A stretch of 64,000 bases of DNA from Candidatus Tectomicrobia bacterium (GTDB lineage Bacteria; UBA8248): the NCBI GenBank assembly GCA_016192135.1, contig JACPUR010000013.1, positions 186,001 through 250,000 of the forward strand, read 5' to 3'. Made by a program: the position numbers and the translations under genes. Shown here in pieces: positions 1-64,000 of this stretch. The number at the start of each line of letters is the position of its first letter. Within the stretch, counting starts at the first letter, position 1. The notes under the pieces were generated by a model. It did not search any database. It saw nothing but the letters and a program-made list of their open reading frames with translations, and was not told the origin of the DNA.

Positions 1-792
1 CCCTTCCCCCAGGCCCTCCACCCGGAGCACCTCCTCGCCAGCCTCCCGGGGCTCCCAGGGGAACTTCTCCGCCAGCTCCCGGCCCACCATGAGGCGGATG
101 GTGTCTTCCGGCGAGAGCTCCTGTACCGGACCCGTGTGCACGTGACGTCCGTCCCGCAGGATGGACACCCGGTCCCCGATTTCCGCCACCTCCTCGAGCC
201 TGTGGGAGATGTAGATAATCCCGACCCCCTGTTCCCGCAGGCGCCGGACGACAGCGAAGAGAGCCTTCACTTCCTCCTGGTCCAGCGATGAAGTGGGCTC
301 GTCCATCACCATGATGCGGCAGCGGGCGCGGATGGCCTTGGCGATCTCCACCATCTGGCGGTCGGCCACGCTCAGCTCTTCCACAGGGATGCGCGGATCC
401 AGCGAGCGGCCGAGGCTCCGAAGGAAATCGGCCGAGACGGAATTCATGGTGGCCCGGTCGATGAGACGGGCAGGGCCGACCGGCTCCTCGCCCAGGAAGA
501 TGTTTTCCGCGACCGAGAGCTGAGGGATCAGGTTCAGCTCTTGATAAATCGTGCGTATCCCGAGCTCCCGGGCGCGGCGCGGCGAGTCTATTTCCACCTC
601 CTTCCCCTCCAGAAGGATGCGGCCTTCGTCCTTCTGGTAGAGCCCGGCGAGAATCTTGATGAGGGTGGACTTTCCGGCGCCGTTCTCGCCCAGCAGGACG
701 TGTACCTCCCCGGCGCGCAGGTCGAAATTCACGGCGTCCAGGGCGCGGACCCCGGGGAACTCCTTGGCGATTCCTTCCATGCGGAGCACCAT
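1..792 (-). CDS. Sugar ABC transporter ATP-binding protein (RbsA/MglA type), 3' part beyond the left edge
   Basis: Cytoplasmic ATPase of a ribose/galactose-type importer; only the first 264 codons are in the window. The Walker A motif GENGAGKST, a Q-loop (YQELN), the signature region LSVADRQM, Walker B (RIMVMDEPTS) and the switch His (ISHRLEE) are all present. This is one complete nucleotide-binding domain; the family normally carries two in about 500 residues, so the second lies outside. The start is ATG at 792, eight bases after a GGAAGGA ribosome binding site; a second in-frame ATG lies four codons later. The permease and binding-protein genes are not visible, so the sugar is unknown. The family call is firm. 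Confidence 0.93.
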   Translation of the reverse strand, partial: MVLRMEGIAKEFPGVRALDAVNFDLRAGEVHVLLGENGAGKSTLIKILAGLYQKDEGRILLEGKEVEIDSPRRARELGIRTIYQELNLIPQLSVAENIFLGEEPVGPARLIDRATMNSVSADFLRSLGRSLDPRIPVEELSVADRQMVEIAKAIRARCRIMVMDEPTSSLDQEEVKALFAVVRRLREQGVGIIYISHRLEEVAEIGDRVSILRDGRHVHTGPVQELSPEDTIRLMVGRELAEKFPWEPREAGEEVLRVEGLGEG

Positions 793-1208
793 CGAAAGCG
801 TCCTTCCCGAGCTCGCGCCGCATCTCACGCCCGCCGCTGGAACCGCCCGGCAAGATCGAGGAGATGCCCGGCGTGAGCGCCAGACTGGAGGGGCCATGCC
901 GGATAACAGGGTGCCCAACCGCTGGGGAAACAAGAGAAATATAGTTTCTACTCCGATTTTATGTCAACCTCCCTATCTCATTTTTACCGCTTATTAGCTG
1001 GCCGCAGATGATCCCCGTAATTTTTAAGGGCCCAAATGGGACCAAAGACATCCAATTCAAAGACTTGTCCGACGGCTCGCCCGGACGGCCCGAGCCCGCC
1101 GGGAGGCTCCCACCCCCGTCTTGCCGCATCGTGTTCCGGAGATCTGGGGACCCCCCCTGAATGCGCTTTACCTCGGCATCAAGCCGACGAGCGTCTCTCG
1201 CCCGGATG
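793..1208. other. Intergenic region with the leader of the sugar-ABC gene
   Basis: No convincing gene lies here. The lower half (about 930-1030) is A+T-rich and carries the promoter annotated separately, giving a leader of roughly 138 nt before the ATP-binding gene. The rest is the G+C-rich 3' flank of the amidase gene. I see short inverted repeats but no clear Rho-independent terminator. Confidence 0.6.
938..967 (-). promoter_or_regulatory. Sigma-70-type promoter for the sugar-ABC ATPase gene
   Basis: On the minus strand a perfect -35 box TTGACA (962-967) is followed after 18 bp by TATATT (938-943), in a locally A+T-rich stretch. Transcription would start near 931, leaving an untranslated leader of about 138 nt. 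It is the best sigma-70 match I noticed in the window. Confidence 0.7.
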
Positions 1209-2567
1209 TCAGGCCGGATTGGCGATCTCGCTTCGCCAGCCCAGTTCCTCCTCGCACCAGCGGGCGGCCGCCAGGAGATCGGATTCGCCGAAGCGTCTCC
1301 CTCCCAGTTGAAGCCCCATCGGCAGGCCCTCCTTTCCCCTTCCGGCCGGAAGCGTGATGCAAGGCAAGCCCGAATGGCTGAACGCCTCCGTGGCCAGCCG
1401 GTTCACCTGGGAGGGCTTCCCCCCCGGAGCAGCTCCCCAGGGAGGCGGGAAGCTCGCCATGGAAGGGAGGAGTAAAAGCTCGTGGCGCCTCAAGAGCGTT
1501 TCCAGCTCTCGGGCGAGCCGGGCCCGGAAGCGCAAAGCCCGCAGATAATGGACGGCGGGAATCATGAAGCCCGAGAGCACGGTTTGCCGGATGGTCGGGG
1601 CGTAGTCTTCCGGGCAGGCACGGAAGAGCGCCTCGTGGTAGCTCGCCGCCTCGGCCCGCATGATGATCCGGTGGGTGGCATGCATGAGGTCGAAGTCGAA
1701 GGGCAGATCCCCCTCTTCCACAGCGACCCCCGCCTCCCGCAGGCGCGCGGCCTCGCGCAGGGCGGCATCCGCGACCTCCGGATGGGCCCGGGAAAGAAGC
1801 CCTTTCAAGAAGAGCACGCTCCCGGGCCGGCGGGGGAGCGACTCCGCCGGGTAGTCGGGGACGGGCGCGTCGGCGGCGGTGTCGTCCGCGGGATGGGCCC
1901 CCGCGATGTGGGCGAGCAGAAGGGCGGCGTCCTCCGCGGTCCGCGAGAGGACCCCCAGGTGGTCCAAGGTCCAGGAAAGCGAGAACACGCCCGCCAGGGG
2001 GACGCGCCCGCGGGTCGGCTTGAAACCCACCACCCCGCAGAAGGTGGCCGGTCCGATGACGGACCCCCCGGTCTGGCTCCCGAGGGCCGCCGGGACCATG
2101 CCGCAGGCCACGGCGGCGGCGGAGCCGCTGCTCGAGCCGCCGGGGGAGCGGGAGAGGTTCCAGGGATTTCGGGTGGGGCCTGGATCCGGATTGGCGAATT
2201 GGGTGGTGACCGTCTTGCCGAGGATGATCGCGCCCGCCGCCCGGAGCCGCCCGGCCGCGACCGAATCCTCCTCGGGCACGTATCCCTTGAAGAGGGGCGA
2301 GCCCGCCTCGCGGACCAAGCCCTTCACGTCGATGATGTCCTTGATCCCGACGGGAGCGCCGGACAGCCCTCCCCGCATTTCTCCCTGATCGATTCGTGCC
2401 GCGGCCGCGAGCGCCCCTTCCCGATCCACTTGCACCCACGCCCGCACCCGCTCCTCGAGCGCGTCGACCCGGCCGAGCAGGGATTGGACCCACGCCGATG
2501 CCGTCAGCCTCCCCTCGCGGATTCGGCGGATGCCCTCGGAGAGGGTAAGCCGCCACGGCTCATTCAT
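1209..2567 (-). CDS. Amidase (amidase-signature family, AtzE/GatA-like)
   Basis: A 452-residue amidase-signature hydrolase cleaving a C-N bond; the substrate is unknown. The Lys-cisSer-Ser triad is visible: Lys in PVGIKDIID, the middle Ser in the glycine/serine-rich GGSSSGSAAAVA loop, and the nucleophile in SQTGGSVIGPA. The ATG at 2567 (MNEPWRL) is chosen because the longer upstream reading is low-complexity and overlaps another gene. It begins inside the last codons of a 65-residue gene (8-bp overlap), the arrangement known for AtzG-AtzE and resembling GatC-GatA. AtzE acts on 1-carboxybiuret, but similarity here does not prove the same substrate. Confidence 0.9.
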   Translation of the reverse strand: MNEPWRLTLSEGIRRIREGRLTASAWVQSLLGRVDALEERVRAWVQVDREGALAAAARIDQGEMRGGLSGAPVGIKDIIDVKGLVREAGSPLFKGYVPEEDSVAAGRLRAAGAIILGKTVTTQFANPDPGPTRNPWNLSRSPGGSSSGSAAAVACGMVPAALGSQTGGSVIGPATFCGVVGFKPTRGRVPLAGVFSLSWTLDHLGVLSRTAEDAALLLAHIAGAHPADDTAADAPVPDYPAESLPRRPGSVLFLKGLLSRAHPEVADAALREAARLREAGVAVEEGDLPFDFDLMHATHRIIMRAEAASYHEALFRACPEDYAPTIRQTVLSGFMIPAVHYLRALRFRARLARELETLLRRHELLLLPSMASFPPPWGAAPGGKPSQVNRLATEAFSHSGLPCITLPAGRGKEGLPMGLQLGGRRFGESDLLAAARWCEEELGWRSEIANPA

Positions 2568-2757
2568 GCGCGCTCTCCGCCCTCCGGCGCCGGGGCATGG
2601 CGAGCCCCTCCTCGGGGCGCAATTCGGCTCCAGAAAGCCTTTCGAGGTCCTTGGCCACCTCCTCGGCGGCGGCCCGGCTCCGCGCATCCACCGGAAGGCC
2701 GTAGATGAGGCGCATCGCCTCCTCAATCTGCGCGGGAAGCAGTCCTTTTTCAGGCAT
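2560..2757 (-). CDS. Small AtzG/GatC-like amidase partner subunit (DUF4089-like)
   Basis: A 65-residue protein, mostly predicted helix, with an N-terminal segment (QIEEAMRLIYGLPVD) followed by a second helix (AEEVAKDLERLSG). Size, helical character and its 8-bp overlap with the downstream amidase match AtzG, the small subunit that stabilises the amidase AtzE much as GatC stabilises GatA. The start is ATG at 2757. The assignment rests on context plus general pattern rather than a strong motif. Confidence 0.65.
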   Translation of the reverse strand: MPEKGLLPAQIEEAMRLIYGLPVDARSRAAAEEVAKDLERLSGAELRPEEGLAMPRRRRAESAHE

Positions 2758-2779
2758 CCCTCACCTCATCGGCGGCGGC

Positions 2780-3670
2780 CTATAGGTACTTGCCGAACCA
2801 GTCCAGCATCTCCCGTGCCCCGATTGCGTGCATCTCGGGATTCACGAAGTAATAGGAATCGTAGTGATTCGCCTTGGGGAGCATGACGATCTTCTTCGGC
2901 TCTCCGCACGTCTTGTAGCACTCAAGGGCCTCTTCGACCGGCACCACGCTGTCCCGCTCGGCGTAGATGAACAGGACGGGGCGGGGCGCTATGCGGCTTA
3001 CCACCCATTCCGGCTTGTAGCGCAGGTTCGTCTCCGCGCTCTCCAGATCGTACTCCTTGACATAAAGAGGATGCTTTTGGTGGTGGGCTTGGCTGATGCC
3101 TGCGGTGTGGGGATCGCGCGGGTACATTTCGGTGGCCGGAATCATGGTGCGCTCGCCCGTCCGGACCCGGCGCCTCGCCGCCTCCTGGATCCGGTCGCGG
3201 AACTCGTACCACTCGTAGCGCCGCCGCCCGTTTCGCAGCCAGCGCTCCCCGTCGTGAACCCCCACCGAGGAGACGACCGCCTTCACCCGTCCATCGAAGG
3301 CGGCGACCCAGATCGCATTCGCTCCGCCATAGCTCGTCCCGTAGAGGCCGATCCGCTCTGGGTCCACGCCCTCGACCGTCTGCAGGAAGGTGATGCCGTC
3401 GTGGACATCCTGCGCCTGCTCAAGAGGACGGTGGCGCCCCCGCACCCCTTCGCTTTTTCCAAAACCCCGGTGGTCAGGCGCTAGGGCGAAGTAACCGGCC
3501 TCGCAGAGCTCCCGGGGCACATCCAGCCCGTAGATTTCCTTCATGCCCGTATACCCGTGGAGGCAGATGACGGCCGGACGGGGAGAATCGCCCGCCTTCC
3601 AGTCCTTGGGCTTATAGAGATAGGCCGCAATCTTCAGTCCGTCGCTGTAGTAGTTCACCTCTTCATACAA
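2780..3670 (-). CDS. Alpha/beta hydrolase, dienelactone-hydrolase/peptidase-S9-like
   Basis: A 296-residue cytoplasmic serine hydrolase. It has the oxyanion-hole segment CLHGYTG, a nucleophile elbow GTSYGG, the acid in YAERDSVVP and the catalytic His in KANHYDSY, so the triad is complete. No ATG is available in frame; translation most likely starts at TTG (3670), seven bases after an AGGAGA ribosome binding site. It sits between the peptide-type binding protein upstream and the amidase pair downstream on the same strand, suggesting hydrolysis of an imported ester or amide. The substrate cannot be read from sequence. Confidence 0.85.
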   Translation of the reverse strand: MYEEVNYYSDGLKIAAYLYKPKDWKAGDSPRPAVICLHGYTGMKEIYGLDVPRELCEAGYFALAPDHRGFGKSEGVRGRHRPLEQAQDVHDGITFLQTVEGVDPERIGLYGTSYGGANAIWVAAFDGRVKAVVSSVGVHDGERWLRNGRRRYEWYEFRDRIQEAARRRVRTGERTMIPATEMYPRDPHTAGISQAHHQKHPLYVKEYDLESAETNLRYKPEWVVSRIAPRPVLFIYAERDSVVPVEEALECYKTCGEPKKIVMLPKANHYDSYYFVNPEMHAIGAREMLDWFGKYL

Positions 3671-3733
3671 GAACGAGTCTCCTCTCGCCCTCTGCGGATA
3701 CCCTGGTGGGTCCCGGCATGCAGGACAACCCGC

Positions 3734-5320
3734 TTATTTGTCCAGCCAGACGTCCCGCATCGTGAAATTCGCCTTATTGAGGAAGACGAAGCCCTTCACG
3801 TAGTCCCGGGCGGCCTGGATGAAAGGCGAGCCGCCGATCGCCGGGTAGTAACCCTGCTCCAGAATGTAGCGCTGAAGGCGGTGGCTGATCTCAAGCTGCT
3901 TCCGGGGGTCGATGCTGGACCGCCATGCCTCCACCATTTCGTCCACCTTCGGGTCTTTCATGTTGTAGTAGTCGAGGAAGTTCTTAGAGTAAAAGGTGTG
4001 GCTCCCCGAGTTCATGTCGTAGGTGGGGAGGGAGTCCTGGATGGTCATGTCCACCATGCGCTGCCTGACGAAGCGGTTGCCCCAGGTGCCGCGATCCACG
4101 ACCTGGATGTCCATCTGGACGCCGATTTGGGCGTAGGTCGTCTTCATGACCTGCGCCACCTCGGAGTAGGTGGGGTCTGTATTCATCACCACCATGGTGA
4201 ACTTGAAGGGATTCTGCGGGCCGTGGCCAGCCTCGGCGAGGAGCTGCCTGGCCTTGGCCGGGTCGAAGGGACACCCCGCCGTGAGGTCGATGGCATCCTT
4301 CGCGCCCGGCGAGGAGAAAGTGGTCCAGGGGGCGGTGAGGCCGCGCAGCGCCGTCTTCACGATGAGGGCCCGGTTGATCCCGTAGCAGCCGACGGCCTTG
4401 CGGATGCGGATGTCCTTGAAGGCGCCGCGCTGGTTGTTGATGGGCGCCGCCAGGGTGGTCGCGGTCTTATCCGTATAAAGCTTGACGCCGGGCATCTTCT
4501 CGAGAGTCTGGACGAGCGACAGGGGGACGCTGTTGATCATGTCGATCTCGCCGGCGCGCAGGGCGTTCAGGCGCTGGCTCGCATCGGGCATGTAATAGAC
4601 TTCGATGCGGTCCAGGTAAGGCCGGCCCTTGATGTAGTAATCGTTGAACCGCTCCATCTTCACGTACTGGTTGTGCTTGTGCTCCACGATTTTGAACGGC
4701 CCACTGTAGACCGGCGACCTGCGGAACCGATCGATGTTCTTGCCGTATGCGGTCGGGGAAACAAAGACAAACCGCGTGAAGTAGCCGGCGAGAGCGGGGA
4801 GTGTCATCCCTTTGCCAAGATCCTGCTGGTGGAGCCGCACCGTATGCTTGTCTACCACCTCCACATTCTTCACCTGGTAAAGATAGAGATTGTAGGTCGT
4901 GTTGAACTTGTACTTGGGGTTCTTCTTCTTCTCCTCCTTCATCCATTCCGTCTCGATCCGTCCGTTGATGAGATCGAGATTCCATTTCACCGCCTCGGCG
5001 TCAAGCGGCGTGCCATCGTGGAACTTGGCCCCGGGCCGCAGGTGGAAAGTGATAACGCGGCCATCGTCCGAAACCTCCCATTTGTGGGCAAGGTCGCCCA
5101 CGATTCCGAACTTCTCGTTCAGCATCACAAGATTTGATCCGGCGATTTCTCGGTAGAACTTGATGATGGTGCCCGTCACGGTGGCTCCGTCCAAGTGGGG
5201 GACGTTCCCCTCGATCGCCACCCGGAGGGTGCCGCCGCGCTTGGGAGCCCCCTCGGCAGGCAGAAATCCCAATGAAAGGATGATGCCAGCCATTCCTGCC
5301 GCCACAAGAATGCGACGCAT
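3734..5320 (-). CDS. Peptide/nickel-type ABC substrate-binding protein (SBP_bac_5)
   Basis: A 528-residue periplasmic binding protein. The N-terminus is a Sec signal peptide (basic MRR, hydrophobic core, cleavage near AEGA). The mature part begins KRGGTLRVAIEGN and contains the family segment WEVSDDGRVITFHLR with KFHDGTP, typical of cluster-C oligopeptide-binding proteins. ATG at 5320 is preferred over 5326, which directly abuts the GGGGAGGA ribosome binding site. No permease or ATPase gene is adjacent; its neighbours are a hydrolase and an amidase, so it may deliver its ligand to a transporter encoded elsewhere. Confidence 0.92.
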   Translation of the reverse strand: MRRILVAAGMAGIILSLGFLPAEGAPKRGGTLRVAIEGNVPHLDGATVTGTIIKFYREIAGSNLVMLNEKFGIVGDLAHKWEVSDDGRVITFHLRPGAKFHDGTPLDAEAVKWNLDLINGRIETEWMKEEKKKNPKYKFNTTYNLYLYQVKNVEVVDKHTVRLHQQDLGKGMTLPALAGYFTRFVFVSPTAYGKNIDRFRRSPVYSGPFKIVEHKHNQYVKMERFNDYYIKGRPYLDRIEVYYMPDASQRLNALRAGEIDMINSVPLSLVQTLEKMPGVKLYTDKTATTLAAPINNQRGAFKDIRIRKAVGCYGINRALIVKTALRGLTAPWTTFSSPGAKDAIDLTAGCPFDPAKARQLLAEAGHGPQNPFKFTMVVMNTDPTYSEVAQVMKTTYAQIGVQMDIQVVDRGTWGNRFVRQRMVDMTIQDSLPTYDMNSGSHTFYSKNFLDYYNMKDPKVDEMVEAWRSSIDPRKQLEISHRLQRYILEQGYYPAIGGSPFIQAARDYVKGFVFLNKANFTMRDVWLDK

Positions 5321-5533
5321 TCGCATTCCTCCCCTGAAATGAAAGTCAACTTAGGTCCGTCATCTATCTAAGGAAAGCGATTGGTTCTAGATACAAGATA
5401 CGGCTGCAATGGGCAATCCGGGTTTCCGATGGGCCCTGCGTGGGTTCCAACCGGTGGGACAAGGCAATCCGGCAGGCGATGGTCCCGCTGCCTTGCCCGC
5501 AATTCGGGCCCGATTCCCGTTCCGAAATGGACC

Positions 5534-5966
5534 TCAGCGAAATTCGAATATATCCGCCATCATCCCCTTGATCCGGCCGTCGCACAGGTGCCCGGCGTAG
5601 ATCTCATCGAGCTTCCCCTGGCCCGCCGCTGAGCGTCAGGTGGAGGTGGACGTAGGGCTCCGGCTCCCCCTTCCACCGGTGCGTCGGCAGGAGGGTTTCG
5701 GGCGGAGCCTCGGGCCAGGTGATGACCCCGTGGCCGTGGACGTCCCGCCGGTCACTCAGGTGCTTGCGGGTCTGATCGTGGAGAGGCATCGGAGGAGAAG
5801 GCGAGAGCACCCCGGGGATGATGTCGCACTCGTAGAAGGCCCCGATGAACAGCACAAACCCGGAACGGATGCGCTTCTCCATCACGAAGCGGACGAGCGA
5901 GCCGTAGAAATCCTCTCCTTCGCCGAAGCCCAGGCTGAACATTCGCCCCAACTTCCGCTCCCTCAC
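5534..5966 (-). pseudogene. PPC/DUF296-domain protein, interrupted by a frameshift
   Basis: Starting at GTG 5966 the frame reads a PPC-like domain: GEDFYGSLVRFV, an RSGFVLFIGAF strand-turn, and the signature-like YVHLHLTLSGG. It then hits a stop at 5604 just before the conserved GHL end. Skipping one base in the G/C run near 5621-5627 restores KLDEIYAGHLCDGRIKG, continuing to FEFR and a stop at 5534. The completed product would be about 144 residues, the normal domain size. Either a recent inactivating single-base insertion or a sequencing/assembly error explains it. Stand-alone bacterial PPC proteins have no well-defined role. Confidence 0.7.
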
Positions 5967-5992
5967 CTTTATGGCTCTCTCCCGCCGGCTGC

Positions 5993-6166
5993 CTAGGCGA
6001 TGCGGACCTCGGCCTGATTTCCCTTCAGGCCCAGCCGGGTTCCCAGTTTCTTAGAAAGCTCCTCCATGGTGCCGAGAATGTCCCGGCACTTGGGTCCCCC
6101 CTGCCCCGGGATGCCCGGCCGCCCATCCTCTCCGATGAAGACCGGCTGCCACGTCGGATAGAGAGA
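5993..6166 (-). pseudogene. Unidentified 3' coding remnant upstream of the PPC gene
   Basis: An open stretch of 57 codons ends in TAG at 5993-5995 and reads protein-like sequence, including FIGEDGRPGIPGQGG and ILGTMEELSKKLG. It has no start codon and is closed upstream by TGA at 6167-6169, next to a run of eight G on this strand. The next frame upstream also looks coding for a few dozen residues, so a frameshift is possible. It ends 26 bp before the PPC gene, suggesting a former two-gene unit. I do not recognise the family. Confidence 0.35.
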
Positions 6167-6211
6167 TCAGCGCCCCCCCCGGATGGCGCCGGGTGGAAAG
6201 ATTGACATCCG

Positions 6212-6235
6212 AGAGCGGCGGCCCGGAACCGCTCT
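6212..6235 (-). terminator. Hairpin just downstream of nnrS
   Basis: A perfect 7-bp inverted repeat (AGAGCGG / CCGCTCT) with a 10-nt loop begins 12 bp past the nnrS stop codon. No uridine tract follows on the minus strand, so it may be a Rho-dependent or mRNA-stabilising 3' end rather than an intrinsic terminator. Confidence 0.4.
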
Positions 6236-6247
6236 ATGGTTTCTTCA

Positions 6248-7558
6248 TCAGCCCGGGATGCCGTCCGGACGCGGACGGGCAAGGATGGGAAGGTAGACCC
6301 AGAGATAGAGGAGGAACGCGGCCGCCCAAAGCGCCCCGGAGAAAATGAGCGCCTCGCGGTAGCTTTCGTAGATCGCGATCGGCGCCAGGGTGCGGACCAG
6401 CGCGGCCGCGGACACGAAAAGGTAAGCGGCGGCGATCGCGGGCCGGATTTCAGCCGGCCGTCCCGTATGCAGGAGGCCCACGATGGACATGACGGCCAGA
6501 ACCATGGTGCCGATGCCCCCCGCCGTCATGGCGTGCAGCCCGCTCACCCAGGGCACGGGTCCTCCCAGGTACGCCCAGCCGACTAGCGCCATGCCGGCGG
6601 TCAGCCATGCGTAGCCCAGGTGCAGGGCGCAGATGAACGGCTTGAGCAGCTCGCGTCCCGCGCGCCACACCGCCATGCGCGCCGCCTGAGCGAGGGCGGT
6701 TGCGAGGGCCGCGCCGCCCGCCCATGCCGACTCATGCATGAAAAGGTCGAGGAGAACGAACAACGCCATCGAACCGACGGCCAGTCCCTCGAGCCAGGGG
6801 CGGAAGGCCGGCTTGCGGGGAAAACCTCGTCCCAGCCTCGCCACATTCAGGAAGGTCGGGACGATGCGCCCGATGATGATCACGATCAGCAGGGCGAGTA
6901 GGTTCACCCCCAGCCGCAGGCCCACGGCAGCCGCCCCCGCCACCCCCGTCCACGCCTCCAGGTGCACCAGGGCGTTGGCCAGGAAGAAAAGACCCAGGGC
7001 CAAGAGGAAGAGAAGATTGTGCCGGTTCCCCCGCGACAGGAGCACCGGCAGGATGGCCGCCGCGAGAATCGGGAACAGGGCGAGATCCGCGGCCGCGACG
7101 AGGATGGACGGCAGAATTCCGGACAGCCACATCGCCGCCCGGCCGGCCGCCCATGCTCCGATGACCAGCGCGAGCTTCCGGCCCGTCACGGGCGGGATCT
7201 GGCTCCAGGTGGACGAGGCCGTGAGAAGGAATCCGCACACCGCCGCGGCGGCGAACCCGAACACCATCTCGTGGCCATGCCATACGACGGGATGAAAGGC
7301 CACCTTCACGGGCAAGGATTCCACGAACGCGGCCAGCCACAGCGGCAGGAACAACGCCCCATAGAGCGCGGCCAGCAGGAAGAAGGGCCGGAATCCGTGG
7401 CTCAGGAGAGGCACGCAAGCCGGCCTTTCCGGAGGCGCCGCAGAAATCGTCAGCAGCGGCGGCGCCGCCCGCCGGTCCTGCGCCGCCGGGAATGCCCCGC
7501 GGGAAGGCGGAACGGATGATTGTCCGCGCGTCACGGGGAGGTGCATTTGCAATGGCAT
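6248..7558 (-). CDS. nnrS: NnrS family heme/copper membrane protein
   Basis: A 436-residue polytopic inner-membrane protein with about twelve hydrophobic segments. Family features include LSHGFRPFFLLAALYG near the N-terminus, the histidine-containing WHGHEMVFGFAAAA, HLEAWTG, and GLHAMTAGGIGTMVLAVMS. NnrS proteins contain heme and copper and are associated with nitric-oxide metabolism and nitrosative-stress resistance. ATG at 7558 is chosen because a GAGG lies close upstream; it starts 10 bp after the stop of the cytochrome gene. Its position as last gene of the molybdoenzyme operon supports an N-oxide substrate for that enzyme. Confidence 0.93.
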   Translation of the reverse strand: MPLQMHLPVTRGQSSVPPSRGAFPAAQDRRAAPPLLTISAAPPERPACVPLLSHGFRPFFLLAALYGALFLPLWLAAFVESLPVKVAFHPVVWHGHEMVFGFAAAAVCGFLLTASSTWSQIPPVTGRKLALVIGAWAAGRAAMWLSGILPSILVAAADLALFPILAAAILPVLLSRGNRHNLLFLLALGLFFLANALVHLEAWTGVAGAAAVGLRLGVNLLALLIVIIIGRIVPTFLNVARLGRGFPRKPAFRPWLEGLAVGSMALFVLLDLFMHESAWAGGAALATALAQAARMAVWRAGRELLKPFICALHLGYAWLTAGMALVGWAYLGGPVPWVSGLHAMTAGGIGTMVLAVMSIVGLLHTGRPAEIRPAIAAAYLFVSAAALVRTLAPIAIYESYREALIFSGALWAAAFLLYLWVYLPILARPRPDGIPG

Positions 7559-7568
7559 GGATGAAACC

Positions 7569-9104
7569 TCACTCGATCCGAAGCTTGTACCACGTGGTGA
7601 CGGATTTCTGGCCGTTTCGGTCCCGCCGGAAGCCGTCCCACACCGCGAAGCCGATGGGGTGGATCGAGCCCGCCAGGAGCTGGGCATCCTGCTTGCCCGG
7701 GCTCTCCATCGAGCGCGTGAAGACCACCCGCCACTTGCCCCTGAACCACCGCGCCTGCCCCTGGACGTTCTGGTCCTTCGGGCCCTGGGGCTGGAGGGTG
7801 CCGAAGCCCCCCGCGTTCAGGTCCATGAATGGCCGGGCCAGGCCGGGCGTGGAGATGGGGTTGCCGGCCGCCCAGGCCGAAACGAAGGGCGTCCGCGTGG
7901 CGCGCGAGGCCGCGATGGGGGGGTGCCCCATCTCCTTCCGGGGATAAGGTTTCCCCGAGAGAGGATAGTCGTCCACGGCCATGCCCGCGTAGGTCGCCTC
8001 CACATCCACCGGAGGTGCGGCCCAGTGCCAGATGTTCACGAGGTTGTCGCGAGCGCCCATCACGAAGAGGGGCGGATCCTTCTCGCCGAGGGAGAACTGG
8101 ATGGCGGCGGCATCCCCGAAGGTGCCGACCGACCCCATCCGGTCGGGCGTCGCGTCGTCCCATTCCAGGAGGATGGAGATGCTCGTCTCGTCGTGGAGGG
8201 CGCGGACGTTCATCTCGATGGGCGGCCGGCCGTCGTTGTTGAGCTGCATCATGGGGATGGGCGTGGGGATGACCTTGGCCCATTGCGGGTCGTCCGTCCG
8301 CAGGGACGCCTTGCCCTGCGCCCGCCGGGCCGGGATGACGCCGGTGCTCGGCTGCCAGAAGTCGCGGCCCTTGGAGAACTGCCGCACGTAGTGGGCCAGG
8401 GCGATCACGTCCTCTTGCTTTTCGAGCACTTCCGCGTGGGAGGGCATGGGGGTGCCCTCGATGCCGGTCAGGATGCGGGTGATGATGGACTGGACGTCGC
8501 CCCCTCCCTTGAATACCCCTTTCGTGTAGTCGTTCGGCCGGATGGGCCGCTTGAGATAGTCCTTCAGCTCGGCCGCGCTGGTGCCCTTTCCGTCCCCCTT
8601 GTCGCCGTGGCACTTGTTGCACTCGTACTTGAGATAGGCCGCCTTGCCCTTGGCGAGCCATTCGGGCGTCGCGGGGGGCGCCTTGGGGATTTTGACGAAC
8701 TCGGCGGGCTCGTTCTCGAAGCCCGCCAGCGAGAGGACGTACTCGGCCACTGCCCGGAGGTCGCTCTCGGGGAGTGAGACGAAGCTCGGCATGGTGGAGC
8801 CTGGAAGCCCCAGGAGGAGGACGCGCACGATGTCCGACCGCTGGGGCGCCTCGCCCGAAGGGGTGGTGCGGATCTTGAACATCTTGGAGGTGAAGTCGCG
8901 CGGGGCGGGAAAGAGGAGATAGGCGGCCTCGCCGTCCCCCTTCCCCGCCGGGCCGTGGCAGACCGCGCACTCGCGCGCATATACGGCCTTGCCCCGCTCG
9001 GCCAGCTTGGCGTCGATCTTCATGGGGGCGGCCCAGCCGGGGGAGGCGGCCACGGCGAGGAAGAGCGTCCCAGCGGCGAGGACCATTCCCTGTCTCAAAA
9101 GCAT
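7569..9104 (-). CDS. Fused diheme cytochrome c / EB_dh heme-binding subunit (NxrC-like)
   Basis: A 511-residue exported protein with a Sec signal peptide ending near GWAA. Two c-type heme motifs follow, CAVCH (residues 46-50) and CNKCH (162-166), each with a later methionine that can be the axial ligand (GSTMPSF, GTPMPSH). From about residue 270 the sequence resembles the ethylbenzene-dehydrogenase/DMSO-reductase gamma heme domain: the EWDDATPDRMG segment, the NIWHWAAP segment and a basic RWFRGKWRVVFTR. In the NXR/EbDH/selenate-reductase group, gamma subunits carry heme b and pass electrons to cytochrome c. Here both appear joined in one chain. A GAGAGGGA ribosome binding site precedes the ATG. 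Confidence 0.9.
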   Translation of the reverse strand: MLLRQGMVLAAGTLFLAVAASPGWAAPMKIDAKLAERGKAVYARECAVCHGPAGKGDGEAAYLLFPAPRDFTSKMFKIRTTPSGEAPQRSDIVRVLLLGLPGSTMPSFVSLPESDLRAVAEYVLSLAGFENEPAEFVKIPKAPPATPEWLAKGKAAYLKYECNKCHGDKGDGKGTSAAELKDYLKRPIRPNDYTKGVFKGGGDVQSIITRILTGIEGTPMPSHAEVLEKQEDVIALAHYVRQFSKGRDFWQPSTGVIPARRAQGKASLRTDDPQWAKVIPTPIPMMQLNNDGRPPIEMNVRALHDETSISILLEWDDATPDRMGSVGTFGDAAAIQFSLGEKDPPLFVMGARDNLVNIWHWAAPPVDVEATYAGMAVDDYPLSGKPYPRKEMGHPPIAASRATRTPFVSAWAAGNPISTPGLARPFMDLNAGGFGTLQPQGPKDQNVQGQARWFRGKWRVVFTRSMESPGKQDAQLLAGSIHPIGFAVWDGFRRDRNGQKSVTTWYKLRIE

Positions 9105-9116
9105 GGCGAGTCCCTC

Positions 9117-9881
9117 TCAGAGCGAAGCCGGGCCGTTCTCCCCGGCGGTTTGCCAATCGGAGGCGTCCCACTCGTCGGCGGCCATCGGGAGGAATTCTCC
9201 CCGCGTGACATCGGCCACGGCGGCGGGAGAGGCGGCATTCGCCCGCGCCTCGGCGGCGATGTAGTCGGCCAGCATCCGCGCCGCGGCTCTGTAGGGCCCC
9301 TCCGCATTCCAGCGCTTGAGGCGCTTCGCGAAGACCCCCGCCCAGCGGCCCAGGTGATCCTCGATGAAGGAGACTTGGGCATCCCGGCAGACGCAGGCCG
9401 CCTCGGCGTCCCCGCCCTCCAGGGCGCGCGCCTCCTTGAAGGCCGCCAAATGGAGGAACTCGAGCTGGATGGCGAGGTGATCGAGGCGCTCGGTCCCTTC
9501 CCTCACCCGTACGCCGAAGGCGCGGTAGAAACCGGCCAGGTCGGCGAGGAAATCGGACTGCTGGAAGAGGTGCATGTTGGTGTACTCGGTCTCGTAGGGC
9601 GGGCACTGCTTGGAGATGGTGTGGCCGAAGACCTCCCCGTAGGTTTCGCGAAGAGCGCCGAGGCTCCCGATTCCGCGAAGCCGCATTCCCCCGCCGTGGA
9701 GGCGGAGGGCCTGGTAGGGCGCCTCCTCCCCGAGGAGGGCGCAGGCGAAGGCGAGGGTGGCGCGGGACTTCCTGCCCGTGAGTTCCCTCCAGGCGGCCTC
9801 GTCGGGATAGCGGAAGCAGGCGGCGAGGTAGGCGTAGAGGCGCGACCTTGCATAGGCCGTTACCGCCGGTGAGCCGGTCAT
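9117..9881 (-). CDS. TorD/DmsD-family molybdoenzyme maturation chaperone
   Basis: A 254-residue, mostly alpha-helical cytoplasmic chaperone that would bind the TAT signal of the alpha subunit and hold it until cofactor insertion. The motif CPPYETEYTNMH is characteristic of TorD-like proteins accompanying type II DMSO-reductase-family enzymes, and LADLAGFYRAFG is the next conserved helix. TGAGGAGA lies six bases before the ATG. The gene lies 11 bp after the beta-subunit gene and 12 bp before the cytochrome gene, within the same operon. Confidence 0.92.
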   Translation of the reverse strand: MTGSPAVTAYARSRLYAYLAACFRYPDEAAWRELTGRKSRATLAFACALLGEEAPYQALRLHGGGMRLRGIGSLGALRETYGEVFGHTISKQCPPYETEYTNMHLFQQSDFLADLAGFYRAFGVRVREGTERLDHLAIQLEFLHLAAFKEARALEGGDAEAACVCRDAQVSFIEDHLGRWAGVFAKRLKRWNAEGPYRAAARMLADYIAAEARANAASPAAVADVTRGEFLPMAADEWDASDWQTAGENGPASL

Positions 9882-9892
9882 GGCGCGTCTCC

Positions 9893-11164
<1,272 letters not shown>

Positions 11165-11176
11165 GGGGTGGTCTCC

Positions 11177-11443
11177 TTATCGAACGGCCGAGGGCCAGCC
11201 GGCGAGGGCTTGGGTCACGATTTTTCGGATCTCGTCCTCTCCCATGGCCCGGCAGAGATTGTGGAGCACCGAGTAGAAGGGGTCCCGGAACATGGCCAGT
11301 ATCTCCTCCGGCGTGTGCCCCATGCGGAGGTATTCTTCGGCCAGGCATTTCGCCATCTCGCGCTCTATCTCCGCCGCGGCCCCGGGCATGGGGATGGAAA
11401 CGAGTTCCATCGGGTCTTCGAATTCGAACTCATCCTTGGGCAT
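11177..11443 (-). CDS. Unknown 88-aa protein between the alpha and beta subunit genes
   Basis: A small acidic protein, probably all-helical after an N-terminal EFEFEDPMELV segment, with distinctive stretches GHTPEEILAMFRDPFY and MGEDEIRKIV. It has no signal peptide or membrane segment and two cysteines. A GGGAGA ribosome binding site lies six bases before its ATG, 11 bp after the alpha-subunit stop. Translation between two structural subunits suggests an assembly or stoichiometric accessory role, but I do not recognise the family and assign no function. Confidence 0.85.
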   Translation of the reverse strand: MPKDEFEFEDPMELVSIPMPGAAAEIEREMAKCLAEEYLRMGHTPEEILAMFRDPFYSVLHNLCRAMGEDEIRKIVTQALAGWPSAVR

Positions 11444-11454
11444 CGAATATCTCC

Positions 11455-14400
11455 CTATGCCTTCTTCACCCTGACCATGCCTTCCAGATAGCGGCGCATG
11501 AAGGCGTTCTCCCCTCCGGCGGAGAAACCGGTCGCCGCCGGGGCCCAGACGCCGCGCCCGCCGAGGCCCCCGTCCTCCGCCTTGGTGATCTTCACGAGCG
11601 TCTCCTTGGGGACCGTGTTGACGGCGTGATTGTCCGCCTCTCCCCCAAGGATGAAGCCCATGAAGGCCTTCGTTTTATGGAATAGGGTATCGAGCTGGTG
11701 CATGGGCATGAGCCAGCCCCGCGTGATGGATTGGTGGGAGCCGTAGCGGTAGCTCGCCTGATAGCCCGTGTCGGCCGAGACGGCGCGGCCGTCCTTGCGG
11801 GTTTCGTGGCCTTTCACGCTCTTCTCGGTGGCGCACCAGGCGCCGTGCTTGATCATGACCACGTTGTAGGGATAGGCCGGATTGAATTTCAGGCGCAGCA
11901 TGAGGCGCGCCACCTTGTAGAAGGGATCGTCCGGCTTCCAGCCGATATAGGGCCGGTCGGCCGGGTTCGCGTCCACGTAGACGTAGTCGCCCTCCTTGAG
12001 CCCCAGCGCCTTGGCCGCCTCGGGGTTCATGCTCACTTGGTTCTCGGAGACGCCCGGCTGGCGCTTGTCCATGCGGTAGGGGTCGCCGAAGTCGCTCCCC
12101 CAGATGAAGTTCCAGTCCGTCACCTGCCAGGAGGAGTGGGTGGTGTGGCGGCTCTTGGGAGTGAGGCAGAAGAAGCGGTAGCCGGCCTCCCATAGAGGGT
12201 TCTTCGTCCGCTTGGCCTCGGCCCAGGGGAGCCTGATGTTCCGCACCTGGCGCTCGTCCCAGCCCATGTGCCCGCGCGGGATGCCGTAGTCCTCGGGCCG
12301 GATGTAGGGGTTCGAGCTCACGATGACGTTCGGCAGGTAAGGCGTCGCTTCGGGCCCCTCGCGGTGGACGATGAAGTTCTCGCCGTACTCGATGGTCTCG
12401 GGCTCGTCGTTGTAGGCCTGGAGGCGCCCCGTCGCGGTGTAGAAGGGGACGGAATCCTCGATCTGCTCGAGGAAAGGAATCCGCGGATAGGACCGGAAGA
12501 GCATGAGCGCAGAGCCCGGCTCGCCGTACTTGCCCGCCATGATGTCGGCGTACTTGTAGCCCCGCGTGGTGGTGGAGGAGTCGAGGAGACGCTGGATGTA
12601 CACCTCGGACTTCCGCTCAAGAGCGAATTTCCAATAATCGGCGAAGCGCTTGTCGCCCAGGAGCTCCCCCATCTTCTGGGCCATCTCGGCCATGATGAGG
12701 GTGTCGTCCTTGGTGTCATAGATGGGCTTCACGCCGCCCTTCCAGATCTGGAGGAAGGGGTTTGAGCAGGAAGCCGTGATCTCGGGCTGCTCGAACTCCA
12801 TCCAGGTGTTGGCGGCGAGGATGATGTCCGAATACTCGGCGGTGGAGGTCATCTCGATCTCGGAGCAGACGATCATCTCCACCTTCGGATTCACGTTCTT
12901 GAGCATCTCGTAGAGCCACTTGGCGTTGTTGAAGAGGTTCACGTTCGTGAACCAGAGCGCCTTCGTGGGAGAGGGCATGTGGGTCATGCCGGTGAACACC
13001 TTGCGCCCGTACTTGGGGGTCTCCACGACCAGGGGTTTGTCGCCGTAGTTCCAGTAGGCGGGCTCCTCGTCCTTGGTGTAGCCGTGGGCGTGAATTTCCT
13101 TCCCGTCGGCTCCTGGGTCGAGGTTTACGTCGAAGGGGTCCTCGGCCACCCAGCCCTTGAAGCCGGGGCCCGTCCAGGCGGAGCCCTGGAAGAGGGCCGC
13201 CTTGTAATTGCCCGCCCAGGTGTGCGAGCCCGCGCCCGGCTTGCCGATATTCCCGGTCAAGATGAGCGGAAGATAGGTGGCGCGGTTGATCCCCGTCGCG
13301 TGGAACCAATGGTTGATGCCCTCGCCCACGTGGATGGCGGCGGGCTTGATGGTGGCGATGTCCTTCGCGATCTGCTCGATGAGCTCCTTGGGCGCCTGTG
13401 TGATCTCGTGGACGGTGTCGAGGTCGTAATCCTTGAGATGATGAGTCTTATACATCTCGAAAAGGGGCATGACCTCGACGGTTTGGCCATCCACTGTCTG
13501 GACCTGAAACTTGCCCTCGAGGGCCGGGTCGAGGCCCTTCTTCACGAAATTCTTCCCGACGTCGTCCCGGGTGATGACGGCAGCGCGGTTCGTCCGCCGA
13601 TCCCACACCATGAAGTCGCCGGTAATTTCGCGCAGCTGGGGCGTGAGGCCGTGGACCTTGAAAGAGGCTCCTTGGGAGATGTCCTGGTTCTTGTAGCCGG
13701 GGACCACGTCCTGGGGCTGGAGCCGCTTCAGGGTGTCCGTCCGGACGAGGAGGGGGAAATCCGTGAATTCCTTGACGAACTTCTCGTCGTACCATTTGCG
13801 GTCTATGAGGATCTTGGTGACACCGAGCAGGAGGGCGGCGTCCGACTGCGGCCGGATGGGGACCCAGTAATCCGCCTTGGTACCCACGGGGCTGTACTCG
13901 GGCGTGATGACGGCGACCTTGGCGCCGCGTTCCATGCACTCGATGAAGAAGTGGCTGTCGGGCCGTTTGTTCTCGACGAGGTTCTTTCCGATGTGGAGAT
14001 GGTATTTGGTGGAGCGCAGATCGTTGAAGTCGCAGTCGGAGGCCTGAAGGCCGTGGACGAAAGGGTGGCCCGGCGCCTGGTCGCCGTGCCAGGTATAGTT
14101 CGACCAGACGCGCCCGCCCTTGGCCTTATCCGGGCTCACCCCCCGCACATGGGTATCCAGCAAAGCCATCGTGTTGGCGAAGCGGTACATGCCGTACTTG
14201 CCGATGACGCCGAGCAGGCCCATGCCCCCCCGGAACTTCATGACCCGGGTGCCGGCCCCCTCCACGTGTGAGAGCATCTCGGGGGCGTAGCCCTGGGCGA
14301 GGAGGCGCTTCTTTCCTTCCTCTCCGCTATAGGTCCTGGCGATGTGGATGAAGCCCTTGGCGGCATAGGTGTAGGCCTCGTCCCAGCTCACGCGGAGGAA

Positions 14401-14898
14401 GGTATCCTGCCCTCGGGCGGTGAAGCCGTACTTCTGGGCGTTCGCCGGGTTCAGCTCGGGGAAACCGTCGTCCGCCCAGCGCTTCCAGCCGCGCCGGATC
14501 ATGGGGTAACGCACCCGGTAGGGGCCGTACATGCGGCGCTGGAAGGTGAAGCCGTTGGCGCACCCGCGCGGATTCCAGTGGTGGGTGGCCTTGTTCCCGT
14601 CGAGGTCGCTGATCCGGTGCTGGTCGTAGTTCTGCTCCGCCCGAAGGACAACGCCGTTCCGGGTGAAGGCGCGCATCCGGCACTCGTGGGTGCAGTTGGG
14701 CGAGCAGACCCAGGTGAAGGATTCGTCCCATTTGTATTGATCGCGGTAGACCTTCTCCCAGCCCCGGGAGGGATAACTGCCCAGGGGGTTGTCCACCTCG
14801 CTGACAGGCGCCAGGGCCGCGAGGGAGAGCCCGCGGGCGCTCCATGCGAGGAGCCCCGCGCTGCTGGCTGCCAGGAACTGGCGTCGGGAGACGTTCAT
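11455..14898 (-). CDS. nxrA: NxrA-type molybdopterin oxidoreductase alpha subunit (periplasmic nitrite oxidoreductase-like)
   Basis: A 1147-residue catalytic subunit with a TAT signal (SRRQFLAASSAG), so exported folded. Cys65, Cys69, Cys73 and Cys113 would hold an N-terminal [4Fe-4S] cluster. TWHGDQAPGHPF places Asp273 at the molybdenum-ligand position of type II DMSO-reductase-family enzymes. Length and many segments (MGLLGVIGKYGMYRF, GRKVFTGMTHMPSPTK, NPADRPYIGWKPDD, VNTVPKETLVKITKAE) agree with what I remember of NxrA from Nitrospira and anammox bacteria. Nitrite oxidation, nitrate reduction or another oxyanion remain possible. The ATG overlaps the preceding stop (ATGA). Confidence 0.9.
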   Translation of the reverse strand: MNVSRRQFLAASSAGLLAWSARGLSLAALAPVSEVDNPLGSYPSRGWEKVYRDQYKWDESFTWVCSPNCTHECRMRAFTRNGVVLRAEQNYDQHRISDLDGNKATHHWNPRGCANGFTFQRRMYGPYRVRYPMIRRGWKRWADDGFPELNPANAQKYGFTARGQDTFLRVSWDEAYTYAAKGFIHIARTYSGEEGKKRLLAQGYAPEMLSHVEGAGTRVMKFRGGMGLLGVIGKYGMYRFANTMALLDTHVRGVSPDKAKGGRVWSNYTWHGDQAPGHPFVHGLQASDCDFNDLRSTKYHLHIGKNLVENKRPDSHFFIECMERGAKVAVITPEYSPVGTKADYWVPIRPQSDAALLLGVTKILIDRKWYDEKFVKEFTDFPLLVRTDTLKRLQPQDVVPGYKNQDISQGASFKVHGLTPQLREITGDFMVWDRRTNRAAVITRDDVGKNFVKKGLDPALEGKFQVQTVDGQTVEVMPLFEMYKTHHLKDYDLDTVHEITQAPKELIEQIAKDIATIKPAAIHVGEGINHWFHATGINRATYLPLILTGNIGKPGAGSHTWAGNYKAALFQGSAWTGPGFKGWVAEDPFDVNLDPGADGKEIHAHGYTKDEEPAYWNYGDKPLVVETPKYGRKVFTGMTHMPSPTKALWFTNVNLFNNAKWLYEMLKNVNPKVEMIVCSEIEMTSTAEYSDIILAANTWMEFEQPEITASCSNPFLQIWKGGVKPIYDTKDDTLIMAEMAQKMGELLGDKRFADYWKFALERKSEVYIQRLLDSSTTTRGYKYADIMAGKYGEPGSALMLFRSYPRIPFLEQIEDSVPFYTATGRLQAYNDEPETIEYGENFIVHREGPEATPYLPNVIVSSNPYIRPEDYGIPRGHMGWDERQVRNIRLPWAEAKRTKNPLWEAGYRFFCLTPKSRHTTHSSWQVTDWNFIWGSDFGDPYRMDKRQPGVSENQVSMNPEAAKALGLKEGDYVYVDANPADRPYIGWKPDDPFYKVARLMLRLKFNPAYPYNVVMIKHGAWCATEKSVKGHETRKDGRAVSADTGYQASYRYGSHQSITRGWLMPMHQLDTLFHKTKAFMGFILGGEADNHAVNTVPKETLVKITKAEDGGLGGRGVWAPAATGFSAGGENAFMRRYLEGMVRVKKA

Positions 14899-15884
14899 CG
14901 GCGTGAGCCTCCAGTCAGGGATGGTGTCCGGCCGTCGGAGCGGGACACCGGGGCGAAGAACGCCCCGAGAAGATAGCGGTTCGCGCACTGGGTGCAGAGA
15001 CCCTGGGAGGGAGACCAGGCGGGGTAGTCGGCTTGAACGGCCTCGATGAGTCCTGGGGAGGCCTCCGCCCATTCGAAAGTGGTGAAGCGGCATAGTGGGC
15101 AGGGAGATCCGCCCGGGCTGCGGGCGGGCCGTTCCCTGGAGGCGGATGCCTCAAACGGAATGCCCAGGGCCGCGCACAGCTCCGGAGCGCCCCTCACCAT
15201 CCGGCGGAAGGCGGGATCGGAGGGGCGGGGCCCTGACCACAGCGTCTCGATGGCCTTCGCGGCGCTCTCCTCATCCAGGGCCGGGAACAGGGAGCGGAAC
15301 TCGGCGGCGCGACGTTCGCGGACGTCGGAAGGGAGCCGCCCCGACCGGCCGAGCCGCCCGTCCACCGAGAGATCCCATAAGGTGCGATAGCGGTCGCGGA
15401 GGAGGCTCTCCTCGGAGGGAGCGGCCGGAGCGAGGGGTGACGCGGGGTCATGCTCGAAACGCGGATCCAGCATGTCCTGAATGTGGGTGAGCTCGTGGCG
15501 AAGGAGGTAGGCGCAGGCCGCCTCGTCCAGCAGCGTTTCGGTCCGGATCCGCACTCCCAGTATGCTCGCATCCTCGCTGAGCTGGATGCCTTCTTCCTCG
15601 CCCTTGAAGGCGCGGGAGAAGAGGCATGCCGCAGGCAACAGGGCGTCCGGCTCTATCTCGCAGATGAGCCTTTCGAGCCGGCCGGCATGAGGGAGGGCGG
15701 CCAGGGTCCTTTGATAGAGGGAGAGAAATGCCGCCTGGCGCCTCTGAAGAGGGATGGTCCGGTAGATGGCGTCGGCCGCCCTGCGGAAATCCCGCATGGC
15801 GGCGGGGTCGCCGCCCCGAACCTGGGCGCCCATCTCCCTCTCGACCACCTCTTCGCATAGAGCGTCGTCGAAGAGCAGTTTCAT
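14895..15884 (-). CDS. Zincin-like putative metalloprotease with C-terminal zinc ribbon, first gene of the molybdoenzyme operon
   Basis: A 329-residue cytoplasmic protein (no signal peptide). RHELTHIQDML contains an HExxH zinc motif (His130, Glu131, His134), and the downstream LWDLSVDGRLGRSG offers an acidic third-ligand candidate. The C-terminal part has two CxxC pairs, CPLC (262-265) and CTQC (297-300), 31 residues apart, looking like a treble-clef or zinc-ribbon unit. ATG 15884 is chosen because TTGGAG lies just upstream. Its stop overlaps the nxrA start (ATGA), so the two are translationally coupled. I know no named family with this architecture; processing or quality control of the enzyme is only inference. 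Confidence 0.75.
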   Translation of the reverse strand: MKLLFDDALCEEVVEREMGAQVRGGDPAAMRDFRRAADAIYRTIPLQRRQAAFLSLYQRTLAALPHAGRLERLICEIEPDALLPAACLFSRAFKGEEEGIQLSEDASILGVRIRTETLLDEAACAYLLRHELTHIQDMLDPRFEHDPASPLAPAAPSEESLLRDRYRTLWDLSVDGRLGRSGRLPSDVRERRAAEFRSLFPALDEESAAKAIETLWSGPRPSDPAFRRMVRGAPELCAALGIPFEASASRERPARSPGGSPCPLCRFTTFEWAEASPGLIEAVQADYPAWSPSQGLCTQCANRYLLGAFFAPVSRSDGRTPSLTGGSRR

Positions 15885-16280
15885 TCTAGGCTCCAAAAAA
15901 GAATTAAAGAGATTTATTTCCTATATGGTGCCACAAGAACTCTCCACCCTTTGCTGCCCCGTCTCCGTCTGAATATTACCTCAATAGAAGAAAATAAGAT
16001 ATTATTTTCAATATATATCCCTTTTTCTTCCCCGCAAGGCCTCCTGCAAAAAAAGATTCACGTGAAAAAATGACGAAAATTGCCCCGCCGGGAAACGCTT
16101 CGCGAGGCGAGCCCATCACAGGGCACGGGGAAAAGGACGGTTTGGAGGGTCTTTTTCCAGGAATGCGGCTGCCGGTTCTGCCAGCCGCCCCATGAAAGAC
16201 AGGGGAATTCAAAGCGGAGGGTTCTCATGATCCGCTTGAGCGTCAGGACGGAAAGTCTATCCCTAGGCGGCCGGCGATCA
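15885..16280 (-). promoter_or_regulatory. A+T-rich upstream region of the NXR-like operon
   Basis: No gene lies in these 396 bp. The half next to the operon is markedly A+T-rich (about 15,890-16,075) and must hold its promoter. Candidate elements such as TTGAAA and TAATAT occur, but I cannot fix one -35/-10 pair. A perfect 10-bp palindrome TTCACGTGAA sits at 16057-16066. A 7-bp inverted repeat (GCGGCTG/CAGCCGC) lies at 16165-16188, near the 3' end of the TpsA gene. I see no clear FNR or NarL site. Confidence 0.5.
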
Positions 16281-19200
16281 TTACTTCCGCGTGCAAACCA
16301 GAGCCCCACCGTAGGTGCACTCGATGGGGCCGAGGTTTCGCCAGAATTCTTCAAAAAGATAATTCACATTTCGATAGAGGTTCTCCGTCCCGGGAGCCGG
16401 CCGGATGAGCGCGTAGTCCCGATCGAAGGGGCCGACGATGTGGCCCGAGGAAGTCTCATTCCGGCGGAACACGGCATCGGCCGGAGAGTCAGGAGGCGAT
16501 TCATTGGATTCGCCCAAGGAAACGGGATTTGGGGAACCTCCCGCCGGTGTCTGGGTCGTGCCGATGGATGCGGCGACGGTGTTCGCCTTCTCATAAGTTC
16601 CAGGAAGTGGATTCGGCGTTTCCGGAGTCGTGACCGCCGGGGCTGGCGCAGGCGCCGGAGTGTTCGGCGCCGGGGTTGGAGCCGGCGCGGGAGCCCCAAT
16701 CGGGTGGCCGTTCATCGTATAAGGCCCGGCCTTGGGTCCCTCAATGGTGATCAGGGCCGCGGCCCCGGCGCCGCCCGCGCCGGCGACTTTCCCCGTGAGG
16801 ACCGCGCTGGCGCCCGAGATGGTCAGCGAATTCACGTTCAGGTCGCCGGTGATGGTGCCGCTCGCCAGCAGTTTGGTGTTTCCGGCGGTCATGTTCCCTT
16901 TGATGTCGGTGGCCTTCACCGTGACGGCCCCGGCCGCGTCGAGGCTCGCCGTGCCGAAGTCCGTTGTTCCGCTCCCGGCGTCCTGCGTCAGCGAATTCAC
17001 CCGGAGGACGTTCCCCACAGTCACGTCCCCCGCGCTTTCGATGGTCAACGCTCCGAGCCGCGCCGTTCCGCCCGCCGCCGCGTTGAAGGTGACGTCGCCG
17101 GAGGTGCCGGCCCTCAGGGTGAGATCCTGGCCCCCGGCGGACGCCGCGTTCAGCGCGCCGTTCAAGGTGATGTTCCCGCCGGCCACGGTCTCCCCTCCGT
17201 TCGTCGTGTCGAGCGTGAGGCCCGAGCCGAGGGTCAATCCTTGGTTGAAAGTGATGCCGCCGCCGGCCCGGGTGGAAATGACTCCCCCCGCATTGATGTT
17301 GTCGTTGACCGTCACGCTCAGCGCGTTCAGCGTGAACCCGCCGGCCCCGGTGATGCCCCCCGCCGTGGCGTCCAGGGTGAGCGCCCCGGCCGAGGTGAGG
17401 GTCACCCCCGCCGCGATCCGGATGTCGTCGTTCGCGTCCGCGGCGTTGTTCGAGTTCCCGTCCAGGGCGAGGCCGCCCGTGTCCGTCGTCAGGCTGGCGT
17501 TGAGGCTGATGCGGTCCCTAGCCTTCACCGACAGGGCATTAAAGGTTGAAGCGCCGCCGGAGAAGGTCACCTGGCCCCCCGCCGCCGTGGCCTCGAGGGT
17601 GAGGGTACCGGAGACGTTGTTGCTCTGGCCCGCGGTGACCCCATCCACGGTGATCCCGGTGGTGTTGGCCCCGCCCAGGGTGAGGCCGCCGGCCGTGATG
17701 TTCTGAAGCTCGGCGCCGCTGATGTTCATGTCGCCTGCCGCCCCCAGGCCGATCGTCCCCGCCGAGGAGCGGGAGATGGTGGTGGCGGCCCCCCCGCTGC
17801 TCAGGCCCCCCTGGAGGCCGAGGTCGGCGGCGGTGATTGTGAGGGAGTTCCCCCCGGTGGAGAGGGACATGCCGGCCGCCACGGTGAGGGTTCCCGTCCC
17901 GTCGTTGTTTGTGTCGGCGTTGACTGCCGTCGCTCCCCCGGTGGTGAGGCTCTGGCTGAGGGTCACCCCCGCCAGGGCGTTCACGTTCAGGGGCTTGTTG
18001 ATCGTGGAGGCGGCCCCGGAGAAGCTCACCGTGCCCCCCGCGCCGGTGGCGGTTAGGGTCAAGGTCCCGGAGATGCCGGCGAGGTTGGCCGCGGTGACGC
18101 CGTCCACGGTGAGGGTGGTGGTGTTGGCCCCGCCCAGGGTGAGGCCCGCCGCCGTGATCTTCTGGAGCTCGGCCCCCGAGATCGCGAGCCCGACCGCAGC
18201 CCCCCCGAGGCGGAGCGTCCCCGCCGAGGAGCGGGAGATGGTGGTGGCGGCCCCGCCGCTGTTCAGGCTCCCCTGGAGGTCGATGTCGGCCAAGGTGAGC
18301 GTGAGGGAGTTCCCCCCAGTGGAGAGCGTCATGCCGGCCGCCACGGTGAGAGAGCCCGCCCCGTCGTTGTTGGTGTCGGCGTTGCTCGACGTCGCTCCCG
18401 CCGTGGTGAGGCTGTCATTGACCGTCACGCCGCCCGCGGCGTTCAGCGTGAGCGCGCCGGCCCCGACGATGCCCCCCGTCGTGGCGTCCAGGGTGAGGGC
18501 CCCGGCCGAGGTGAGGGTCACCCCCGCCGCGATCCGGAGGTCGTTGTTGGCCTCCGCTCCACCGCTATTGCTGTTGTTGGCGTCCCCGTCCAGGGTGAGA
18601 GCACCCGTGTCCGTCGTCAGGCTGGCGTTGACGCTGACGCGGTCGTTGGCGTTGACCGCCAGGGTCTTGAACGTCGAGGCCGTGGTCTGGAAGGTCACCG
18701 CGCCCCCCGCTGCCGTGGCGTTGAGGGTGACGGTCCCGGAGATGCCGGCGAGGCTCAGCGCGGTGATGCCGTCCACGGTGAGAGTAGTGGTGTTGGCCCC
18801 CCCGATGGTCAGTCCCGTGGCCGTGATGTTCTGAAGCTCGTCCCCCGAGATCGCGAGCCCGACCGCCGCTCCCCCGAGGCTGATCGTCCCCGCCGAGGAG
18901 CGCGAGATCGTCGTGGCCGCCGCGCCGCTGTTCAGGCTCCCGGTCCCCTGGAGGTCGAGGTCGGCGACGGTGATGGTCAGAGGGTTCCCCCCGGTCGAGA
19001 GCGTCATGCCGGCCGCCACGGTGAGGGTTCCCGCCCCGTCGTTGTTGGTGTCGGCGTTGACCGCCGTCGCCCCCGCCGTGGTCAGGCTCTGGTTCAAAGT
19101 CACGCCGGCCAGGGCGTTCACGTTCAAAGCGCGGTTGACCGTCGAAGCTAACCCCGAAAAGGTTACCGTCCCCCCCGCGCCGGTGGCGTTCAGCGTCAGC

Positions 19201-22200
19201 GGCCCGGTGACGGTATTGAGGTCGGCCACCGCGAGGTTGTTCACCGTCAGCCCGGTGGTGTTCGCCCCCCCGATGGTGAGCCCGCTCGCCGCCGTGATGC
19301 TCGCTAACTGCGCCTTGCTGAGGGTCATGTTCGCCCCCGCGGCGTCGCCTAGGCCGATCGTCCCCGACGAGGCGAGGGTCACGGAGCCCGCGCTGTTGAG
19401 CGTGCTGTTGAGCGCAATGTTGGTGGCTGAGATCGAGAGGTTCCCCGTGTCGGTCGTAACGCCGACGTTCATCGTGGCCGCGCCGGTGGCGTTCACCGAC
19501 AGGGCGTTGAAGGTCGAGGCCGCGGTCTGGAAGGTCACCGCGCCCCCCGCCGCCGTGGCCTCGAGGGTGAGCGTGCCCGAGACATTGTTGCTGTTCGCCT
19601 CCGAGATGTTGTCCACCGTGATCGCGGTGGTGTTGGTTCCCCCGATGGTCAGCCCCGTCGCCGTGATTTTCGCCAGCTCGATCTTGTCGAGGATCAAGCC
19701 CACCGCGCCGTCACCAAGAGTGATCGTCCCCGCCGAGGAGCGGGAGATGGTGACGGAGCCCGCGCCGGTGTTCACCGTGCCCACAAGGGCGAGGTCGGCG
19801 GCGGAGATGGTGAGGGAACCGCCTCCCGGCGCGGTGAGGTTGTCGTTCAGCGTGACGATGCCCGTGGCGCTAAGGGTGTGGGCGCCTGCCCCGTCCAGGA
19901 CGATGCCGCCGGTCGTGGCGTCGAGCGTGAGGGCCCCGGCCGAGGTGAGAGTGACTCCCGCCGCGATTTGGATGTCGTTGTTCGGGACCCCGGCGTTGTC
20001 CGCATTCCCGTCCAGGGTGAGGGCGCCGGTGTCCGTCGTCAGGCTGGCGTTGACGCTGACCCGGTCGTTGGCGTTGACCGCCAGGGCGTTGAACGTCGAG
20101 GCCATCCCCGAGAAGGTCACCTGGCCGTTCGCCGCCGTGGCCTCGAGGGTGAGCGTGCCGGAGATGTTGTTGCTGTTCGCCTCCGCGACGTTGTCCACCG
20201 TGATCTTGGTGGTGTTGGTGCCGCCCAGGGTGAGGCCATTCGCCTTGATGCGCTTGAGCATGGCCCCGCTGAGGGTCATGTCCCCCCCGGCCGCCCCGAG
20301 GCCGATGGTGCCGAGGGTCGAACGCCGGATGGTGGTCGCGGCCGTCCCGCTGTCCAGGCTCACGTTGCCGTTGAGGCTGAGATTGGCCGCCGTGACGGTC
20401 AGGGTGTTGTTCCCCGTGGACAGCGATCCGTTCGGCGCCGCAACGGTGAGGGTGCCGATGCCGTCAGCGTTCGTGTCGGCGTTGACGGTGGAGGCGGCGG
20501 CCCCGGCGACGGCGTTGGAGATGGTCACGCCGTTGCGCCCGTTGAGAGTGATGCCTCCGCCGCCATTCGTGTTCAGCCCGCCGACTGTGACAGTGGCTCC
20601 GTCAATGCGGATACTGGCCCCATTGGTCCGGATGGTGTCGCCGATATTCATCGTGAAGGCGCCGGCGCCGTTGCCATCCGCGTCCGCCGTGAAAACCACC
20701 GACGCCGTGGCCCCCAGAGCCAGCAGGTTGTCGTCGAGGTTGCTGATCGTGATGTTGTTGTTTGCTTGGAGGATAATGGTAGCCTGAATCAGCCCTTCGA
20801 GCGCGGTTTCCGAGATGGTGTAGGGAGTTGGAGGAGTGGCAGCAAGAATGATGCCGCCTTGTGCCACTAGATCCAAGTCTTGCGCGCCGCCACCGCCGTC
20901 AACGATATTGATGTCGTCGGGATCCAGCAAAAGCGTGCCCGTCCGGCCCTTGGGCGCGCGGGTGTCCACCCATCCCCGGAAGGCGAGGTCCTGCTTGCCC
21001 GAGACCTCGACGAAGCCGCCGTCCCCGCCCGAGGGCCCGCCCCGGGCGGTGATGGAGCCGGCGAACCAGGTGGTCCCGTCGGCCCAGACGATGACCTTGC
21101 CGCCGTCGCCGAGCGTCAGGGCGTCGGCGGTGAGGGAGGCGCCGGGGGCCACGTAGGTGACGGCGGCGGTGGGGATGGCTCCCTTGCCCTGGTAGTCGCC
21201 CCCGATGAGGGCGGTCCCGCCTCCCCCATCCCCCGAGACGTCGATGAGGGCCCCGCCGAAAAGCCCGATCCTGTTGCCCAGCACCTCGACCCGCCCGCCC
21301 CGCTGCCCCGCCTGCTTGCCGGAGGCGTCGAGGGCGCCCGAGACGCGGACGATGCCCTCGTCCCCGCCGGCGAGGATGATCTCGCCGTTTCTCTGGACGG
21401 CCGTCCTGGCCTCGACGACGCCGCTCAGGTTGATGACGTTGTCGACGATGCCCTTCGCGGCCTGGGCGGTGAGGAGGATGGTGCCGCCCTCGGCGCTGAT
21501 GCGCCCGGAGTGGGCGAGGAGGTCGGCGACGGGCGTCCCGTCCGGCCCCGTCATCTTCTCCAGGACCTTGCCGTCCGCGGCGAGCTGGATGAGCCGGTCC
21601 CCGTAGAGGTCGAGGGTGAAGGTGAGACCCGCCCCCAGCGCGACGCGCCCCAGGCGGGCCTCGATGACCCCGGAGTTCTCCACCCACGGCGCCACCAGGG
21701 CGACGAGGCCGCCCTCGGCCGCGGTGATGGTTCCGCGGTTGATGACGTAGCCGCCGCCCGCGCCCGGCGTCTTGAAGCTGTACCGGCCGGCCAGGAAGTC
21801 GTCGTTGCGGATGTCCGAGGTGGTGGCGACCAGGCCGTTGACGTCGATCCGCGCGGATTGCCCGAACAGGATGCCGTTGGGGTTGACGAGGAAGAGGTTG
21901 CCGTTGGCGGTGAGCCGGCCGTGAATCTCGGAGACGTTGCCTCCGGTCACGCGGTTGAGTGTGACGGAGGAGGCCGAGGGCTGCTGGAAGTCGGCGTGCT
22001 CGCCGGCGCCGATGCTGAACGAGCGCCAGTCGATGATCGCCTTCTGGGTGCCCTGAACGACGTTGAGGCGCTTAGGGGAGGGCTGCTCGATCCGGGCGGA
22101 GCCCGCGATCAGCCGCCCCCCCATGGGGTTGGCGCGTGCGGCGGGGGACGCGAGCAGGCTCGCCGCAAACACGGCGGCCCCCGCCCGCCGGGCGAGCCCG

Positions 22201-22217
22201 GCCCGGCGGGGGGACAT
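16281..22217 (-). CDS. Two-partner secretion exoprotein TpsA (filamentous-hemagglutinin-type, repeat-rich)
   Basis: A 1978-residue secreted beta-helix protein. After a signal peptide ending in ARAN, residues to about 250 form a TPS domain: RLNVVQGTQKAIIDWRSFSI, ADFQQPS, and the diagnostic FLVNPNGILFG. The middle carries many copies of a repeat with cores like SRSSAGTI and GLTIGGANTT. A Pro/Ala-rich linker (PAPAPTPAPNTP) follows, then a short tail with two cysteines (CTYGGALVC) four residues from the end. ATG 22217 is favoured by an AGGAGA nine bases upstream; 22259 is an alternative in-frame ATG. The gene lies downstream of its transporter. Ligand and adhesive role are unknown. Confidence 0.93.
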   Translation of the reverse strand: MSPRRAGLARRAGAAVFAASLLASPAARANPMGGRLIAGSARIEQPSPKRLNVVQGTQKAIIDWRSFSIGAGEHADFQQPSASSVTLNRVTGGNVSEIHGRLTANGNLFLVNPNGILFGQSARIDVNGLVATTSDIRNDDFLAGRYSFKTPGAGGGYVINRGTITAAEGGLVALVAPWVENSGVIEARLGRVALGAGLTFTLDLYGDRLIQLAADGKVLEKMTGPDGTPVADLLAHSGRISAEGGTILLTAQAAKGIVDNVINLSGVVEARTAVQRNGEIILAGGDEGIVRVSGALDASGKQAGQRGGRVEVLGNRIGLFGGALIDVSGDGGGGTALIGGDYQGKGAIPTAAVTYVAPGASLTADALTLGDGGKVIVWADGTTWFAGSITARGGPSGGDGGFVEVSGKQDLAFRGWVDTRAPKGRTGTLLLDPDDINIVDGGGGAQDLDLVAQGGIILAATPPTPYTISETALEGLIQATIILQANNNITISNLDDNLLALGATASVVFTADADGNGAGAFTMNIGDTIRTNGASIRIDGATVTVGGLNTNGGGGITLNGRNGVTISNAVAGAAASTVNADTNADGIGTLTVAAPNGSLSTGNNTLTVTAANLSLNGNVSLDSGTAATTIRRSTLGTIGLGAAGGDMTLSGAMLKRIKANGLTLGGTNTTKITVDNVAEANSNNISGTLTLEATAANGQVTFSGMASTFNALAVNANDRVSVNASLTTDTGALTLDGNADNAGVPNNDIQIAAGVTLTSAGALTLDATTGGIVLDGAGAHTLSATGIVTLNDNLTAPGGGSLTISAADLALVGTVNTGAGSVTISRSSAGTITLGDGAVGLILDKIELAKITATGLTIGGTNTTAITVDNISEANSNNVSGTLTLEATAAGGAVTFQTAASTFNALSVNATGAATMNVGVTTDTGNLSISATNIALNSTLNSAGSVTLASSGTIGLGDAAGANMTLSKAQLASITAASGLTIGGANTTGLTVNNLAVADLNTVTGPLTLNATGAGGTVTFSGLASTVNRALNVNALAGVTLNQSLTTAGATAVNADTNNDGAGTLTVAAGMTLSTGGNPLTITVADLDLQGTGSLNSGAAATTISRSSAGTISLGGAAVGLAISGDELQNITATGLTIGGANTTTLTVDGITALSLAGISGTVTLNATAAGGAVTFQTTASTFKTLAVNANDRVSVNASLTTDTGALTLDGDANNSNSGGAEANNDLRIAAGVTLTSAGALTLDATTGGIVGAGALTLNAAGGVTVNDSLTTAGATSSNADTNNDGAGSLTVAAGMTLSTGGNSLTLTLADIDLQGSLNSGGAATTISRSSAGTLRLGGAAVGLAISGAELQKITAAGLTLGGANTTTLTVDGVTAANLAGISGTLTLTATGAGGTVSFSGAASTINKPLNVNALAGVTLSQSLTTGGATAVNADTNNDGTGTLTVAAGMSLSTGGNSLTITAADLGLQGGLSSGGAATTISRSSAGTIGLGAAGDMNISGAELQNITAGGLTLGGANTTGITVDGVTAGQSNNVSGTLTLEATAAGGQVTFSGGASTFNALSVKARDRISLNASLTTDTGGLALDGNSNNAADANDDIRIAAGVTLTSAGALTLDATAGGITGAGGFTLNALSVTVNDNINAGGVISTRAGGGITFNQGLTLGSGLTLDTTNGGETVAGGNITLNGALNAASAGGQDLTLRAGTSGDVTFNAAAGGTARLGALTIESAGDVTVGNVLRVNSLTQDAGSGTTDFGTASLDAAGAVTVKATDIKGNMTAGNTKLLASGTITGDLNVNSLTISGASAVLTGKVAGAGGAGAAALITIEGPKAGPYTMNGHPIGAPAPAPTPAPNTPAPAPAPAVTTPETPNPLPGTYEKANTVAASIGTTQTPAGGSPNPVSLGESNESPPDSPADAVFRRNETSSGHIVGPFDRDYALIRPAPGTENLYRNVNYLFEEFWRNLGPIECTYGGALVCTRK
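17500..20350 (-). repeat. Degenerate tandem repeats within the TpsA gene
   Basis: DNA blocks recur through the beta-helix region; for example the segment encoding SRSSAGT is found near 17,755, 18,220, 18,890 and 19,730. It is each time followed within about 100 bp by sequence for STGG or SLTTDTGALTLDG-type units. Neighbouring copies share long near-identical stretches, so units have duplicated recently and the number of repeats is likely variable. Confidence 0.8.
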
Positions 22218-22422
22218 GCGGGAGCGTCTCCTGGACAGCCAAAATCCGCATTCGTCCATCGTTCTCGGGCGTGAATACCTCTTTAAATTTTCCTGAACTG
22301 AGAATTAACATATTAATCGGCATCCTCTTGAAATACCACGAATTTTGAGGTTTTTCCGGATGATAGAGCTGTTGCGTTTTGAGAATCCGGGGAGTGATAT
22401 ATCTGGTATTTGCGTTTCAGAT

Positions 22423-24171
22423 TCAGAATCTCATTACGACCCCGAAAAAAAGACGGGGATCATCCCCATCGCCTCCGCGCGCCGCCACCCCCCGGGTGAG
22501 AGGAACGGCGATTTCCAGATGGCCGGAAATCATGTCGGTGATGTTGAGCCGGACTCCCCCGCCCGCCGACGCCAGCGATTCCCGCCGCCCGCCGCCGCTC
22601 GTTGCGCGGTTCCAGACGGCCCCAAAATCGTAGAAGGCGTACAACTGGACGCCCCGGGCGGCCCGAAGACCGAAGGGCTGATCAAGCCGAAGCTCCGCCT
22701 TCAGCGCGATTCCGTGGTCGCCGACAATCTCGGAGGGATCGTAAGCCCGGCCGAACTGCCCGCCCCCCACGCCGAATTCTTCGGAGGCGAGGAGCTGGCT
22801 GCCTCCGTACTGCCCCTGAAACGACATGAAAAGCGACAATTCCGAGAACAGGTGCTGAAGACGCGACAGTTCCGCCGTCACTTTGGTGAAGTCGCTTTTC
22901 CCATTCTCCCGGGAGAGGTTCGGGGAGCCGGTTTTCGTTTCGCCAAAGATGTCCAAACCTTGGCTCAGGCCCACGTCCAGCAGGGTCACGCCGCGCAGGC
23001 GGTCGGCGAAATCGTAGGTGAAACCGAAGGTGGCGATGCGCAGGCGGTCTTCCGTCAGGCGCTCCCCCAGTATCTCGCTCTCCGACCGCCGGGCGGTGAT
23101 CCCGGCCCGCATCAAGAGGTTTTGGGTGCGGGAACGAATGAAGGGCTGAATCAGGGTGAGTGAAACCGCCGTATTCCGGTTTTCGAACTCAAGCGGCTTC
23201 AGGTCATCGCCCGGCTCCGACCGGCTGTGGTTGACGGAAAAGATCGCCTTGGTGCCTTCGGCGCCCAATGGGATCTCGTGCATGAGCTGGCCGAATCGAA
23301 GTTCCTTCGGCGGCAGGGCGTGTATGAACCGCAGATCGGTTCTTTCAAACAGCCCGAAGGCCGAGTTGAAGGCAAGGCCGTAATAGAGCTGGTGGGGACC
23401 GATGAACTCGGTGCCGCGGTTGTCGAAACTGACAAACCCGTCGAAGTTATCCTGGGTGACCTCCAGGATGAGGTCGGAGGCTCCCGGCTGGGTCTCGGAT
23501 GGCACGAGCACCGACCGCACGCTCACACCCGGAAGGTCGTTCGCGAGCAGAAGGTAGTGTTCCAGCTCCCCTACCCGGAGAGGGCGCGACCGCTCGATTT
23601 TGCCGGCGTAACTTCTAAGGAGAGCCGATGAGCCAAGTATCTCCCCTTTGATAATGACCTGATTGATGAAACCCTCGATCACCCTCAGCCGAACTATGCC
23701 GCCGCGGATGTGCTGGGGAGGCACGATCACCTGGGAGAGGATGTAGCCATCGTTCCGGTATTTGGCGGTGATGGCCGCGGCGATCCCGTACACGTCCGCG
23801 AGCGAAATCTCTTTTCCTAAGTGATGCTCGTAGAACCGCAGAAAATCAGAATCTTTATAGACGGTGGAGCCTTCGACCACCACTCCGGCGAGGGCGAAGC
23901 GTATCTTCCCGGCCTCGCCCGGGGGAAGCGCCCGCTCCGCCGGCGGGACCACCGGCTCGATCGCCGATCGCGGCCTCTTGGGCGCTTCGAACCGCTCTTC
24001 GATTCGCCCAGGCTCCACAGTGGGAGGTACCGCCTGAGCGGAAGCTTCTTTCATGCCCAGCGCGGTCGAGAGCGCGACAAGAACCGTCATCCAACAAAAA
24101 AAGCGGGTCGACCCTGTGCCAGAGCTGCGAGATTTCAGGCGGCTGGCGGTGTACAAAACGGCTCCGTACAC
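22423..24171 (-). CDS. TpsB outer-membrane transporter of the two-partner secretion system (ShlB/FhaC type)
   Basis: An Omp85-superfamily pore of up to 582 residues that would secrete the TpsA encoded just downstream. After a signal peptide ending ASAQA and a Pro-rich stretch, a POTRA domain starts near FALAGVVVEGSTVY and contains RNDGYILSQVIVPPQ and LRVIEGFINQVII. A second POTRA precedes the barrel. The terminal RLFFGVVMRF ends in the Phe typical of outer-membrane barrels. Start choice is uncertain: GTG 24171 opens the frame, but TTG 24156 has a GGAG five bases upstream. The order transporter then exoprotein is common for such pairs. Confidence 0.92.
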   Translation of the reverse strand: MYGAVLYTASRLKSRSSGTGSTRFFCWMTVLVALSTALGMKEASAQAVPPTVEPGRIEERFEAPKRPRSAIEPVVPPAERALPPGEAGKIRFALAGVVVEGSTVYKDSDFLRFYEHHLGKEISLADVYGIAAAITAKYRNDGYILSQVIVPPQHIRGGIVRLRVIEGFINQVIIKGEILGSSALLRSYAGKIERSRPLRVGELEHYLLLANDLPGVSVRSVLVPSETQPGASDLILEVTQDNFDGFVSFDNRGTEFIGPHQLYYGLAFNSAFGLFERTDLRFIHALPPKELRFGQLMHEIPLGAEGTKAIFSVNHSRSEPGDDLKPLEFENRNTAVSLTLIQPFIRSRTQNLLMRAGITARRSESEILGERLTEDRLRIATFGFTYDFADRLRGVTLLDVGLSQGLDIFGETKTGSPNLSRENGKSDFTKVTAELSRLQHLFSELSLFMSFQGQYGGSQLLASEEFGVGGGQFGRAYDPSEIVGDHGIALKAELRLDQPFGLRAARGVQLYAFYDFGAVWNRATSGGGRRESLASAGGGVRLNITDMISGHLEIAVPLTRGVAARGGDGDDPRLFFGVVMRF

Positions 24172-24422
24172 CCGGGCGGGGATTCTTGAGAAACGGCTGC
24201 TGTCCTTATTTTACGAAAGCTTAACACAACAATCCGCCTTTAGGGCGCTCCCAAGAGCCATATTTCCCCTCTTGACATCCTCAGTACGATCTATCGTCAC
24301 GCCCCTACCGCTAGGGTGGACGCCTGCGCCGGATGCCGCCGCGGGAGATGTCATTCCCTCGCTCCTGGGATGACCGCGACAGCGATGTTCTTCCTAGATG
24401 GTCAATTGAATTCGTTCGCTTC

Positions 24423-25613
24423 CTACGGCAACTTTTGGGCCGCCGTGAGGACGTGAACCACGTCGGACGCCAAGTGAAGAAAGACGGTCATGTCACGCAT
24501 GATCTTCTCGACGGGCGCATCGCGCATGACGCCCATCCCTCCGAAAATCTCCACCGCCTGCTGAGCCACCTTGATGCAGGCCTCGGTCGTGAAAACCTTC
24601 AGGAGCTGCTTCGAAGCCGAATCGAAAGCGGCTCCTTTCTCCATGCAGCCCTCGACCACGCGGAACAAATACCCCCGCCCCGCCTCAAGACGCATGTACA
24701 TGTCGGCCAGCTTGAGGGCGACCCCCTGATGCCCGATGATAGGGCGGCCTCCCTGGACGCGGTTCCGCGCGTGCTCGAGGGCATGCTCGAAGGCGGCCTG
24801 CGCCATCCCAAGCATGTTTGCGGCGAGCTCGACGTCGTTGAATCCCGAGACATTCTCCTGCCGGACGCTCTTCCCCTTGTTGACTTCCCCAAGGCGGTGG
24901 GCATCGGGGATGCGGCAATTCTCGAAGATGAGCTCGGCGTTCTGATACGTCCGCCATCCGACCTTGTCGTGGGTTCGCCCAATCCGGAATCCAGGGGTAT
25001 CGGCCGGGACGAAAAACATCGTGGTCCCCTTGGCCAGGGGGACTGCCGAGTCGGTCCGCGTCATGATGATATAGAGTTTAGCCACTCCGCCGTTGGCGAT
25101 GAAGTGCTTCATGCCGTTCAATATCCAGTCGTTTCCTTGCCGGACGGCCGACAATTTCAAGCCCAGCTTCGGGTCGCTGGAAGGCCAGCGGTTGTCCGAC
25201 CCCGCATCAGGCTCGGTGCTTCCCATCCCCAGCAAATAAGCATCGTCGTTCATGAAGGGAGGCAGGAAACGCTCCCGCTGTTCATCGTTGGCGAGTTCCG
25301 TGAGCATGGGGGTCCACTTCCAGCATTGGCTGAAAGTCTTGGCGATGCCTCCATCCCCGCGGGCGAGTTCCAGGATGACCAGCGTTTGGCCCATCAGATC
25401 CACACCCGGGCCTCCGAACCGCTCGGGCACCGCGAGGGTGCGCAAGCCCAGGGCAGAGCCCTTCCGGATGACGTCCCAACAGATGGTCTCCCGAGGGTTG
25501 ACGATGCGGTCCCTCTCGGCCGAAATGGGGCGTATCTCTTTTTCGGCGAACTCCCTCGCCAGCTGCTGCAAGGCCAAGTTTTGTCCGGAGACTTGCGCGA
25601 CGGCTAGTTCCAT
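24423..25613 (-). CDS. Acyl-CoA dehydrogenase-like flavoprotein with altered C-terminal active-site segment
   Basis: A 396-residue protein with the acyl-CoA dehydrogenase order: N-terminal helices, the FAD/substrate segment GMGSTEPDAGSDN, a beta domain, and a C-terminal IFGGMGVMRDAPVEKIMRD. The segment that in short-chain enzymes reads like YEGT, with the catalytic Glu, is here LHLAS; no Glu is seen at the alternative isovaleryl-type position by my alignment. It may use another base or act on an atypical substrate. The ATG at 25613 follows a GGGGAGGA site by eight bases. It lies 107 bp after the ferric-type permease gene on the same strand. Confidence 0.9.
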   Translation of the reverse strand: MELAVAQVSGQNLALQQLAREFAEKEIRPISAERDRIVNPRETICWDVIRKGSALGLRTLAVPERFGGPGVDLMGQTLVILELARGDGGIAKTFSQCWKWTPMLTELANDEQRERFLPPFMNDDAYLLGMGSTEPDAGSDNRWPSSDPKLGLKLSAVRQGNDWILNGMKHFIANGGVAKLYIIMTRTDSAVPLAKGTTMFFVPADTPGFRIGRTHDKVGWRTYQNAELIFENCRIPDAHRLGEVNKGKSVRQENVSGFNDVELAANMLGMAQAAFEHALEHARNRVQGGRPIIGHQGVALKLADMYMRLEAGRGYLFRVVEGCMEKGAAFDSASKQLLKVFTTEACIKVAQQAVEIFGGMGVMRDAPVEKIMRDMTVFLHLASDVVHVLTAAQKLP

Positions 25614-25720
25614 TCGATACATCCTCCCCAAGAAGGCTCAACCGCGTTTTGGCGCCGTGAGTGCAGGAACCACGGCCTCATCAGGCGCAGGTTCGCCTGA
25701 TTTCGGCGGGTGGCGGCGTC

Positions 25721-27451
25721 TCAGCCGCCCATGTCGTCGGGGTTGGCGATTTTTCTGATCAAAAACATGATGGCCAGCATCATGATGGTCTGAATCATGG
25801 AATAGGCGGCGATCTGGGGCGCCGGGGCATCTTGCAGGAGAAGGAAGAGGATCACGGACATCACCTCGTTCCCCTCTGAGTACAGCAGGATGGAAGCGTT
25901 CAGCTCCCGCATGAAGATGAGGAAGAGCACCATCCAGCCCGAGAGAAGGCCGGGCTTGACGAGGGGAACCAGAATGCGCCGCGCCGTGGTGAGCCAGCGG
26001 GCGCCGCAGAGCCGGGAGCTGTCCTCCAGTTCCTGCGAGAGAGAGAGAAGGATCGCGGAAACGTTTTTCACCCCCAGGGGAAGGTACCGCGTCACGTAGG
26101 CGATGAGAAGGAGCCAGATGGTGCCATAGAGAGGGGTCCGGATGTAGGCGATCAGCACGCCCATGGAGAGGAGAATCGCCGGCATGCCGATGGGCATGGA
26201 TAGAAGGAAATCCAGGACGGCTTTGGATTTTCCCTCCAGATGATGAACCGTATAGGCTAGGACGAAGCACAAGGTCATGGCCGCCGTCGCGCCGAAGAAT
26301 CCAAGAAAGAGGCTGTTGGAGATGCCCCGCTGGGTCAGGGGATAGCTGACCAGGACGTAGAAATAGTGCTCCCAGGTCAGCCGGCTCAGGTCGATCTGCC
26401 CCAGCCACGCCTCGGAGATGGAGACGATGAAAAGAGCCAGGATGGGCAAAATGACGGCCATGAGCAGATAGAGGAACTGGAAGGTGAATGTAAGGTACTT
26501 CCATTTCCCCAGGTCGATGACCGCCGGCCGGTAGCCCTTTCCCGTGACCGTGGTGAATTCGCGGGGCAGGAGAATCTTCCGCTGCACCAGGAAGATCGCA
26601 AAAGTCGTGAAAAGGACGAACATTCCAAGGGCGGCGCCCAAATTATAGTTCGGCGTGCTCCCCTCGATGGCGCCATAGAGGGCGGTGGCGAAGACCTCGA
26701 TCCGCACCGGAATGCCCAGCGCCGCCGGCACGCTGAACAGCCCCATGCTCGTCACGAAGGTAAGGCTCAGGCCGAAAAGGATTCCGGGAAGCATGAGTGG
26801 CAACGTGACCCGAATCGTCGTCTCCAGCATGCCGGAACCGGCCGTGCGCGCCGCCTCTTCGAGAGCCGGATCCATCTTCCGGAACGAGCCCACCGTGAAC
26901 AAGTACATATAGGGGGCATAGAAGAGTCCCATCACCCAGATGATTCCCGTCCTGGAGTAGATGTCGAAAGGTCCCGAGGCGAGGGCGAATAGGCCGCTCA
27001 GCCATTGGTTGAGGAGGCCCACCGAGGGCGAAGCCAGGTACATCCACGCGATGGCGCCGACGAGAGGCGAGAGGTAGAAGGGGATCAGATTAAAAGGCTC
27101 CAGTGCGCGGGCCCCGAAGGAATTGGTCCTCGCGTTGATCCAGGCCAAGGCAATCCCGAGGAAACCCGCGAGGAGGCAGGTACCGACGGAGATGAGCAAT
27201 GTGTTGGCGAAGGCCATCAGAAGGCGGGGCTCGATGGCCTTGCGGTAATGCTGGAGAGTGAACCCGATCGCCTCTCCCCAATCGTCCGTCCGTTGGAAAC
27301 TCCCGAGGAGCAGGGTGTAGAGCGGGTAAAGGATGAGGAAGGCGGCCAGCAGGGCGGCCAGCCCCATTCCCAGGTGGGCGAGAGACCAATCCTGCCGCCT
27401 CGGCACGAATTGGCGGAGTTCAATCACTTTCGCTGCCCAGGCCAATGCCAC
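25721..27451 (-). CDS. Ferric-iron-type ABC transporter permease (FbpB/ThiP-like, fused)
   Basis: A 576-residue inner-membrane protein made of two fused permease halves, each with about six hydrophobic segments. Each half has an EAA-type cytoplasmic loop: EEAARTAGSGMLETTIRVTL in the first and EDSSRLCGARWLTTARRILV in the second. This double arrangement is usual for ferric (FbpB) and thiamine (ThiP) importers. The GTG at 27451 has a GAGCGGGG immediately upstream. The binding-protein gene precedes it by 98 bp; no ATPase gene follows, so the ATPase must come from elsewhere. Confidence 0.92.
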   Translation of the reverse strand: MALAWAAKVIELRQFVPRRQDWSLAHLGMGLAALLAAFLILYPLYTLLLGSFQRTDDWGEAIGFTLQHYRKAIEPRLLMAFANTLLISVGTCLLAGFLGIALAWINARTNSFGARALEPFNLIPFYLSPLVGAIAWMYLASPSVGLLNQWLSGLFALASGPFDIYSRTGIIWVMGLFYAPYMYLFTVGSFRKMDPALEEAARTAGSGMLETTIRVTLPLMLPGILFGLSLTFVTSMGLFSVPAALGIPVRIEVFATALYGAIEGSTPNYNLGAALGMFVLFTTFAIFLVQRKILLPREFTTVTGKGYRPAVIDLGKWKYLTFTFQFLYLLMAVILPILALFIVSISEAWLGQIDLSRLTWEHYFYVLVSYPLTQRGISNSLFLGFFGATAAMTLCFVLAYTVHHLEGKSKAVLDFLLSMPIGMPAILLSMGVLIAYIRTPLYGTIWLLLIAYVTRYLPLGVKNVSAILLSLSQELEDSSRLCGARWLTTARRILVPLVKPGLLSGWMVLFLIFMRELNASILLYSEGNEVMSVILFLLLQDAPAPQIAAYSMIQTIMMLAIMFLIRKIANPDDMGG

Positions 27452-27500
27452 CCCCGCTCAAAGCGGCCTGAGGGATGCCCTCGCGCCCATCCACGTCCCC

Positions 27501-27527
27501 GGCCCGTCCGGGAAGCCCTTGCGGGCC
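27501..27527 (-). repeat. Intercistronic hairpin between binding-protein and permease genes
   Basis: Inverted repeat GGCCCG (27501-27506) / CGGGCC (27522-27527), with an alternative 5-bp stem CCTTG/CAAGG overlapping it. Such hairpins after binding-protein genes commonly protect the upstream message or partly stop transcription. Confidence 0.4.
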
Positions 27528-27549
27528 AAGGATGAACCTCCGCTGGCCA

Positions 27550-28674
27550 CTACTTGGTGTAAAAAATCTGCCGGTATTCTTCTTTCCAGTTATTCATTTC
27601 CTTGCCGATCCTCTCCCACTCCATCGGGACGATTTTGAGTCTCTCCAGGGGAGGGCTGAAGGCGGTAATGTCGGAGGGAAGCTGAATGCCCCTCATGCCG
27701 GTGGAAGCGGCCTTGAGCATCATCCATTTCAGATGGCCCCGCTTGCCGTGCAGATAGTCGATAAAGAGCTTGGCGGTGTTGGGGTTGGGGGCCTTGGCCA
27801 GGATGCCGAACGGGTAACCCAAGGCGACGGTCCTGCCCTCGGGGAACACCACCTTGAGAGGGGCCCCTCGCTTCCAATCGGGGTAGGCCAGGCCGGATGT
27901 GATGGGAAGAGCGATCCACTTCTCTCCGGTCGCCACCTTCTGAACGCTCTCGCGCTGGGCCAAGATGAAGATGGGATCCATTTTGGCGAGCTTCTCGAAG
28001 TATGAACGGGGAAGAATCTGCCGCATCCCCACATACACGTATGAGATGGTCCCCGACTTGGTGATTTCCGAGACGATGATTTTCCCGTTGAACTGGGGAT
28101 CGAGGACATCGTCCCAAGTCTTGATTTCCTTTTTGACGTATTTGGTATTGTAGAGGATGGAGGAAATGTTCACCTGGCCCGAGATGTAGTACCCAACCGC
28201 TCCGTCGGCGCCTTTCTTCTCTCCGGTTACCTCGGGGATGAAATTGTTGTATGCGAGAGAGCCGTACTTCATCAGGGCCTTTCGCTGGAGAAGCTGATGG
28301 AAAAAGTCCGGCGAGCCGACCTGAAGGAGGTCAAAGCTGTGCCGGCCCGCGCTGATGTCGTTGCGAAGGGTGGAGATGACCCCGCCGGAGCGCTTCATCG
28401 TGTGGCGCATCCGGATGTGCCCGAGTCCGTAATATTCCTGGAAGTCCTTGTACAAGGCCTGGGCGAAGGGAGGATCGAGGGAATTCGTGATGATCACGAG
28501 CTCATTTTCTTTCTGGGCGCCGGCCAGCAGCTTTGCCGTATGCGCTCTCTCAGCCCCCGAAAGTTCCCGAAGGACCGGCGGCTCGGCCGCAAGAGCCGGT
28601 CCTGGGCTCATCCAAAAAATCACGCTCAGCGCGAGCCATGCCATCTGTGTCGGGAACGTCGTCTTTGGCACCAT
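27550..28674 (-). CDS. Extracellular solute-binding protein of an iron(III)-type ABC importer
   Basis: A 374-residue periplasmic binding protein. The N-terminus is a signal peptide with a hydrophobic core (WLALSVIFWMS) and cleavage after ALAA. The mature part shows the family-1/6 pattern: LVIITNSLDPPFAQALYKDF, SFDLLQVGSPDFF, and late YPFGILAKAPNPNTAKLFIDYL. ATG 28674 is selected because AAGGAGG lies six bases upstream. It is the first gene of a unit continuing into the fused permease. The ligand may be ferric iron, but related proteins bind other small anions and organics, so the substrate is open. Confidence 0.9.
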   Translation of the reverse strand: MVPKTTFPTQMAWLALSVIFWMSPGPALAAEPPVLRELSGAERAHTAKLLAGAQKENELVIITNSLDPPFAQALYKDFQEYYGLGHIRMRHTMKRSGGVISTLRNDISAGRHSFDLLQVGSPDFFHQLLQRKALMKYGSLAYNNFIPEVTGEKKGADGAVGYYISGQVNISSILYNTKYVKKEIKTWDDVLDPQFNGKIIVSEITKSGTISYVYVGMRQILPRSYFEKLAKMDPIFILAQRESVQKVATGEKWIALPITSGLAYPDWKRGAPLKVVFPEGRTVALGYPFGILAKAPNPNTAKLFIDYLHGKRGHLKWMMLKAASTGMRGIQLPSDITAFSPPLERLKIVPMEWERIGKEMNNWKEEYRQIFYTK

Positions 28675-29208
28675 GGGCGCCTCCTTTGCGGCGACGGGTC
28701 GCAAGGCTTCCCATCGCATCGGGACAAGGGTCGGCTGCAAGTTAACGTAAATAAAGACCTGAATTTCGGCTATTAACTCAAATATGTTGCCTGGTTGGGC
28801 AATGTCAATGGCGCTTGAACATAAAATTCGCCGGCTGGAAATCGGACCTGGCTGCCATCGATGCGTGGGACGCTACGGCTCCCCTCGGATTGAAGAAGAA
28901 CTTGGTCGGGAAGCCAGAAGATCGAAGCAGGGAAAACAAACAATTATCAGCGAAATCTGCTTTCCCTTTGGGATGGACAGGATGCCGTCTCCCTTTTTTC
29001 CCCGCCTCCCGCGAGGCGATTTTTGCCTGCCCATGGTTCTTTGAACGCCTTCTCTTCATTATAATGGCCCTATATCCATCGGACTGAAGGGCACATGTTC
29101 GCCGGTAGGTAGAGTGGCGTGAGGCCGCCTTCGGGTCATCCGGCGAACCGTGGTATCGAGGCTGTTGGCGATGGATGAGGGGGCGGGGCCTCAATGGGAG
29201 GGGGTGCC
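28675..29208. promoter_or_regulatory. Divergent promoter region between the ferric-type and Liv-type ABC operons
   Basis: No credible gene occurs in these 534 bp. The minus-strand side (28740-28800) is A+T-rich and contains TTGAGT and TTTATT candidates for the binding-protein operon. On the plus strand a perfect -10 box TATAAT lies at 29060-29065 with only a weak -35 upstream; it would give a leader of about 140 nt for the Liv operon. I see no regulator-binding palindrome of note. Confidence 0.5.
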
Positions 29209-30465
29209 ATGACAGAAAGCCGCAAGCTCAACCGCAGGACGTTCATCGGCGCGATGGCGGCAGGAGGAGGGTTGCTGGCCGCGGGGATCGCCCGCCCGGG
29301 CACGGCCCGCGCGGCCAAGCCCAGCGGCAAGCCGGTCAAGATCGGCCACATGTGCGTCCTCTCGGGCGTCCTCGGCGGCTACGGGCAGTTCATGCAGATG
29401 GGCGCCACCCTCGCGGCCGAGGAGATCAACGCCGCCGGCGGCATCCTGGGCCGTCCGCTGGAGTTCCAGTTCCGCGACACCCAGGTCAAGCCCGACGTCG
29501 GCGTCAAGAACGCCCGCTACTTCGTGGACGAGTGGGAGGCGGACTTCGTGGCGGGAATCGACTCCAGCGGGGTGGCGCTCGCCGTGGGCAAGATCATGCC
29601 CCAGCTCAACAAGGTGTTGATGATCACCCACGGCGCCACCGAGAAGGTCAACGAGCAGCTCGTCTACAAGGAGGGAATCAAGCAGATCTTCCGGATATCC
29701 GTGCCGGTCTACCAGGACGGCATCGCCTCGGCCATGATCGCCAAGGACTTCCCGATCAAGCGGTGGGCGACCATCTCTCCCAAGTACGAGTACGGCTACA
29801 CCTCCTGGGAGATGTTCAAGAAGACGCTGAAGCAGTTCCGGCCCGACGTCCAATTCGTGGAGGAGTCGTGGGCCCCCTTCGGGACGCAGGACTTCGGCCC
29901 CCACATCTCCAAGGTCATGTCCGCCAACCCGGAGGGCATCTTCACCACCGAGTGGGCCGGCGAGGCGGTCTCGCTGGTGAAGCAGGCGAAGCTGTTCGGA
30001 GTCTTCGGCAAGATCAAGGAGTGGGTCAACCCGATGGGCGGGGCCATGGACGTGCTCGAGGGGCTGGGGAAGGATTACCCCGAGGGACTGTGGGTGAGCA
30101 GCCGCTATTGGTTCCTTTACCCGCCCACGGGCGTCAACGAGAGCTTCGTGCAGCGCTTCCACAAGCGCTGGAACCGGTATCCCCATTACTCCTCCGAAAC
30201 CTCCTACTCCGCCTATTGGGCGATCAAGCAGGCCTGCGAGCGGGCGGGGAGCACCGAGACGGACAAGGTCATCAAGGCTCTTGAGGACATGACCATGATC
30301 AGCCCCGGGGGGCGGCGCTGGTTCCGCAAGGAGGACCACCAGGCCGTCTACGAGGTGCCCTGGGGGCGGACCAAGGCCGATCCCAAGTATCCCTTCCGCA
30401 TCCTGGGGGACATCAGGACGGTCCCGGCCGAGATGTACTACCGGCACCCCCCGTTCACTTCCTAA
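29209..30465 (+). CDS. Branched-chain amino-acid-type ABC substrate-binding protein (Peripla_BP_6) with TAT-like signal
   Basis: A 418-residue LivJ-like periplasmic protein. The N-terminus carries a twin-arginine signal (LNRRTFIGAMAAGGG), unusual among binding proteins, most of which use Sec. The mature part begins VKIGHMCVLSGVLGGYG and has AAEEINAAGGILGRPLEF, typical of the family. GGGAGGGGG lies just before the ATG at 29209. It heads a plus-strand operon with the permeases and ATPases livH, livM, livG and livF. Relatives bind amino acids, amides, urea or aromatic acids; the ligand here is unknown. Confidence 0.93.
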   Translation: MTESRKLNRRTFIGAMAAGGGLLAAGIARPGTARAAKPSGKPVKIGHMCVLSGVLGGYGQFMQMGATLAAEEINAAGGILGRPLEFQFRDTQVKPDVGVKNARYFVDEWEADFVAGIDSSGVALAVGKIMPQLNKVLMITHGATEKVNEQLVYKEGIKQIFRISVPVYQDGIASAMIAKDFPIKRWATISPKYEYGYTSWEMFKKTLKQFRPDVQFVEESWAPFGTQDFGPHISKVMSANPEGIFTTEWAGEAVSLVKQAKLFGVFGKIKEWVNPMGGAMDVLEGLGKDYPEGLWVSSRYWFLYPPTGVNESFVQRFHKRWNRYPHYSSETSYSAYWAIKQACERAGSTETDKVIKALEDMTMISPGGRRWFRKEDHQAVYEVPWGRTKADPKYPFRILGDIRTVPAEMYYRHPPFTS

Positions 30466-30485
30466 GCACTTTCCGGCGACCCGGT

Positions 30486-30519
30486 CGCGGGCCTCTTCCA
30501 AGGAAGGAAGAGGCCCGCG
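30486..30519 (+). repeat. Strong intercistronic hairpin after the Liv binding-protein gene
   Basis: A perfect 14-bp inverted repeat (30486-30499 and 30506-30519) with a 6-nt loop lies 21 bp after the binding-protein stop and 27 bp before livH. No T-tract follows, so it is more likely an mRNA-stabilising or attenuating hairpin than a full terminator. It would keep binding-protein message in excess over permease message. Confidence 0.75.
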
Positions 30520-30545
30520 CTCCCCCGTGCGAGGAGGCCAGGAAG

Positions 30546-31409
30546 TTGCTTGAGCAGCTGCTCTACCAGGGCATGATCGGGCTGAGCCTGGCCATGTTCC
30601 TGTGGCTCGTCGCCGCGGGCCTCACCCTCATCTTCGGCGTGCTCGGGGTGCTGAATTTCGCCCACGGGAGCCTCTACATGCTGGGGGCTTACCTCAGTTA
30701 CAGCGCCGTGCGCATCCTGGGGATGGACTTCTGGGTGGGGCTGGCCGTGGGTCCGCTCCTGGTGGCCCTCGTGGGCGGCCTGATGGAGCGCTTGTTCATC
30801 CGGCGCGTGTACCACATCGACGAGGCCTACCAGCTCCTCCTCACCTTCGCGTTCATCCTGATCTTCGCCGACCTGGTGAAGTGGGGCTGGGGACCCGTCT
30901 ACCAGTCGGCCCCGGTTCCCGGATTTCTCGCGGGGGCGATCTCCATCCTCGGGCGGCCCTTCCCCGTCTACAACCTCTTCGTCATCGCGCTGGGGCCGCT
31001 GGTGGGCCTGGGGCTGTGGCTCCTGCTGGAGAAAAGCTGGTGGGGACGCACCATCCGGGCCGCCGCCGCCGACCGCGAGATGGCGGCCGCCATCGGAGTG
31101 AATGTCCCGGGGCTGTTCACCGGGGTGTTCATGTTCGGCTCTTGGCTGGGGGGCGTGGGGGGGGCGCTGGGAATCCCCATCCGCACGGTGTCGCCGGGAA
31201 TGGCGGAGGACTACATCATTCAGGCGTTCGCCGTGGCCGTCATTGGGGGGCTGGGCAATTTGAAAGGGGCCTTCTTCGGGTCCATCCTCATCGGGCTCGT
31301 GAATGCCTACGGGCACCTCTACGCCCCGGTCTTCGAGCTGGCCTTCATGTACATCCTGATGGCGGCCATTCTGCTCGTCCGCCCTCAGGGCCTCTTCGGG
31401 GCTTCCTAG
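30546..31409 (+). CDS. livH: Branched-chain amino-acid ABC transporter permease LivH
   Basis: A 287-residue inner-membrane permease with about eight hydrophobic segments. Family features are GLTLIFGVLGVLNFAHGSLY near the N-terminus, AAAADREMAAAIGVNV in the ATPase-contact loop, and AVAVIGGLGNLKGAFFGS near the C-terminus. The start appears to be TTG at 30546, preceded by AGGAGGCCAGGAAG. It pairs with the livM product encoded 27 bp downstream to form the heteromeric channel. Confidence 0.94.
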   Translation: MLEQLLYQGMIGLSLAMFLWLVAAGLTLIFGVLGVLNFAHGSLYMLGAYLSYSAVRILGMDFWVGLAVGPLLVALVGGLMERLFIRRVYHIDEAYQLLLTFAFILIFADLVKWGWGPVYQSAPVPGFLAGAISILGRPFPVYNLFVIALGPLVGLGLWLLLEKSWWGRTIRAAAADREMAAAIGVNVPGLFTGVFMFGSWLGGVGGALGIPIRTVSPGMAEDYIIQAFAVAVIGGLGNLKGAFFGSILIGLVNAYGHLYAPVFELAFMYILMAAILLVRPQGLFGAS

Positions 31410-31436
31410 GCCCGAGACAGGGAGGGAAGGGAATCC

Positions 31437-32399
31437 ATGCGCGCCTTGCGTTGGACCTTTTGTCTGGCGGCCGCGATTCTCCTGCTGTGCATCCCTCTCA
31501 CCGGCGAGCGATTCTACATGTATCTCACCATCCAGGTCCTCATCCTCGCCCTCTTCGCCATGGGCTTCAACCTCCTGTTCGGCTACACGGGGCTCCTCTC
31601 ATTCGGCCACGCGGGCTTCTACGCGGCGGGCGCCTATGCGACGGGCCTCCTGCTCATGCGAACGCCCTTGTCTCTCCTGCCGAGCATCCTCGGCGGGGCG
31701 CTCGTCGCCGGCGGGCTGGGGGTCGTGATTGGATTCTTCTGCGTCCGCCACACGCGCATCTACTTCGCCATGCTCACCCTGGCATTCGGGATGATGGTGT
31801 ACGCGCTCGCCTTCGACTGGAAGTCCGTGACGGGCGGGGACGACGGGCTGATCGGCATCCCTCGGGGATCCCTCTGGATTCCGGGCATGGGCGCCGTGAA
31901 GATGAACGCGCTGTGGACCTACTACTACCTCGTCCTGGCGATCACCGCGGCCGGCGTGGGGATGATCCACCGCGTGGTCCACTCCCCCTTCGGCCTCGTC
32001 CTCCAGGGCATCCGGGAGAACGAAAACCGGGCGGCCTTCGCAGGCGTCCCGGTAAGACGCTACCGCTTGGCGGCGTTCGCCCTCTCCTCGTTCATCAGCG
32101 GCCTGGCAGGCGCCATGGTGGCTCCCCTCGAGAACACCGTCGCTCCTACCGCGGCCCATTGGACCAAGTCGGCCGCGCCCGTGCTGGCCACCCTCCTGGG
32201 CGGCATCCATACCTTCGCCGGCCCCATGGTGGGGGCTTTCCTCTTCTACGTGATCCAGGAGTTCATCGAGCGGATGACGGAATTTTGGCTCCTCGGCTTC
32301 GGCCTGGTGCTGCTTGTCCTCGTTCTGGGATTTCGGGGAGGCGTGGTCGGATACTACGAGGCGCACATCCGGCCGGCGCTCTGTAGGCGGCTCGGTTGA
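31437..32399 (+). CDS. livM: Branched-chain amino-acid ABC transporter permease LivM
   Basis: A 320-residue inner-membrane permease. The diagnostic LivM segments are MGFNLLFGYTGLLSFGHAGFYAAGAY, GIRENENRAAFAGVPVRRYRL in the coupling loop, and the TLLGGIHTFAGPMVGAFLF near the end. It starts at ATG 31437 after a GGAGGGAAGGG site. Its stop overlaps the livG start by four bases (TTGA), so the two are translationally coupled. Confidence 0.94.
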   Translation: MRALRWTFCLAAAILLLCIPLTGERFYMYLTIQVLILALFAMGFNLLFGYTGLLSFGHAGFYAAGAYATGLLLMRTPLSLLPSILGGALVAGGLGVVIGFFCVRHTRIYFAMLTLAFGMMVYALAFDWKSVTGGDDGLIGIPRGSLWIPGMGAVKMNALWTYYYLVLAITAAGVGMIHRVVHSPFGLVLQGIRENENRAAFAGVPVRRYRLAAFALSSFISGLAGAMVAPLENTVAPTAAHWTKSAAPVLATLLGGIHTFAGPMVGAFLFYVIQEFIERMTEFWLLGFGLVLLVLVLGFRGGVVGYYEAHIRPALCRRLG

Positions 32400-33166
32400 C
32401 GGGCCCCGCTCGTCCCGAACTTCTCCGGACGGAGAAGTTGCATAAATCCTTCGGCGAGGTGCGCGCCGTCGACGGCGTCGACTTGGAGCTGAAGGAGGGC
32501 GTGCTGACAGCCATCATCGGGCCAAACGGCGCCGGGAAGACCACGTTCATCAACCTGCTCTCCGGAAACTTTCTCCCCGACGCGGGCCGGATATTCTTCC
32601 AGGGCGAGGAGATCACCCGGCTCCCCGTTCATCAGCGCGTGCGCCGCGGCCTGGGACGATCCTTTCAGATCACGAACGTCTTCCCCCAGCTCGCCGTCCA
32701 TCAGAACGTCCAGATCCCCCTCTTGAGCCATCTCGGCACCGCCTGGCGTTTCTGGCGCGCGGTGGACGTGAATGGGGAAATCCGCCGGAGAACGGAGATG
32801 ATCCTGGCCGAAACCGGCCTGGAAGAGAAGGCGAATCTTCCGGCCGCCACCCTTTCACACGGCGACCAGAGGCTGCTGGAGGTGGGCATCGCGTTGGCCG
32901 CCGAGCCGCGCTTGATCCTCCTGGACGAGCCCACCGCGGGGATGAACCCCGCCGAGCGCGCCCGCATCCTGAAGCTGATCTCGGACCTCAGCGCGGCGGG
33001 GCGGACCACCTTCGTGCTCGTCGAGCACGACATGGACGTGGTCTTTTCACTGGCGCACGAGATAGTGGTGCTCCACCAGGGCCGGATTCTCGCCCGCGGA
33101 ACCCCTTCCGCCATCCGGGGGGATGCGCGGGTGCGCGAGATTTACCTCGGAGGGGAGGTCGCATGA
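32396..33166 (+). CDS. livG: Branched-chain amino-acid ABC transporter ATP-binding protein LivG
   Basis: A 256-residue ATPase. Walker A is GPNGAGKTT and Walker B is LILLDEPTAGMNP. The switch His is in VLVEHDMDVV, and GRSFQITNVFPQLAVHQNV holds the Q-loop. The signature motif reads LSHGDQR, a mild variant of LSGGQQ with His replacing the first Gly. TTG at 32396 is the probable start, overlapping the livM stop. The 3' end overlaps livF by an ATGA junction. Confidence 0.94.
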   Translation: MTGPARPELLRTEKLHKSFGEVRAVDGVDLELKEGVLTAIIGPNGAGKTTFINLLSGNFLPDAGRIFFQGEEITRLPVHQRVRRGLGRSFQITNVFPQLAVHQNVQIPLLSHLGTAWRFWRAVDVNGEIRRRTEMILAETGLEEKANLPAATLSHGDQRLLEVGIALAAEPRLILLDEPTAGMNPAERARILKLISDLSAAGRTTFVLVEHDMDVVFSLAHEIVVLHQGRILARGTPSAIRGDARVREIYLGGEVA

Positions 33167-33867
33167 TCCTCCGGGTGGAGAATATCAATACCTTTTACGG
33201 CGCCAGCCACATCCTCCAGGATGTCAGCCTGGCGGTCGAGCGGGGCGAAGTGGTGTGTCTCCTGGGCCGGAACGGCGTCGGCAAGACCACCACGCTGCGC
33301 AGCGTCATCGGGCTGGCGCCTCCGCGGAGCGGCCGAGTCGTATTCATGGAGCGGGACATCGCCGGCCTGGCGCCCTACCACATCGCGCGCCGCGGGGTGG
33401 GCTATGTCCCGGACGATCGCCGCGTCTTCGCCGAGCTAAGCGCGGAAGAGAATCTTGAGCTGGCACGCCGTTCCGCGGGCAGCCGGGAGGGTGCGTGGAC
33501 GCTCGAGAAGGTTCTCGACCTCCTGCCGGCCCTGAGGCCCCTGATTTCCCGGCGCGGGAGCCATCTCAGCGGCGGCGAGCAGAAGATGCTCTCCATCGGG
33601 CGCGCGCTGATGACCAATCCCTCGCTCCTCCTCCTCGATGAACCCTCCGAGGGGCTCAGTCCCATCGTGGTACGGAGCCTCGTCGAGATCATCCGCACCA
33701 TACGGGAAGAGAAGGTGACCATCCTGATGGCGGACCAAAACCTCAGGTTCTCCCGCTTGGTGGCAAGCCGGGCCTATATCCTGGAGAAAGGGGCCGTCCA
33801 GCACGCGGGGACGCTGGAGGAGATCTACGCCGACGAGCAGGTCGTGCGGCGCTACCTGGCAATTTGA
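33163..33867 (+). CDS. livF: Branched-chain amino-acid ABC transporter ATP-binding protein LivF
   Basis: A 234-residue ATPase partnering LivG. Walker A is GRNGVGKTT, the signature LSGGEQKM, Walker B LLLLDEPSEGLSP, and the His-loop position reads MADQNLRF, as in many LivF proteins where Gln replaces His. The gene starts at ATG 33163, overlapping livG, and ends the plus-strand operon, 27 bp from the convergent M20 peptidase gene. Confidence 0.94.
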   Translation: MILRVENINTFYGASHILQDVSLAVERGEVVCLLGRNGVGKTTTLRSVIGLAPPRSGRVVFMERDIAGLAPYHIARRGVGYVPDDRRVFAELSAEENLELARRSAGSREGAWTLEKVLDLLPALRPLISRRGSHLSGGEQKMLSIGRALMTNPSLLLLDEPSEGLSPIVVRSLVEIIRTIREEKVTILMADQNLRFSRLVASRAYILEKGAVQHAGTLEEIYADEQVVRRYLAI

Positions 33868-33894
33868 TCGGTGCCGGAGCCGAAGCGCTCTCTT

Positions 33895-35253
33895 CTAAAT
33901 ATCGGCCAGATCGCGGATGACCTTGACCGAGGTCTTGATCCCCTTGCGGAAAAATTCGAGATCCAGGTTCTCGTTCGGGGCGTGGTTCGCCTCGTCGTAG
34001 TTGCCGTAGGGCACCTTCACCATCGGGATCCCCAGGAGCTCGTTGAAGATATAGCTGGGGTTGGAGCCCCCGGTGACCGGGTAAAGCAGGGGCTCCTTGC
34101 CGAAGATCTCGCGCACGGCCGCGACGACGGCCACGCTCATCGGGTGGTCGAGCGGGGTCTTGGAGGGGTGATAGGTGAGGAGCTGGATTACCTCCAGGTC
34201 GCCAAAGCCATGCCGGCGGGCGTGGGCCTTGAACTTCTCGAAGATCTCGGGCGGGGTCTGGTTCTTCACCAGCCGCATGTCGATCTTGGCCGAGGCCGTG
34301 GAGGGGATGACGGTCTTGGTGCCGGGGCCGCCGTAGCCCGAGGTGAGCCCGCAGATATTGAGGGTGGGCTGGAACATGATCTTCTCGAAATAGCCCATGC
34401 CCGAGGGACCCGCCTCCTCGGCCACGCCGACCTCCCGCTTCCAGGCCTCCTTGTTGAAGGGGATGGCCGCCAGGGCACGGCGGTCCGCCTCGGTGGGGGG
34501 AATGACGCTATCAAAAAAGCCTGCGACGGCGGGCCGGCCGTCAGGGTCCCGGAGGGTCTGGAGGAATTCCACGAGCCGCCAGGCGGCGTTCGGCATGGGC
34601 CCCCCGAATTGGCCTGAGTGGACGTCACGGCGCGCGGTGCGGACCCTCACCTCCACATAGCAGGAGCCCCGGTTCCCGAAGGAGAGGAGGGGCACGTTCC
34701 CCTCGGCGGCGATCCCGTCGGCGTTGTAGCCGAAGTCCGCGCGGAAGAGATCGGCGTGGGAGGTCACGAACGCCTCCAGCATGGGGCTCCCGATCTCCTC
34801 CTGGGGATCGAGGAGGATGCGGAGGTTGAGGGGCACGCCGCGCCCGCTCCGCTGGAGGGCCTCGACGGCCTTGAGGTGGGCGAGGAACTGGCCCTTGTTG
34901 TCCCCCGTGCCCCGGCCGTACATGCGGCCGCCCTTGATCGCGGGCTCGAAGGGCGGGGTGTCCCAGGCGTCGAGGGGCTCGGGCGGCTGGACGTCGAAGT
35001 GCCCGTAGATGAAGAGGGTGCGCCGGGCGCCCGGGGCGTCGAGGCGCCCGTAGACGAGGGGCGGGTTGTCCGGCCCTCCCATGGTCATCACCCGGGCGTC
35101 GATTCCAATCTCTTTCATCCCGCTTACGATATGACGCGCGCAGTCCTCCAGGCCCTTTTTCTGGGCGCTCACGCTGGGGATGCGGCAGAGGGCGGCCAGC
35201 TCCTCGACGAAACGGTCGAAGTTCCGGTCGATGTAGGCGAATGCTTTTTCCAC
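33895..35253 (-). CDS. M20-family metallopeptidase (dipeptidase/carboxypeptidase), second tandem copy
   Basis: A 452-residue dizinc hydrolase. The metal and catalytic motifs are present: GHFDVQPPEPLDAWD, GRGTGDNKGQ with the bridging Asp, DPQEEIGSP with the catalytic and ligand Glu pair, HSGQFGG in the lid domain, and a C-terminal ANHAPNE. GTG at 35253 follows GGGGAGGGGAAC and is chosen over a much longer upstream frame, which is only the antisense reading of the neighbouring peptidase. It is the last gene of the dipeptide-type ABC operon and would hydrolyse the imported peptide or amide in the cytoplasm. Confidence 0.92.
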   Translation of the reverse strand: MEKAFAYIDRNFDRFVEELAALCRIPSVSAQKKGLEDCARHIVSGMKEIGIDARVMTMGGPDNPPLVYGRLDAPGARRTLFIYGHFDVQPPEPLDAWDTPPFEPAIKGGRMYGRGTGDNKGQFLAHLKAVEALQRSGRGVPLNLRILLDPQEEIGSPMLEAFVTSHADLFRADFGYNADGIAAEGNVPLLSFGNRGSCYVEVRVRTARRDVHSGQFGGPMPNAAWRLVEFLQTLRDPDGRPAVAGFFDSVIPPTEADRRALAAIPFNKEAWKREVGVAEEAGPSGMGYFEKIMFQPTLNICGLTSGYGGPGTKTVIPSTASAKIDMRLVKNQTPPEIFEKFKAHARRHGFGDLEVIQLLTYHPSKTPLDHPMSVAVVAAVREIFGKEPLLYPVTGGSNPSYIFNELLGIPMVKVPYGNYDEANHAPNENLDLEFFRKGIKTSVKVIRDLADI

Positions 35254-35279
35254 GTTCCCCTCCCCTCTGCGCGGCCGGC

Positions 35280-36632
35280 TCAGCCCGCCAGGGACGCGAG
35301 CGCCGCGGCGCCCATCTTGATCCCCATCATGAAGTGATCGATGCGGATGCTCTCGTTCGGGCCGTGCTGGCCGCTGTTCGGCTGGGAGTAGTTCGTGGTG
35401 ATGACGGGCAGGCCCAGGTACTGGTTGAACACCTGGGTCGATGCGTTGCTCCCCCCCGAGATGGGCATGACGAGGGGGGAGGCGTCGAGCACCCCCTCCC
35501 GGTGCATCCGCCGGAAAGCCTCCAGGACGGGGCGCACCATGGGGTGGTCCAGGGGCGTCTTGTTGGGCAGGCTCCCCCTCGTCAGGCTGAGGGTGGCGCC
35601 GGGGATGCCCTGGGCCTCGACGTGGCGCTTGATCTTCTCGAAGGTGCCCTCGGGGGTCATGTTCTTCACCAGGCGCGACTCGAGGTAGCACATGGCCTGG
35701 CCGGGGATGATGGTGGACTCCATCCCGCACTCGAAGCCCTCGATGGTGAGGGTGGGCCGGAAGAAGAGCTTCTCGCTCACGCTGTACCGGGGAGAACCGT
35801 AGATCTTGGAGATGCCCAGCGCGCGGCACACCTCGGCCTCGTCGTCGGGGATGTCCGCGAGGGCTTGGCGCTCCAGCTCACTCGGAGGAGCCACCTCGTC
35901 GTAGAAGCCCGGGATCAGGACCTCCCCCTCGGGATCCTTCATCGTGTGGAGGATGTGGACGAGGTCCCAGGCCGGGTTGCGGACGAGTTCCCCGAAGTTC
36001 CCCGAGTGGACGTGCTTCCCGATCTCGTTCCGGACCACCAGCCGCATGCAGAGGTTGCCGCGGTTCCCGAGGCGGACGGTGGGCCGGCCGCTGGTGTGCC
36101 GGGGGCCGTCCGAGGCGTAGTAGAGGTCGGCCCGGAGCTCCTCTCGGTGGGCCTCCGCGAAGCCCTGGAAGCTCTTGCAGCCGATCTCCTCCTCCCCCTC
36201 GAAGACGAAGATGACGGCCACCGGGAGCCGCCCCATCTCCTTCAGGAGGCGGACGGCAATGGCGTTGGCGAGGAGCTGGCCCTTGTCGTCCGCCGCGCCG
36301 CGGGCGTAGATGGCGCCGCCGCGCTCGGTGGGCTCGAACGGAGGCGACTCCCACTCCGAGAGATCGCCCACCTGCTTGACGTCGTAGTGGCCGTAGACGA
36401 TGACCCGCCGTCTGGCCCCCGGCGGCTCCACCTTGCCGAGAACGACCGGATGGCCCTTCGTGGGCACCACCCGGGCCTCGGCCCCCCAGCCCTGGAGCCA
36501 GCGGCACAGGTGCGCCGCGCACTCCGAAATGCCCTCCCCCGTGTAGCTTACGCTGGGCAGCCGGAGGAGGTCATTGAGCTCCGCGATGAACTTCTCTTGT
36601 CCCCGGTCGATGGCTTCGTAGACGTCCTTCAT
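35280..36632 (-). CDS. M20-family metallopeptidase, first tandem copy
   Basis: A 450-residue paralogue of the next gene, with the same landmarks: [42 protein letters not shown] and a late [11 protein letters not shown]. In the third of these the acidic run is longer than in its neighbour. ATG at 36632 is preceded by a GGGAGC site. The two copies lie 26 bp apart and probably arose by duplication, now perhaps with different peptide preferences. Both follow the permease genes in the same orientation, coupling uptake to hydrolysis. Confidence 0.92.
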
Positions 36633-36658
36633 GGCGCTCCCTTGTCCGAAGAAAAAAA

Positions 36659-37576
36659 CTAGGCCGCCTGGTGCGGGTCGAGAAAATCGCGCAGGGCGTC
36701 GCCCAGCAGGTTGATGCCCAGCGTGGTGGCGAAGATCGCGATGCCCGGGAAGGCCGCCAGCCACCAGAGGTTCAGCATGTAGGTCCGCCCCTCGCTCAGC
36801 ATGCCCCCCCAGGAGGGGATGGGCGGCTGGACCCCCAGCCCCAGGAAGCTCAGGAAGGCCTCTCGGAGGATGTTGTGGGCCACCTCGAGGGTGCTCACGA
36901 CGAGGATGGTGCTGATCAGGTTGGGGAAAATGTGCCGCAGGATGATCCGGCCCTGGGTGCCCCCGATCCCTCGGGCGGCCAGGGTGAATTCCTGCTCCCG
37001 GTAGCTCATCACTTCGGCGCGGACCACCCGCGTGTAGAGCGGCCAGCTCGTAATCCCCAGGACCACGATGAGGTTAAAGAAGCTCGGCCCCAGCACCGAG
37101 ATGACGGCCAGGGCCAGGAGCACGCCCGGGAAGGCGAGCATCACGTTCACCGCGAACGAGACAAAGTTGTCCCACCTCCCCCCGAAGTAGCCCGCCGTCA
37201 CGCCCAGCGGGATCCCGATCAGGGCGGCGAACAGGGTGGACAGGAAGCCCGCAGCGAGCGAGATGCGCGAGCCGAAGATGAGGCGGGAGAGGTAGTCGCG
37301 CCCCACTTGGTCCGTGCCCAGGAGGTGGAGCGTCGAGCCCTTGGCCTCCCAGGCCGGGGGGATGAGCCGCTGGCTCACGATTCCCCTATAGGGATCATGC
37401 GGCGCCACCCAGGGAGCCAGGAAGGAGCCAGCGAGGATGACGAGGACGGCGAAGGCGCCGATCAGGCCGTAGCGCACCCGCCAGAGCCGGTGGCGCAGGG
37501 GGACGCTCCCGCGGACATCCAAGGGCGCCTCGCGCCAGGCTGCGGCCGCCTCTGCCATCCGGGTCTCGGTCGCCAT
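36659..37576 (-). CDS. Dipeptide-type ABC transporter permease (DppC-like)
   Basis: A 305-residue inner-membrane permease with six hydrophobic segments after a long cytoplasmic N-terminus. Family motifs are [21 protein letters not shown], the coupling loop [21 protein letters not shown], and [20 protein letters not shown]. It starts at ATG 37576, three bases after the DppB-like gene stop, so the two are almost certainly co-translated. No ATPase genes follow; M20 peptidases come instead. Confidence 0.93.
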
Positions 37577-37579
37577 GGC

Positions 37580-38497
37580 CTATCTCCTCGAGATTCGCGG
37601 GTCCAGCCAAGCCACGACGATGTCGGCGACCGTGTTCGCGGCGACGATGAAAATCGCCAAGTAGAACGTCGCGGCCTGGACCACGGGAAAATCCGCGTTG
37701 TAGATGGAGGAAACCACCAGGGTGGCCACCCCCGGCCAGGCGAAGACTGTCTCCGTCACCACCGCCCCTCCCATCAGGCGGCCGAACTGGAGGCCGATGA
37801 TCGTCACAACGGAGATGGCCGCGTTCCGCAAGGCGTGCCGGAAGAGCACCCCGCGCTCCAGGACGCCCTTGGACCGAGCCGTTCGGATGTAGTCCTGGTT
37901 GAGCACGTCCAGCATCCGCGAGCGGGTAAGCCGCATGATGATGGGCGCCAGGTTGAGCGACAGGGTGACGGCGGGAAGGATGAGGTGGAGGTAGGTGCCG
38001 CTTCCCGACACGGGCAGCACCTTGAGCTGCACCGCAAAGATGATGATGAGCATGATGCCGAACCAAAAGATGGGCATGGCCTGGCCGCTCACGGCGAAGC
38101 TGGTGCAGAAGGTGTCGATCAGGGTATTCCGGCGGAAGGCCGCGAAGACACCCAGGGGGATGGCCACCGCGAGCGCGATGGCCATGCCCGCGAGGCTGAG
38201 CTCGAGGGTGGCCGGCATGCGCTCCCAGATGAGCTGAGAAGCCGGCTGGGCCATCACGAAGGAGTCGCCGAAATCCCCCTGGAGGAGCCTTCCCATGAAA
38301 AAGGCGAACTGGACGGGTAGCGGCTGGTCGAATCCCATGGCCTTGCGGAGGGTTTCGATCTCCTCCTTGGTGGATTCCGGCGGGAGCAGAACGTAGACGG
38401 GGTCGTGCGCGATCCGAAGAAGAAGGAAGGTGACCACCGCTACGCCGAGGCAGACCAGGACGGACTGCCCGATCCGGCGGATGATGAACGCCCGCAT
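37580..38497 (-). CDS. Dipeptide-type ABC transporter permease (DppB-like)
   Basis: A 305-residue permease. Diagnostic stretches are RRIGQSVLVCLGVAVVTFLL at the N-terminus, MGFDQPLPVQFAFFMG, the loop LTRSRMLDVLNQDYIRTAR, and TETVFAWPGVATLVV. It pairs with the DppC-like product. The gene lies 96 bp after the binding-protein gene, with a hairpin in that gap. Confidence 0.93.
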   Translation of the reverse strand: MRAFIIRRIGQSVLVCLGVAVVTFLLLRIAHDPVYVLLPPESTKEEIETLRKAMGFDQPLPVQFAFFMGRLLQGDFGDSFVMAQPASQLIWERMPATLELSLAGMAIALAVAIPLGVFAAFRRNTLIDTFCTSFAVSGQAMPIFWFGIMLIIIFAVQLKVLPVSGSGTYLHLILPAVTLSLNLAPIIMRLTRSRMLDVLNQDYIRTARSKGVLERGVLFRHALRNAAISVVTIIGLQFGRLMGGAVVTETVFAWPGVATLVVSSIYNADFPVVQAATFYLAIFIVAANTVADIVVAWLDPRISRR

Positions 38498-38534
38498 GAG
38501 CGCCTCCCCGGCCTTACGGCCCCGCCGATGGAGA

Positions 38535-38554
38535 GCTCCGCCGGACGCCGGAGC
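38535..38554 (-). repeat. Intercistronic hairpin between the dipeptide-type binding-protein gene and its permease genes
   Basis: A 6-bp perfect inverted repeat (GCTCCG / CGGAGC) with an 8-nt loop sits midway in the 96-bp gap. It probably limits read-through or protects the binding-protein message. Confidence 0.45.
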
Positions 38555-38593
38555 GCGCCCGACGGGGATATGATCGGCCCAGCCGCGAACCGG

Positions 38594-40141
38594 CTACTTT
38601 TTCCACTTGGCCTCGTAGAGGCGCAGGATCTCGTCCCCCGCGGGCTCGAACTCCAGGTCCTTGTTCACACCCACGATTTCGTGCTGGCCGTACATGGGCA
38701 CCGCCAGCATCTCGTCCAGGATGATCTTCTGGGCGCGCGCGTAGATCTGCTTCCGCCGCTCGGCGTCGACCGTGGAAACTCCGGCGTCGATCTCCTTGTC
38801 AAGCGCGGGCACCTTGGCGTAGCTCAAGGGGTCCTTCGAATGAAAGATGGGAAGAAGTATCTGATGGGCGTCGAAGATCGATCGGCTGCCCCAACTGGCG
38901 AGCGTGAGGTCCCCGCGCTTCCCGCCCGTTCCCATCTTGGTATAGACCCCGACGTTGTCGAAGTGGAATATCTTGGTCTCAATGCCGACCTGCTTCAGGT
39001 CCGCCAGGATCGCCTCGGCCACCTGCCGCTCCGCCATGACAGAGCCGCTGTAGGTGTGCAGGGTGACAGAAAAACCGTTGGGGTAGCCCGCCTCGGCGAG
39101 GAGTTTCTTGGCCAGGGCGGGGTCGTGCTTGGGCGGTTTCGCCGAGTCGTCGTAACCGAAGGCCAGTGGGCTGATCCCCGTGGCGCTGCGCATGGCCCGG
39201 CCCTGGAGGATGTGCTTGATGATGGCGTCCACGTTCACGGCGTGGGCGATGGCCCGGCGGACCCGCAGGTCCCGCAGCGCCTTGTGCGATCGGGAGTCCC
39301 GGCCCGCCTGATCGATCTGGAGATAGACCACCCGGAGGACGGGCGCCGACTTCACCACGGCCGTCCCCGACTTGTTGATGAACTCCGCCTGGTCGGGGGG
39401 GACCTGCCGGATGACGTGGACGCCTCCCCTAAGGAGCTCGGCTATCTGGGTGGCGGATTCCTTGATGGGCCGGATCACCAGGTTCTTGATCGCCGGCTTC
39501 TCGCCCCAATAGTCGTCGTTGCGGACCAGGACGAGGCTCACCCCCTTCTTCCAGCTGACGAACTTGTAGGGGCCCGTCCCGATGGCCCGGGCGGCCATCC
39601 CCGACTTGCCCGCCTTCTTCGCGTGTTCGGGAGGAACGGGCAGGATGGCGGTCAGCAATTCTTCGACGAGAGGGAAAGGCTTTTTCGTGAGGATGTGGAC
39701 CGTGTAGGGCTCCTTGACGACCACTTCCGAGACCCAGGTGGCATTCCCGCGATTGAGGAATTTGTTCGCGGGGTCTTTCATGGAGTCAATGGTGTATTTG
39801 ACGGCCTCGGCGTTGAAGGGCTCGCCGTTGTGGAACTTCACGCCCCGGCGGAGCTTGACCTCCCAAGTAAGCTCGTCCACGGGCTTCACCGAGAGGGCCA
39901 GGGCCGGCTTCACCTTCCCCGTCCTCGAGTCGCGCCGCAGGATGGGATCATAGACGTGCCAGTCCTTGATGATGCCCACGCGGGCCCGGTGGTCGCGCGG
40001 ATCCATCGTGGGCTGCGGCGAGCCCAGCGCCATGACGACGGTGTCGTCGCTCTTGGCCGCCTGGGAGGCCCCGGGCCAGCCGGCAAGCAAGAGAGCGAGC
40101 GCCGCGAGGGCCGGCGCGCATCCTGCCGCAAATCGTCTCAT
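38594..40141 (-). CDS. Peptide-type ABC substrate-binding protein (SBP_bac_5)
   Basis: A 515-residue periplasmic binding protein. The signal peptide (MRRFAAGCAPALAALALLLAG) ends near ASQA; a cysteine is present in it, but no clear lipobox. The mature part has LTWEVKLRRGVKFHNGEPF, WKKGVSLVLVRNDDYWG and DLRVRRAIAHAVN, all typical of oligopeptide/dipeptide-binding proteins. ATG 40141 is selected as the start of the signal peptide. First gene of an operon with DppB/DppC-like permeases and two M20 peptidases. Confidence 0.93.
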   Translation of the reverse strand: MRRFAAGCAPALAALALLLAGWPGASQAAKSDDTVVMALGSPQPTMDPRDHRARVGIIKDWHVYDPILRRDSRTGKVKPALALSVKPVDELTWEVKLRRGVKFHNGEPFNAEAVKYTIDSMKDPANKFLNRGNATWVSEVVVKEPYTVHILTKKPFPLVEELLTAILPVPPEHAKKAGKSGMAARAIGTGPYKFVSWKKGVSLVLVRNDDYWGEKPAIKNLVIRPIKESATQIAELLRGGVHVIRQVPPDQAEFINKSGTAVVKSAPVLRVVYLQIDQAGRDSRSHKALRDLRVRRAIAHAVNVDAIIKHILQGRAMRSATGISPLAFGYDDSAKPPKHDPALAKKLLAEAGYPNGFSVTLHTYSGSVMAERQVAEAILADLKQVGIETKIFHFDNVGVYTKMGTGGKRGDLTLASWGSRSIFDAHQILLPIFHSKDPLSYAKVPALDKEIDAGVSTVDAERRKQIYARAQKIILDEMLAVPMYGQHEIVGVNKDLEFEPAGDEILRLYEAKWKK

Positions 40142-40518
40142 GTCGGATTCTCCCCTGATGAGGCTCGTGGATGGGTCCGGGGCTCCCTTGCCGCTCTCCG
40201 CGCAAGGGGCAATCTCATTTTTTCGAGGATTCAAGAGAATTGTATACCAAGCGGAGCGAAAAAGCGTGTCCCCTAAAAGCGGCGGCCCGCCTGGCCGGCC
40301 AAAAGAAAACAGGTCGCGGCCACATCTGCAATTCTTTGATTTCGCTTCGTAAAGGACCTTGCTCAGCCAGCGGTACCTGCGCCGGGCTCCTTCCCGCAAC
40401 CGCCGCCGGCAGGAGATTCATGCAGGGACCCCGCTTCGTCAGCCTTTATCTGGCAGAGAACAATCTTTCCGGAAGGACGGCGCATGCGGTTCCAGTGACC
40501 GCGCGAAACGGAAACAGT
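40142..40518 (-). promoter_or_regulatory. Upstream region of the dipeptide-type ABC operon
   Basis: No gene is evident. An A+T-rich patch around 40,210-40,260 contains, on the minus strand, TATACAAT as a -10 candidate. It overlaps the near-palindrome TTGTATACCAA (40240-40250, plus-strand reading), which fits the half-site spacing TNGT-N2-ACNA seen at some GntR-family operators. No regulator gene is nearby. The rest of the stretch has no recognisable element. Confidence 0.4.
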
Positions 40519-40556
40519 CCGGCCGCCGCCTCGCTTCAAGGGGAGGCGGCGGCCGG
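40519..40556 (-). terminator. Terminator of the TRAP/CoA-catabolism operon
   Basis: A perfect 14-bp inverted repeat (40519-40532 and 40543-40556) with a 10-nt loop, followed on the minus strand by a T-rich stretch (ACTGTTTCCGTTTC). It lies about 210 bp downstream of the CitE-like gene and just before the next operon's upstream region. The stem is very G+C-rich; the T-tract is imperfect. The segment 40557-40767 between it and the CitE-like stop holds nothing I recognise. Confidence 0.65.
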
Positions 40557-40767
40557 CGGAAAGGCGCTGCCGGATAGCTGGTGGCTCAAACGGGCATCCG
40601 CCTCACAGCTTTGAAACCCCAGCATGCATTGCGGCGGGACGCCCGGGCCGTCCAGAACACGGGCGACATCCATCAGCGAGATGTCGCGGGCGGAACACGC
40701 CAAGGCGAACCTCTGCCATAAGAGGGAATCAGACCGGGGGAAATTGCACGGCCCCAGATAAGGGACT

Positions 40768-41619
40768 CTAGGAGGAAAGCAACTCCCTCGCGTTCTTATA
40801 CATGGCGTAATCGACCAGCTTGCCTTCAAAGGAAATGGCGGCCAAGCCTCTCGACTCGGCTTCCTCGAAGGCCGCGACAAGCCTTCTGCTGTATTCGAGT
40901 TCCTCGGGCTTGGGCGCATAAATCCCGCGGGCGATGGAGATGTGACGGGGGTGAATGAGAGGACGGCCATCGTAGCCGAGGCGCCTGGAGAGGATGCAAT
41001 CGGCCTTCAGGGCCTCGTCATTTTGGATATCGCTGAAAACCCCGTCCAGCACATACTTGACCCCGGCGGCCCTGGCCTCAAGAACCACCTTGGAGCGCGC
41101 ATAGAGCATCTCCGTCCCTTCAAGGGACCAGGCGCATTTGAGACTGCGCTGCAAATCGGCCCCCTCGGCGCCTCCGAAGACGACGCTCTCGACCCGCTTC
41201 GCCGCGGTTGCCACCTCAAAGCACCGCAGAACGGAGAGCGCCGTCTCCATCAGGAGCATCAGCTTTACGGAATTGGGCTCGAGATTCCTCTCCCGTTCGA
41301 GGCTTCCGATAATGCCGTCGGCCTTCTTTACCAAGTCCACGCTGTCCGGCTTGGGAAGCGTGATGCCGCATATATGCCTGGAAACAACCGCCTTGAGATC
41401 ATCCTCCAGGAATTCGGGCTCGCCGTTCACCCTTACGAAGGATTGTACATTCAGGGCGGGGATGAGCTTTGCCACCTCGTGCCGGGTCTTTTCTTTCAGA
41501 TGGACGGGCACGGCGTCCTCTAGGTCGATGATGATGGCGTCGGGATCATACTTGTATGCCTTTTCGACAAGGTCCGGTCTGTTGCCGGGCGTGTAGAGGG
41601 TTACGAGCGGCTTTCTCAT
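40768..41619 (-). CDS. HpcH/HpaI aldolase or citrate-lyase-beta (CitE)-like lyase
   Basis: A 283-residue TIM-barrel enzyme of the CitE/malyl-CoA-lyase group, cleaving or forming a C-C bond in a CoA thioester or keto acid. Motifs are TPGNRPDLVEKA, IIIDLEDAVP, the metal Glu in LLMETALSV, FGGAEGADLQRSL and the C-terminal LGYDGRPLIHP. A GGGGGGAGGAA site precedes the ATG. It is the last gene of the operon that contains two TRAP systems, a CaiB-type transferase and an acyl-CoA dehydrogenase, so cleavage of a hydroxyacyl-CoA made by that pathway is plausible but not shown. Confidence 0.9.
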   Translation of the reverse strand: MRKPLVTLYTPGNRPDLVEKAYKYDPDAIIIDLEDAVPVHLKEKTRHEVAKLIPALNVQSFVRVNGEPEFLEDDLKAVVSRHICGITLPKPDSVDLVKKADGIIGSLERERNLEPNSVKLMLLMETALSVLRCFEVATAAKRVESVVFGGAEGADLQRSLKCAWSLEGTEMLYARSKVVLEARAAGVKYVLDGVFSDIQNDEALKADCILSRRLGYDGRPLIHPRHISIARGIYAPKPEELEYSRRLVAAFEEAESRGLAAISFEGKLVDYAMYKNARELLSS

Positions 41620-41677
41620 TTCCTCCCCCCGCAGAATCCGATTGTCGGAATTCCGGGCATCCAGGCGGTCCTTCCTT

Positions 41678-43543
41678 TCAGGAACTCTTCACCTCCAGGC
41701 TGGGCCTCTGCGCCAATCGTATCCGCCACTCAAAGCCCACCGCGAGGACAAAAAACGCCATCCCGACGAGACGGATCCCCGTCGCCGGAAATATCAGAAG
41801 CGCGGCTAACACCACGCAAAATGCCCTTTCCCACGGCTGGAGCGGCCGGTGCGTGTGCCCCTCCGCCGCCGCCGCAAAGGCATACAGGCTGCAGGCAATG
41901 GCCAGGCCGGCGAAGAGGATCTCGGTGAGGGTCCCATTGATGATCGTTCCATACGCCATCAGAACCGGTATCACATAGAGCCCGATACCAAGCCTCACCG
42001 CATACCATCCGATTCGGCTGGCGCTCGCGCCGGCGATACCGCTCGCCACGAATGCGCCGACGGCGACCGGCGGGGTCCAGAGAGCGGCCAAGCTGTACCA
42101 CATGATGATCAGATGCGCATTGAAGAGAGGAAGCCCAAGCTCGACCAGCCCTGGCACCGCGATAACCGCCAGGATGATGTATGCCGCAATCATGGGGATA
42201 CCCATGCCGAAGACATATGAGGTGATGATCATCAAGAAGAGCATCGCCAGGAGATTCCCCTGGGAGAGCATCACCGCGAAGGAGGCCACCTTGAGGGGGA
42301 GGCCGGGCAATACCAGCATGGACACGATGACTCCGATGGCCCCCGCGCTGGCCCCGACCGAAAGCTGTAGCTTGGCGCCATCGCCGAAGGTGAGAAAGGT
42401 CTCGGTCAGATTCATCCTGTCCGTGCCATAGGGCCGGATGAAATGCAGGAGGATGGTGGCGGCGATGGCCCAGAGCGCAGCCCTGTAGGGGCTCAGCCCC
42501 CCGAAGATCAGGATGAAGACCAGAGCGATGGGGATCAGCATGTGCCATCCCTTTCGCATGACCTCTGCCATCGGCGCCGCGTCCCTCACTTCGGGGATTC
42601 CCAGCTTGTGCGAGAGGAAATGAACCTGAATATAGATGCCCCAGTAGAAAAGCAGGGCGGGCAGGAAGGAATAGAGGGCGACCTTGCCATAGGGTATTTC
42701 GGTGAAGGAGGCCAGCACGAAGGCGGCCGACCCCATGATGGGCGGCATGAGCACGCCGCCCGCCGATGCCACGGTCTCAATCGCCCCCGCCACATGGGCG
42801 GGATATCCCACCTTCTTCATCACGGGTATCGTGAAGGAGCCGGTTACGGCGACGTTGGCCGCCCCGCTTCCCATGATCATCCCCACCGCTCCGCTCGAAA
42901 CCACAGCGGTCTTGGCGGCTCCCCCCTTGAGACGGCCGACAAGCGTGTTGGACAGTTCAAGGAGAAAGGCGCTCATGCCGCAGGCTTGAATGACCGCTCC
43001 GAATATCACAAAAAGCATTACATAGGTGGCGTAGACGCCGGTGATGCTCCCATAAATCCCGTCGAAGCTGAAGATCTGGCCGATGGCGCGGGCATAAGTG
43101 AACCCGCGGTGCCCGAGCGCCCCCGGGATCACGAACCCCCAAAGCACATATGCCAATCCCGCGACCGACAGGATAGGGAGCGATAGGCCCAACACCCGGC
43201 GGCACGCCTCGATGCTCAGGACGAGGGCGACCGTGCCCATCACCATATCCTTCGGCCGCATCAGTCCCGGCTTCTCGATGTAGTATTCATATTCCATGAA
43301 AAAGAATACGGTCATGACAAGAGTCAGCGCGCCGAGAAAAACGTCGACGGCCGAAATCCGGCTCCTAGGGGAGGTCGCCGAGGCGGGGTAAAGGGAGAAC
43401 ACGAGGATATAGCAGAGGCAGATGTAAATCGGGCGCGTGACATAGAAAGGAAGAGTGACCGCGGTCGCGTACACGAAAAAGAGCGCGAATCCCGCCGCGG
43501 TCAGATTAACAAAAGAACGCTCAAAGCCTTGAAGTTGCCGCAT
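41678..43543 (-). CDS. TAXI-type TRAP transporter fused permease (4TM-12TM), first system
   Basis: A 621-residue inner-membrane protein with about sixteen to eighteen hydrophobic segments, fusing the small DctQ-like and large DctM-like parts as is usual for TAXI TRAP systems. Characteristic are GAVGMIMGSGAANVAVTGSF, ETVASAGGVLMPPIMGSAAF and SYVFGMGIPMIAAYIILAV, with WYSLAALWTPPVAVGAFVAS later. The binding-protein gene lies directly upstream. Transport is sodium- or proton-driven uptake of an organic acid. Confidence 0.93.
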   Translation of the reverse strand: MRQLQGFERSFVNLTAAGFALFFVYATAVTLPFYVTRPIYICLCYILVFSLYPASATSPRSRISAVDVFLGALTLVMTVFFFMEYEYYIEKPGLMRPKDMVMGTVALVLSIEACRRVLGLSLPILSVAGLAYVLWGFVIPGALGHRGFTYARAIGQIFSFDGIYGSITGVYATYVMLFVIFGAVIQACGMSAFLLELSNTLVGRLKGGAAKTAVVSSGAVGMIMGSGAANVAVTGSFTIPVMKKVGYPAHVAGAIETVASAGGVLMPPIMGSAAFVLASFTEIPYGKVALYSFLPALLFYWGIYIQVHFLSHKLGIPEVRDAAPMAEVMRKGWHMLIPIALVFILIFGGLSPYRAALWAIAATILLHFIRPYGTDRMNLTETFLTFGDGAKLQLSVGASAGAIGVIVSMLVLPGLPLKVASFAVMLSQGNLLAMLFLMIITSYVFGMGIPMIAAYIILAVIAVPGLVELGLPLFNAHLIIMWYSLAALWTPPVAVGAFVASGIAGASASRIGWYAVRLGIGLYVIPVLMAYGTIINGTLTEILFAGLAIACSLYAFAAAAEGHTHRPLQPWERAFCVVLAALLIFPATGIRLVGMAFFVLAVGFEWRIRLAQRPSLEVKSS

Positions 43544-43592
43544 CCCCTATGGCCCGCCCTCCTTCGGCGGCGTACCCCGCGAACGAAATCCG

Positions 43593-43607
43593 CTGACATT
43601 CCGTCAG
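43593..43607 (-). repeat. Short intercistronic hairpin, first TRAP system
   Basis: A 5-bp inverted repeat (CTGAC/GTCAG, 5-nt loop) lies in the 89-bp gap between the TAXI binding-protein gene and its permease gene. It is weak alone; noted because the same position holds hairpins in the other uptake operons. Confidence 0.25.
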
Positions 43608-43632
43608 TCCAGCCTTGCATCCTTTTTCGCGT

Positions 43633-44619
43633 TCAGGGCAATAGCGCAGAAGGGATACTCACCCCCTTCTCCTTCCAGTACCTCACGGCCCCGGGGTGCA
43701 GCTTCAGGCCTTCGAGGGCGAAGGCCCCTTTTTCCTCGATGTAGGTCTTGGTGTTCCACATGTTCCAAAGCCTGTGATTCCGCTTGAGATATGTGACCCC
43801 TTCGGGGCTCAGGTTGACCTTCAGCAGCTCGTGGACCGCCTCCTCCGGCACTCCCTTGTGGGCGACGATGTAGCCCAGGTAGCCGAGCACCGGCACGTCT
43901 TTCTTGAGCCAATCGTAGGCGCCGGCGGGAATCGTATCGAGGAAAACGGGGGCCAATTTCTGGATTTTCTTGAGACGTTCCATGTCGAGAGGAAGGATGT
44001 TGATTTTCTTCTGGGCGCCGGCCTGCATGACCGCGGGGTAGGGCGCCGGGCCTCCCATGAATGCATCAACCTGGCCGTCGACGAACGCCCGGCTGCTCTC
44101 CTCGTAGGAGAGACGGAGGATCTTGACCTTGCTCCTGACTTCGTAGGCGTCCAGGATGAGCAGCCCCAGGTCGGCAATCGCGCTGCCCGGAGGCCCAATG
44201 CTCACCGTCTTCCCCGCCAGTTCGGGGACAGAGTTGATCCCCTCTCTCGCGTTCCAGCTCACGTTCGTGCCATGGGTCACGGCCACTCCGCGCAGGTCCT
44301 TGTAAGGAGACTCGCCTTTGTAGGGCCCCAGGCCGCGGAAGGCCTGGAAGATCTGTATTCCGCCCGTGAACGCAAGATGGCTCTCGCCGCGCCCGACGAG
44401 CCTGATGTTCTCGACAAATCCGGCCGAGGTTTCGGCGGTGATCCGCAGCAGCTTCGTCTTGGTATTCGTATTCTCGGCAACGCCCGCCGCCAGCGTATAG
44501 GCAAGCGAGGCGGGGCCCGCGCCTGCCAGCCCGATTTCGAATTTCGCCGCGAAGGCGATTGTGGCCGCGGTCAACAGCATGACGGAAAAAATAACGGTTC
44601 CGATTCCCACTCTCTTCAT
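43633..44619 (-). CDS. TAXI-family TRAP solute-binding protein, first system
   Basis: A 328-residue periplasmic protein with a signal peptide (MKRVGIGTVIFSVMLLT, cleavage near AFAA). The TAXI pattern is visible: AGAGPASLAYTLAAGVAENT, ETSAGFVENIRLVGRGE, GKTVSIGPPGSAIADLG and LRLSYEESSRAFVDGQVDAF. A GAAGGAGAAG site lies upstream of the ATG. It delivers its ligand to the fused permease encoded next. The ligand is unknown; TAXI proteins bind small carboxylates such as glutamate or 2-oxoglutarate. Confidence 0.93.
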   Translation of the reverse strand: MKRVGIGTVIFSVMLLTAATIAFAAKFEIGLAGAGPASLAYTLAAGVAENTNTKTKLLRITAETSAGFVENIRLVGRGESHLAFTGGIQIFQAFRGLGPYKGESPYKDLRGVAVTHGTNVSWNAREGINSVPELAGKTVSIGPPGSAIADLGLLILDAYEVRSKVKILRLSYEESSRAFVDGQVDAFMGGPAPYPAVMQAGAQKKINILPLDMERLKKIQKLAPVFLDTIPAGAYDWLKKDVPVLGYLGYIVAHKGVPEEAVHELLKVNLSPEGVTYLKRNHRLWNMWNTKTYIEEKGAFALEGLKLHPGAVRYWKEKGVSIPSALLP

Positions 44620-44677
44620 TTCGGCTTCTCCTTCCCGGATGCGGTGGCTGTCCGTTGCGAAGACGGGCCCGGCCGAG

Positions 44678-45892
44678 TCAAATGATCCCTTCTGCCGCCA
44701 AATCGGTCATGTCGAGCTCGGAAAGGCCCAAATGCTTCTTGAAAATTTCATCGTTGTCGGCACCCATGCGTTTTCCCGCATGGCTCACGGATCCGGGAGT
44801 GAGCGTCATCTTGGGAAAGACGCCTTCCATCATCAGCGATTCCTTGTCTTCGTCCGGAACATGAATCACCATCTCCCTGGCCTTCGCATGGGGGTCTTTG
44901 ATGATGTCGCGGATGTCATAGATCGGCGCCACGGGGATCTCGCTCTTCCTAAGCAGTCCGACGGTCTGATCCAGCGTATGCTCCGCCATCCATTTCCCGA
45001 CGATCGCGTCGAGCGCGTCGACGTTCTTCACCCTGTTCATGTTCGTACTGAAGCGATGATCCCGGATGAGCTCCGGCTGGCCCATAACGGCGAAAAATTT
45101 TGTGGCCATCGTCTGGGTCGAGGCCGCGAGAGCCACCCAGCGTCCGTCCTTCGTCCTGTAGGTGTTCCTCGGGGCGCTCGCGGCCCTGTTGCCGATGCGC
45201 TTCGGGGGCTCCCCGGTGAGTTCATACGCGAGCGCATTTGGCCCCACCATCGCGTAAAGGCTCTCCCAGATGCTCACATCGATGACCTGGCCCACCCCGG
45301 TGCCGACGACGTCGCGGTAATGGACGGCGAACATCGCCGCCAGGGCGCCATGGAACGCGGCAAAGCTGTCGGCGAGGGCGAATTGAGGAAGGACGGGAGG
45401 GCCATCCGGCTCTCCCGTCATCGCGGCGAAGCCGCTCATCGCCTCCATGAGGGTGCCGAAGCCGGGGAAGCTGCTGTAGGGACCGTACTGGCCGTAGCCC
45501 GTCACCCGCACCATGATGAGACGGGGATTGATCCGGGAGAGGTCCTCGTAGCGTATGCCCCATTCCTCGAGCCGGCCCGGCCTGAAATTCTCGATGAAGA
45601 TGTCCGCGTCCCGGAGCAGGCGGACGAGAAGCTCGCGCCCTTTCGGCTTGGAGATGTCGAGGGTGATGAACTTCTTGTTCCGATCGTAGCATTTCCAGAA
45701 GGGATTGATCCCATCGACGGAGAAGCCGAACTGCCTCAGGTGGTCGCCCGTCTTTGGGTGTTCCACGTGGATGACTTCCGCGCCGAAGTCGGCCATGAGC
45801 CGGCCGCACAGGGGCGCGGCTATGACCGTCGCGCATTCCACCACCTTCAGGCCCTGAAGGGCGTTGGGCTTCACACCATTGTCCGGGATCAT
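44678..45892 (-). CDS. CaiB/BaiF family (type III) CoA-transferase
   Basis: A 404-residue cytoplasmic enzyme moving CoA between carboxylic acids. Family motifs are LKVVECATVIAAPLCGRLMADFGAEVIHVE at the start (cited in two parts: LKVVECATVIA and ADFGAEVIHVE), FENFRPGRLEEWG, and GVGQVIDVSIWESL, whose Asp corresponds to the conserved acyl-CoA-forming Asp of formyl-CoA transferase by my alignment. ATG 45892 follows a GAGAGG. Placed between the M24 gene and a TAXI binding-protein gene in a single-direction operon, it probably activates the imported carboxylate as its CoA thioester. Confidence 0.93.
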   Translation of the reverse strand: MIPDNGVKPNALQGLKVVECATVIAAPLCGRLMADFGAEVIHVEHPKTGDHLRQFGFSVDGINPFWKCYDRNKKFITLDISKPKGRELLVRLLRDADIFIENFRPGRLEEWGIRYEDLSRINPRLIMVRVTGYGQYGPYSSFPGFGTLMEAMSGFAAMTGEPDGPPVLPQFALADSFAAFHGALAAMFAVHYRDVVGTGVGQVIDVSIWESLYAMVGPNALAYELTGEPPKRIGNRAASAPRNTYRTKDGRWVALAASTQTMATKFFAVMGQPELIRDHRFSTNMNRVKNVDALDAIVGKWMAEHTLDQTVGLLRKSEIPVAPIYDIRDIIKDPHAKAREMVIHVPDEDKESLMMEGVFPKMTLTPGSVSHAGKRMGADNDEIFKKHLGLSELDMTDLAAEGII

Positions 45893-45955
45893 CCGCGCCT
45901 CTCGCCGTGAGTGCCAAAACCGCCGATTGCCGGCGCCATCGCCCGAGCCCACGCC

Positions 45956-47155
45956 TCAACGGACGACGCATATCTCCGCAAGCGGGTACCTGTGCAGGTT
46001 TTCAATGCCGCTGTCGCTGACGACGGATGTGTCGCCGATCCAGATCCCCGCCGTCTCCGCCTCGTTCACCGGCCATGCGACCACATTCACGCAGTGGTTT
46101 CTCTCGAAGACGAAGTCGGGGTCGGTGACGGTGTCGCCGGACGCGCGGATGTCCGGAGGAGAGTTGTAGTTCGACCATCCGAAGATGCACGTCTTCGGCG
46201 TGTAGCCGCCTTTCCGGATGGCGTCGATGCACGGCCGCGCGAGATCACTCCCCTTGATGCCCGGCTTAATCGCGGAGTGGAGATCCGCGTGCGTCTTCTG
46301 GCCCAACCGGAACATCGCCGCGTACTGGGGCGTCGGCTCTCCCACGAAATACGTGCCCCAGATTTTCCCGAAATATCCCCCCCACCCGACCGCGATCTCG
46401 GTCATGATGACATCGCCCATCTGGATGGGGGTGGTCAGGGCGAGCTGATGGGCATAGATCATGTCCGGATTGCTCATGGGGGTCCGTCCCACATGGCCGA
46501 AAGGAATCTTCCCATCCATGTCGTGAGCGGCGCGCAGCACGATGTTGTACAGGTCGCAGGGCCGCACCCCCGGGCGCGTGGCCCGGACCATGAGATCGTA
46601 GGCGGCGTCCGTCATGGCCGCCGCCCTGCGCATGTAAGCCATCTCTTCATCGCTCTTGACCAGCCTCAGCCGCTCGAACCATTCGGTCACTATCTCGAAG
46701 TCCGCCTTGGGCAGCGCTCGGGTGATCGCGATGTGATGGTCGTAGGGAAGATTGATGTTGGCCCAGTGCATCGCTCCGACGATCCCGATGCGCTTCTCGT
46801 CGAGGCCTAGCTCCTTGAGCCGATCCGCCACCCGCAGGGGAGTCTGCGCCATGCCTCCGGCGCGCACGTCCTTCAGGTGGGTGGTCTGCTTCACGTTCTT
46901 GAGGTGATTTCCCCACGTCGTGAAGACGGTCGGCTCTCCTTCGAGCGGGAACACGACGTAGGTCTGGACGAATCCGGCGAAGCTGGCGATGTAGACCACG
47001 TTCGGCTGGCCGGGGTCCGTCCCCAGGTAGCCCCCGATCCCATAGACGATGAGGCCATCGAGGCTCTTCGCCCGCATGGCGGTCCGGATACGCTCATACC
47101 TGGCCGCGTATTCCTCCTTTGAGAACCAAGGCCAAAAGTTGTTTTGGCACTTCAT
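45956..47155 (-). CDS. M24-family 'pita-bread' protein, creatinase-like, metal ligands not conserved
   Basis: A 399-residue protein with the creatinase/aminopeptidase-P two-domain layout: an N-terminal creatinase_N domain (RTAMRAKSLDGLIVYG) and a C-terminal M24 fold (EWFERLRLVKSDEEMAYMRRAA). The five metal ligands of true peptidases appear lost. The first Asp position reads Glu (VIMTEIAVGW), the second reads Lys (YFGKIWGT), the GHG-type His is absent, and the two final Glu positions read Ala (VVAWPV) and Gly (GIWIGD). Bacterial creatinase is also a metal-free M24 enzyme, so a C-N hydrolysis other than peptide cleavage is likely. ATG 47155 follows GAGGAAGG. Confidence 0.85.
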   Translation of the reverse strand: MKCQNNFWPWFSKEEYAARYERIRTAMRAKSLDGLIVYGIGGYLGTDPGQPNVVYIASFAGFVQTYVVFPLEGEPTVFTTWGNHLKNVKQTTHLKDVRAGGMAQTPLRVADRLKELGLDEKRIGIVGAMHWANINLPYDHHIAITRALPKADFEIVTEWFERLRLVKSDEEMAYMRRAAAMTDAAYDLMVRATRPGVRPCDLYNIVLRAAHDMDGKIPFGHVGRTPMSNPDMIYAHQLALTTPIQMGDVIMTEIAVGWGGYFGKIWGTYFVGEPTPQYAAMFRLGQKTHADLHSAIKPGIKGSDLARPCIDAIRKGGYTPKTCIFGWSNYNSPPDIRASGDTVTDPDFVFERNHCVNVVAWPVNEAETAGIWIGDTSVVSDSGIENLHRYPLAEICVVR

Positions 47156-47210
47156 GACGCCTTCCTCTCGGCAATAAAGCGCCTGATGGCGCACGGGCCG
47201 ATCAGCCGGA

Positions 47211-48395
47211 CTACAGGCCCGCGGCCACCTTGAGCCGTTTGATGTAGTTTCCGCCGTCGAGATGCTTGATGGAAAACGAGTCCCGCAGGAGCTTCTCGAA
47301 AGGGGCTTCCTTCATCACGCCCATGCCGCCCGCCAGCTCCGCAGCCTTGTGGGCGATTTCAAAGGAATGGTTGGTGCAGAAGCACATCACGGCGGGCACG
47401 CGCTTGGGATCCGGCGTCCCATGATCCGTGGACCATGCCACGTTCCACACGAGGGACCGCATCGCCTGGAGCGAGGCGTACATGTCGGCGAGCTCGCAGG
47501 CGATGGCCTGATGCTCGATGATGGGCTTGCCGCCCTGGACGCGGTTCTTGCAGAATTCGACGATTTCCTCGAAGGCCGCCCGGGCGACTCCAATGGACCG
47601 TGCGGCGTTCAGGATGCCGTCGTTCGCCAGCGACGCGCGGATGGAGACGATCCCGCGGCCTTCCGGCCCCAGCATCCATTCCTTGGGGACGCGGCAGTTT
47701 TCGAAGATGATCTCGGCGTTCCTCAGGAGCCGGAAACCCATCTTGTCGTGCACCCGGCCGTATCTCATCCCAGGATGGCCGTCCGGGATGAGGAAGCAGG
47801 TGCAACCGTCCAGCATGCCTTTGCTCGGGTCCGTCCTCGTGAAGACATAGTAGAGCTTGGCGATTCCGCCATGTCCGATGAACTGCTTCATCCCGTTGAT
47901 CACGAAATGATCGCCATCCTTCACGGCCGTCGTCCGCACCCCCGCGCCGGGGGCGTTGTAGGGAAGGATGTTGTCGCCTCCGGAATCCGGTTCGGTCATC
48001 CCGACCGCCACGAGAAAGGTGGGGTCCGCGCAGAAATCCCTGAGCCACTTGTCGCGCACGTCCTCGGTCGTCACGCGGCGGTCGCTCAGCATGTGATAGA
48101 GCTTGCGGCCGTTGATCGGCAGGCTGCCGAGCGACACATCGCCCACGCCTAGCTCTTCGCACACGATAACCACCGTCACGGTGTCTTCGACGCCCCCGCC
48201 GCCGTACTGCTCCGGAACCGCGAGAGTCCGAAAGCCCAACTCGGAGCACCGCTTGATGAGATCCATGCTCACGCAGTCATCGGGCGTCTGGCCCTTATCG
48301 AGCTCCTTGACGAGGGGTTTCGCCTCGTTCTTGACGAAGTCTCGTGCCAGTTTTTGCAGCGCGACCTGCTCTTCGGATAATGCAAAATCGACCAT
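47211..48395 (-). CDS. Acyl-CoA dehydrogenase-like flavoprotein
   Basis: A 394-residue protein with canonical start FALSEEQVALQKLARDFV, flavin/substrate segment VAVGMTEPDSGGDN, and C-terminal ELAGGMGVMKEAPFEKLLRD. The catalytic-Glu segment of short-chain members (YEGT) reads LDGGN here, leaving an Asp at or near that position. It resembles the other acyl-CoA dehydrogenase in the window (24,423-25,613) in this respect. A GGGAGGAAA site precedes the ATG, 23 bp after the TRAP permease stop. In context it would oxidise the CoA ester formed by the CaiB-like transferase. Confidence 0.92.
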   Translation of the reverse strand: MVDFALSEEQVALQKLARDFVKNEAKPLVKELDKGQTPDDCVSMDLIKRCSELGFRTLAVPEQYGGGGVEDTVTVVIVCEELGVGDVSLGSLPINGRKLYHMLSDRRVTTEDVRDKWLRDFCADPTFLVAVGMTEPDSGGDNILPYNAPGAGVRTTAVKDGDHFVINGMKQFIGHGGIAKLYYVFTRTDPSKGMLDGCTCFLIPDGHPGMRYGRVHDKMGFRLLRNAEIIFENCRVPKEWMLGPEGRGIVSIRASLANDGILNAARSIGVARAAFEEIVEFCKNRVQGGKPIIEHQAIACELADMYASLQAMRSLVWNVAWSTDHGTPDPKRVPAVMCFCTNHSFEIAHKAAELAGGMGVMKEAPFEKLLRDSFSIKHLDGGNYIKRLKVAAGL

Positions 48396-48418
48396 GGAAC
48401 CATTTCCTCCCGGAACGA

Positions 48419-50458
48419 TCAGCGGTATTGCAACGGGACGGTTGAGGGCTCCGCATCGCGGAGGATGCGCAAACGGCTTCTGCGCATAAATTGCATGGCC
48501 AATGCGGCGGCCGCCATGCCGAAGCCGGCCATGTCGGTATAGAAGCCGGGGAAGATCAGCAAGAAAGACGCCGCCAAGAACAAGAGCCTATCGGCGGTGT
48601 TCGTCTTGACCACCAAGTATCCTTGGACCCCCGCGGCGAGGAACGCCGTTCCGACGCAGGCGGTGGCCGCCGCCATGAATATCTGCCATGGGGTCCCGAC
48701 CATCAGAAGAGACGGCGCATATACGAACATGTACGGGACGATGAAGGCGGCGATGCCAATCCGCATTCCGGTGAAGGCGACGCTTATCGGATTGGCCTTA
48801 GCGATTCCGGCCGCTGCGTAAGCCGCCAAGGCAACGGGAGGAGTCGTCCCCGACACGATAGAGAAGTGGAACGCGAACATGTGAGCGGCGAGGGGCGGCA
48901 CACCCATGTTGATGAGGGCCGGCGCCGCCACGGCTGCCGTGACAATGTATGCCGCCGTCGCCGGAAGGCCCATGCCGAGGATAATGCAGATGATCATCGT
49001 CAGGACGAGGGCCGGGAACAAATGGCCCCCCGAAAGATCCATGAGCAGGGCCGCGAACTTGAGGCCGATTCCCGTAAGCGAGATGATGCCAACGATGATT
49101 CCCGCCGTTGCGCAGGAGACGGCGACTTCCATCATCCCTTTCGGGCCTTCTTCAAGGGCCCGCATCATTCCCGGCACGCCCATCGCGCTGCGCCGGTCCA
49201 CGAAGTAGCCGGCCCCCGCCTTGAGCATGGAAAGCGGGCTGAAGGCGGAAAAGCCTCCTCGGCGGACATAATCTGCCGCCGACTTCACCCACACAATCCC
49301 GACGGCCGCGGACAGCGACAGAAGAGATGCGCGTATGGGACTCGAAAATTCCACGACCAGCGAATAGATCAGCACCCCGAGAGGAAGAAGGAGATAACCG
49401 CCCGTCATCAGGACTTTGCGGATACTCGGAAGCTCTTCCTTCGAGAGGCCCCGAAGCCCTTCCTTCGCCGCCTCGAAATCCACCATCCAGAAGAGAGCTG
49501 CATAATAGATGAGCGCCGGAATCGCGGCGGCCAGCACCACGTCGTAATAGGGGATGTTCAGCAGCTCGGCCATGATGAAGGCCGCGGAACCCATGATCGG
49601 GGGCGTAATCATCCCTCCGCTCGATGCGATGGATTCCACTGCCCCGGCGAAGTGAGGTTTGTAGCCCGTTTTCTTCATCAGCGGGATCGTCAGCGTTCCC
49701 GTGGTGACCACGTTGGCGATCCCGCTCCCCGAGATGGTCCCGAACAGCGCGCTGGAGAAAATGGCGACCTTGGCGGGCCCTCCGCGCGTGCGCCCGGCGA
49801 TGGCAAAGGCCACGTCCATGAAGACGGAGCTGACGCCCGTGGCGCGGAGAAAACCCCCAAATAGGACAAAAAGGAAGGCGTAGGCGGCCGAGGCGTGCAG
49901 GGGAACCCCGAGAAGGCCGCTGTCGCTGAGGAGGTAGCCGAAGATGCGGCTGAGGCTTTTTTCTCCGTGCTTGAGCATCCCCGGGAAATAGGGGCCGTAA
50001 TAGGCATAAATCAGCGCGACCAGCGCAATGAGCACCAGCGGCAGACCCACCAGTCTCCGCGTCGCTTCAAGGACAAGAACCACAAGGGTGATGCCGGTTG
50101 CGACCATCCATATATCGGGGGCCGAAGCCGCGCTGAATTGGATGTCCTCCGCATGCAGGATGACGTAATACACCCCAAGGGCCCCAAGAGCGATCGCGGC
50201 CCAGTCAAGGCTTGAAAGCCGGCGGTCGGGGCTATTGGCCCTGCCTTTCAAGAGGGCAAAGACGAGAACCAGCGGGATCAGCAGATGCACCGAGCGGAGA
50301 ATGAGCGGGTCGAGGGGATAGAATCCAAGCCCGACGATATGGAATATGGAGATGGCGACGCCGAACGCGAAGAGGCCCGCGGCTACCGCGCCGCCGACCC
50401 TCCGCGTGGCTCTTCCACCGCCGTCCTCCTGCCCCTCGGGTCCAGCTTGCTCAACCAT
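48419..50458 (-). CDS. TAXI-type TRAP transporter fused permease, second system
   Basis: A 679-residue multispanning protein, longer at the N-terminus and middle than the first system's permease but clearly homologous. Landmarks are FGTISGSGIANVVTTGTLTI, ESIASSGGMITPPIMGSAAF, CIILGMGLPATAAYIVTAAV and FHFSIVSGTTPPVALAAYAA. An acidic, glycine-rich cytoplasmic N-terminus precedes the first membrane segment. It lies directly after its own binding-protein gene and before the acyl-CoA dehydrogenase gene. Confidence 0.94.
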   Translation of the reverse strand: MVEQAGPEGQEDGGGRATRRVGGAVAAGLFAFGVAISIFHIVGLGFYPLDPLILRSVHLLIPLVLVFALLKGRANSPDRRLSSLDWAAIALGALGVYYVILHAEDIQFSAASAPDIWMVATGITLVVLVLEATRRLVGLPLVLIALVALIYAYYGPYFPGMLKHGEKSLSRIFGYLLSDSGLLGVPLHASAAYAFLFVLFGGFLRATGVSSVFMDVAFAIAGRTRGGPAKVAIFSSALFGTISGSGIANVVTTGTLTIPLMKKTGYKPHFAGAVESIASSGGMITPPIMGSAAFIMAELLNIPYYDVVLAAAIPALIYYAALFWMVDFEAAKEGLRGLSKEELPSIRKVLMTGGYLLLPLGVLIYSLVVEFSSPIRASLLSLSAAVGIVWVKSAADYVRRGGFSAFSPLSMLKAGAGYFVDRRSAMGVPGMMRALEEGPKGMMEVAVSCATAGIIVGIISLTGIGLKFAALLMDLSGGHLFPALVLTMIICIILGMGLPATAAYIVTAAVAAPALINMGVPPLAAHMFAFHFSIVSGTTPPVALAAYAAAGIAKANPISVAFTGMRIGIAAFIVPYMFVYAPSLLMVGTPWQIFMAAATACVGTAFLAAGVQGYLVVKTNTADRLLFLAASFLLIFPGFYTDMAGFGMAAAALAMQFMRRSRLRILRDAEPSTVPLQYR

Positions 50459-50481
50459 CAGATCGGTCTCCGGCGCGGCAC

Positions 50482-50498
50482 GTGAGGCCCTTCCTCAC
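50482..50498 (-). repeat. Intercistronic hairpin, second TRAP system
   Basis: A perfect 6-bp inverted repeat (GTGAGG/CCTCAC) with a 5-nt loop in the 60-bp gap between the TAXI binding-protein gene and the permease gene. No T-tract follows in the direction of transcription. Confidence 0.45.
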
Positions 50499-50518
50499 TT
50501 GCATCTTTTGAGCTCTTG

Positions 50519-51502
50519 TCAATCGATCGGCTTGGGGAGCGGTACGTTTTGCTCCTTGAAATAGCGCGCGGCGCCGGGATGGAACGGCACGATGTTGGCG
50601 AATTTGACGTTCTCCAGGCTGAGCTGGCGGCCGAATTCGCCCATGGTCTTGGCCAGCTCGTCTTTCTTGTCGAACGTCGTCTTCACCAGACGGTAGGCGA
50701 CATCGGCGTCGAGCTTGGGATTGCAGATAAGGGACGCCAGCCAGGCCAGGGATTCTCCATCCTTATCGAGGTACTTATAGGCGCCCTTCTTGACCGTCCC
50801 GATCGAGTACTGGGGGTTCTTCTTGACGAGCCGCTCCAGGTCCGCGCGGTCGAGATAGAAGTAGTTGACCTTGTGGGTCAATTCCTGGTTCCTGAGCGCC
50901 CCAAAAGGAGAAATCGTGGAGATGAGGCCCACGTCGATCAGGCCATCGGCCATCTGGCCGAGGGCATCCCCCCAGCTCACGTTCACAATCCGCTTGGGCC
51001 TGAGGCCGAATTCCGCGACGATGAGGCGCAGGATGAAGTTGGCGGGCCCGGCGGCCGGGCCGGGCGTGATCACCTTGCCGTTCAGGTCCGACAGCTTGGT
51101 GATCTTCTTGCCCCCCAGGCTCCAGATGTCCGACAAGCCCACATACCAGGGGATGCAGGTATTGGTGTTGGTCATCTTTTTGCCCTTGGCCCAGGCGAGT
51201 CCCTTTTTCCCTTCGTACAAGGTTGTGGTTACTGAAAAGCCGATGTCGGCCGCGCCCGAATCGACGAGCCGGTAGTTGTCGAGATTTCCCCCCGTGGCCT
51301 CCACGTTCACGTTCAAGTCCGGGTTATGCTTCATGATGAAGGCCGCCCAGGCGCTCGACGCCAATTGGAGCGACCCTCCGACGGAGGCCGATCCCATCGT
51401 GATGATCTTCTTTTCCGCCGCCGAGGCCTTGCCCGCGCCCAGACCAGCGGCGAACATGACAGACCCGGCGAAAATGACAAGCGATCTCATCCTCATTCCC
51501 AT
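50519..51502 (-). CDS. TAXI-family TRAP solute-binding protein, second system
   Basis: A 327-residue periplasmic protein with a signal peptide ending near KASA. The TAXI features are ITMGSASVGGSLQLASSAWA, EATGGNLDNYRLVDSGAADIG, LNGKVITPGPAAGPANFILR and a C-terminal IVPFHPGAARYFKE. Several ATGs lie close together; 51502 is taken because GGGAGGGG ends just upstream. It is the first gene of the long minus-strand operon, so its upstream region holds the main promoter. Confidence 0.92.
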   Translation of the reverse strand: MGMRMRSLVIFAGSVMFAAGLGAGKASAAEKKIITMGSASVGGSLQLASSAWAAFIMKHNPDLNVNVEATGGNLDNYRLVDSGAADIGFSVTTTLYEGKKGLAWAKGKKMTNTNTCIPWYVGLSDIWSLGGKKITKLSDLNGKVITPGPAAGPANFILRLIVAEFGLRPKRIVNVSWGDALGQMADGLIDVGLISTISPFGALRNQELTHKVNYFYLDRADLERLVKKNPQYSIGTVKKGAYKYLDKDGESLAWLASLICNPKLDADVAYRLVKTTFDKKDELAKTMGEFGRQLSLENVKFANIVPFHPGAARYFKEQNVPLPKPID

Positions 51503-51828
51503 GCCCCTCCCGTTCATGAAGCCAACGTTCCCGCCCCATCAGGGCCGATGAAAAGCGGCGCCGAGCCACGCTTTCCGTAGAATGCCGACCCGATCAGTCC
51601 CTTGGCCGCGGGGGTTTCGGTTTCGTCGCAATAGGGAATTCTTGGCATCGGGCATAACACCTCAGAAGGGGGACACGCCGCCTGGGCCTCCGACCCTTCA
51701 GGCGCACCCACCTGCGGGAGAGTTGCGAATTTCTGTAGAATCTAAGAAAAATATATCTGTAAATCTGTATTATGACAACCGCAATCCCTGCCGCGTGAGA
51801 GGGGCGAAGACCGGGGTGAGAATCTAAT
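51503..51828. promoter_or_regulatory. Divergent promoter region for the two CoA-catabolism operons
   Basis: These 326 bp separate the minus-strand TRAP operon from the plus-strand dehydrogenase operon. An A+T-rich core lies at 51,728-51,780. It includes TATTAT (51768-51773) as a possible plus-strand -10 box and three copies of TCTGTA (51732, 51756 and 51764). I found no full palindromic operator and no gene. Confidence 0.45.
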
Positions 51829-52812
51829 GTGATTGATTCAATTGGTGTTATCGGTGGAGGCTACGTGGGTCACGGCGTGGCCCAGATGTTCGCCCAGGCT
51901 GGCCTCTCCGTCGTCCTATTCAATCGCACCCGGGCAAGCTCCAGCCGGGCGATGGAAAATATCCGGAAGGGATTGGATCTGTTCGTGGCGGCGGATTTCT
52001 TGCCTCCCGCCGCAGCCGAGGCCGCCCTCAAGCGCGTCGAGCCGACGACCGATTTCTCCGCCGCTGTCCTCGCATCCGATTTCATCGTCGAAGCCGTCGC
52101 GGATGAACTGCCTCTCAAGCAGAAACTATTCAAAGAAATGGACGCCCTGGCGCCCCCTCACATCATCCTAGCCAGCGAGACATCGGGGCTCCACATCACG
52201 GATATCGCGCGAGATACCGTTCATCCGGAACGCTGCATCACGGCGCACAACTACACTCCCCCTCCCCTGATGCCGGTGGTCGAAGTGGTGCCGGGAGAGA
52301 AGACCTCGGCCGAGACGGTTCAGCTCACCTGCGCTCTTCTTCGGCGAATCGGGAAAGATACGGTCATCTGCAAGGAGGTTTCCGGTCATATCGGATCGAG
52401 ATTCACCAATGCCCTCCGCCGGGAAGCCTTCCATCTCATCGAACAAGGACTCGCCACGCCGGAAGCAATCGATACCGTGATGCGGTCGGTGGGGCGCCTG
52501 TTCCCCGTCATGGGAATATTGCTGCTCACGGATTTTTCAGGGGTCGACATGGCCCGGAACAGCCAGCGGAACATCCTTCCGCGCCTGAGCCACGATTCCA
52601 AGCCGTCCGCGCTGATAGAGAAGATGACGGAAGCGGGAAAGCTGGGGATCAAGTCGGGAGAGGGATTCTACCAGTGGAATCCCGAGCGCATTCAGGAAAT
52701 CGTGGAGGCCAGGGGACGGGAGCTTATCCGGTGGATGCGGGCGGCCCCTCTCCCCCCTCTGCCGCCACGCGCCGGTTTCCAAACGTCATCGACCACACGA
52801 AACGAGAGGTAA
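51829..52812 (+). CDS. 3-hydroxyacyl-CoA dehydrogenase family protein
   Basis: A 327-residue NAD-dependent enzyme. The Rossmann motif GVIGGGYVGHGVAQMF opens the protein; DFIVEAVADEL, SETSGLHITDIA and the catalytic His in ITAHNYTPPPL follow. The helical domain has EVSGHIGSRFTNALRREAFHL with the conserved Glu. The layout and the C-terminal GLYxW-like GFYQWNPE match the single-domain group that includes L-carnitine and L-gulonate dehydrogenases and HBDs. It starts at GTG 51829, with no in-frame ATG nearby. First of three tightly packed plus-strand genes. Confidence 0.93.
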   Translation: MIDSIGVIGGGYVGHGVAQMFAQAGLSVVLFNRTRASSSRAMENIRKGLDLFVAADFLPPAAAEAALKRVEPTTDFSAAVLASDFIVEAVADELPLKQKLFKEMDALAPPHIILASETSGLHITDIARDTVHPERCITAHNYTPPPLMPVVEVVPGEKTSAETVQLTCALLRRIGKDTVICKEVSGHIGSRFTNALRREAFHLIEQGLATPEAIDTVMRSVGRLFPVMGILLLTDFSGVDMARNSQRNILPRLSHDSKPSALIEKMTEAGKLGIKSGEGFYQWNPERIQEIVEARGRELIRWMRAAPLPPLPPRAGFQTSSTTRNER

Positions 52813-52816
52813 GCCC

Positions 52817-53821
52817 ATGAGCGGCCGGCGCGAGCGGAAGGGGAGCATCCAACGGGGGGATCATTTCATCGAGGCTTGCACGCCGGGCCTCCGCCTTCAC
52901 CTGCTCGAGAAGAGCCCGAAGCCCAGTGGTACCCGGACTGGCCGTCCCGCCCTGCTCATGGTCCATGGCCAGAGCCTGCCCTCGCCGGTGTGCTTCGACT
53001 TCCCCGTCCCCGGCTATTCGTGGATGGACCACATCGCCGCCCGGGGCTACGACGCGTTCGCCCTCACGCTCCGGGGCTACGGCTTGTCCAGCCGGCCCCT
53101 CGAGATGGCGCACGATCCCGCGTCCGCGCCTCCCGCCGTCCGGGCGGAGACGGCTTTGCGCGATGTCGAGGCGGCCGTCCGCTTCATCCGGGAGAAGCGA
53201 GACGGGAAATCCCTCAGCCTCCTGGGCTGGGCCCAGGGCACCATGCTGGCGGCCGCCTTCGCCGCGGCCCATCCCGCGCAAGTGGATAAGATCGTCCTCT
53301 TCTCGCCTCTCTACCTCAACGACCCCTCGGCCGCATCCTTGTTCGAGGATCCGGAGCGGCCCGGCCAGCTCAAACCGGAGTTCCGCGGGGCATGGCGCTG
53401 GGTGAACGAGGAAGGCCAGCAGCGGAACTGGAGCCGGCTGTTCCCGCGCGGAAAGAGCCGACTCTGGCGGGAAGCGCGCGCCGCGCGGGCCTATTGGGAT
53501 GAACAATTGAAATACGACCGCACGGGGATGCGGCGCCGGCCCCCCGGCGTCCGAATCCCGAACGGCCTCATGGCGGACCACTTCGACCGCACGCGCGGGC
53601 GGTCGATCTATGATCCCGCCAAGGTGAAATGCCCGGTTCTCCTGATCCGGGGAGAGCACGACCTCGTCTCCGAGGACAAGGAGGCCCAGAGGCTTTTCCG
53701 GGCCCTCACCCGGACGTCCGGGAAGCGGTACGCAATCATCGGGGACGCGACGCACTTCGTTCAGTTCGAGAAGCGGAGGAATGAACTCTTCTCCGAAGTG
53801 CATGGTTTTCTGGAAGCCTGA
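52817..53821 (+). CDS. Alpha/beta-hydrolase-fold protein lacking the nucleophilic serine
   Basis: A 334-residue protein with an alpha/beta hydrolase core: LLMVHGQSLPSP (oxyanion region), LRGYGLSSRP, an elbow, a cap around residues 155-260, LLIRGEHDLVSED with an acidic residue and GDATHFVQFE with a His. The elbow reads LLGWAQGTM: the position that should be Ser, Cys or Asp is Ala139 (codon GCC). The protein is otherwise intact, so it may be a pseudoenzyme, a binding protein, or use a different mechanism. The gene starts 4 bp after the dehydrogenase stop, so it is co-translated with it. Confidence 0.9.
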   Translation: MSGRRERKGSIQRGDHFIEACTPGLRLHLLEKSPKPSGTRTGRPALLMVHGQSLPSPVCFDFPVPGYSWMDHIAARGYDAFALTLRGYGLSSRPLEMAHDPASAPPAVRAETALRDVEAAVRFIREKRDGKSLSLLGWAQGTMLAAAFAAAHPAQVDKIVLFSPLYLNDPSAASLFEDPERPGQLKPEFRGAWRWVNEEGQQRNWSRLFPRGKSRLWREARAARAYWDEQLKYDRTGMRRRPPGVRIPNGLMADHFDRTRGRSIYDPAKVKCPVLLIRGEHDLVSEDKEAQRLFRALTRTSGKRYAIIGDATHFVQFEKRRNELFSEVHGFLEA

Positions 53822-53851
53822 CCGGAATTTCGCAGGACCCGGGAGGAAGCG

Positions 53852-54826
53852 ATGAAGGCGATGCGCGTCCACGAATTTGGCCTTGAGCATCCGATGCGGC
53901 TGGACGAAGTGGAGGATCCTCGACCTCAGGAAAACGAGATTCTCGTGCGAAGCCTCGCCGCCGGGGCGCATCCGGTCGATGTCGTCATCCGCGCCGCGAA
54001 GCATCCCTTCCACAAAAATTTCACGCTCCCCTATATCCCCGGCCCCGAAGCGGCCGGGGACGTCATCGCGGTAGGCGCCGGCGTGAAGAACTTCCGCGTG
54101 GGCCAGCGGGTCTGCGGCCGCTGCACCGGCGGCTCATACGCCGAGAAAGTCCGCATGAGCATTTCGTGGGCGACGGAGCTGCCGGAGAGCTACAGTTACG
54201 CCGAGGGCGCGGGCATTGTGGTCCAGTTCGCCACGGCCTGGAACGCCCTTGTCATCCAGGCCCAAGCGGGCCCCGGCGAGACGGTGCTCATCCACGGGGG
54301 CGCGGGCGGAGTCGGTATGGCGGCGCTCCAGCTCGCCAAGACCATGGGTTGCCGGGTGATCGCCACGGCCGGAACCCGGAAGAAATGCGGCCTGTGCGTG
54401 GACCTGGGGGCGGATCGGGCCATCAATTACCGCGAGGAGAATTTCGCGGAAGGCGCCCTCAAGCTGACGGAAGGGCGGGGAGTCGACGTCGTCGTCGATT
54501 GTGCCGCCGACGCGAATCTGATGAACGACGTGGACGCGATCCGCCCGGGCGGGCGGATCGTCGTGCTCGGCACGGCCAAGGCACTGGACGAAAAGGCCGC
54601 CTTCGGGGTCCAGCGGGCGCTGGTCAAGGACGCCCGGATTCTCTGCATGTCGATGCCGAATCTGACGCCCCACCTGCCCGGCCTGATGCGGCGCCTTTCC
54701 TCTCTTGTTTCGGAAATTCATTTCAAGATCCCCATCTACCGGGAGATGAAACTCGCGGAGGCCAACGCGGCGCATGAAATCCTCTGGAGCGGCGAGCATC
54801 ATGGAAAAATTGTTCTTGCCCCTTAG
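53852..54826 (+). CDS. Zinc-independent quinone oxidoreductase-like medium-chain dehydrogenase
   Basis: A 324-residue NADPH-dependent MDR protein. Features are a GroES-like N-terminal domain (IPGPEAAGDVIAVGAGV), FATAWNAL, the nucleotide-binding GETVLIHGGAGGVGMAALQLA and VDVVVDCAADANL. The zinc-ligand pattern of alcohol dehydrogenases is absent, as in QOR/enoyl-reductase members. A GGGAGGAAGCG site precedes the ATG. It ends the plus-strand trio and could reduce an enone, quinone or unsaturated acyl-CoA made by the neighbouring enzymes. Confidence 0.92.
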   Translation: MKAMRVHEFGLEHPMRLDEVEDPRPQENEILVRSLAAGAHPVDVVIRAAKHPFHKNFTLPYIPGPEAAGDVIAVGAGVKNFRVGQRVCGRCTGGSYAEKVRMSISWATELPESYSYAEGAGIVVQFATAWNALVIQAQAGPGETVLIHGGAGGVGMAALQLAKTMGCRVIATAGTRKKCGLCVDLGADRAINYREENFAEGALKLTEGRGVDVVVDCAADANLMNDVDAIRPGGRIVVLGTAKALDEKAAFGVQRALVKDARILCMSMPNLTPHLPGLMRRLSSLVSEIHFKIPIYREMKLAEANAAHEILWSGEHHGKIVLAP

Positions 54827-55160
54827 CCCGCCGCCGTTCATGGGAGTTCTTTGAAGGGCCGCTCTCGCGTCATCCCGGGCGATGCATCCTAAACGCGCGT
54901 ACTCATGCTCCATCGCATTGTGCTGCCCCCGCAAATCCTCCGAAGAAATACGCTCCATGCTCCAAGGCAAAGGCGGCCGACACGGCGACAAGGCCATCAC
55001 ACGCCCAAATAGCTCCCGCGCAGGGCAGGCATGGAATCCGAATAGGGAAAACGGGGGATTGCTGGGGAATAGGCTTCTCGCGTCGATTCCATCACGACTC
55101 GGGGGCGCTCTGCGATGAACGGTCTGGACCGTTGAGCTGCCTCTCCCGCCGGCCGCCTGG
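54827..55160. other. Convergent intergenic region
   Basis: These 334 bp lie between the plus-strand oxidoreductase and the minus-strand aminotransferase, both transcribing inward. A perfect 16-bp palindrome AACGGTCTGGACCGTT at 55118-55133 (7-bp stem, 2-nt centre) could act as an end signal or binding site. It has no T-tract. No gene is seen. Confidence 0.4.
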
Positions 55161-56042
55161 TCAGGCTATCGGTTCTCCCTCGGTCCGCTCCAGTTCGAGA
55201 ATCTCCCGCCGCAGTTGCGCGGTGACGGGCCCCGGCGCGGGGATGGGACGCCCGTCCACCTCGGCCACCGCATGGACCCGGCTGAACGAAGAGGTGAGGA
55301 AGGCTTCGTCCGCCGTGTAGAGGTCGTAGAGCGTGAGGTCCGTCTCCTGGGCGGGGATGCCCGCCCGGGAGGCGATTCCGAGCACCGTCCGCCGCGTGAT
55401 GCCATCCAATGCCTGATGGGCCCGCGGGGTTTTCAGCACCCCCTCCTTCACGATGAAGATATTCTCCCCCGCCGCCTCCGCCACGAAGCCCCTGAGATCC
55501 AGCAGCACGGCCTCGTCGCACCCCGCCTCGATGGCCTCGATGCGGGCGAGGACGTGGTTGAGGTAGTTCAGGGACTTCACGCGGGGCTCGAGACATTCGG
55601 GCGGCGTCTTGCGCACCCCCGCCGTCTTGAGCCGCAGGCCCCCGCCCTTGGCCTTATAGGTGGACGCCGTGGCGGCGGGAGGGCTCGGCTCGTGGAGGAG
55701 GACGGCCAGGGTGGGCACGGGCGCAGTGCGGGGGTCGAGCAGGGGATACCCCTCCCCCCGGGAGACGATGACGCGGATGTAGACGTCCGCCGCCTCCGAG
55801 CGCCGGATCGCCTCCTTCACGATCTGGGCGATGCGCTCCTTCGTCTCGGGGAGCGCGAGCCGGAGCGCCCGGGCCGAGCGCTCGAGGCGGTCCAGGTGCT
55901 CCCTGAGCCTGAAGATGCGGCCTCCGCTGGCGGTCAGGCTCTCGAAGATGCCGTCGCCGTAGAGGAAGCCGTGGTCGAAGGCCGAGACCTTCGCTTCCTT
56001 GGCCTCGATGAACTCCCCGTTCACGTAGCAGATGAGGGGCAT
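55161..56042 (-). CDS. Class IV PLP aminotransferase (branched-chain / D-amino-acid type)
   Basis: A 293-residue fold-type IV enzyme. Conserved segments are CYVNGEFIEAKEAKVSAFDHG, LYGDGIFESLTASGG, the PLP lysine in RVKSLNYLNHVLARIEA, and the phosphate-site FVAEAAGENIFIVKEG with LDGITRRTVLGIA. The substrate could be a branched-chain amino acid, a D-amino acid or aminodeoxychorismate; the sequence alone does not separate these. ATG 56042 lies 7 bp after the SDR stop, so it belongs to the hyuB-SDR operon. Confidence 0.93.
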   Translation of the reverse strand: MPLICYVNGEFIEAKEAKVSAFDHGFLYGDGIFESLTASGGRIFRLREHLDRLERSARALRLALPETKERIAQIVKEAIRRSEAADVYIRVIVSRGEGYPLLDPRTAPVPTLAVLLHEPSPPAATASTYKAKGGGLRLKTAGVRKTPPECLEPRVKSLNYLNHVLARIEAIEAGCDEAVLLDLRGFVAEAAGENIFIVKEGVLKTPRAHQALDGITRRTVLGIASRAGIPAQETDLTLYDLYTADEAFLTSSFSRVHAVAEVDGRPIPAPGPVTAQLRREILELERTEGEPIA

Positions 56043-56049
56043 GGCAGAT

Positions 56050-56805
56050 CTACATGGCGCACCAGCCGTCGTCCACGACGAGGTCGTGGCCATGAACGGC
56101 GCTGGCGTCGTCGGAGGCCAGGAAGACGGCGGCTCCCGCCATCTCGGCGGTTGAGATATAGGCGCGCCCCGTCGGGGTGTAGCTGGCCATGAGCTTCACG
56201 AACTCCGGGTCGTCCTGGAGGTGCCGGTTGAGGGGGGTGGCCGTGTTCCCGGGGGAAATAGAGTTCACGTTGATGCCGAACTTCGCGATCTCGGCCGCGA
56301 GGGCCCGGGTGAGCATATGGACGCCTCCCTTGCTGGCGCAGTAGGGCAGTGCGTTCGGGAAAGCGTGGGTGCCCGCGATGGAGGAGATGAAGATGATCTT
56401 CCCGGACCTGTGCTTCTTCATGCGAGGCACCACCGCCTGAGCGAGCAGGAAGTTGCCCTTCAGGTTCACGGAGAGGGTGAGGTCCCAATCCTTCTCCGAG
56501 TAATCCTCCATCGGCTTGTTGATCATGACGCCCGCGTTACCCACCACAATATCCACCGGGCCCAGGTCCTTGGTCACCTTCTGGACGAGGTCCCGGACGT
56601 GGGCCTTCTTGGAGACGTCGCAGCGGTAGGCGCGCGCCCGGCCTCCATCCTCCGCGATGGACTTGGCCACCGCCTGGCCGCGCTTGGGATTGCGGGCGTT
56701 CACCACGGCCACCTTGGCCCCCTCCTTGGCGAAGCGACGGCAGATGGCCTCCCCGATGCCCTGCGAGCCTCCGGTCACGATGGCCACCTTGTCCTTGAGC
56801 TTCAT
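56050..56805 (-). CDS. Short-chain dehydrogenase/reductase
   Basis: A 251-residue classical SDR. It has the nucleotide motif VTGGSQGIGEA, the NAG motif VVGNAGVM, catalytic Ser in FISSIAG, and YCASK supplying Tyr and Lys. ARNPKRGQAVAK after the second strand suggests preference for NADP(H). A GAGGGGAG site lies upstream of the ATG. It sits 33 bp after hyuB and overlaps nothing; the aminotransferase follows after 7 bp. Confidence 0.93.
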   Translation of the reverse strand: MKLKDKVAIVTGGSQGIGEAICRRFAKEGAKVAVVNARNPKRGQAVAKSIAEDGGRARAYRCDVSKKAHVRDLVQKVTKDLGPVDIVVGNAGVMINKPMEDYSEKDWDLTLSVNLKGNFLLAQAVVPRMKKHRSGKIIFISSIAGTHAFPNALPYCASKGGVHMLTRALAAEIAKFGINVNSISPGNTATPLNRHLQDDPEFVKLMASYTPTGRAYISTAEMAGAAVFLASDDASAVHGHDLVVDDGWCAM

Positions 56806-56838
56806 GGCGCGGCTCCCCTCATATCGCGTTTTCCGGCT

Positions 56839-58683
56839 TCAAGACGCGGCCATGGCGCGGCGCCTGGCCGCGGTAGCCTCTCGATCCACCTGGCCGGTCC
56901 CGTCCAGGATCACCCCATACACCTCCGCCGCCCGTCCGCGCGAGACCCAGCGTTCCTCCACGTCATAGCGGACCTTCTCGGCCGGACGCTCCCAGGGCGG
57001 GCCGTACCCTCCGCCGCCCGTGCAGTAGGAGGCCACCGTCTCGCCCGGCTCCAGGATGATGTCGGCGCAGGCAGGCAGCTCCACCAGTTCTCCGCTCCTT
57101 TTCCGGCGGTAGTTCCGGGAGGGGACGCCGTCCAGCCCCCCCCGCGTCCCCTGGGCCGGGTGGATGGCGCCGTCCGAGACGTACGCCACCTCGAGCTTCC
57201 CGCCCCCCACGGGGCCGTACTCGGCGAAGCCCGAAGGCGCCCCAACCGTGCGGCCCGCGCCCTCGGTGTCGATCAGGAGGCGGCGCGTCTTGATCAGGAT
57301 GGGAAAGTGGAGCTCGTCCAGCTCCACGCTGTCCACGAAGCACATCCCCGAGTTGCCGGCGTGGAGGATGGTCAGCCAGGCGTCGGTCTTGCCCGCCCCC
57401 GCGCCCCCCGTGACCATCAGGAAGAGGTGGTTCACGAAGGGCTCGTTGTTGTTGCGGGGATCGAAGCCCGACACGACCCCCATCGAGGCGGGGAAAATGG
57501 CCCCGCACTCGGCCAGGCCGATCCCGTCCTGGATCTGGGAGAAAGCGCGCTGGACGGGATTCGTCACCCGGTCGGCCAGGTTCGTCGTGGCCACGGACAT
57601 GCTGGTGGGGTGCCTCCCGCCCCCGGCGATCGAGCCTTCCCGGATGTGGACCCGGATGCGCCGGAAGCTCCCCGAGTTCGTGGGCACGATGTCGTCGATG
57701 CTGTTGAAGATGCCGATCATGGCCCCGGTCCGGGCGCAGGCCTCGGAGAGATTCAGGCCGCAGGGCATGGCGTCCGGGTTGTCGCGCAGGTCCACCTCGA
57801 TCATGGCCTTCTCGCTGTCCACGCGCACCTTCACCTTGATCGGGACGCCCTCGGGCGGGGTGCCCGGCACCGCGTCGTGGATGCTCACCGCTTCGGAGTA
57901 GCCTGTGGGGAGCTTCCGGATCGCGGAAATCATGATCTTCTCGCTGTAGTCAAACCACTCCTGGGTGAAGGCGTGCAGCATCTCCCAGCCGTACTCCCGG
58001 CCCATCGCCAGCACCTCGCGCTCCCCGATGCGCGCCGCGCCGATCATGGCGAGGTAGTCGCCGTGCCACTGATTGGGGACGCGGATGCGCATCCGGCAAA
58101 GGCGGACGATGTCTTCGATGTCGCGGTAGTCCTCCTGCACCTTGGTGGGAGGAAAGATGAGGGCGCCTTCCTCGTAAACGTCCCGCGCGTGGCCCATGTA
58201 GGTGGTCGGCTGGCCGTTGCCGCAGTCGGCCTGGTGGGCCTTCACCCACACCGTGAAGTGATGGGCGCCGCGTTCGTCGATGACGGGGACCAAGATGGTG
58301 TGGTCCGCCGGATGGGAGCAGCCGTGATAGGGAGAGTTATGCAGGAAGGCGTCTCCCCGCTTGAGGTTCGGGTGGAGCTCCATCATCGAGCGGGCCATGA
58401 GGTCCGCCCCGCTCAAGTGGTGGATGGGGAGCGACTCGGCCCCGGTCAAAAGCTCGCAATCCCGGGTGACGACGCTGGTCGAAAAGTCCCGCGCCAGGTT
58501 CAGCACCCCGGAGCGGCCCGTGCGCAGGAGGGTGTTGGCCATCTTGGTGGTGACGGCCTCGAAGCGCTTGCTCAGGACGGCCAGGGTGACGGGGTCGAGC
58601 CGGGCCTGCTTTTTTCCCCGGGGCGGCGCCTTTCTCGGGGAGCCCGGCCCAGTCCCCCGGCTTCTCCCTGCGGCTCTGGCCAT
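56839..58683 (-). CDS. hyuB: Hydantoinase B / oxoprolinase subunit
   Basis: A 614-residue subunit of an ATP-dependent hydantoinase/5-oxoprolinase/acetone-carboxylase-type enzyme. After a basic leader, LDPVTLAVLSKRFEAVTTKM begins the domain. GDAFLHNSPYHGCSHPADH, GACRTGAMIGIFN-like ACARTGAMIGIFNSI and the glycine-rich end ASYCTGGGGYGPPWER are characteristic. ATG 58683 follows an AAGGAGGAAGAGG site; a much longer upstream frame is rejected as intergenic. It is separated from hyuA by 339 bp with its own regulatory sequence, unlike the usual tight hyuA-hyuB pair. Confidence 0.93.
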   Translation of the reverse strand: MARAAGRSRGTGPGSPRKAPPRGKKQARLDPVTLAVLSKRFEAVTTKMANTLLRTGRSGVLNLARDFSTSVVTRDCELLTGAESLPIHHLSGADLMARSMMELHPNLKRGDAFLHNSPYHGCSHPADHTILVPVIDERGAHHFTVWVKAHQADCGNGQPTTYMGHARDVYEEGALIFPPTKVQEDYRDIEDIVRLCRMRIRVPNQWHGDYLAMIGAARIGEREVLAMGREYGWEMLHAFTQEWFDYSEKIMISAIRKLPTGYSEAVSIHDAVPGTPPEGVPIKVKVRVDSEKAMIEVDLRDNPDAMPCGLNLSEACARTGAMIGIFNSIDDIVPTNSGSFRRIRVHIREGSIAGGGRHPTSMSVATTNLADRVTNPVQRAFSQIQDGIGLAECGAIFPASMGVVSGFDPRNNNEPFVNHLFLMVTGGAGAGKTDAWLTILHAGNSGMCFVDSVELDELHFPILIKTRRLLIDTEGAGRTVGAPSGFAEYGPVGGGKLEVAYVSDGAIHPAQGTRGGLDGVPSRNYRRKRSGELVELPACADIILEPGETVASYCTGGGGYGPPWERPAEKVRYDVEERWVSRGRAAEVYGVILDGTGQVDREATAARRRAMAAS

Positions 58684-59022
58684 CCTCTTCCTCCTTTGAG
58701 GCTCGGCGCCCTCATCCCAGGGGCCGCCGACGGAACCGAGGTGAAATTTTTTTTGCCTATAACACCGGTGAATATCGGTGAAAATCCTTTGAAAATGGAC
58801 CCTATTTGCCCTCTCAGGCTCCTCCAGGCCAGCCGAAATATCGTGAAATATCCCGGAATTTACCGAACAATCCTTCCTCGCATCCCGGGCGGCGGCCCTG
58901 TTCCTCTGGGCCAGAAGCGGCGGCGCCGGCAGCCGCTCCCATCGGGAAAGATACGCCCTACCCGCCCCCGGCCACCTACCGCAATTTCGCCCACCTTCCG
59001 GCACGGGCCGCTTTTTCGCTCC
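58684..59022 (-). promoter_or_regulatory. hyuB upstream region with phased 10-bp repeats
   Basis: No gene is present. Two tandem pairs of a 10-bp element occur: GGTGAATATC-GGTGAAAATC at 58767-58786 and CCGAAATATC-GTGAAATATC at 58833-58852 (plus-strand reading). Repeats a helical turn apart suggest a protein-binding array. An A+T-rich run follows (58742-58762), and a promoter for hyuB probably lies here. Confidence 0.5.
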
Positions 59023-61086
59023 CTAGGGGCGGATCACCAAGTTCCCCGCCCGATTCCGGTGGGCCGACGCCCCCGGTTCGATGACCACTGTGGTGAAGGG
59101 GGACTCGATGACGGCGGGCCCCCGCACCGGGGCGTCCACCTTCAGGCTCCCGAAGAGCGCCACGCGGGTCTTCTGGCGGCGGCCGTCGAAGTAGGCCATC
59201 CGCGAGGGGGCGAGCTCCTTCTCGTAGAGCCCCTCGCGGGCGAGGCGGCCGAGCTGGCCCTTGCGGAGCCGGCACCGGGCTGCCGCGCGCCAGCCCACGA
59301 ACTCCACCTCGGACCCGGGGTCCCGGAAGGCGAAGATCTCCTCATGGATGCCGTCGAAGGCCTCGCGCGCCCGCTGGATGTCCTTCGGCGACTTGAACCG
59401 CCCTTTCTCCAGCGGGACATCAATCTCCCAGATCTGGTGCCGGTAGCGGGCCTCGGCGTAGAAATCGATCGCGTGATCCACCGCGCCCCGGCCGGGGCCC
59501 TTGATGAACGCCCGGCACTTTTCCTCCAGGGAGCGCAGCGCCGCGTTCACGCCCTCGAAGTCGAACTTGCCGGTGACCGTATAGAACAAGGAGCGGTAAT
59601 CCGCCTGCAGGTCGGACATGAGGGCGCCCGCGGCCGATAGCGCGGCCCCGAGGTGAGGGATGATCACCTGCCTGCAGCCCAGGCGCCGGGCGATGGCCAC
59701 GGAATTGAGCCCGGCGGCGCCGCCCCCTCCTATCAGGACCGCCTCCCGGGGATCGATCCCCTGGTGGATGGTGATCTGCTCGATGGCCCCGACCATGTTC
59801 TCGGTGGCGAGCCGCAGGATGGCGTCCGCCGCCTTCTCCAGCGAGAGCCTGAGCGGCCGGGCCACGTGCGCCTCGATGGCCCTGGCCGCGAGCCCCGCAT
59901 CGAGCTGCATCGTCCCGCCCAGGAAGAAGAAGGGATCGATGTGGCCCAGGACGAGCGAGGCGTCCGTCACCGTGGGCAGCTCTCCCCCCTTCCCGTAGCA
60001 GGCCGGCCCCGGCACCGCCCCGGCGCTCTGGGGGCCGACATGGAGGAGCCCGCCCTCGTCCACCCAAGCGATGCTCCCTCCTCCCGCCCCAATGCTCTTC
60101 ACGTCCACCGAGGGGAAGCCCAGGATGTGGCCCCGGTAGCGCTGGCCCAGCCAGGTCTCGGGCGTCATGGGGATCACCCCCCGCCTCACCAGGCTCACGT
60201 CGTAGGTGGTGCCGCCGGTATCCGCCACGATGGCCGTCTCGGCCCGGGCGTCGAGCCGCGCGAAATGGCGCCCGGCGATGGGGGCCATCGAGGGGCCCGA
60301 ACCCACGGAGTGGATGGGCGCCTTGGCCAGCTCGCCGGCGTCCATCACGCCGCCCTTGGAGGTCAGCATGAGGAGGCGGCCGCGGAAGCCCTTTTCCCGG
60401 AGCCTCTCCTCGAGGCCGCCGATGTAGCGGGACATGAGAGGCTTCAGGGAGGCGTCGATGCAGGCGGAGGAAGCCCGCCGGTACTCCCGGAGCATGGGGT
60501 TGAGCGCATGGGAGAGGGTGTGGGGGACTTCCGGAAGACGCTCGCCCAGGAGTTCCCCTATCCGGACCTCGTGCGCCGGATTGACGGTGGACCAGAGCAG
60601 GCACACCGCCACCGCTTCCACCTCGATCTCCCGCAGCCGGGAGATGATGGAAACCACCTCCTTCTCGTCCAGAGGCTCGTGCACCGTTCCATCCGCCCCG
60701 ATGCGCTCGGGCACCTCGAAGGTGAGGGCGCGGGGGATGTAGGGCTTCGGGAATGGAACGAGGAAGTTGAAAGGCTCGAGCCTGCCCCCCTCCCGGAGCA
60801 CCAGGATATCGGGGTGTCCCTTCGTGGTGAGGAAGGCCGTCTTTGCGGTGCTTCCGGTGACGATGGCGTTCGTGGCGTGGGTGGTGCCGTGGATGAACAG
60901 CTCGCCGGCGTCGAGAAGCTCCTCGACGGTCGTGGAGAAGGACTCGGCGGCAGCGGCCACGGCGGCCAGGATGCCCTCTGCCGGCTGGTGGGGGGTCGTC
61001 GGGGCCTTGAACATGTGGAGGGCGCCCGCGTCGTCTTCGAGCACCAGGTCGGTGAAGGTGCCGCCGGTGTCCACGGCAAACCGCAT
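59023..61086 (-). CDS. hyuA: Hydantoinase A / oxoprolinase ATPase subunit
   Basis: A 687-residue subunit with an actin-like ATPase fold that phosphorylates the amide substrate. Motifs are FAVDTGGTFTDLVLEDD at the start, FIHGTTHATNAIVTG, ETAIVADTGGTTYDVSLV, and GAGGGSIAWVDEGG. The C-terminal GPAVIESPFTTVVIEPG closes the family domain. ATG 61086 is used. Partner HyuB is encoded 339 bp downstream. Substrate could be a hydantoin, oxoproline or another lactam; amidases elsewhere in the window hint at nitrogen-compound scavenging. Confidence 0.93.
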   Translation of the reverse strand: MRFAVDTGGTFTDLVLEDDAGALHMFKAPTTPHQPAEGILAAVAAAAESFSTTVEELLDAGELFIHGTTHATNAIVTGSTAKTAFLTTKGHPDILVLREGGRLEPFNFLVPFPKPYIPRALTFEVPERIGADGTVHEPLDEKEVVSIISRLREIEVEAVAVCLLWSTVNPAHEVRIGELLGERLPEVPHTLSHALNPMLREYRRASSACIDASLKPLMSRYIGGLEERLREKGFRGRLLMLTSKGGVMDAGELAKAPIHSVGSGPSMAPIAGRHFARLDARAETAIVADTGGTTYDVSLVRRGVIPMTPETWLGQRYRGHILGFPSVDVKSIGAGGGSIAWVDEGGLLHVGPQSAGAVPGPACYGKGGELPTVTDASLVLGHIDPFFFLGGTMQLDAGLAARAIEAHVARPLRLSLEKAADAILRLATENMVGAIEQITIHQGIDPREAVLIGGGGAAGLNSVAIARRLGCRQVIIPHLGAALSAAGALMSDLQADYRSLFYTVTGKFDFEGVNAALRSLEEKCRAFIKGPGRGAVDHAIDFYAEARYRHQIWEIDVPLEKGRFKSPKDIQRAREAFDGIHEEIFAFRDPGSEVEFVGWRAAARCRLRKGQLGRLAREGLYEKELAPSRMAYFDGRRQKTRVALFGSLKVDAPVRGPAVIESPFTTVVIEPGASAHRNRAGNLVIRP

Positions 61087-61589
61087 CGGGTCCCTCTCCC
61101 TCCAATTGGCCGCGACTCAAGGATGAATGTGAATGGCATCTTACCCGCAAACGCGGGAAAGATCACCATTCCCGGCCCCCAAACCCCAAGCCGGCCGCCG
61201 GCTCTCTTCTTCGCCTCATTCGGCGGATGCCGCCTGAAGGAGGCAACGGCCGGGGTATCGCCCTGCGACGGAGCATCCGGCGGAAGAAATCCGGACAGCC
61301 GGTCCCGTTGAACTTCCCGGACGGCAAGCTGCCCCGCCATCACCTGACGCAGCCGGCGCTCAGCATCGCAACCGGATGGACCGCCGCATCCCAGTGGGGA
61401 ATCCGGCGCGATTCACTTGAACCTTCCACCCGGCCGCCAATGGGACAATCAGGCGAAGACGTTCATTTCACATGAGGGCGAATTCTCACAGAGCACAGGG
61501 GCGGGCCTGCGGCGATTCCCCGCCCGATTCCAAAAAAATCCGGGCGACATGCGCTTGAGGCAAGATACGTCACGCGCATCACCGCCATT
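61087..61589. other. Intergenic region between leuD and hyuA
   Basis: These 503 bp contain no reading frame with protein-like composition. Near 61,523-61,549 a 6-bp inverted repeat (CGCCCG/CGGGCG) flanks a run of seven A. It is the only terminator-like element I see, and it is poor. A promoter for hyuA should lie in the part next to 61086, but no box stands out. Confidence 0.5.
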
Positions 61590-62093
61590 TCAATTTCTCG
61601 CCATCTGCTGAAGAACATAGGGGATGAGCCCCCCGGACGCCAGCAGCTCCTGCATGAATGCGGGGATGGGCATGGCCTCGAAGACTTCCCCCGTGGCTTC
61701 GTTTTCGACCCGGCCGCCGTCCAGGTCTACCCTTAGGCGGCTGCCCGTGCGTATCGACCCGGCAGGATAGTCAGACTCCAGGAGAGGAAGGCCCCGGTTG
61801 AAGGCATTGCGGTAGAATATCTGGCCGAAAGAGCGCGCAATCACGCAACTCACGCCCAGGGCCTTGATGGCGATGGGGGCATGCTCGCGGGAGCTGCCGC
61901 AGCCGAAGTTGTGACCCGCCACGATGATGTCGCCCGGCTGAATCTTCGAGGCGAGGGATGGGTCCAGGCCCTCGAAGCAATAGGGAGCCAAGCGGTGGGG
62001 GTCGAAGGTAATCAGATATTTGGCGGGGATGATCACATCCGTGTCGATATGCTCTCCGAGCACCCAGGCGCGCCCCGTCAGAACATTCGCCAC
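61590..62093 (-). CDS. leuD: 3-isopropylmalate dehydratase small subunit (LeuD, type 2)
   Basis: A 167-residue swivel-domain subunit. Typical stretches are VLGEHIDTDVIIPAKYL, IIVAGHNFGCGSSREHAPIA with the family GSSREHA box, and IARSFGQIFYRNAFNRGLP. There is no in-frame ATG; GTG 62093 lies 11 bp after the leuC stop. Size (about 165 residues) fits the archaeal-like type 2 isomerases rather than the 200-residue E. coli type. It forms a heterodimer with LeuC; related pairs include homoaconitase and dimethylmalate dehydratase. Confidence 0.93.
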   Translation of the reverse strand: MANVLTGRAWVLGEHIDTDVIIPAKYLITFDPHRLAPYCFEGLDPSLASKIQPGDIIVAGHNFGCGSSREHAPIAIKALGVSCVIARSFGQIFYRNAFNRGLPLLESDYPAGSIRTGSRLRVDLDGGRVENEATGEVFEAMPIPAFMQELLASGGLIPYVLQQMARN

Positions 62094-62104
62094 GCCCGCG
62101 CCCC

Positions 62105-63364
62105 TCACAGCTCGTCCGGCGAGCCGAGCCGACCCAGCACCGCGGTCGCGGCGGCGACGGAAGGATTCACGAGATAGATCTCGGCCTTCGCCGAACCCTG
62201 GCGGCCGACAAAGTTCCGGTTTGAGGTGGAAACCGAACGCATCCCGTCGGCCAGTACCCCCATATGCGCTCCGATGCAGGGGCCGCAAGTGGGGGGGCTG
62301 AAGATTCCTCCCGCGTCCAGGATGATTTCGGCAATCCCTTCCCGCAGGCACTGGCGGTAAATCTGGGTGGTGCTGGGAATGACGATCAGCCGCACCCGCT
62401 TGGCGACCTTCCGGCCCTTCAGGATCTCCGCCGCGGCCCGCATGTCCGTCATCCAGCCGTTCGTGCAGGAGCCGATGTAGACCTGATCCACGGCGACCCC
62501 GCCCACTTCCGACAGGAACTTCGTGTTGCTGGGAAGGTGCGGCATGGCGACCACAGGCTCAAGGCCGGAGACGTCCAGCTCATGGAGGGCGGCGTAGTCG
62601 GCATCCGGGTCCCCGTAAACGGGAGTGAATGGGCGCCGGGCGCGGGGCCGGACGTATTCCAATGTCTTCTCGTCCGGCTCGATGATGCCGTTCGCCGCTC
62701 CCGCCTCGACCGCCATGTTCGGAAGGGCGAACCGCTCCTCCATGGGAAGCCGGGCGATCGCTTCTCCAGCGAATTCCATGGCTTTCCCCTGGGCGCCGTC
62801 CACGCCGAATTTCCCGATCGTAAAGAGGATGAGGTCCTTGCCGGTCACCCACCGGGGAAGTTCGCCCTTGTAAATGTAGCGGATGGTTTCGGGCACGCGG
62901 AGCCACGTGCGGCCCGTGATGAGAATGGCCGCAATGTCCGTGCTGCCCATGCCGGTGGCGAAAGCGCCGACGCCGCCCCCCGTGCAGGCGTGGGAGTTGC
63001 CCCCGGCGAGAAGCTCGCCGGGAAGCACCAGACCCTCTTCCACGGCCAGGCAATTGTGGATGCCGGCGTTTCCCCCCTCGTAGAAGCGCTCGACCCCCAT
63101 GCGCTCGCAGAACTCGCGCATCTTGCCGATGGTGTTGGCCACCTCGATGCTCTTGCTCGGCGCGTTCACCATCGCCGAGACGAAGAAGCGGTCCGGGTCG
63201 AATATCCTCCGGACGCCGTGCTCCTCCAGGATCTGAAAGGTGATGGGCCCTCCCAGATCGTCCGCGTAAGTCTGGTCGACGCGGACGGAAAGCGTCTCCA
63301 TGGGGCGTACCCGGTCGCGGTCCGCGCGGCCGGCCAGGATCTTCTCCGTGAGGGTCATGCCCAT
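62105..63364 (-). CDS. leuC: 3-isopropylmalate dehydratase large subunit (LeuC, type 2 aconitase family)
   Basis: A 419-residue Fe-S hydro-lyase. The [4Fe-4S] cysteines are in VYIGSCTNGW and SPPTCGPCIGAH. GGNSHACTGGGVGAFATGMG and the C-terminal TSNRNFVGRQGS bind substrate. Length marks the type 2 group, which includes isopropylmalate isomerase, homoaconitase and 2,3-dimethylmalate dehydratase. Leucine synthesis is the default, but no leuA or leuB is nearby, so a catabolic hydratase is possible. ATG 63364 is preferred (GGTGGAG upstream). Confidence 0.92.
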   Translation of the reverse strand: MGMTLTEKILAGRADRDRVRPMETLSVRVDQTYADDLGGPITFQILEEHGVRRIFDPDRFFVSAMVNAPSKSIEVANTIGKMREFCERMGVERFYEGGNAGIHNCLAVEEGLVLPGELLAGGNSHACTGGGVGAFATGMGSTDIAAILITGRTWLRVPETIRYIYKGELPRWVTGKDLILFTIGKFGVDGAQGKAMEFAGEAIARLPMEERFALPNMAVEAGAANGIIEPDEKTLEYVRPRARRPFTPVYGDPDADYAALHELDVSGLEPVVAMPHLPSNTKFLSEVGGVAVDQVYIGSCTNGWMTDMRAAAEILKGRKVAKRVRLIVIPSTTQIYRQCLREGIAEIILDAGGIFSPPTCGPCIGAHMGVLADGMRSVSTSNRNFVGRQGSAKAEIYLVNPSVAAATAVLGRLGSPDEL

Positions 63365-63409
63365 CGGCGACTCCACCCGCCGCATCCGCGGCGAGGATGC
63401 GGCCCCCGG

Positions 63410-64000
63410 CTACGCGGGGCCGTTTTCCTGAAGCAAGCTCACCCGCTCAGGAGGCACAAAGAGACTCACTGTGCTTTCAGGCTGATACCTGAGCCAGGAG
63501 CCGTTTTCGATTACGGTGAGGGTTTCCTCCCCCATCTTGACGCGGTAGACGCTATGCGTGCCGAGGAAGTCCGCCTTGACCACCTCAGCGGGCCACACGT
63601 TTCGCCGCCCCCCCGCGGAGTTTCCGGCCGGCTCCAAAAAGATATTCTCGGGCCGCAGGCTGAGCTCCACTTCGCTCCCCGGCGCCGGCGCGCCCGGCGC
63701 GGCGCAACGCAACTCCATGCCTTCCGCCAGGCGGACCACTCCCTCGCCGTCTTTCACCCATTCGAGGCGGCCCCGAAGAAAATTCGTGGCGCCGGTGAAC
63801 TCCGCCACGAAGCGGTTGGACGGCCGGTTGTAGAGGGAAACCGGGTCGGCCAGCTGCATGATGCGGCCGGCGTTCATGACCGCGATGCGGTCGCCCAGCA
63901 CCACGGCCTCGGCCTGATCGTGCGTCACATAGAGGGCCGTGACGCCCGTCTTCCGCTGTATCTCCTTGAGCTCGAACCGAAGACTCGCCCGGAGCTTGGC
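63410..64000 (-). CDS. ABC transporter ATP-binding protein (PotA/FbpC/UgpC type), 5' part beyond the right edge
   Basis: The visible 196 residues begin after Walker B. LYVTHDQAEAVVLGDRIAVM holds the switch His, ADPVSLYNRPSNRFVAEFTG leads into a C-terminal TOBE-type regulatory domain (SEVELSLRPENIFLEP, FLGTHSVYRVKMG). This is the architecture of ATPases serving polyamine, ferric or glycerol-phosphate importers. Transcription runs leftward into leuC after 45 bp. It could in principle serve the ATPase-less ferric-type permease in this window, but that is only a guess. Confidence 0.93.
   Translation of the reverse strand, partial: AKLRASLRFELKEIQRKTGVTALYVTHDQAEAVVLGDRIAVMNAGRIMQLADPVSLYNRPSNRFVAEFTGATNFLRGRLEWVKDGEGVVRLAEGMELRCAAPGAPAPGSEVELSLRPENIFLEPAGNSAGGRRNVWPAEVVKADFLGTHSVYRVKMGEETLTVIENGSWLRYQPESTVSLFVPPERVSLLQENGPA

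What the first reader, a model, noticed from the sequence alone, without database searches (positions are those of the whole stretch)
6248..15884. Complete operon for an NXR-type periplasmic molybdoenzyme in a heterotroph-like gene background
Seven genes with gaps of 13 bp or less, or overlaps, encode an NxrA-like alpha subunit with TAT signal and Asp molybdenum ligand, an NxrB-like beta subunit, a TorD-like chaperone, a heme gamma/cytochrome protein, NnrS and two unknown proteins. Motifs and the 1147-residue length fit the nitrite oxidoreductase branch of the type II DMSO-reductase family. The neighbourhood is full of organic-carbon uptake and breakdown genes, unlike classical nitrite oxidisers. 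The operon could work as nitrite oxidase, nitrate reductase or oxidise/reduce another oxyanion.
Basis: partly seen in the sequence, partly recalled or inferred. Interest (0 to 1): 0.85.

Follow-up and report, generated by a model that had tools for sequence, protein, structure and literature searches.

The report
Nitrite-oxidase-type operon in a heterotroph
An uncultured bacterium that appears to live on organic carbon carries a complete set of genes for the periplasmic nitrite/nitrate-converting enzyme known from nitrite oxidisers and anammox bacteria, in a sub-lineage whose first iron-sulfur cluster is predicted to be held by four cysteines; whether it makes or consumes nitrate in the cell is not shown.

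Summary
On the minus strand at 15884-7569 there is a tight six-gene unit: a Zn-knuckle protein, nxrA, an 88-aa protein, nxrB, a TorD-type chaperone and an NxrC fused to a diheme cytochrome c. NnrS (6248-c.7414) follows more loosely. NxrA and NxrB match the solved Kuenenia nitrite oxidoreductase end to end (1824 and 619 bits), far above PcrA, EbdA and NarG. All cofactor ligands are kept, as are three residues that separate NXR from NAR (N310, E526, K915). One ligand differs: at FS0, where Kuenenia has Asp71, this protein has Cys69, which predicts a four-cysteine cluster. 29 of 89 homologues share it, mostly in one clade. The two 'unknown' proteins are conserved NXR-operon genes that track NXR across 98 genomes. 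The genome is most likely phylum UBA8248 ('Ca. Tectomicrobia'/Spongiamicota). No other Nar/Nap/Nxr enzyme, RuBisCO, ATP-citrate lyase or acetyl-CoA synthase was detected; two aa3-type oxidases were. Marine UBA8248 genomes with nxrB are already published as putative nitrite oxidisers. Best reading: a genuine NXR-family enzyme coupling periplasmic nitrite oxidation to oxygen in an organoheterotroph; the direction in vivo is inferred.

The parts
14895..15884 (-). Zn-knuckle accessory protein (329 aa): CPLC...CxxC strictly conserved, HExxH-like helix only partly conserved; probably the 'putative zinc finger protein' of known NXR clusters; inferred assembly factor
   Evidence: Invariant C261/C264/C296/C299 and degenerate HExxH; no Pfam family; directly upstream of nxrA in Brocadia/Kuenenia loci too; strong hits only in NXR genomes
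11455..14898 (-). nxrA, catalytic Mo-bisMGD subunit, Tat signal, 1147 aa
   Evidence: 7b04_B NxrA 1823.6 bits over residues 1-1141; PcrA 244, EbdA 183, NarG about 124-130
14692..14694 (-). Codon of Cys69, in place of Kuenenia Asp71: predicted fourth cysteine of FS0 (with C65 14704-14706, C73 14680-14682, C113 14560-14562)
   Evidence: Alignment of 89 NXR-like rows: 60 Asp, 29 Cys
14080..14082 (-). Codon of Asp273, predicted Mo ligand (Kuenenia Asp275)
   Evidence: Invariant in all rows; PMC8387239
11177..11443 (-). 88-aa small helical protein conserved in NXR operons between nxrA and nxrB; inferred assembly or subunit-pairing role
   Evidence: Between A and B in 57 of 80 loci and beside A in 5 more; absent from 9 anammox loci that hold enough sequence; 10 of 13 NXR genomes, 0 of 85 others; model of four helices, pLDDT 87
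9893..11164 (-). nxrB, four-cluster Fe-S subunit, 423 aa
   Evidence: 7b04_A NxrB 619 bits end to end, Cys motifs aligned
9117..9881 (-). TorD/NarJ-type chaperone
   Evidence: PF02613; TIGR03482 below cut-off
7569..9104 (-). NxrC fused to an N-terminal diheme cytochrome c: two CxxCH, then heme-b domain with Met and Lys ligand positions aligned
   Evidence: Residues 30-242 match 6h5l_B (147 bits); 295-511 match 7b04_C NxrC (94 bits) with Met and Lys positions aligned; PF09459
6248..7414 (-). NnrS-type membrane protein, loosely attached to the operon
   Evidence: PF05940 1e-98; start from codon usage; among 80 homologous loci found only in the same-genus L024

Best explanation
The operon encodes a periplasmic nitrite oxidoreductase of the type II DMSO-reductase family. 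Shown by sequence: NxrA with Tat signal and Mo ligand, NxrB with aligned Fe-S ligands, and an NxrC whose heme-b domain is fused to a diheme cytochrome c, with TorD and two accessory proteins. Inferred: NxrA-NxrB is loaded with Mo cofactor by TorD, exported by Tat and docked to NxrC; nitrite is oxidised to nitrate at Mo; electrons run FS0-FS4, heme b, the fused c-hemes, then to one of two aa3-type cytochrome c oxidases. In this apparently organoheterotrophic bacterium that would be a supplementary energy source, reversible to nitrate reduction when oxygen is scarce. The predicted four-cysteine FS0 would shift that cluster's potential from the characterised enzyme's.
For: End-to-end match to the solved Kuenenia NXR for A and B and NxrC heme-b domain with both heme-ligand positions aligned. 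NXR-specific residues N310, E526 and K915 kept, against T/A/H in NarG; NXR-like in all 89 rows except one gap at K915 (residues named in PMC12300631). Only NXR/Nar/Nap-type Mo enzyme among those found in the genome. Two COX1 genes, both scoring best with cytochrome c oxidase CtaD models, one beside a CoxB, and no NirK above cut-off. Related UBA8248 genomes with nxrB occur in nitrite-oxidising oxygen-deficient waters (PMC11373643). The Kuenenia enzyme oxidises nitrite and also reduces nitrate (PMC8387239).
Against: No activity, expression or growth data. Cys69 is the residue NarG carries at this position. The genome lacks the carbon-fixation markers tested, so nitrite need not be its energy source. 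With methyl viologen the Kuenenia enzyme reduces nitrate about 25 times faster than it oxidises nitrite with ferricyanide (PMC8387239). No physiologically proven nitrite oxidiser was identified in the four-cysteine clade. Nitrospira NxrA could not be placed by name in the tree.
Confidence: 0.55

Rival explanations
1. Same enzyme, run mainly backwards: a periplasmic nitrate reductase that accepts electrons from organic-carbon oxidation through c-type cytochromes, with NnrS dealing with nitrosative stress.
For: Organic-carbon background, NAR-type Cys at position 69, NnrS next door, Kuenenia NXR reduces nitrate readily (PMC8387239).
Against: Fused diheme c and a heme b with EbdC/NxrC-type ligands suit a high-potential acceptor; no quinol-oxidising membrane gamma in the operon; NXR-type N, E and K at the active site; aa3 oxidases present; no NirK above cut-off. 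Quinol dehydrogenases elsewhere, NirS, Nor and Nos were not searched separately.
Confidence: 0.33
2. The enzyme acts on another oxyanion or substrate (chlorate, selenate, a hydrocarbon) and only looks like NXR.
For: Type II enzymes are versatile; the FS0 ligand set differs from characterised NXR.
Against: More than 1500 bits separate the NXR match from PcrA and EbdA; active-site residues are NXR-like in all rows.
Confidence: 0.08
3. The operon is a binning or assembly artefact from a real nitrite oxidiser.
For: The assembly is probably a metagenome bin; NXR genes are known to be hard to bin (PMC10839748).
Against: It lies inside a 277-kb contig; six other genomes of the family carry it with the same gene order where visible, and the family's NxrA rows form one clade with the window.
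Confidence: 0.03

Closest known systems
Kuenenia stuttgartiensis NXR-ABC (PDB 7b04, PMC8387239)
   Same: Subunits A and B end to end, heme-b NxrC domain with aligned Met/Lys positions, Mo Asp, Asn70, Glu527, Asn312, Lys917 equivalents; TorD and Zn-knuckle protein adjacent in anammox loci
   Different: FS0 predicted 4Cys instead of 3Cys/Asp; NxrC carries a fused diheme cytochrome c; an 88-aa protein sits between nxrA and nxrB
UBA8248 oxygen-deficient-zone genomes NOB7-10 (PMC11373643)
   Same: Same lineage by NxrA; ODZ_NOB7a NxrA 80% identical, same gene order, also 4Cys
   Different: Marine; treated there as nitrite oxidisers from taxonomy and nxrB; the passages read do not examine their carbon metabolism or FS0 ligand; no NnrS match at that locus
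Nitrospina/Nitrospira NXR clusters (PMC3578206)
   Same: NxrA, NxrB, NxrC, TorD and a putative zinc finger protein; periplasmic by Tat
NarG-type nitrate reductases
   Same: Type II family, Asp Mo ligand, Asn next to the cluster, Cys at position 69
   Different: NarG has His at position 65 and T/A/H at the three active-site positions; sequence scores far lower

Membership tests
Periplasmic nitrite oxidoreductase (Kuenenia/Nitrospira/Nitrospina type) | NxrA and NxrB closest to NXR rather than PcrA, EbdA, ClrA or NarG, full length | tested here: met
Periplasmic nitrite oxidoreductase (Kuenenia/Nitrospira/Nitrospina type) | Tat signal on NxrA and Asp Mo ligand | tested here: met
   Motif RRQFL read directly (no signal-peptide program run); D273 invariant
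Periplasmic nitrite oxidoreductase (Kuenenia/Nitrospira/Nitrospina type) | NXR-type residues near Mo (Kuenenia N312, E527, K917) | tested here: met
   N310, E526, K915
Periplasmic nitrite oxidoreductase (Kuenenia/Nitrospira/Nitrospina type) | FS0 held by 3Cys/1Asp, as in Kuenenia (3Cys/1His is the other arrangement reported for NXR and NAR) | tested here: not met
   C65, C69, C73, C113: four cysteines by alignment. It departs from the solved member, so it is filed as a variant of the NXR family, not as the characterised type; the cluster itself was not observed
Periplasmic nitrite oxidoreductase (Kuenenia/Nitrospira/Nitrospina type) | Heme-b gamma subunit with Met/Lys ligands | tested here: met
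Periplasmic nitrite oxidoreductase (Kuenenia/Nitrospira/Nitrospina type) | Catalyses nitrite oxidation to nitrate | not testable with these tools
   No enzyme assay or expression data
Autotrophic nitrite-oxidising bacterium | Carbon fixation by rTCA (ATP-citrate lyase) or Calvin cycle (RuBisCO) | tested here: not met
   No RuBisCO, no PF16114 and no PF03598 match in own genome (genome 97% complete). POR-type oxidoreductases are present, so a reversed oxidative TCA cycle is not excluded
NarG respiratory nitrate reductase | FS0 with His at the first position; T/A/H near Mo | tested here: not met
   C65, N310, E526, K915
Ethylbenzene, selenate or DMS dehydrogenase/reductase | Alpha subunit nearest EbdA, SerA or DdhA | tested here: inconclusive
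   EbdA only 183 bits; SerA and DdhA sequences not on hand

The most novel reading that the evidence does not exclude
A large, multi-phylum clade of NXR enzymes with an all-cysteine FS0 gives organoheterotrophic bacteria a reversible periplasmic nitrite/nitrate enzyme wired directly to c-type cytochromes, so nitrite oxidation is widespread as a side energy source outside autotrophic nitrifiers.
Probability: 0.35. Interest if true: 0.75.

Novelty: new variant of a known kind. Interest (0 to 1): 0.5.

Why it matters
NXR genes are used as markers of nitrifiers. If a clade with a different first electron-transfer cluster and heterotrophic hosts works mostly as a nitrate reductase, many 'nitrite oxidiser' calls from metagenomes are wrong; if it oxidises nitrite, nitrite oxidation is not confined to autotrophs. 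The FS0 ligand is a single-residue hypothesis that can be tested. The conserved 88-aa protein is an unnamed component of most operons in this wider NXR group.

Tried and rejected
HExxH in the accessory protein first suggested a metalloprotease; rejected as a function claim because several homologues lose both histidines while the C-terminal cysteines are invariant, and structure searches gave only weak zincin-like matches (best Z about 5, Foldseek E above 0.2). No convincing structural relative for the 88-aa protein; its PDB sequence hits are short matches to designed repeat proteins. PF06778 (chlorite dismutase family) is present in nearly all family members with or without NXR, so it is not a nitrite-oxidiser marker here. 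PF16114 gives weak scores (22-34 bits) in relatives and none in the own genome. A NirK-like copper protein scores far below the NirK cut-off. Rooting of the NxrA tree is unsure because the only outgroups are very long, so whether Asp or Cys is ancestral was not decided; one tree (LG+G4) drew the 4Cys rows as a basal grade, the mixture-model tree as a clade with support 90. Flanking genes are not syntenic even within the genus. Promoter and terminator scans of the operon gave nothing above chance.
Full report
What is there. The minus strand from 15884 to 7569 holds six genes spaced by -4 to 12 bp: a 329-aa protein, nxrA (1147 aa), an 88-aa protein, nxrB (423 aa), a TorD-type chaperone (254 aa) and a 511-aa cytochrome. 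NnrS follows; its long ORF overlaps the cytochrome gene, but the domain starts at residue 93 and codon usage places the start at 7414, so it is probably separated by about 154 bp. Among 80 homologous loci an NnrS match was found only in the same-genus L024.

Identity of the enzyme. NxrA aligns over its whole length with Kuenenia NxrA (7b04, 1824 bits); the next enzymes are perchlorate reductase (244), ethylbenzene dehydrogenase (183) and NarG (about 124-130). NxrB aligns end to end with Kuenenia NxrB (619 bits). The C-terminal half of the cytochrome matches Kuenenia NxrC, with the heme-b Met and Lys positions aligned, and its N-terminal half is a diheme cytochrome c related to 6h5l_B. The own genome has one NXR-type alpha gene, and the other molybdopterin proteins examined match N/S-oxide reductase, NuoG, formate-dehydrogenase-like and other families, none NarG or NapA.

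Active site and FS0. Asp273 (Mo ligand) and Asn68 are kept. Three residues reported to differ between NXR and NAR (Kuenenia N312, E527, K917; PMC12300631) are N310, E526 and K915 here; N and E are the same in all 89 NXR-like rows and K in 88 with one gap, while NarG has T, A and H. The exception is FS0. Kuenenia holds this cluster with three Cys and Asp71, and NAR with three Cys and His; the structure paper reports these two arrangements across the lineages it aligned (PMC8387239). The window has C65, C69, C73 and C113, that is, Cys both where Kuenenia has Asp71 and where NarG has His. Of 89 NXR-like rows, 29 have this four-Cys set and 60 have Asp. No mention of a four-Cys NXR was found in the papers read, which is not proof of absence.

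Phylogeny. The window groups with Ca. Tectomicrobia RIFCSPLOWO2_12_FULL_69_37 (93% identity) and with ODZ_NOB7a and ARS89 (80-81%) at full support. The four-Cys state is strongly clustered, with at least three changes on the tree; most four-Cys rows (this family, a Rokubacteria bin, non-anammox Planctomycetota, Myxococcota, Marinimicrobia) fall together with support 90 in the mixture-model tree and apart from anammox. The root is not resolved. Nitrospira could not be included by name; G022, unnamed, falls beside an anammox-type row.

The two unknown proteins. Both are conserved NXR-operon genes. The 329-aa protein has an invariant C..C...C..C knuckle and a degenerate HExxH, lies directly upstream of nxrA in Brocadia and Kuenenia hertensis, and is probably the 'putative zinc finger' protein noted in NXR clusters of Nitrospina, Nitrospira and Kuenenia (PMC3578206). 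The 88-aa protein lies between nxrA and nxrB in 57 of 80 loci and beside nxrA in 5 more; it is missing from 9 anammox loci that hold enough sequence. In 98 genomes the 88-aa protein occurs in 10 of 13 with NXR and 0 of 85 without (Fisher P 2e-11); strong hits of the Zn-knuckle protein occur in 9 of 13 and 0 of 85 (P 5e-10). These genomes are related, so the P values overstate independence; outside the window's family the numbers are 3 of 6 and 2 of 6 against 0 of 74. Neither has a Pfam or NCBIfam family in the scans made, or a clear solved relative. Their role in assembly is inferred from position and co-occurrence.

Organism and background. The own genome (3.92 Mb, 97% complete) is most likely phylum UBA8248 (named Spongiamicota in PMC11920076): its closest NxrA relatives are a 'Tectomicrobia' bin and ODZ_NOB7a, and NOB7-10 are assigned to UBA8248 (PMC11373643). 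This placement is by inference; no marker-gene tree was run. Seven of 18 genomes of the family carry NXR; none of the seven genomes of genus g5 does. The window is rich in uptake and breakdown genes. The own genome has no match to RuBisCO, the ATP-citrate lyase citrate-binding domain or acetyl-CoA synthase; POR-type oxidoreductases exist, so a reversed oxidative TCA cycle is open. It has two aa3-type oxidase subunit I genes and no NirK above cut-off.

Verdict. An NXR-family enzyme is well supported (my estimate 0.95 for family, 0.85 for nitrite/nitrate as substrate). Net nitrite oxidation in the cell is the more likely direction but only modestly so, because the solved relative works both ways (PMC8387239) and no activity data exist. 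NXR in this phylum and in many unusual phyla is already published (PMC11373643, PMC9562985). What is added here is the predicted four-cysteine FS0 clade, the fused diheme NxrC, the assignment of the two 'unknown' proteins, and the lack of the tested carbon-fixation markers.

Noticed in passing
window 16281-24090 (-): A 1978-aa filamentous-haemagglutinin-like exoprotein with TPS domain and its FhaC/ShlB-type outer-membrane transporter (two-partner secretion pair) lie directly upstream of the NXR operon.
   Followed up: no
L104:3001-6174: Natronococcus occultus plasmid carries an unlisted NXR-like alpha gene (37.6% identity to the window NxrA over 91%) followed by a 4Fe-4S beta and a TorD gene.
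   Followed up: partly
G010:C128 and G010:C189: One relative (G010) carries two NXR loci, one of the family's own type (81%) and one 64% identical, each with an 88-aa-protein hit; possible second acquisition or mis-binning.
   Followed up: no
L137:2188-5621: In relative G003 nxrA is split between two overlapping frames: a frameshift or sequencing error.
   Followed up: no
L106:1514-7043: A conjugative plasmid of Alisedimentitalea scapharcae holds a chlorite dismutase-family gene beside a type II Mo enzyme, beta, TorD and cytochrome c set.
   Followed up: no
L143:7417-8565: Multicopper protein with a twin-arginine-like N-terminus, NirK-like in its first domain (103 bits, cut-off 296), function unclear.
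   Followed up: partly
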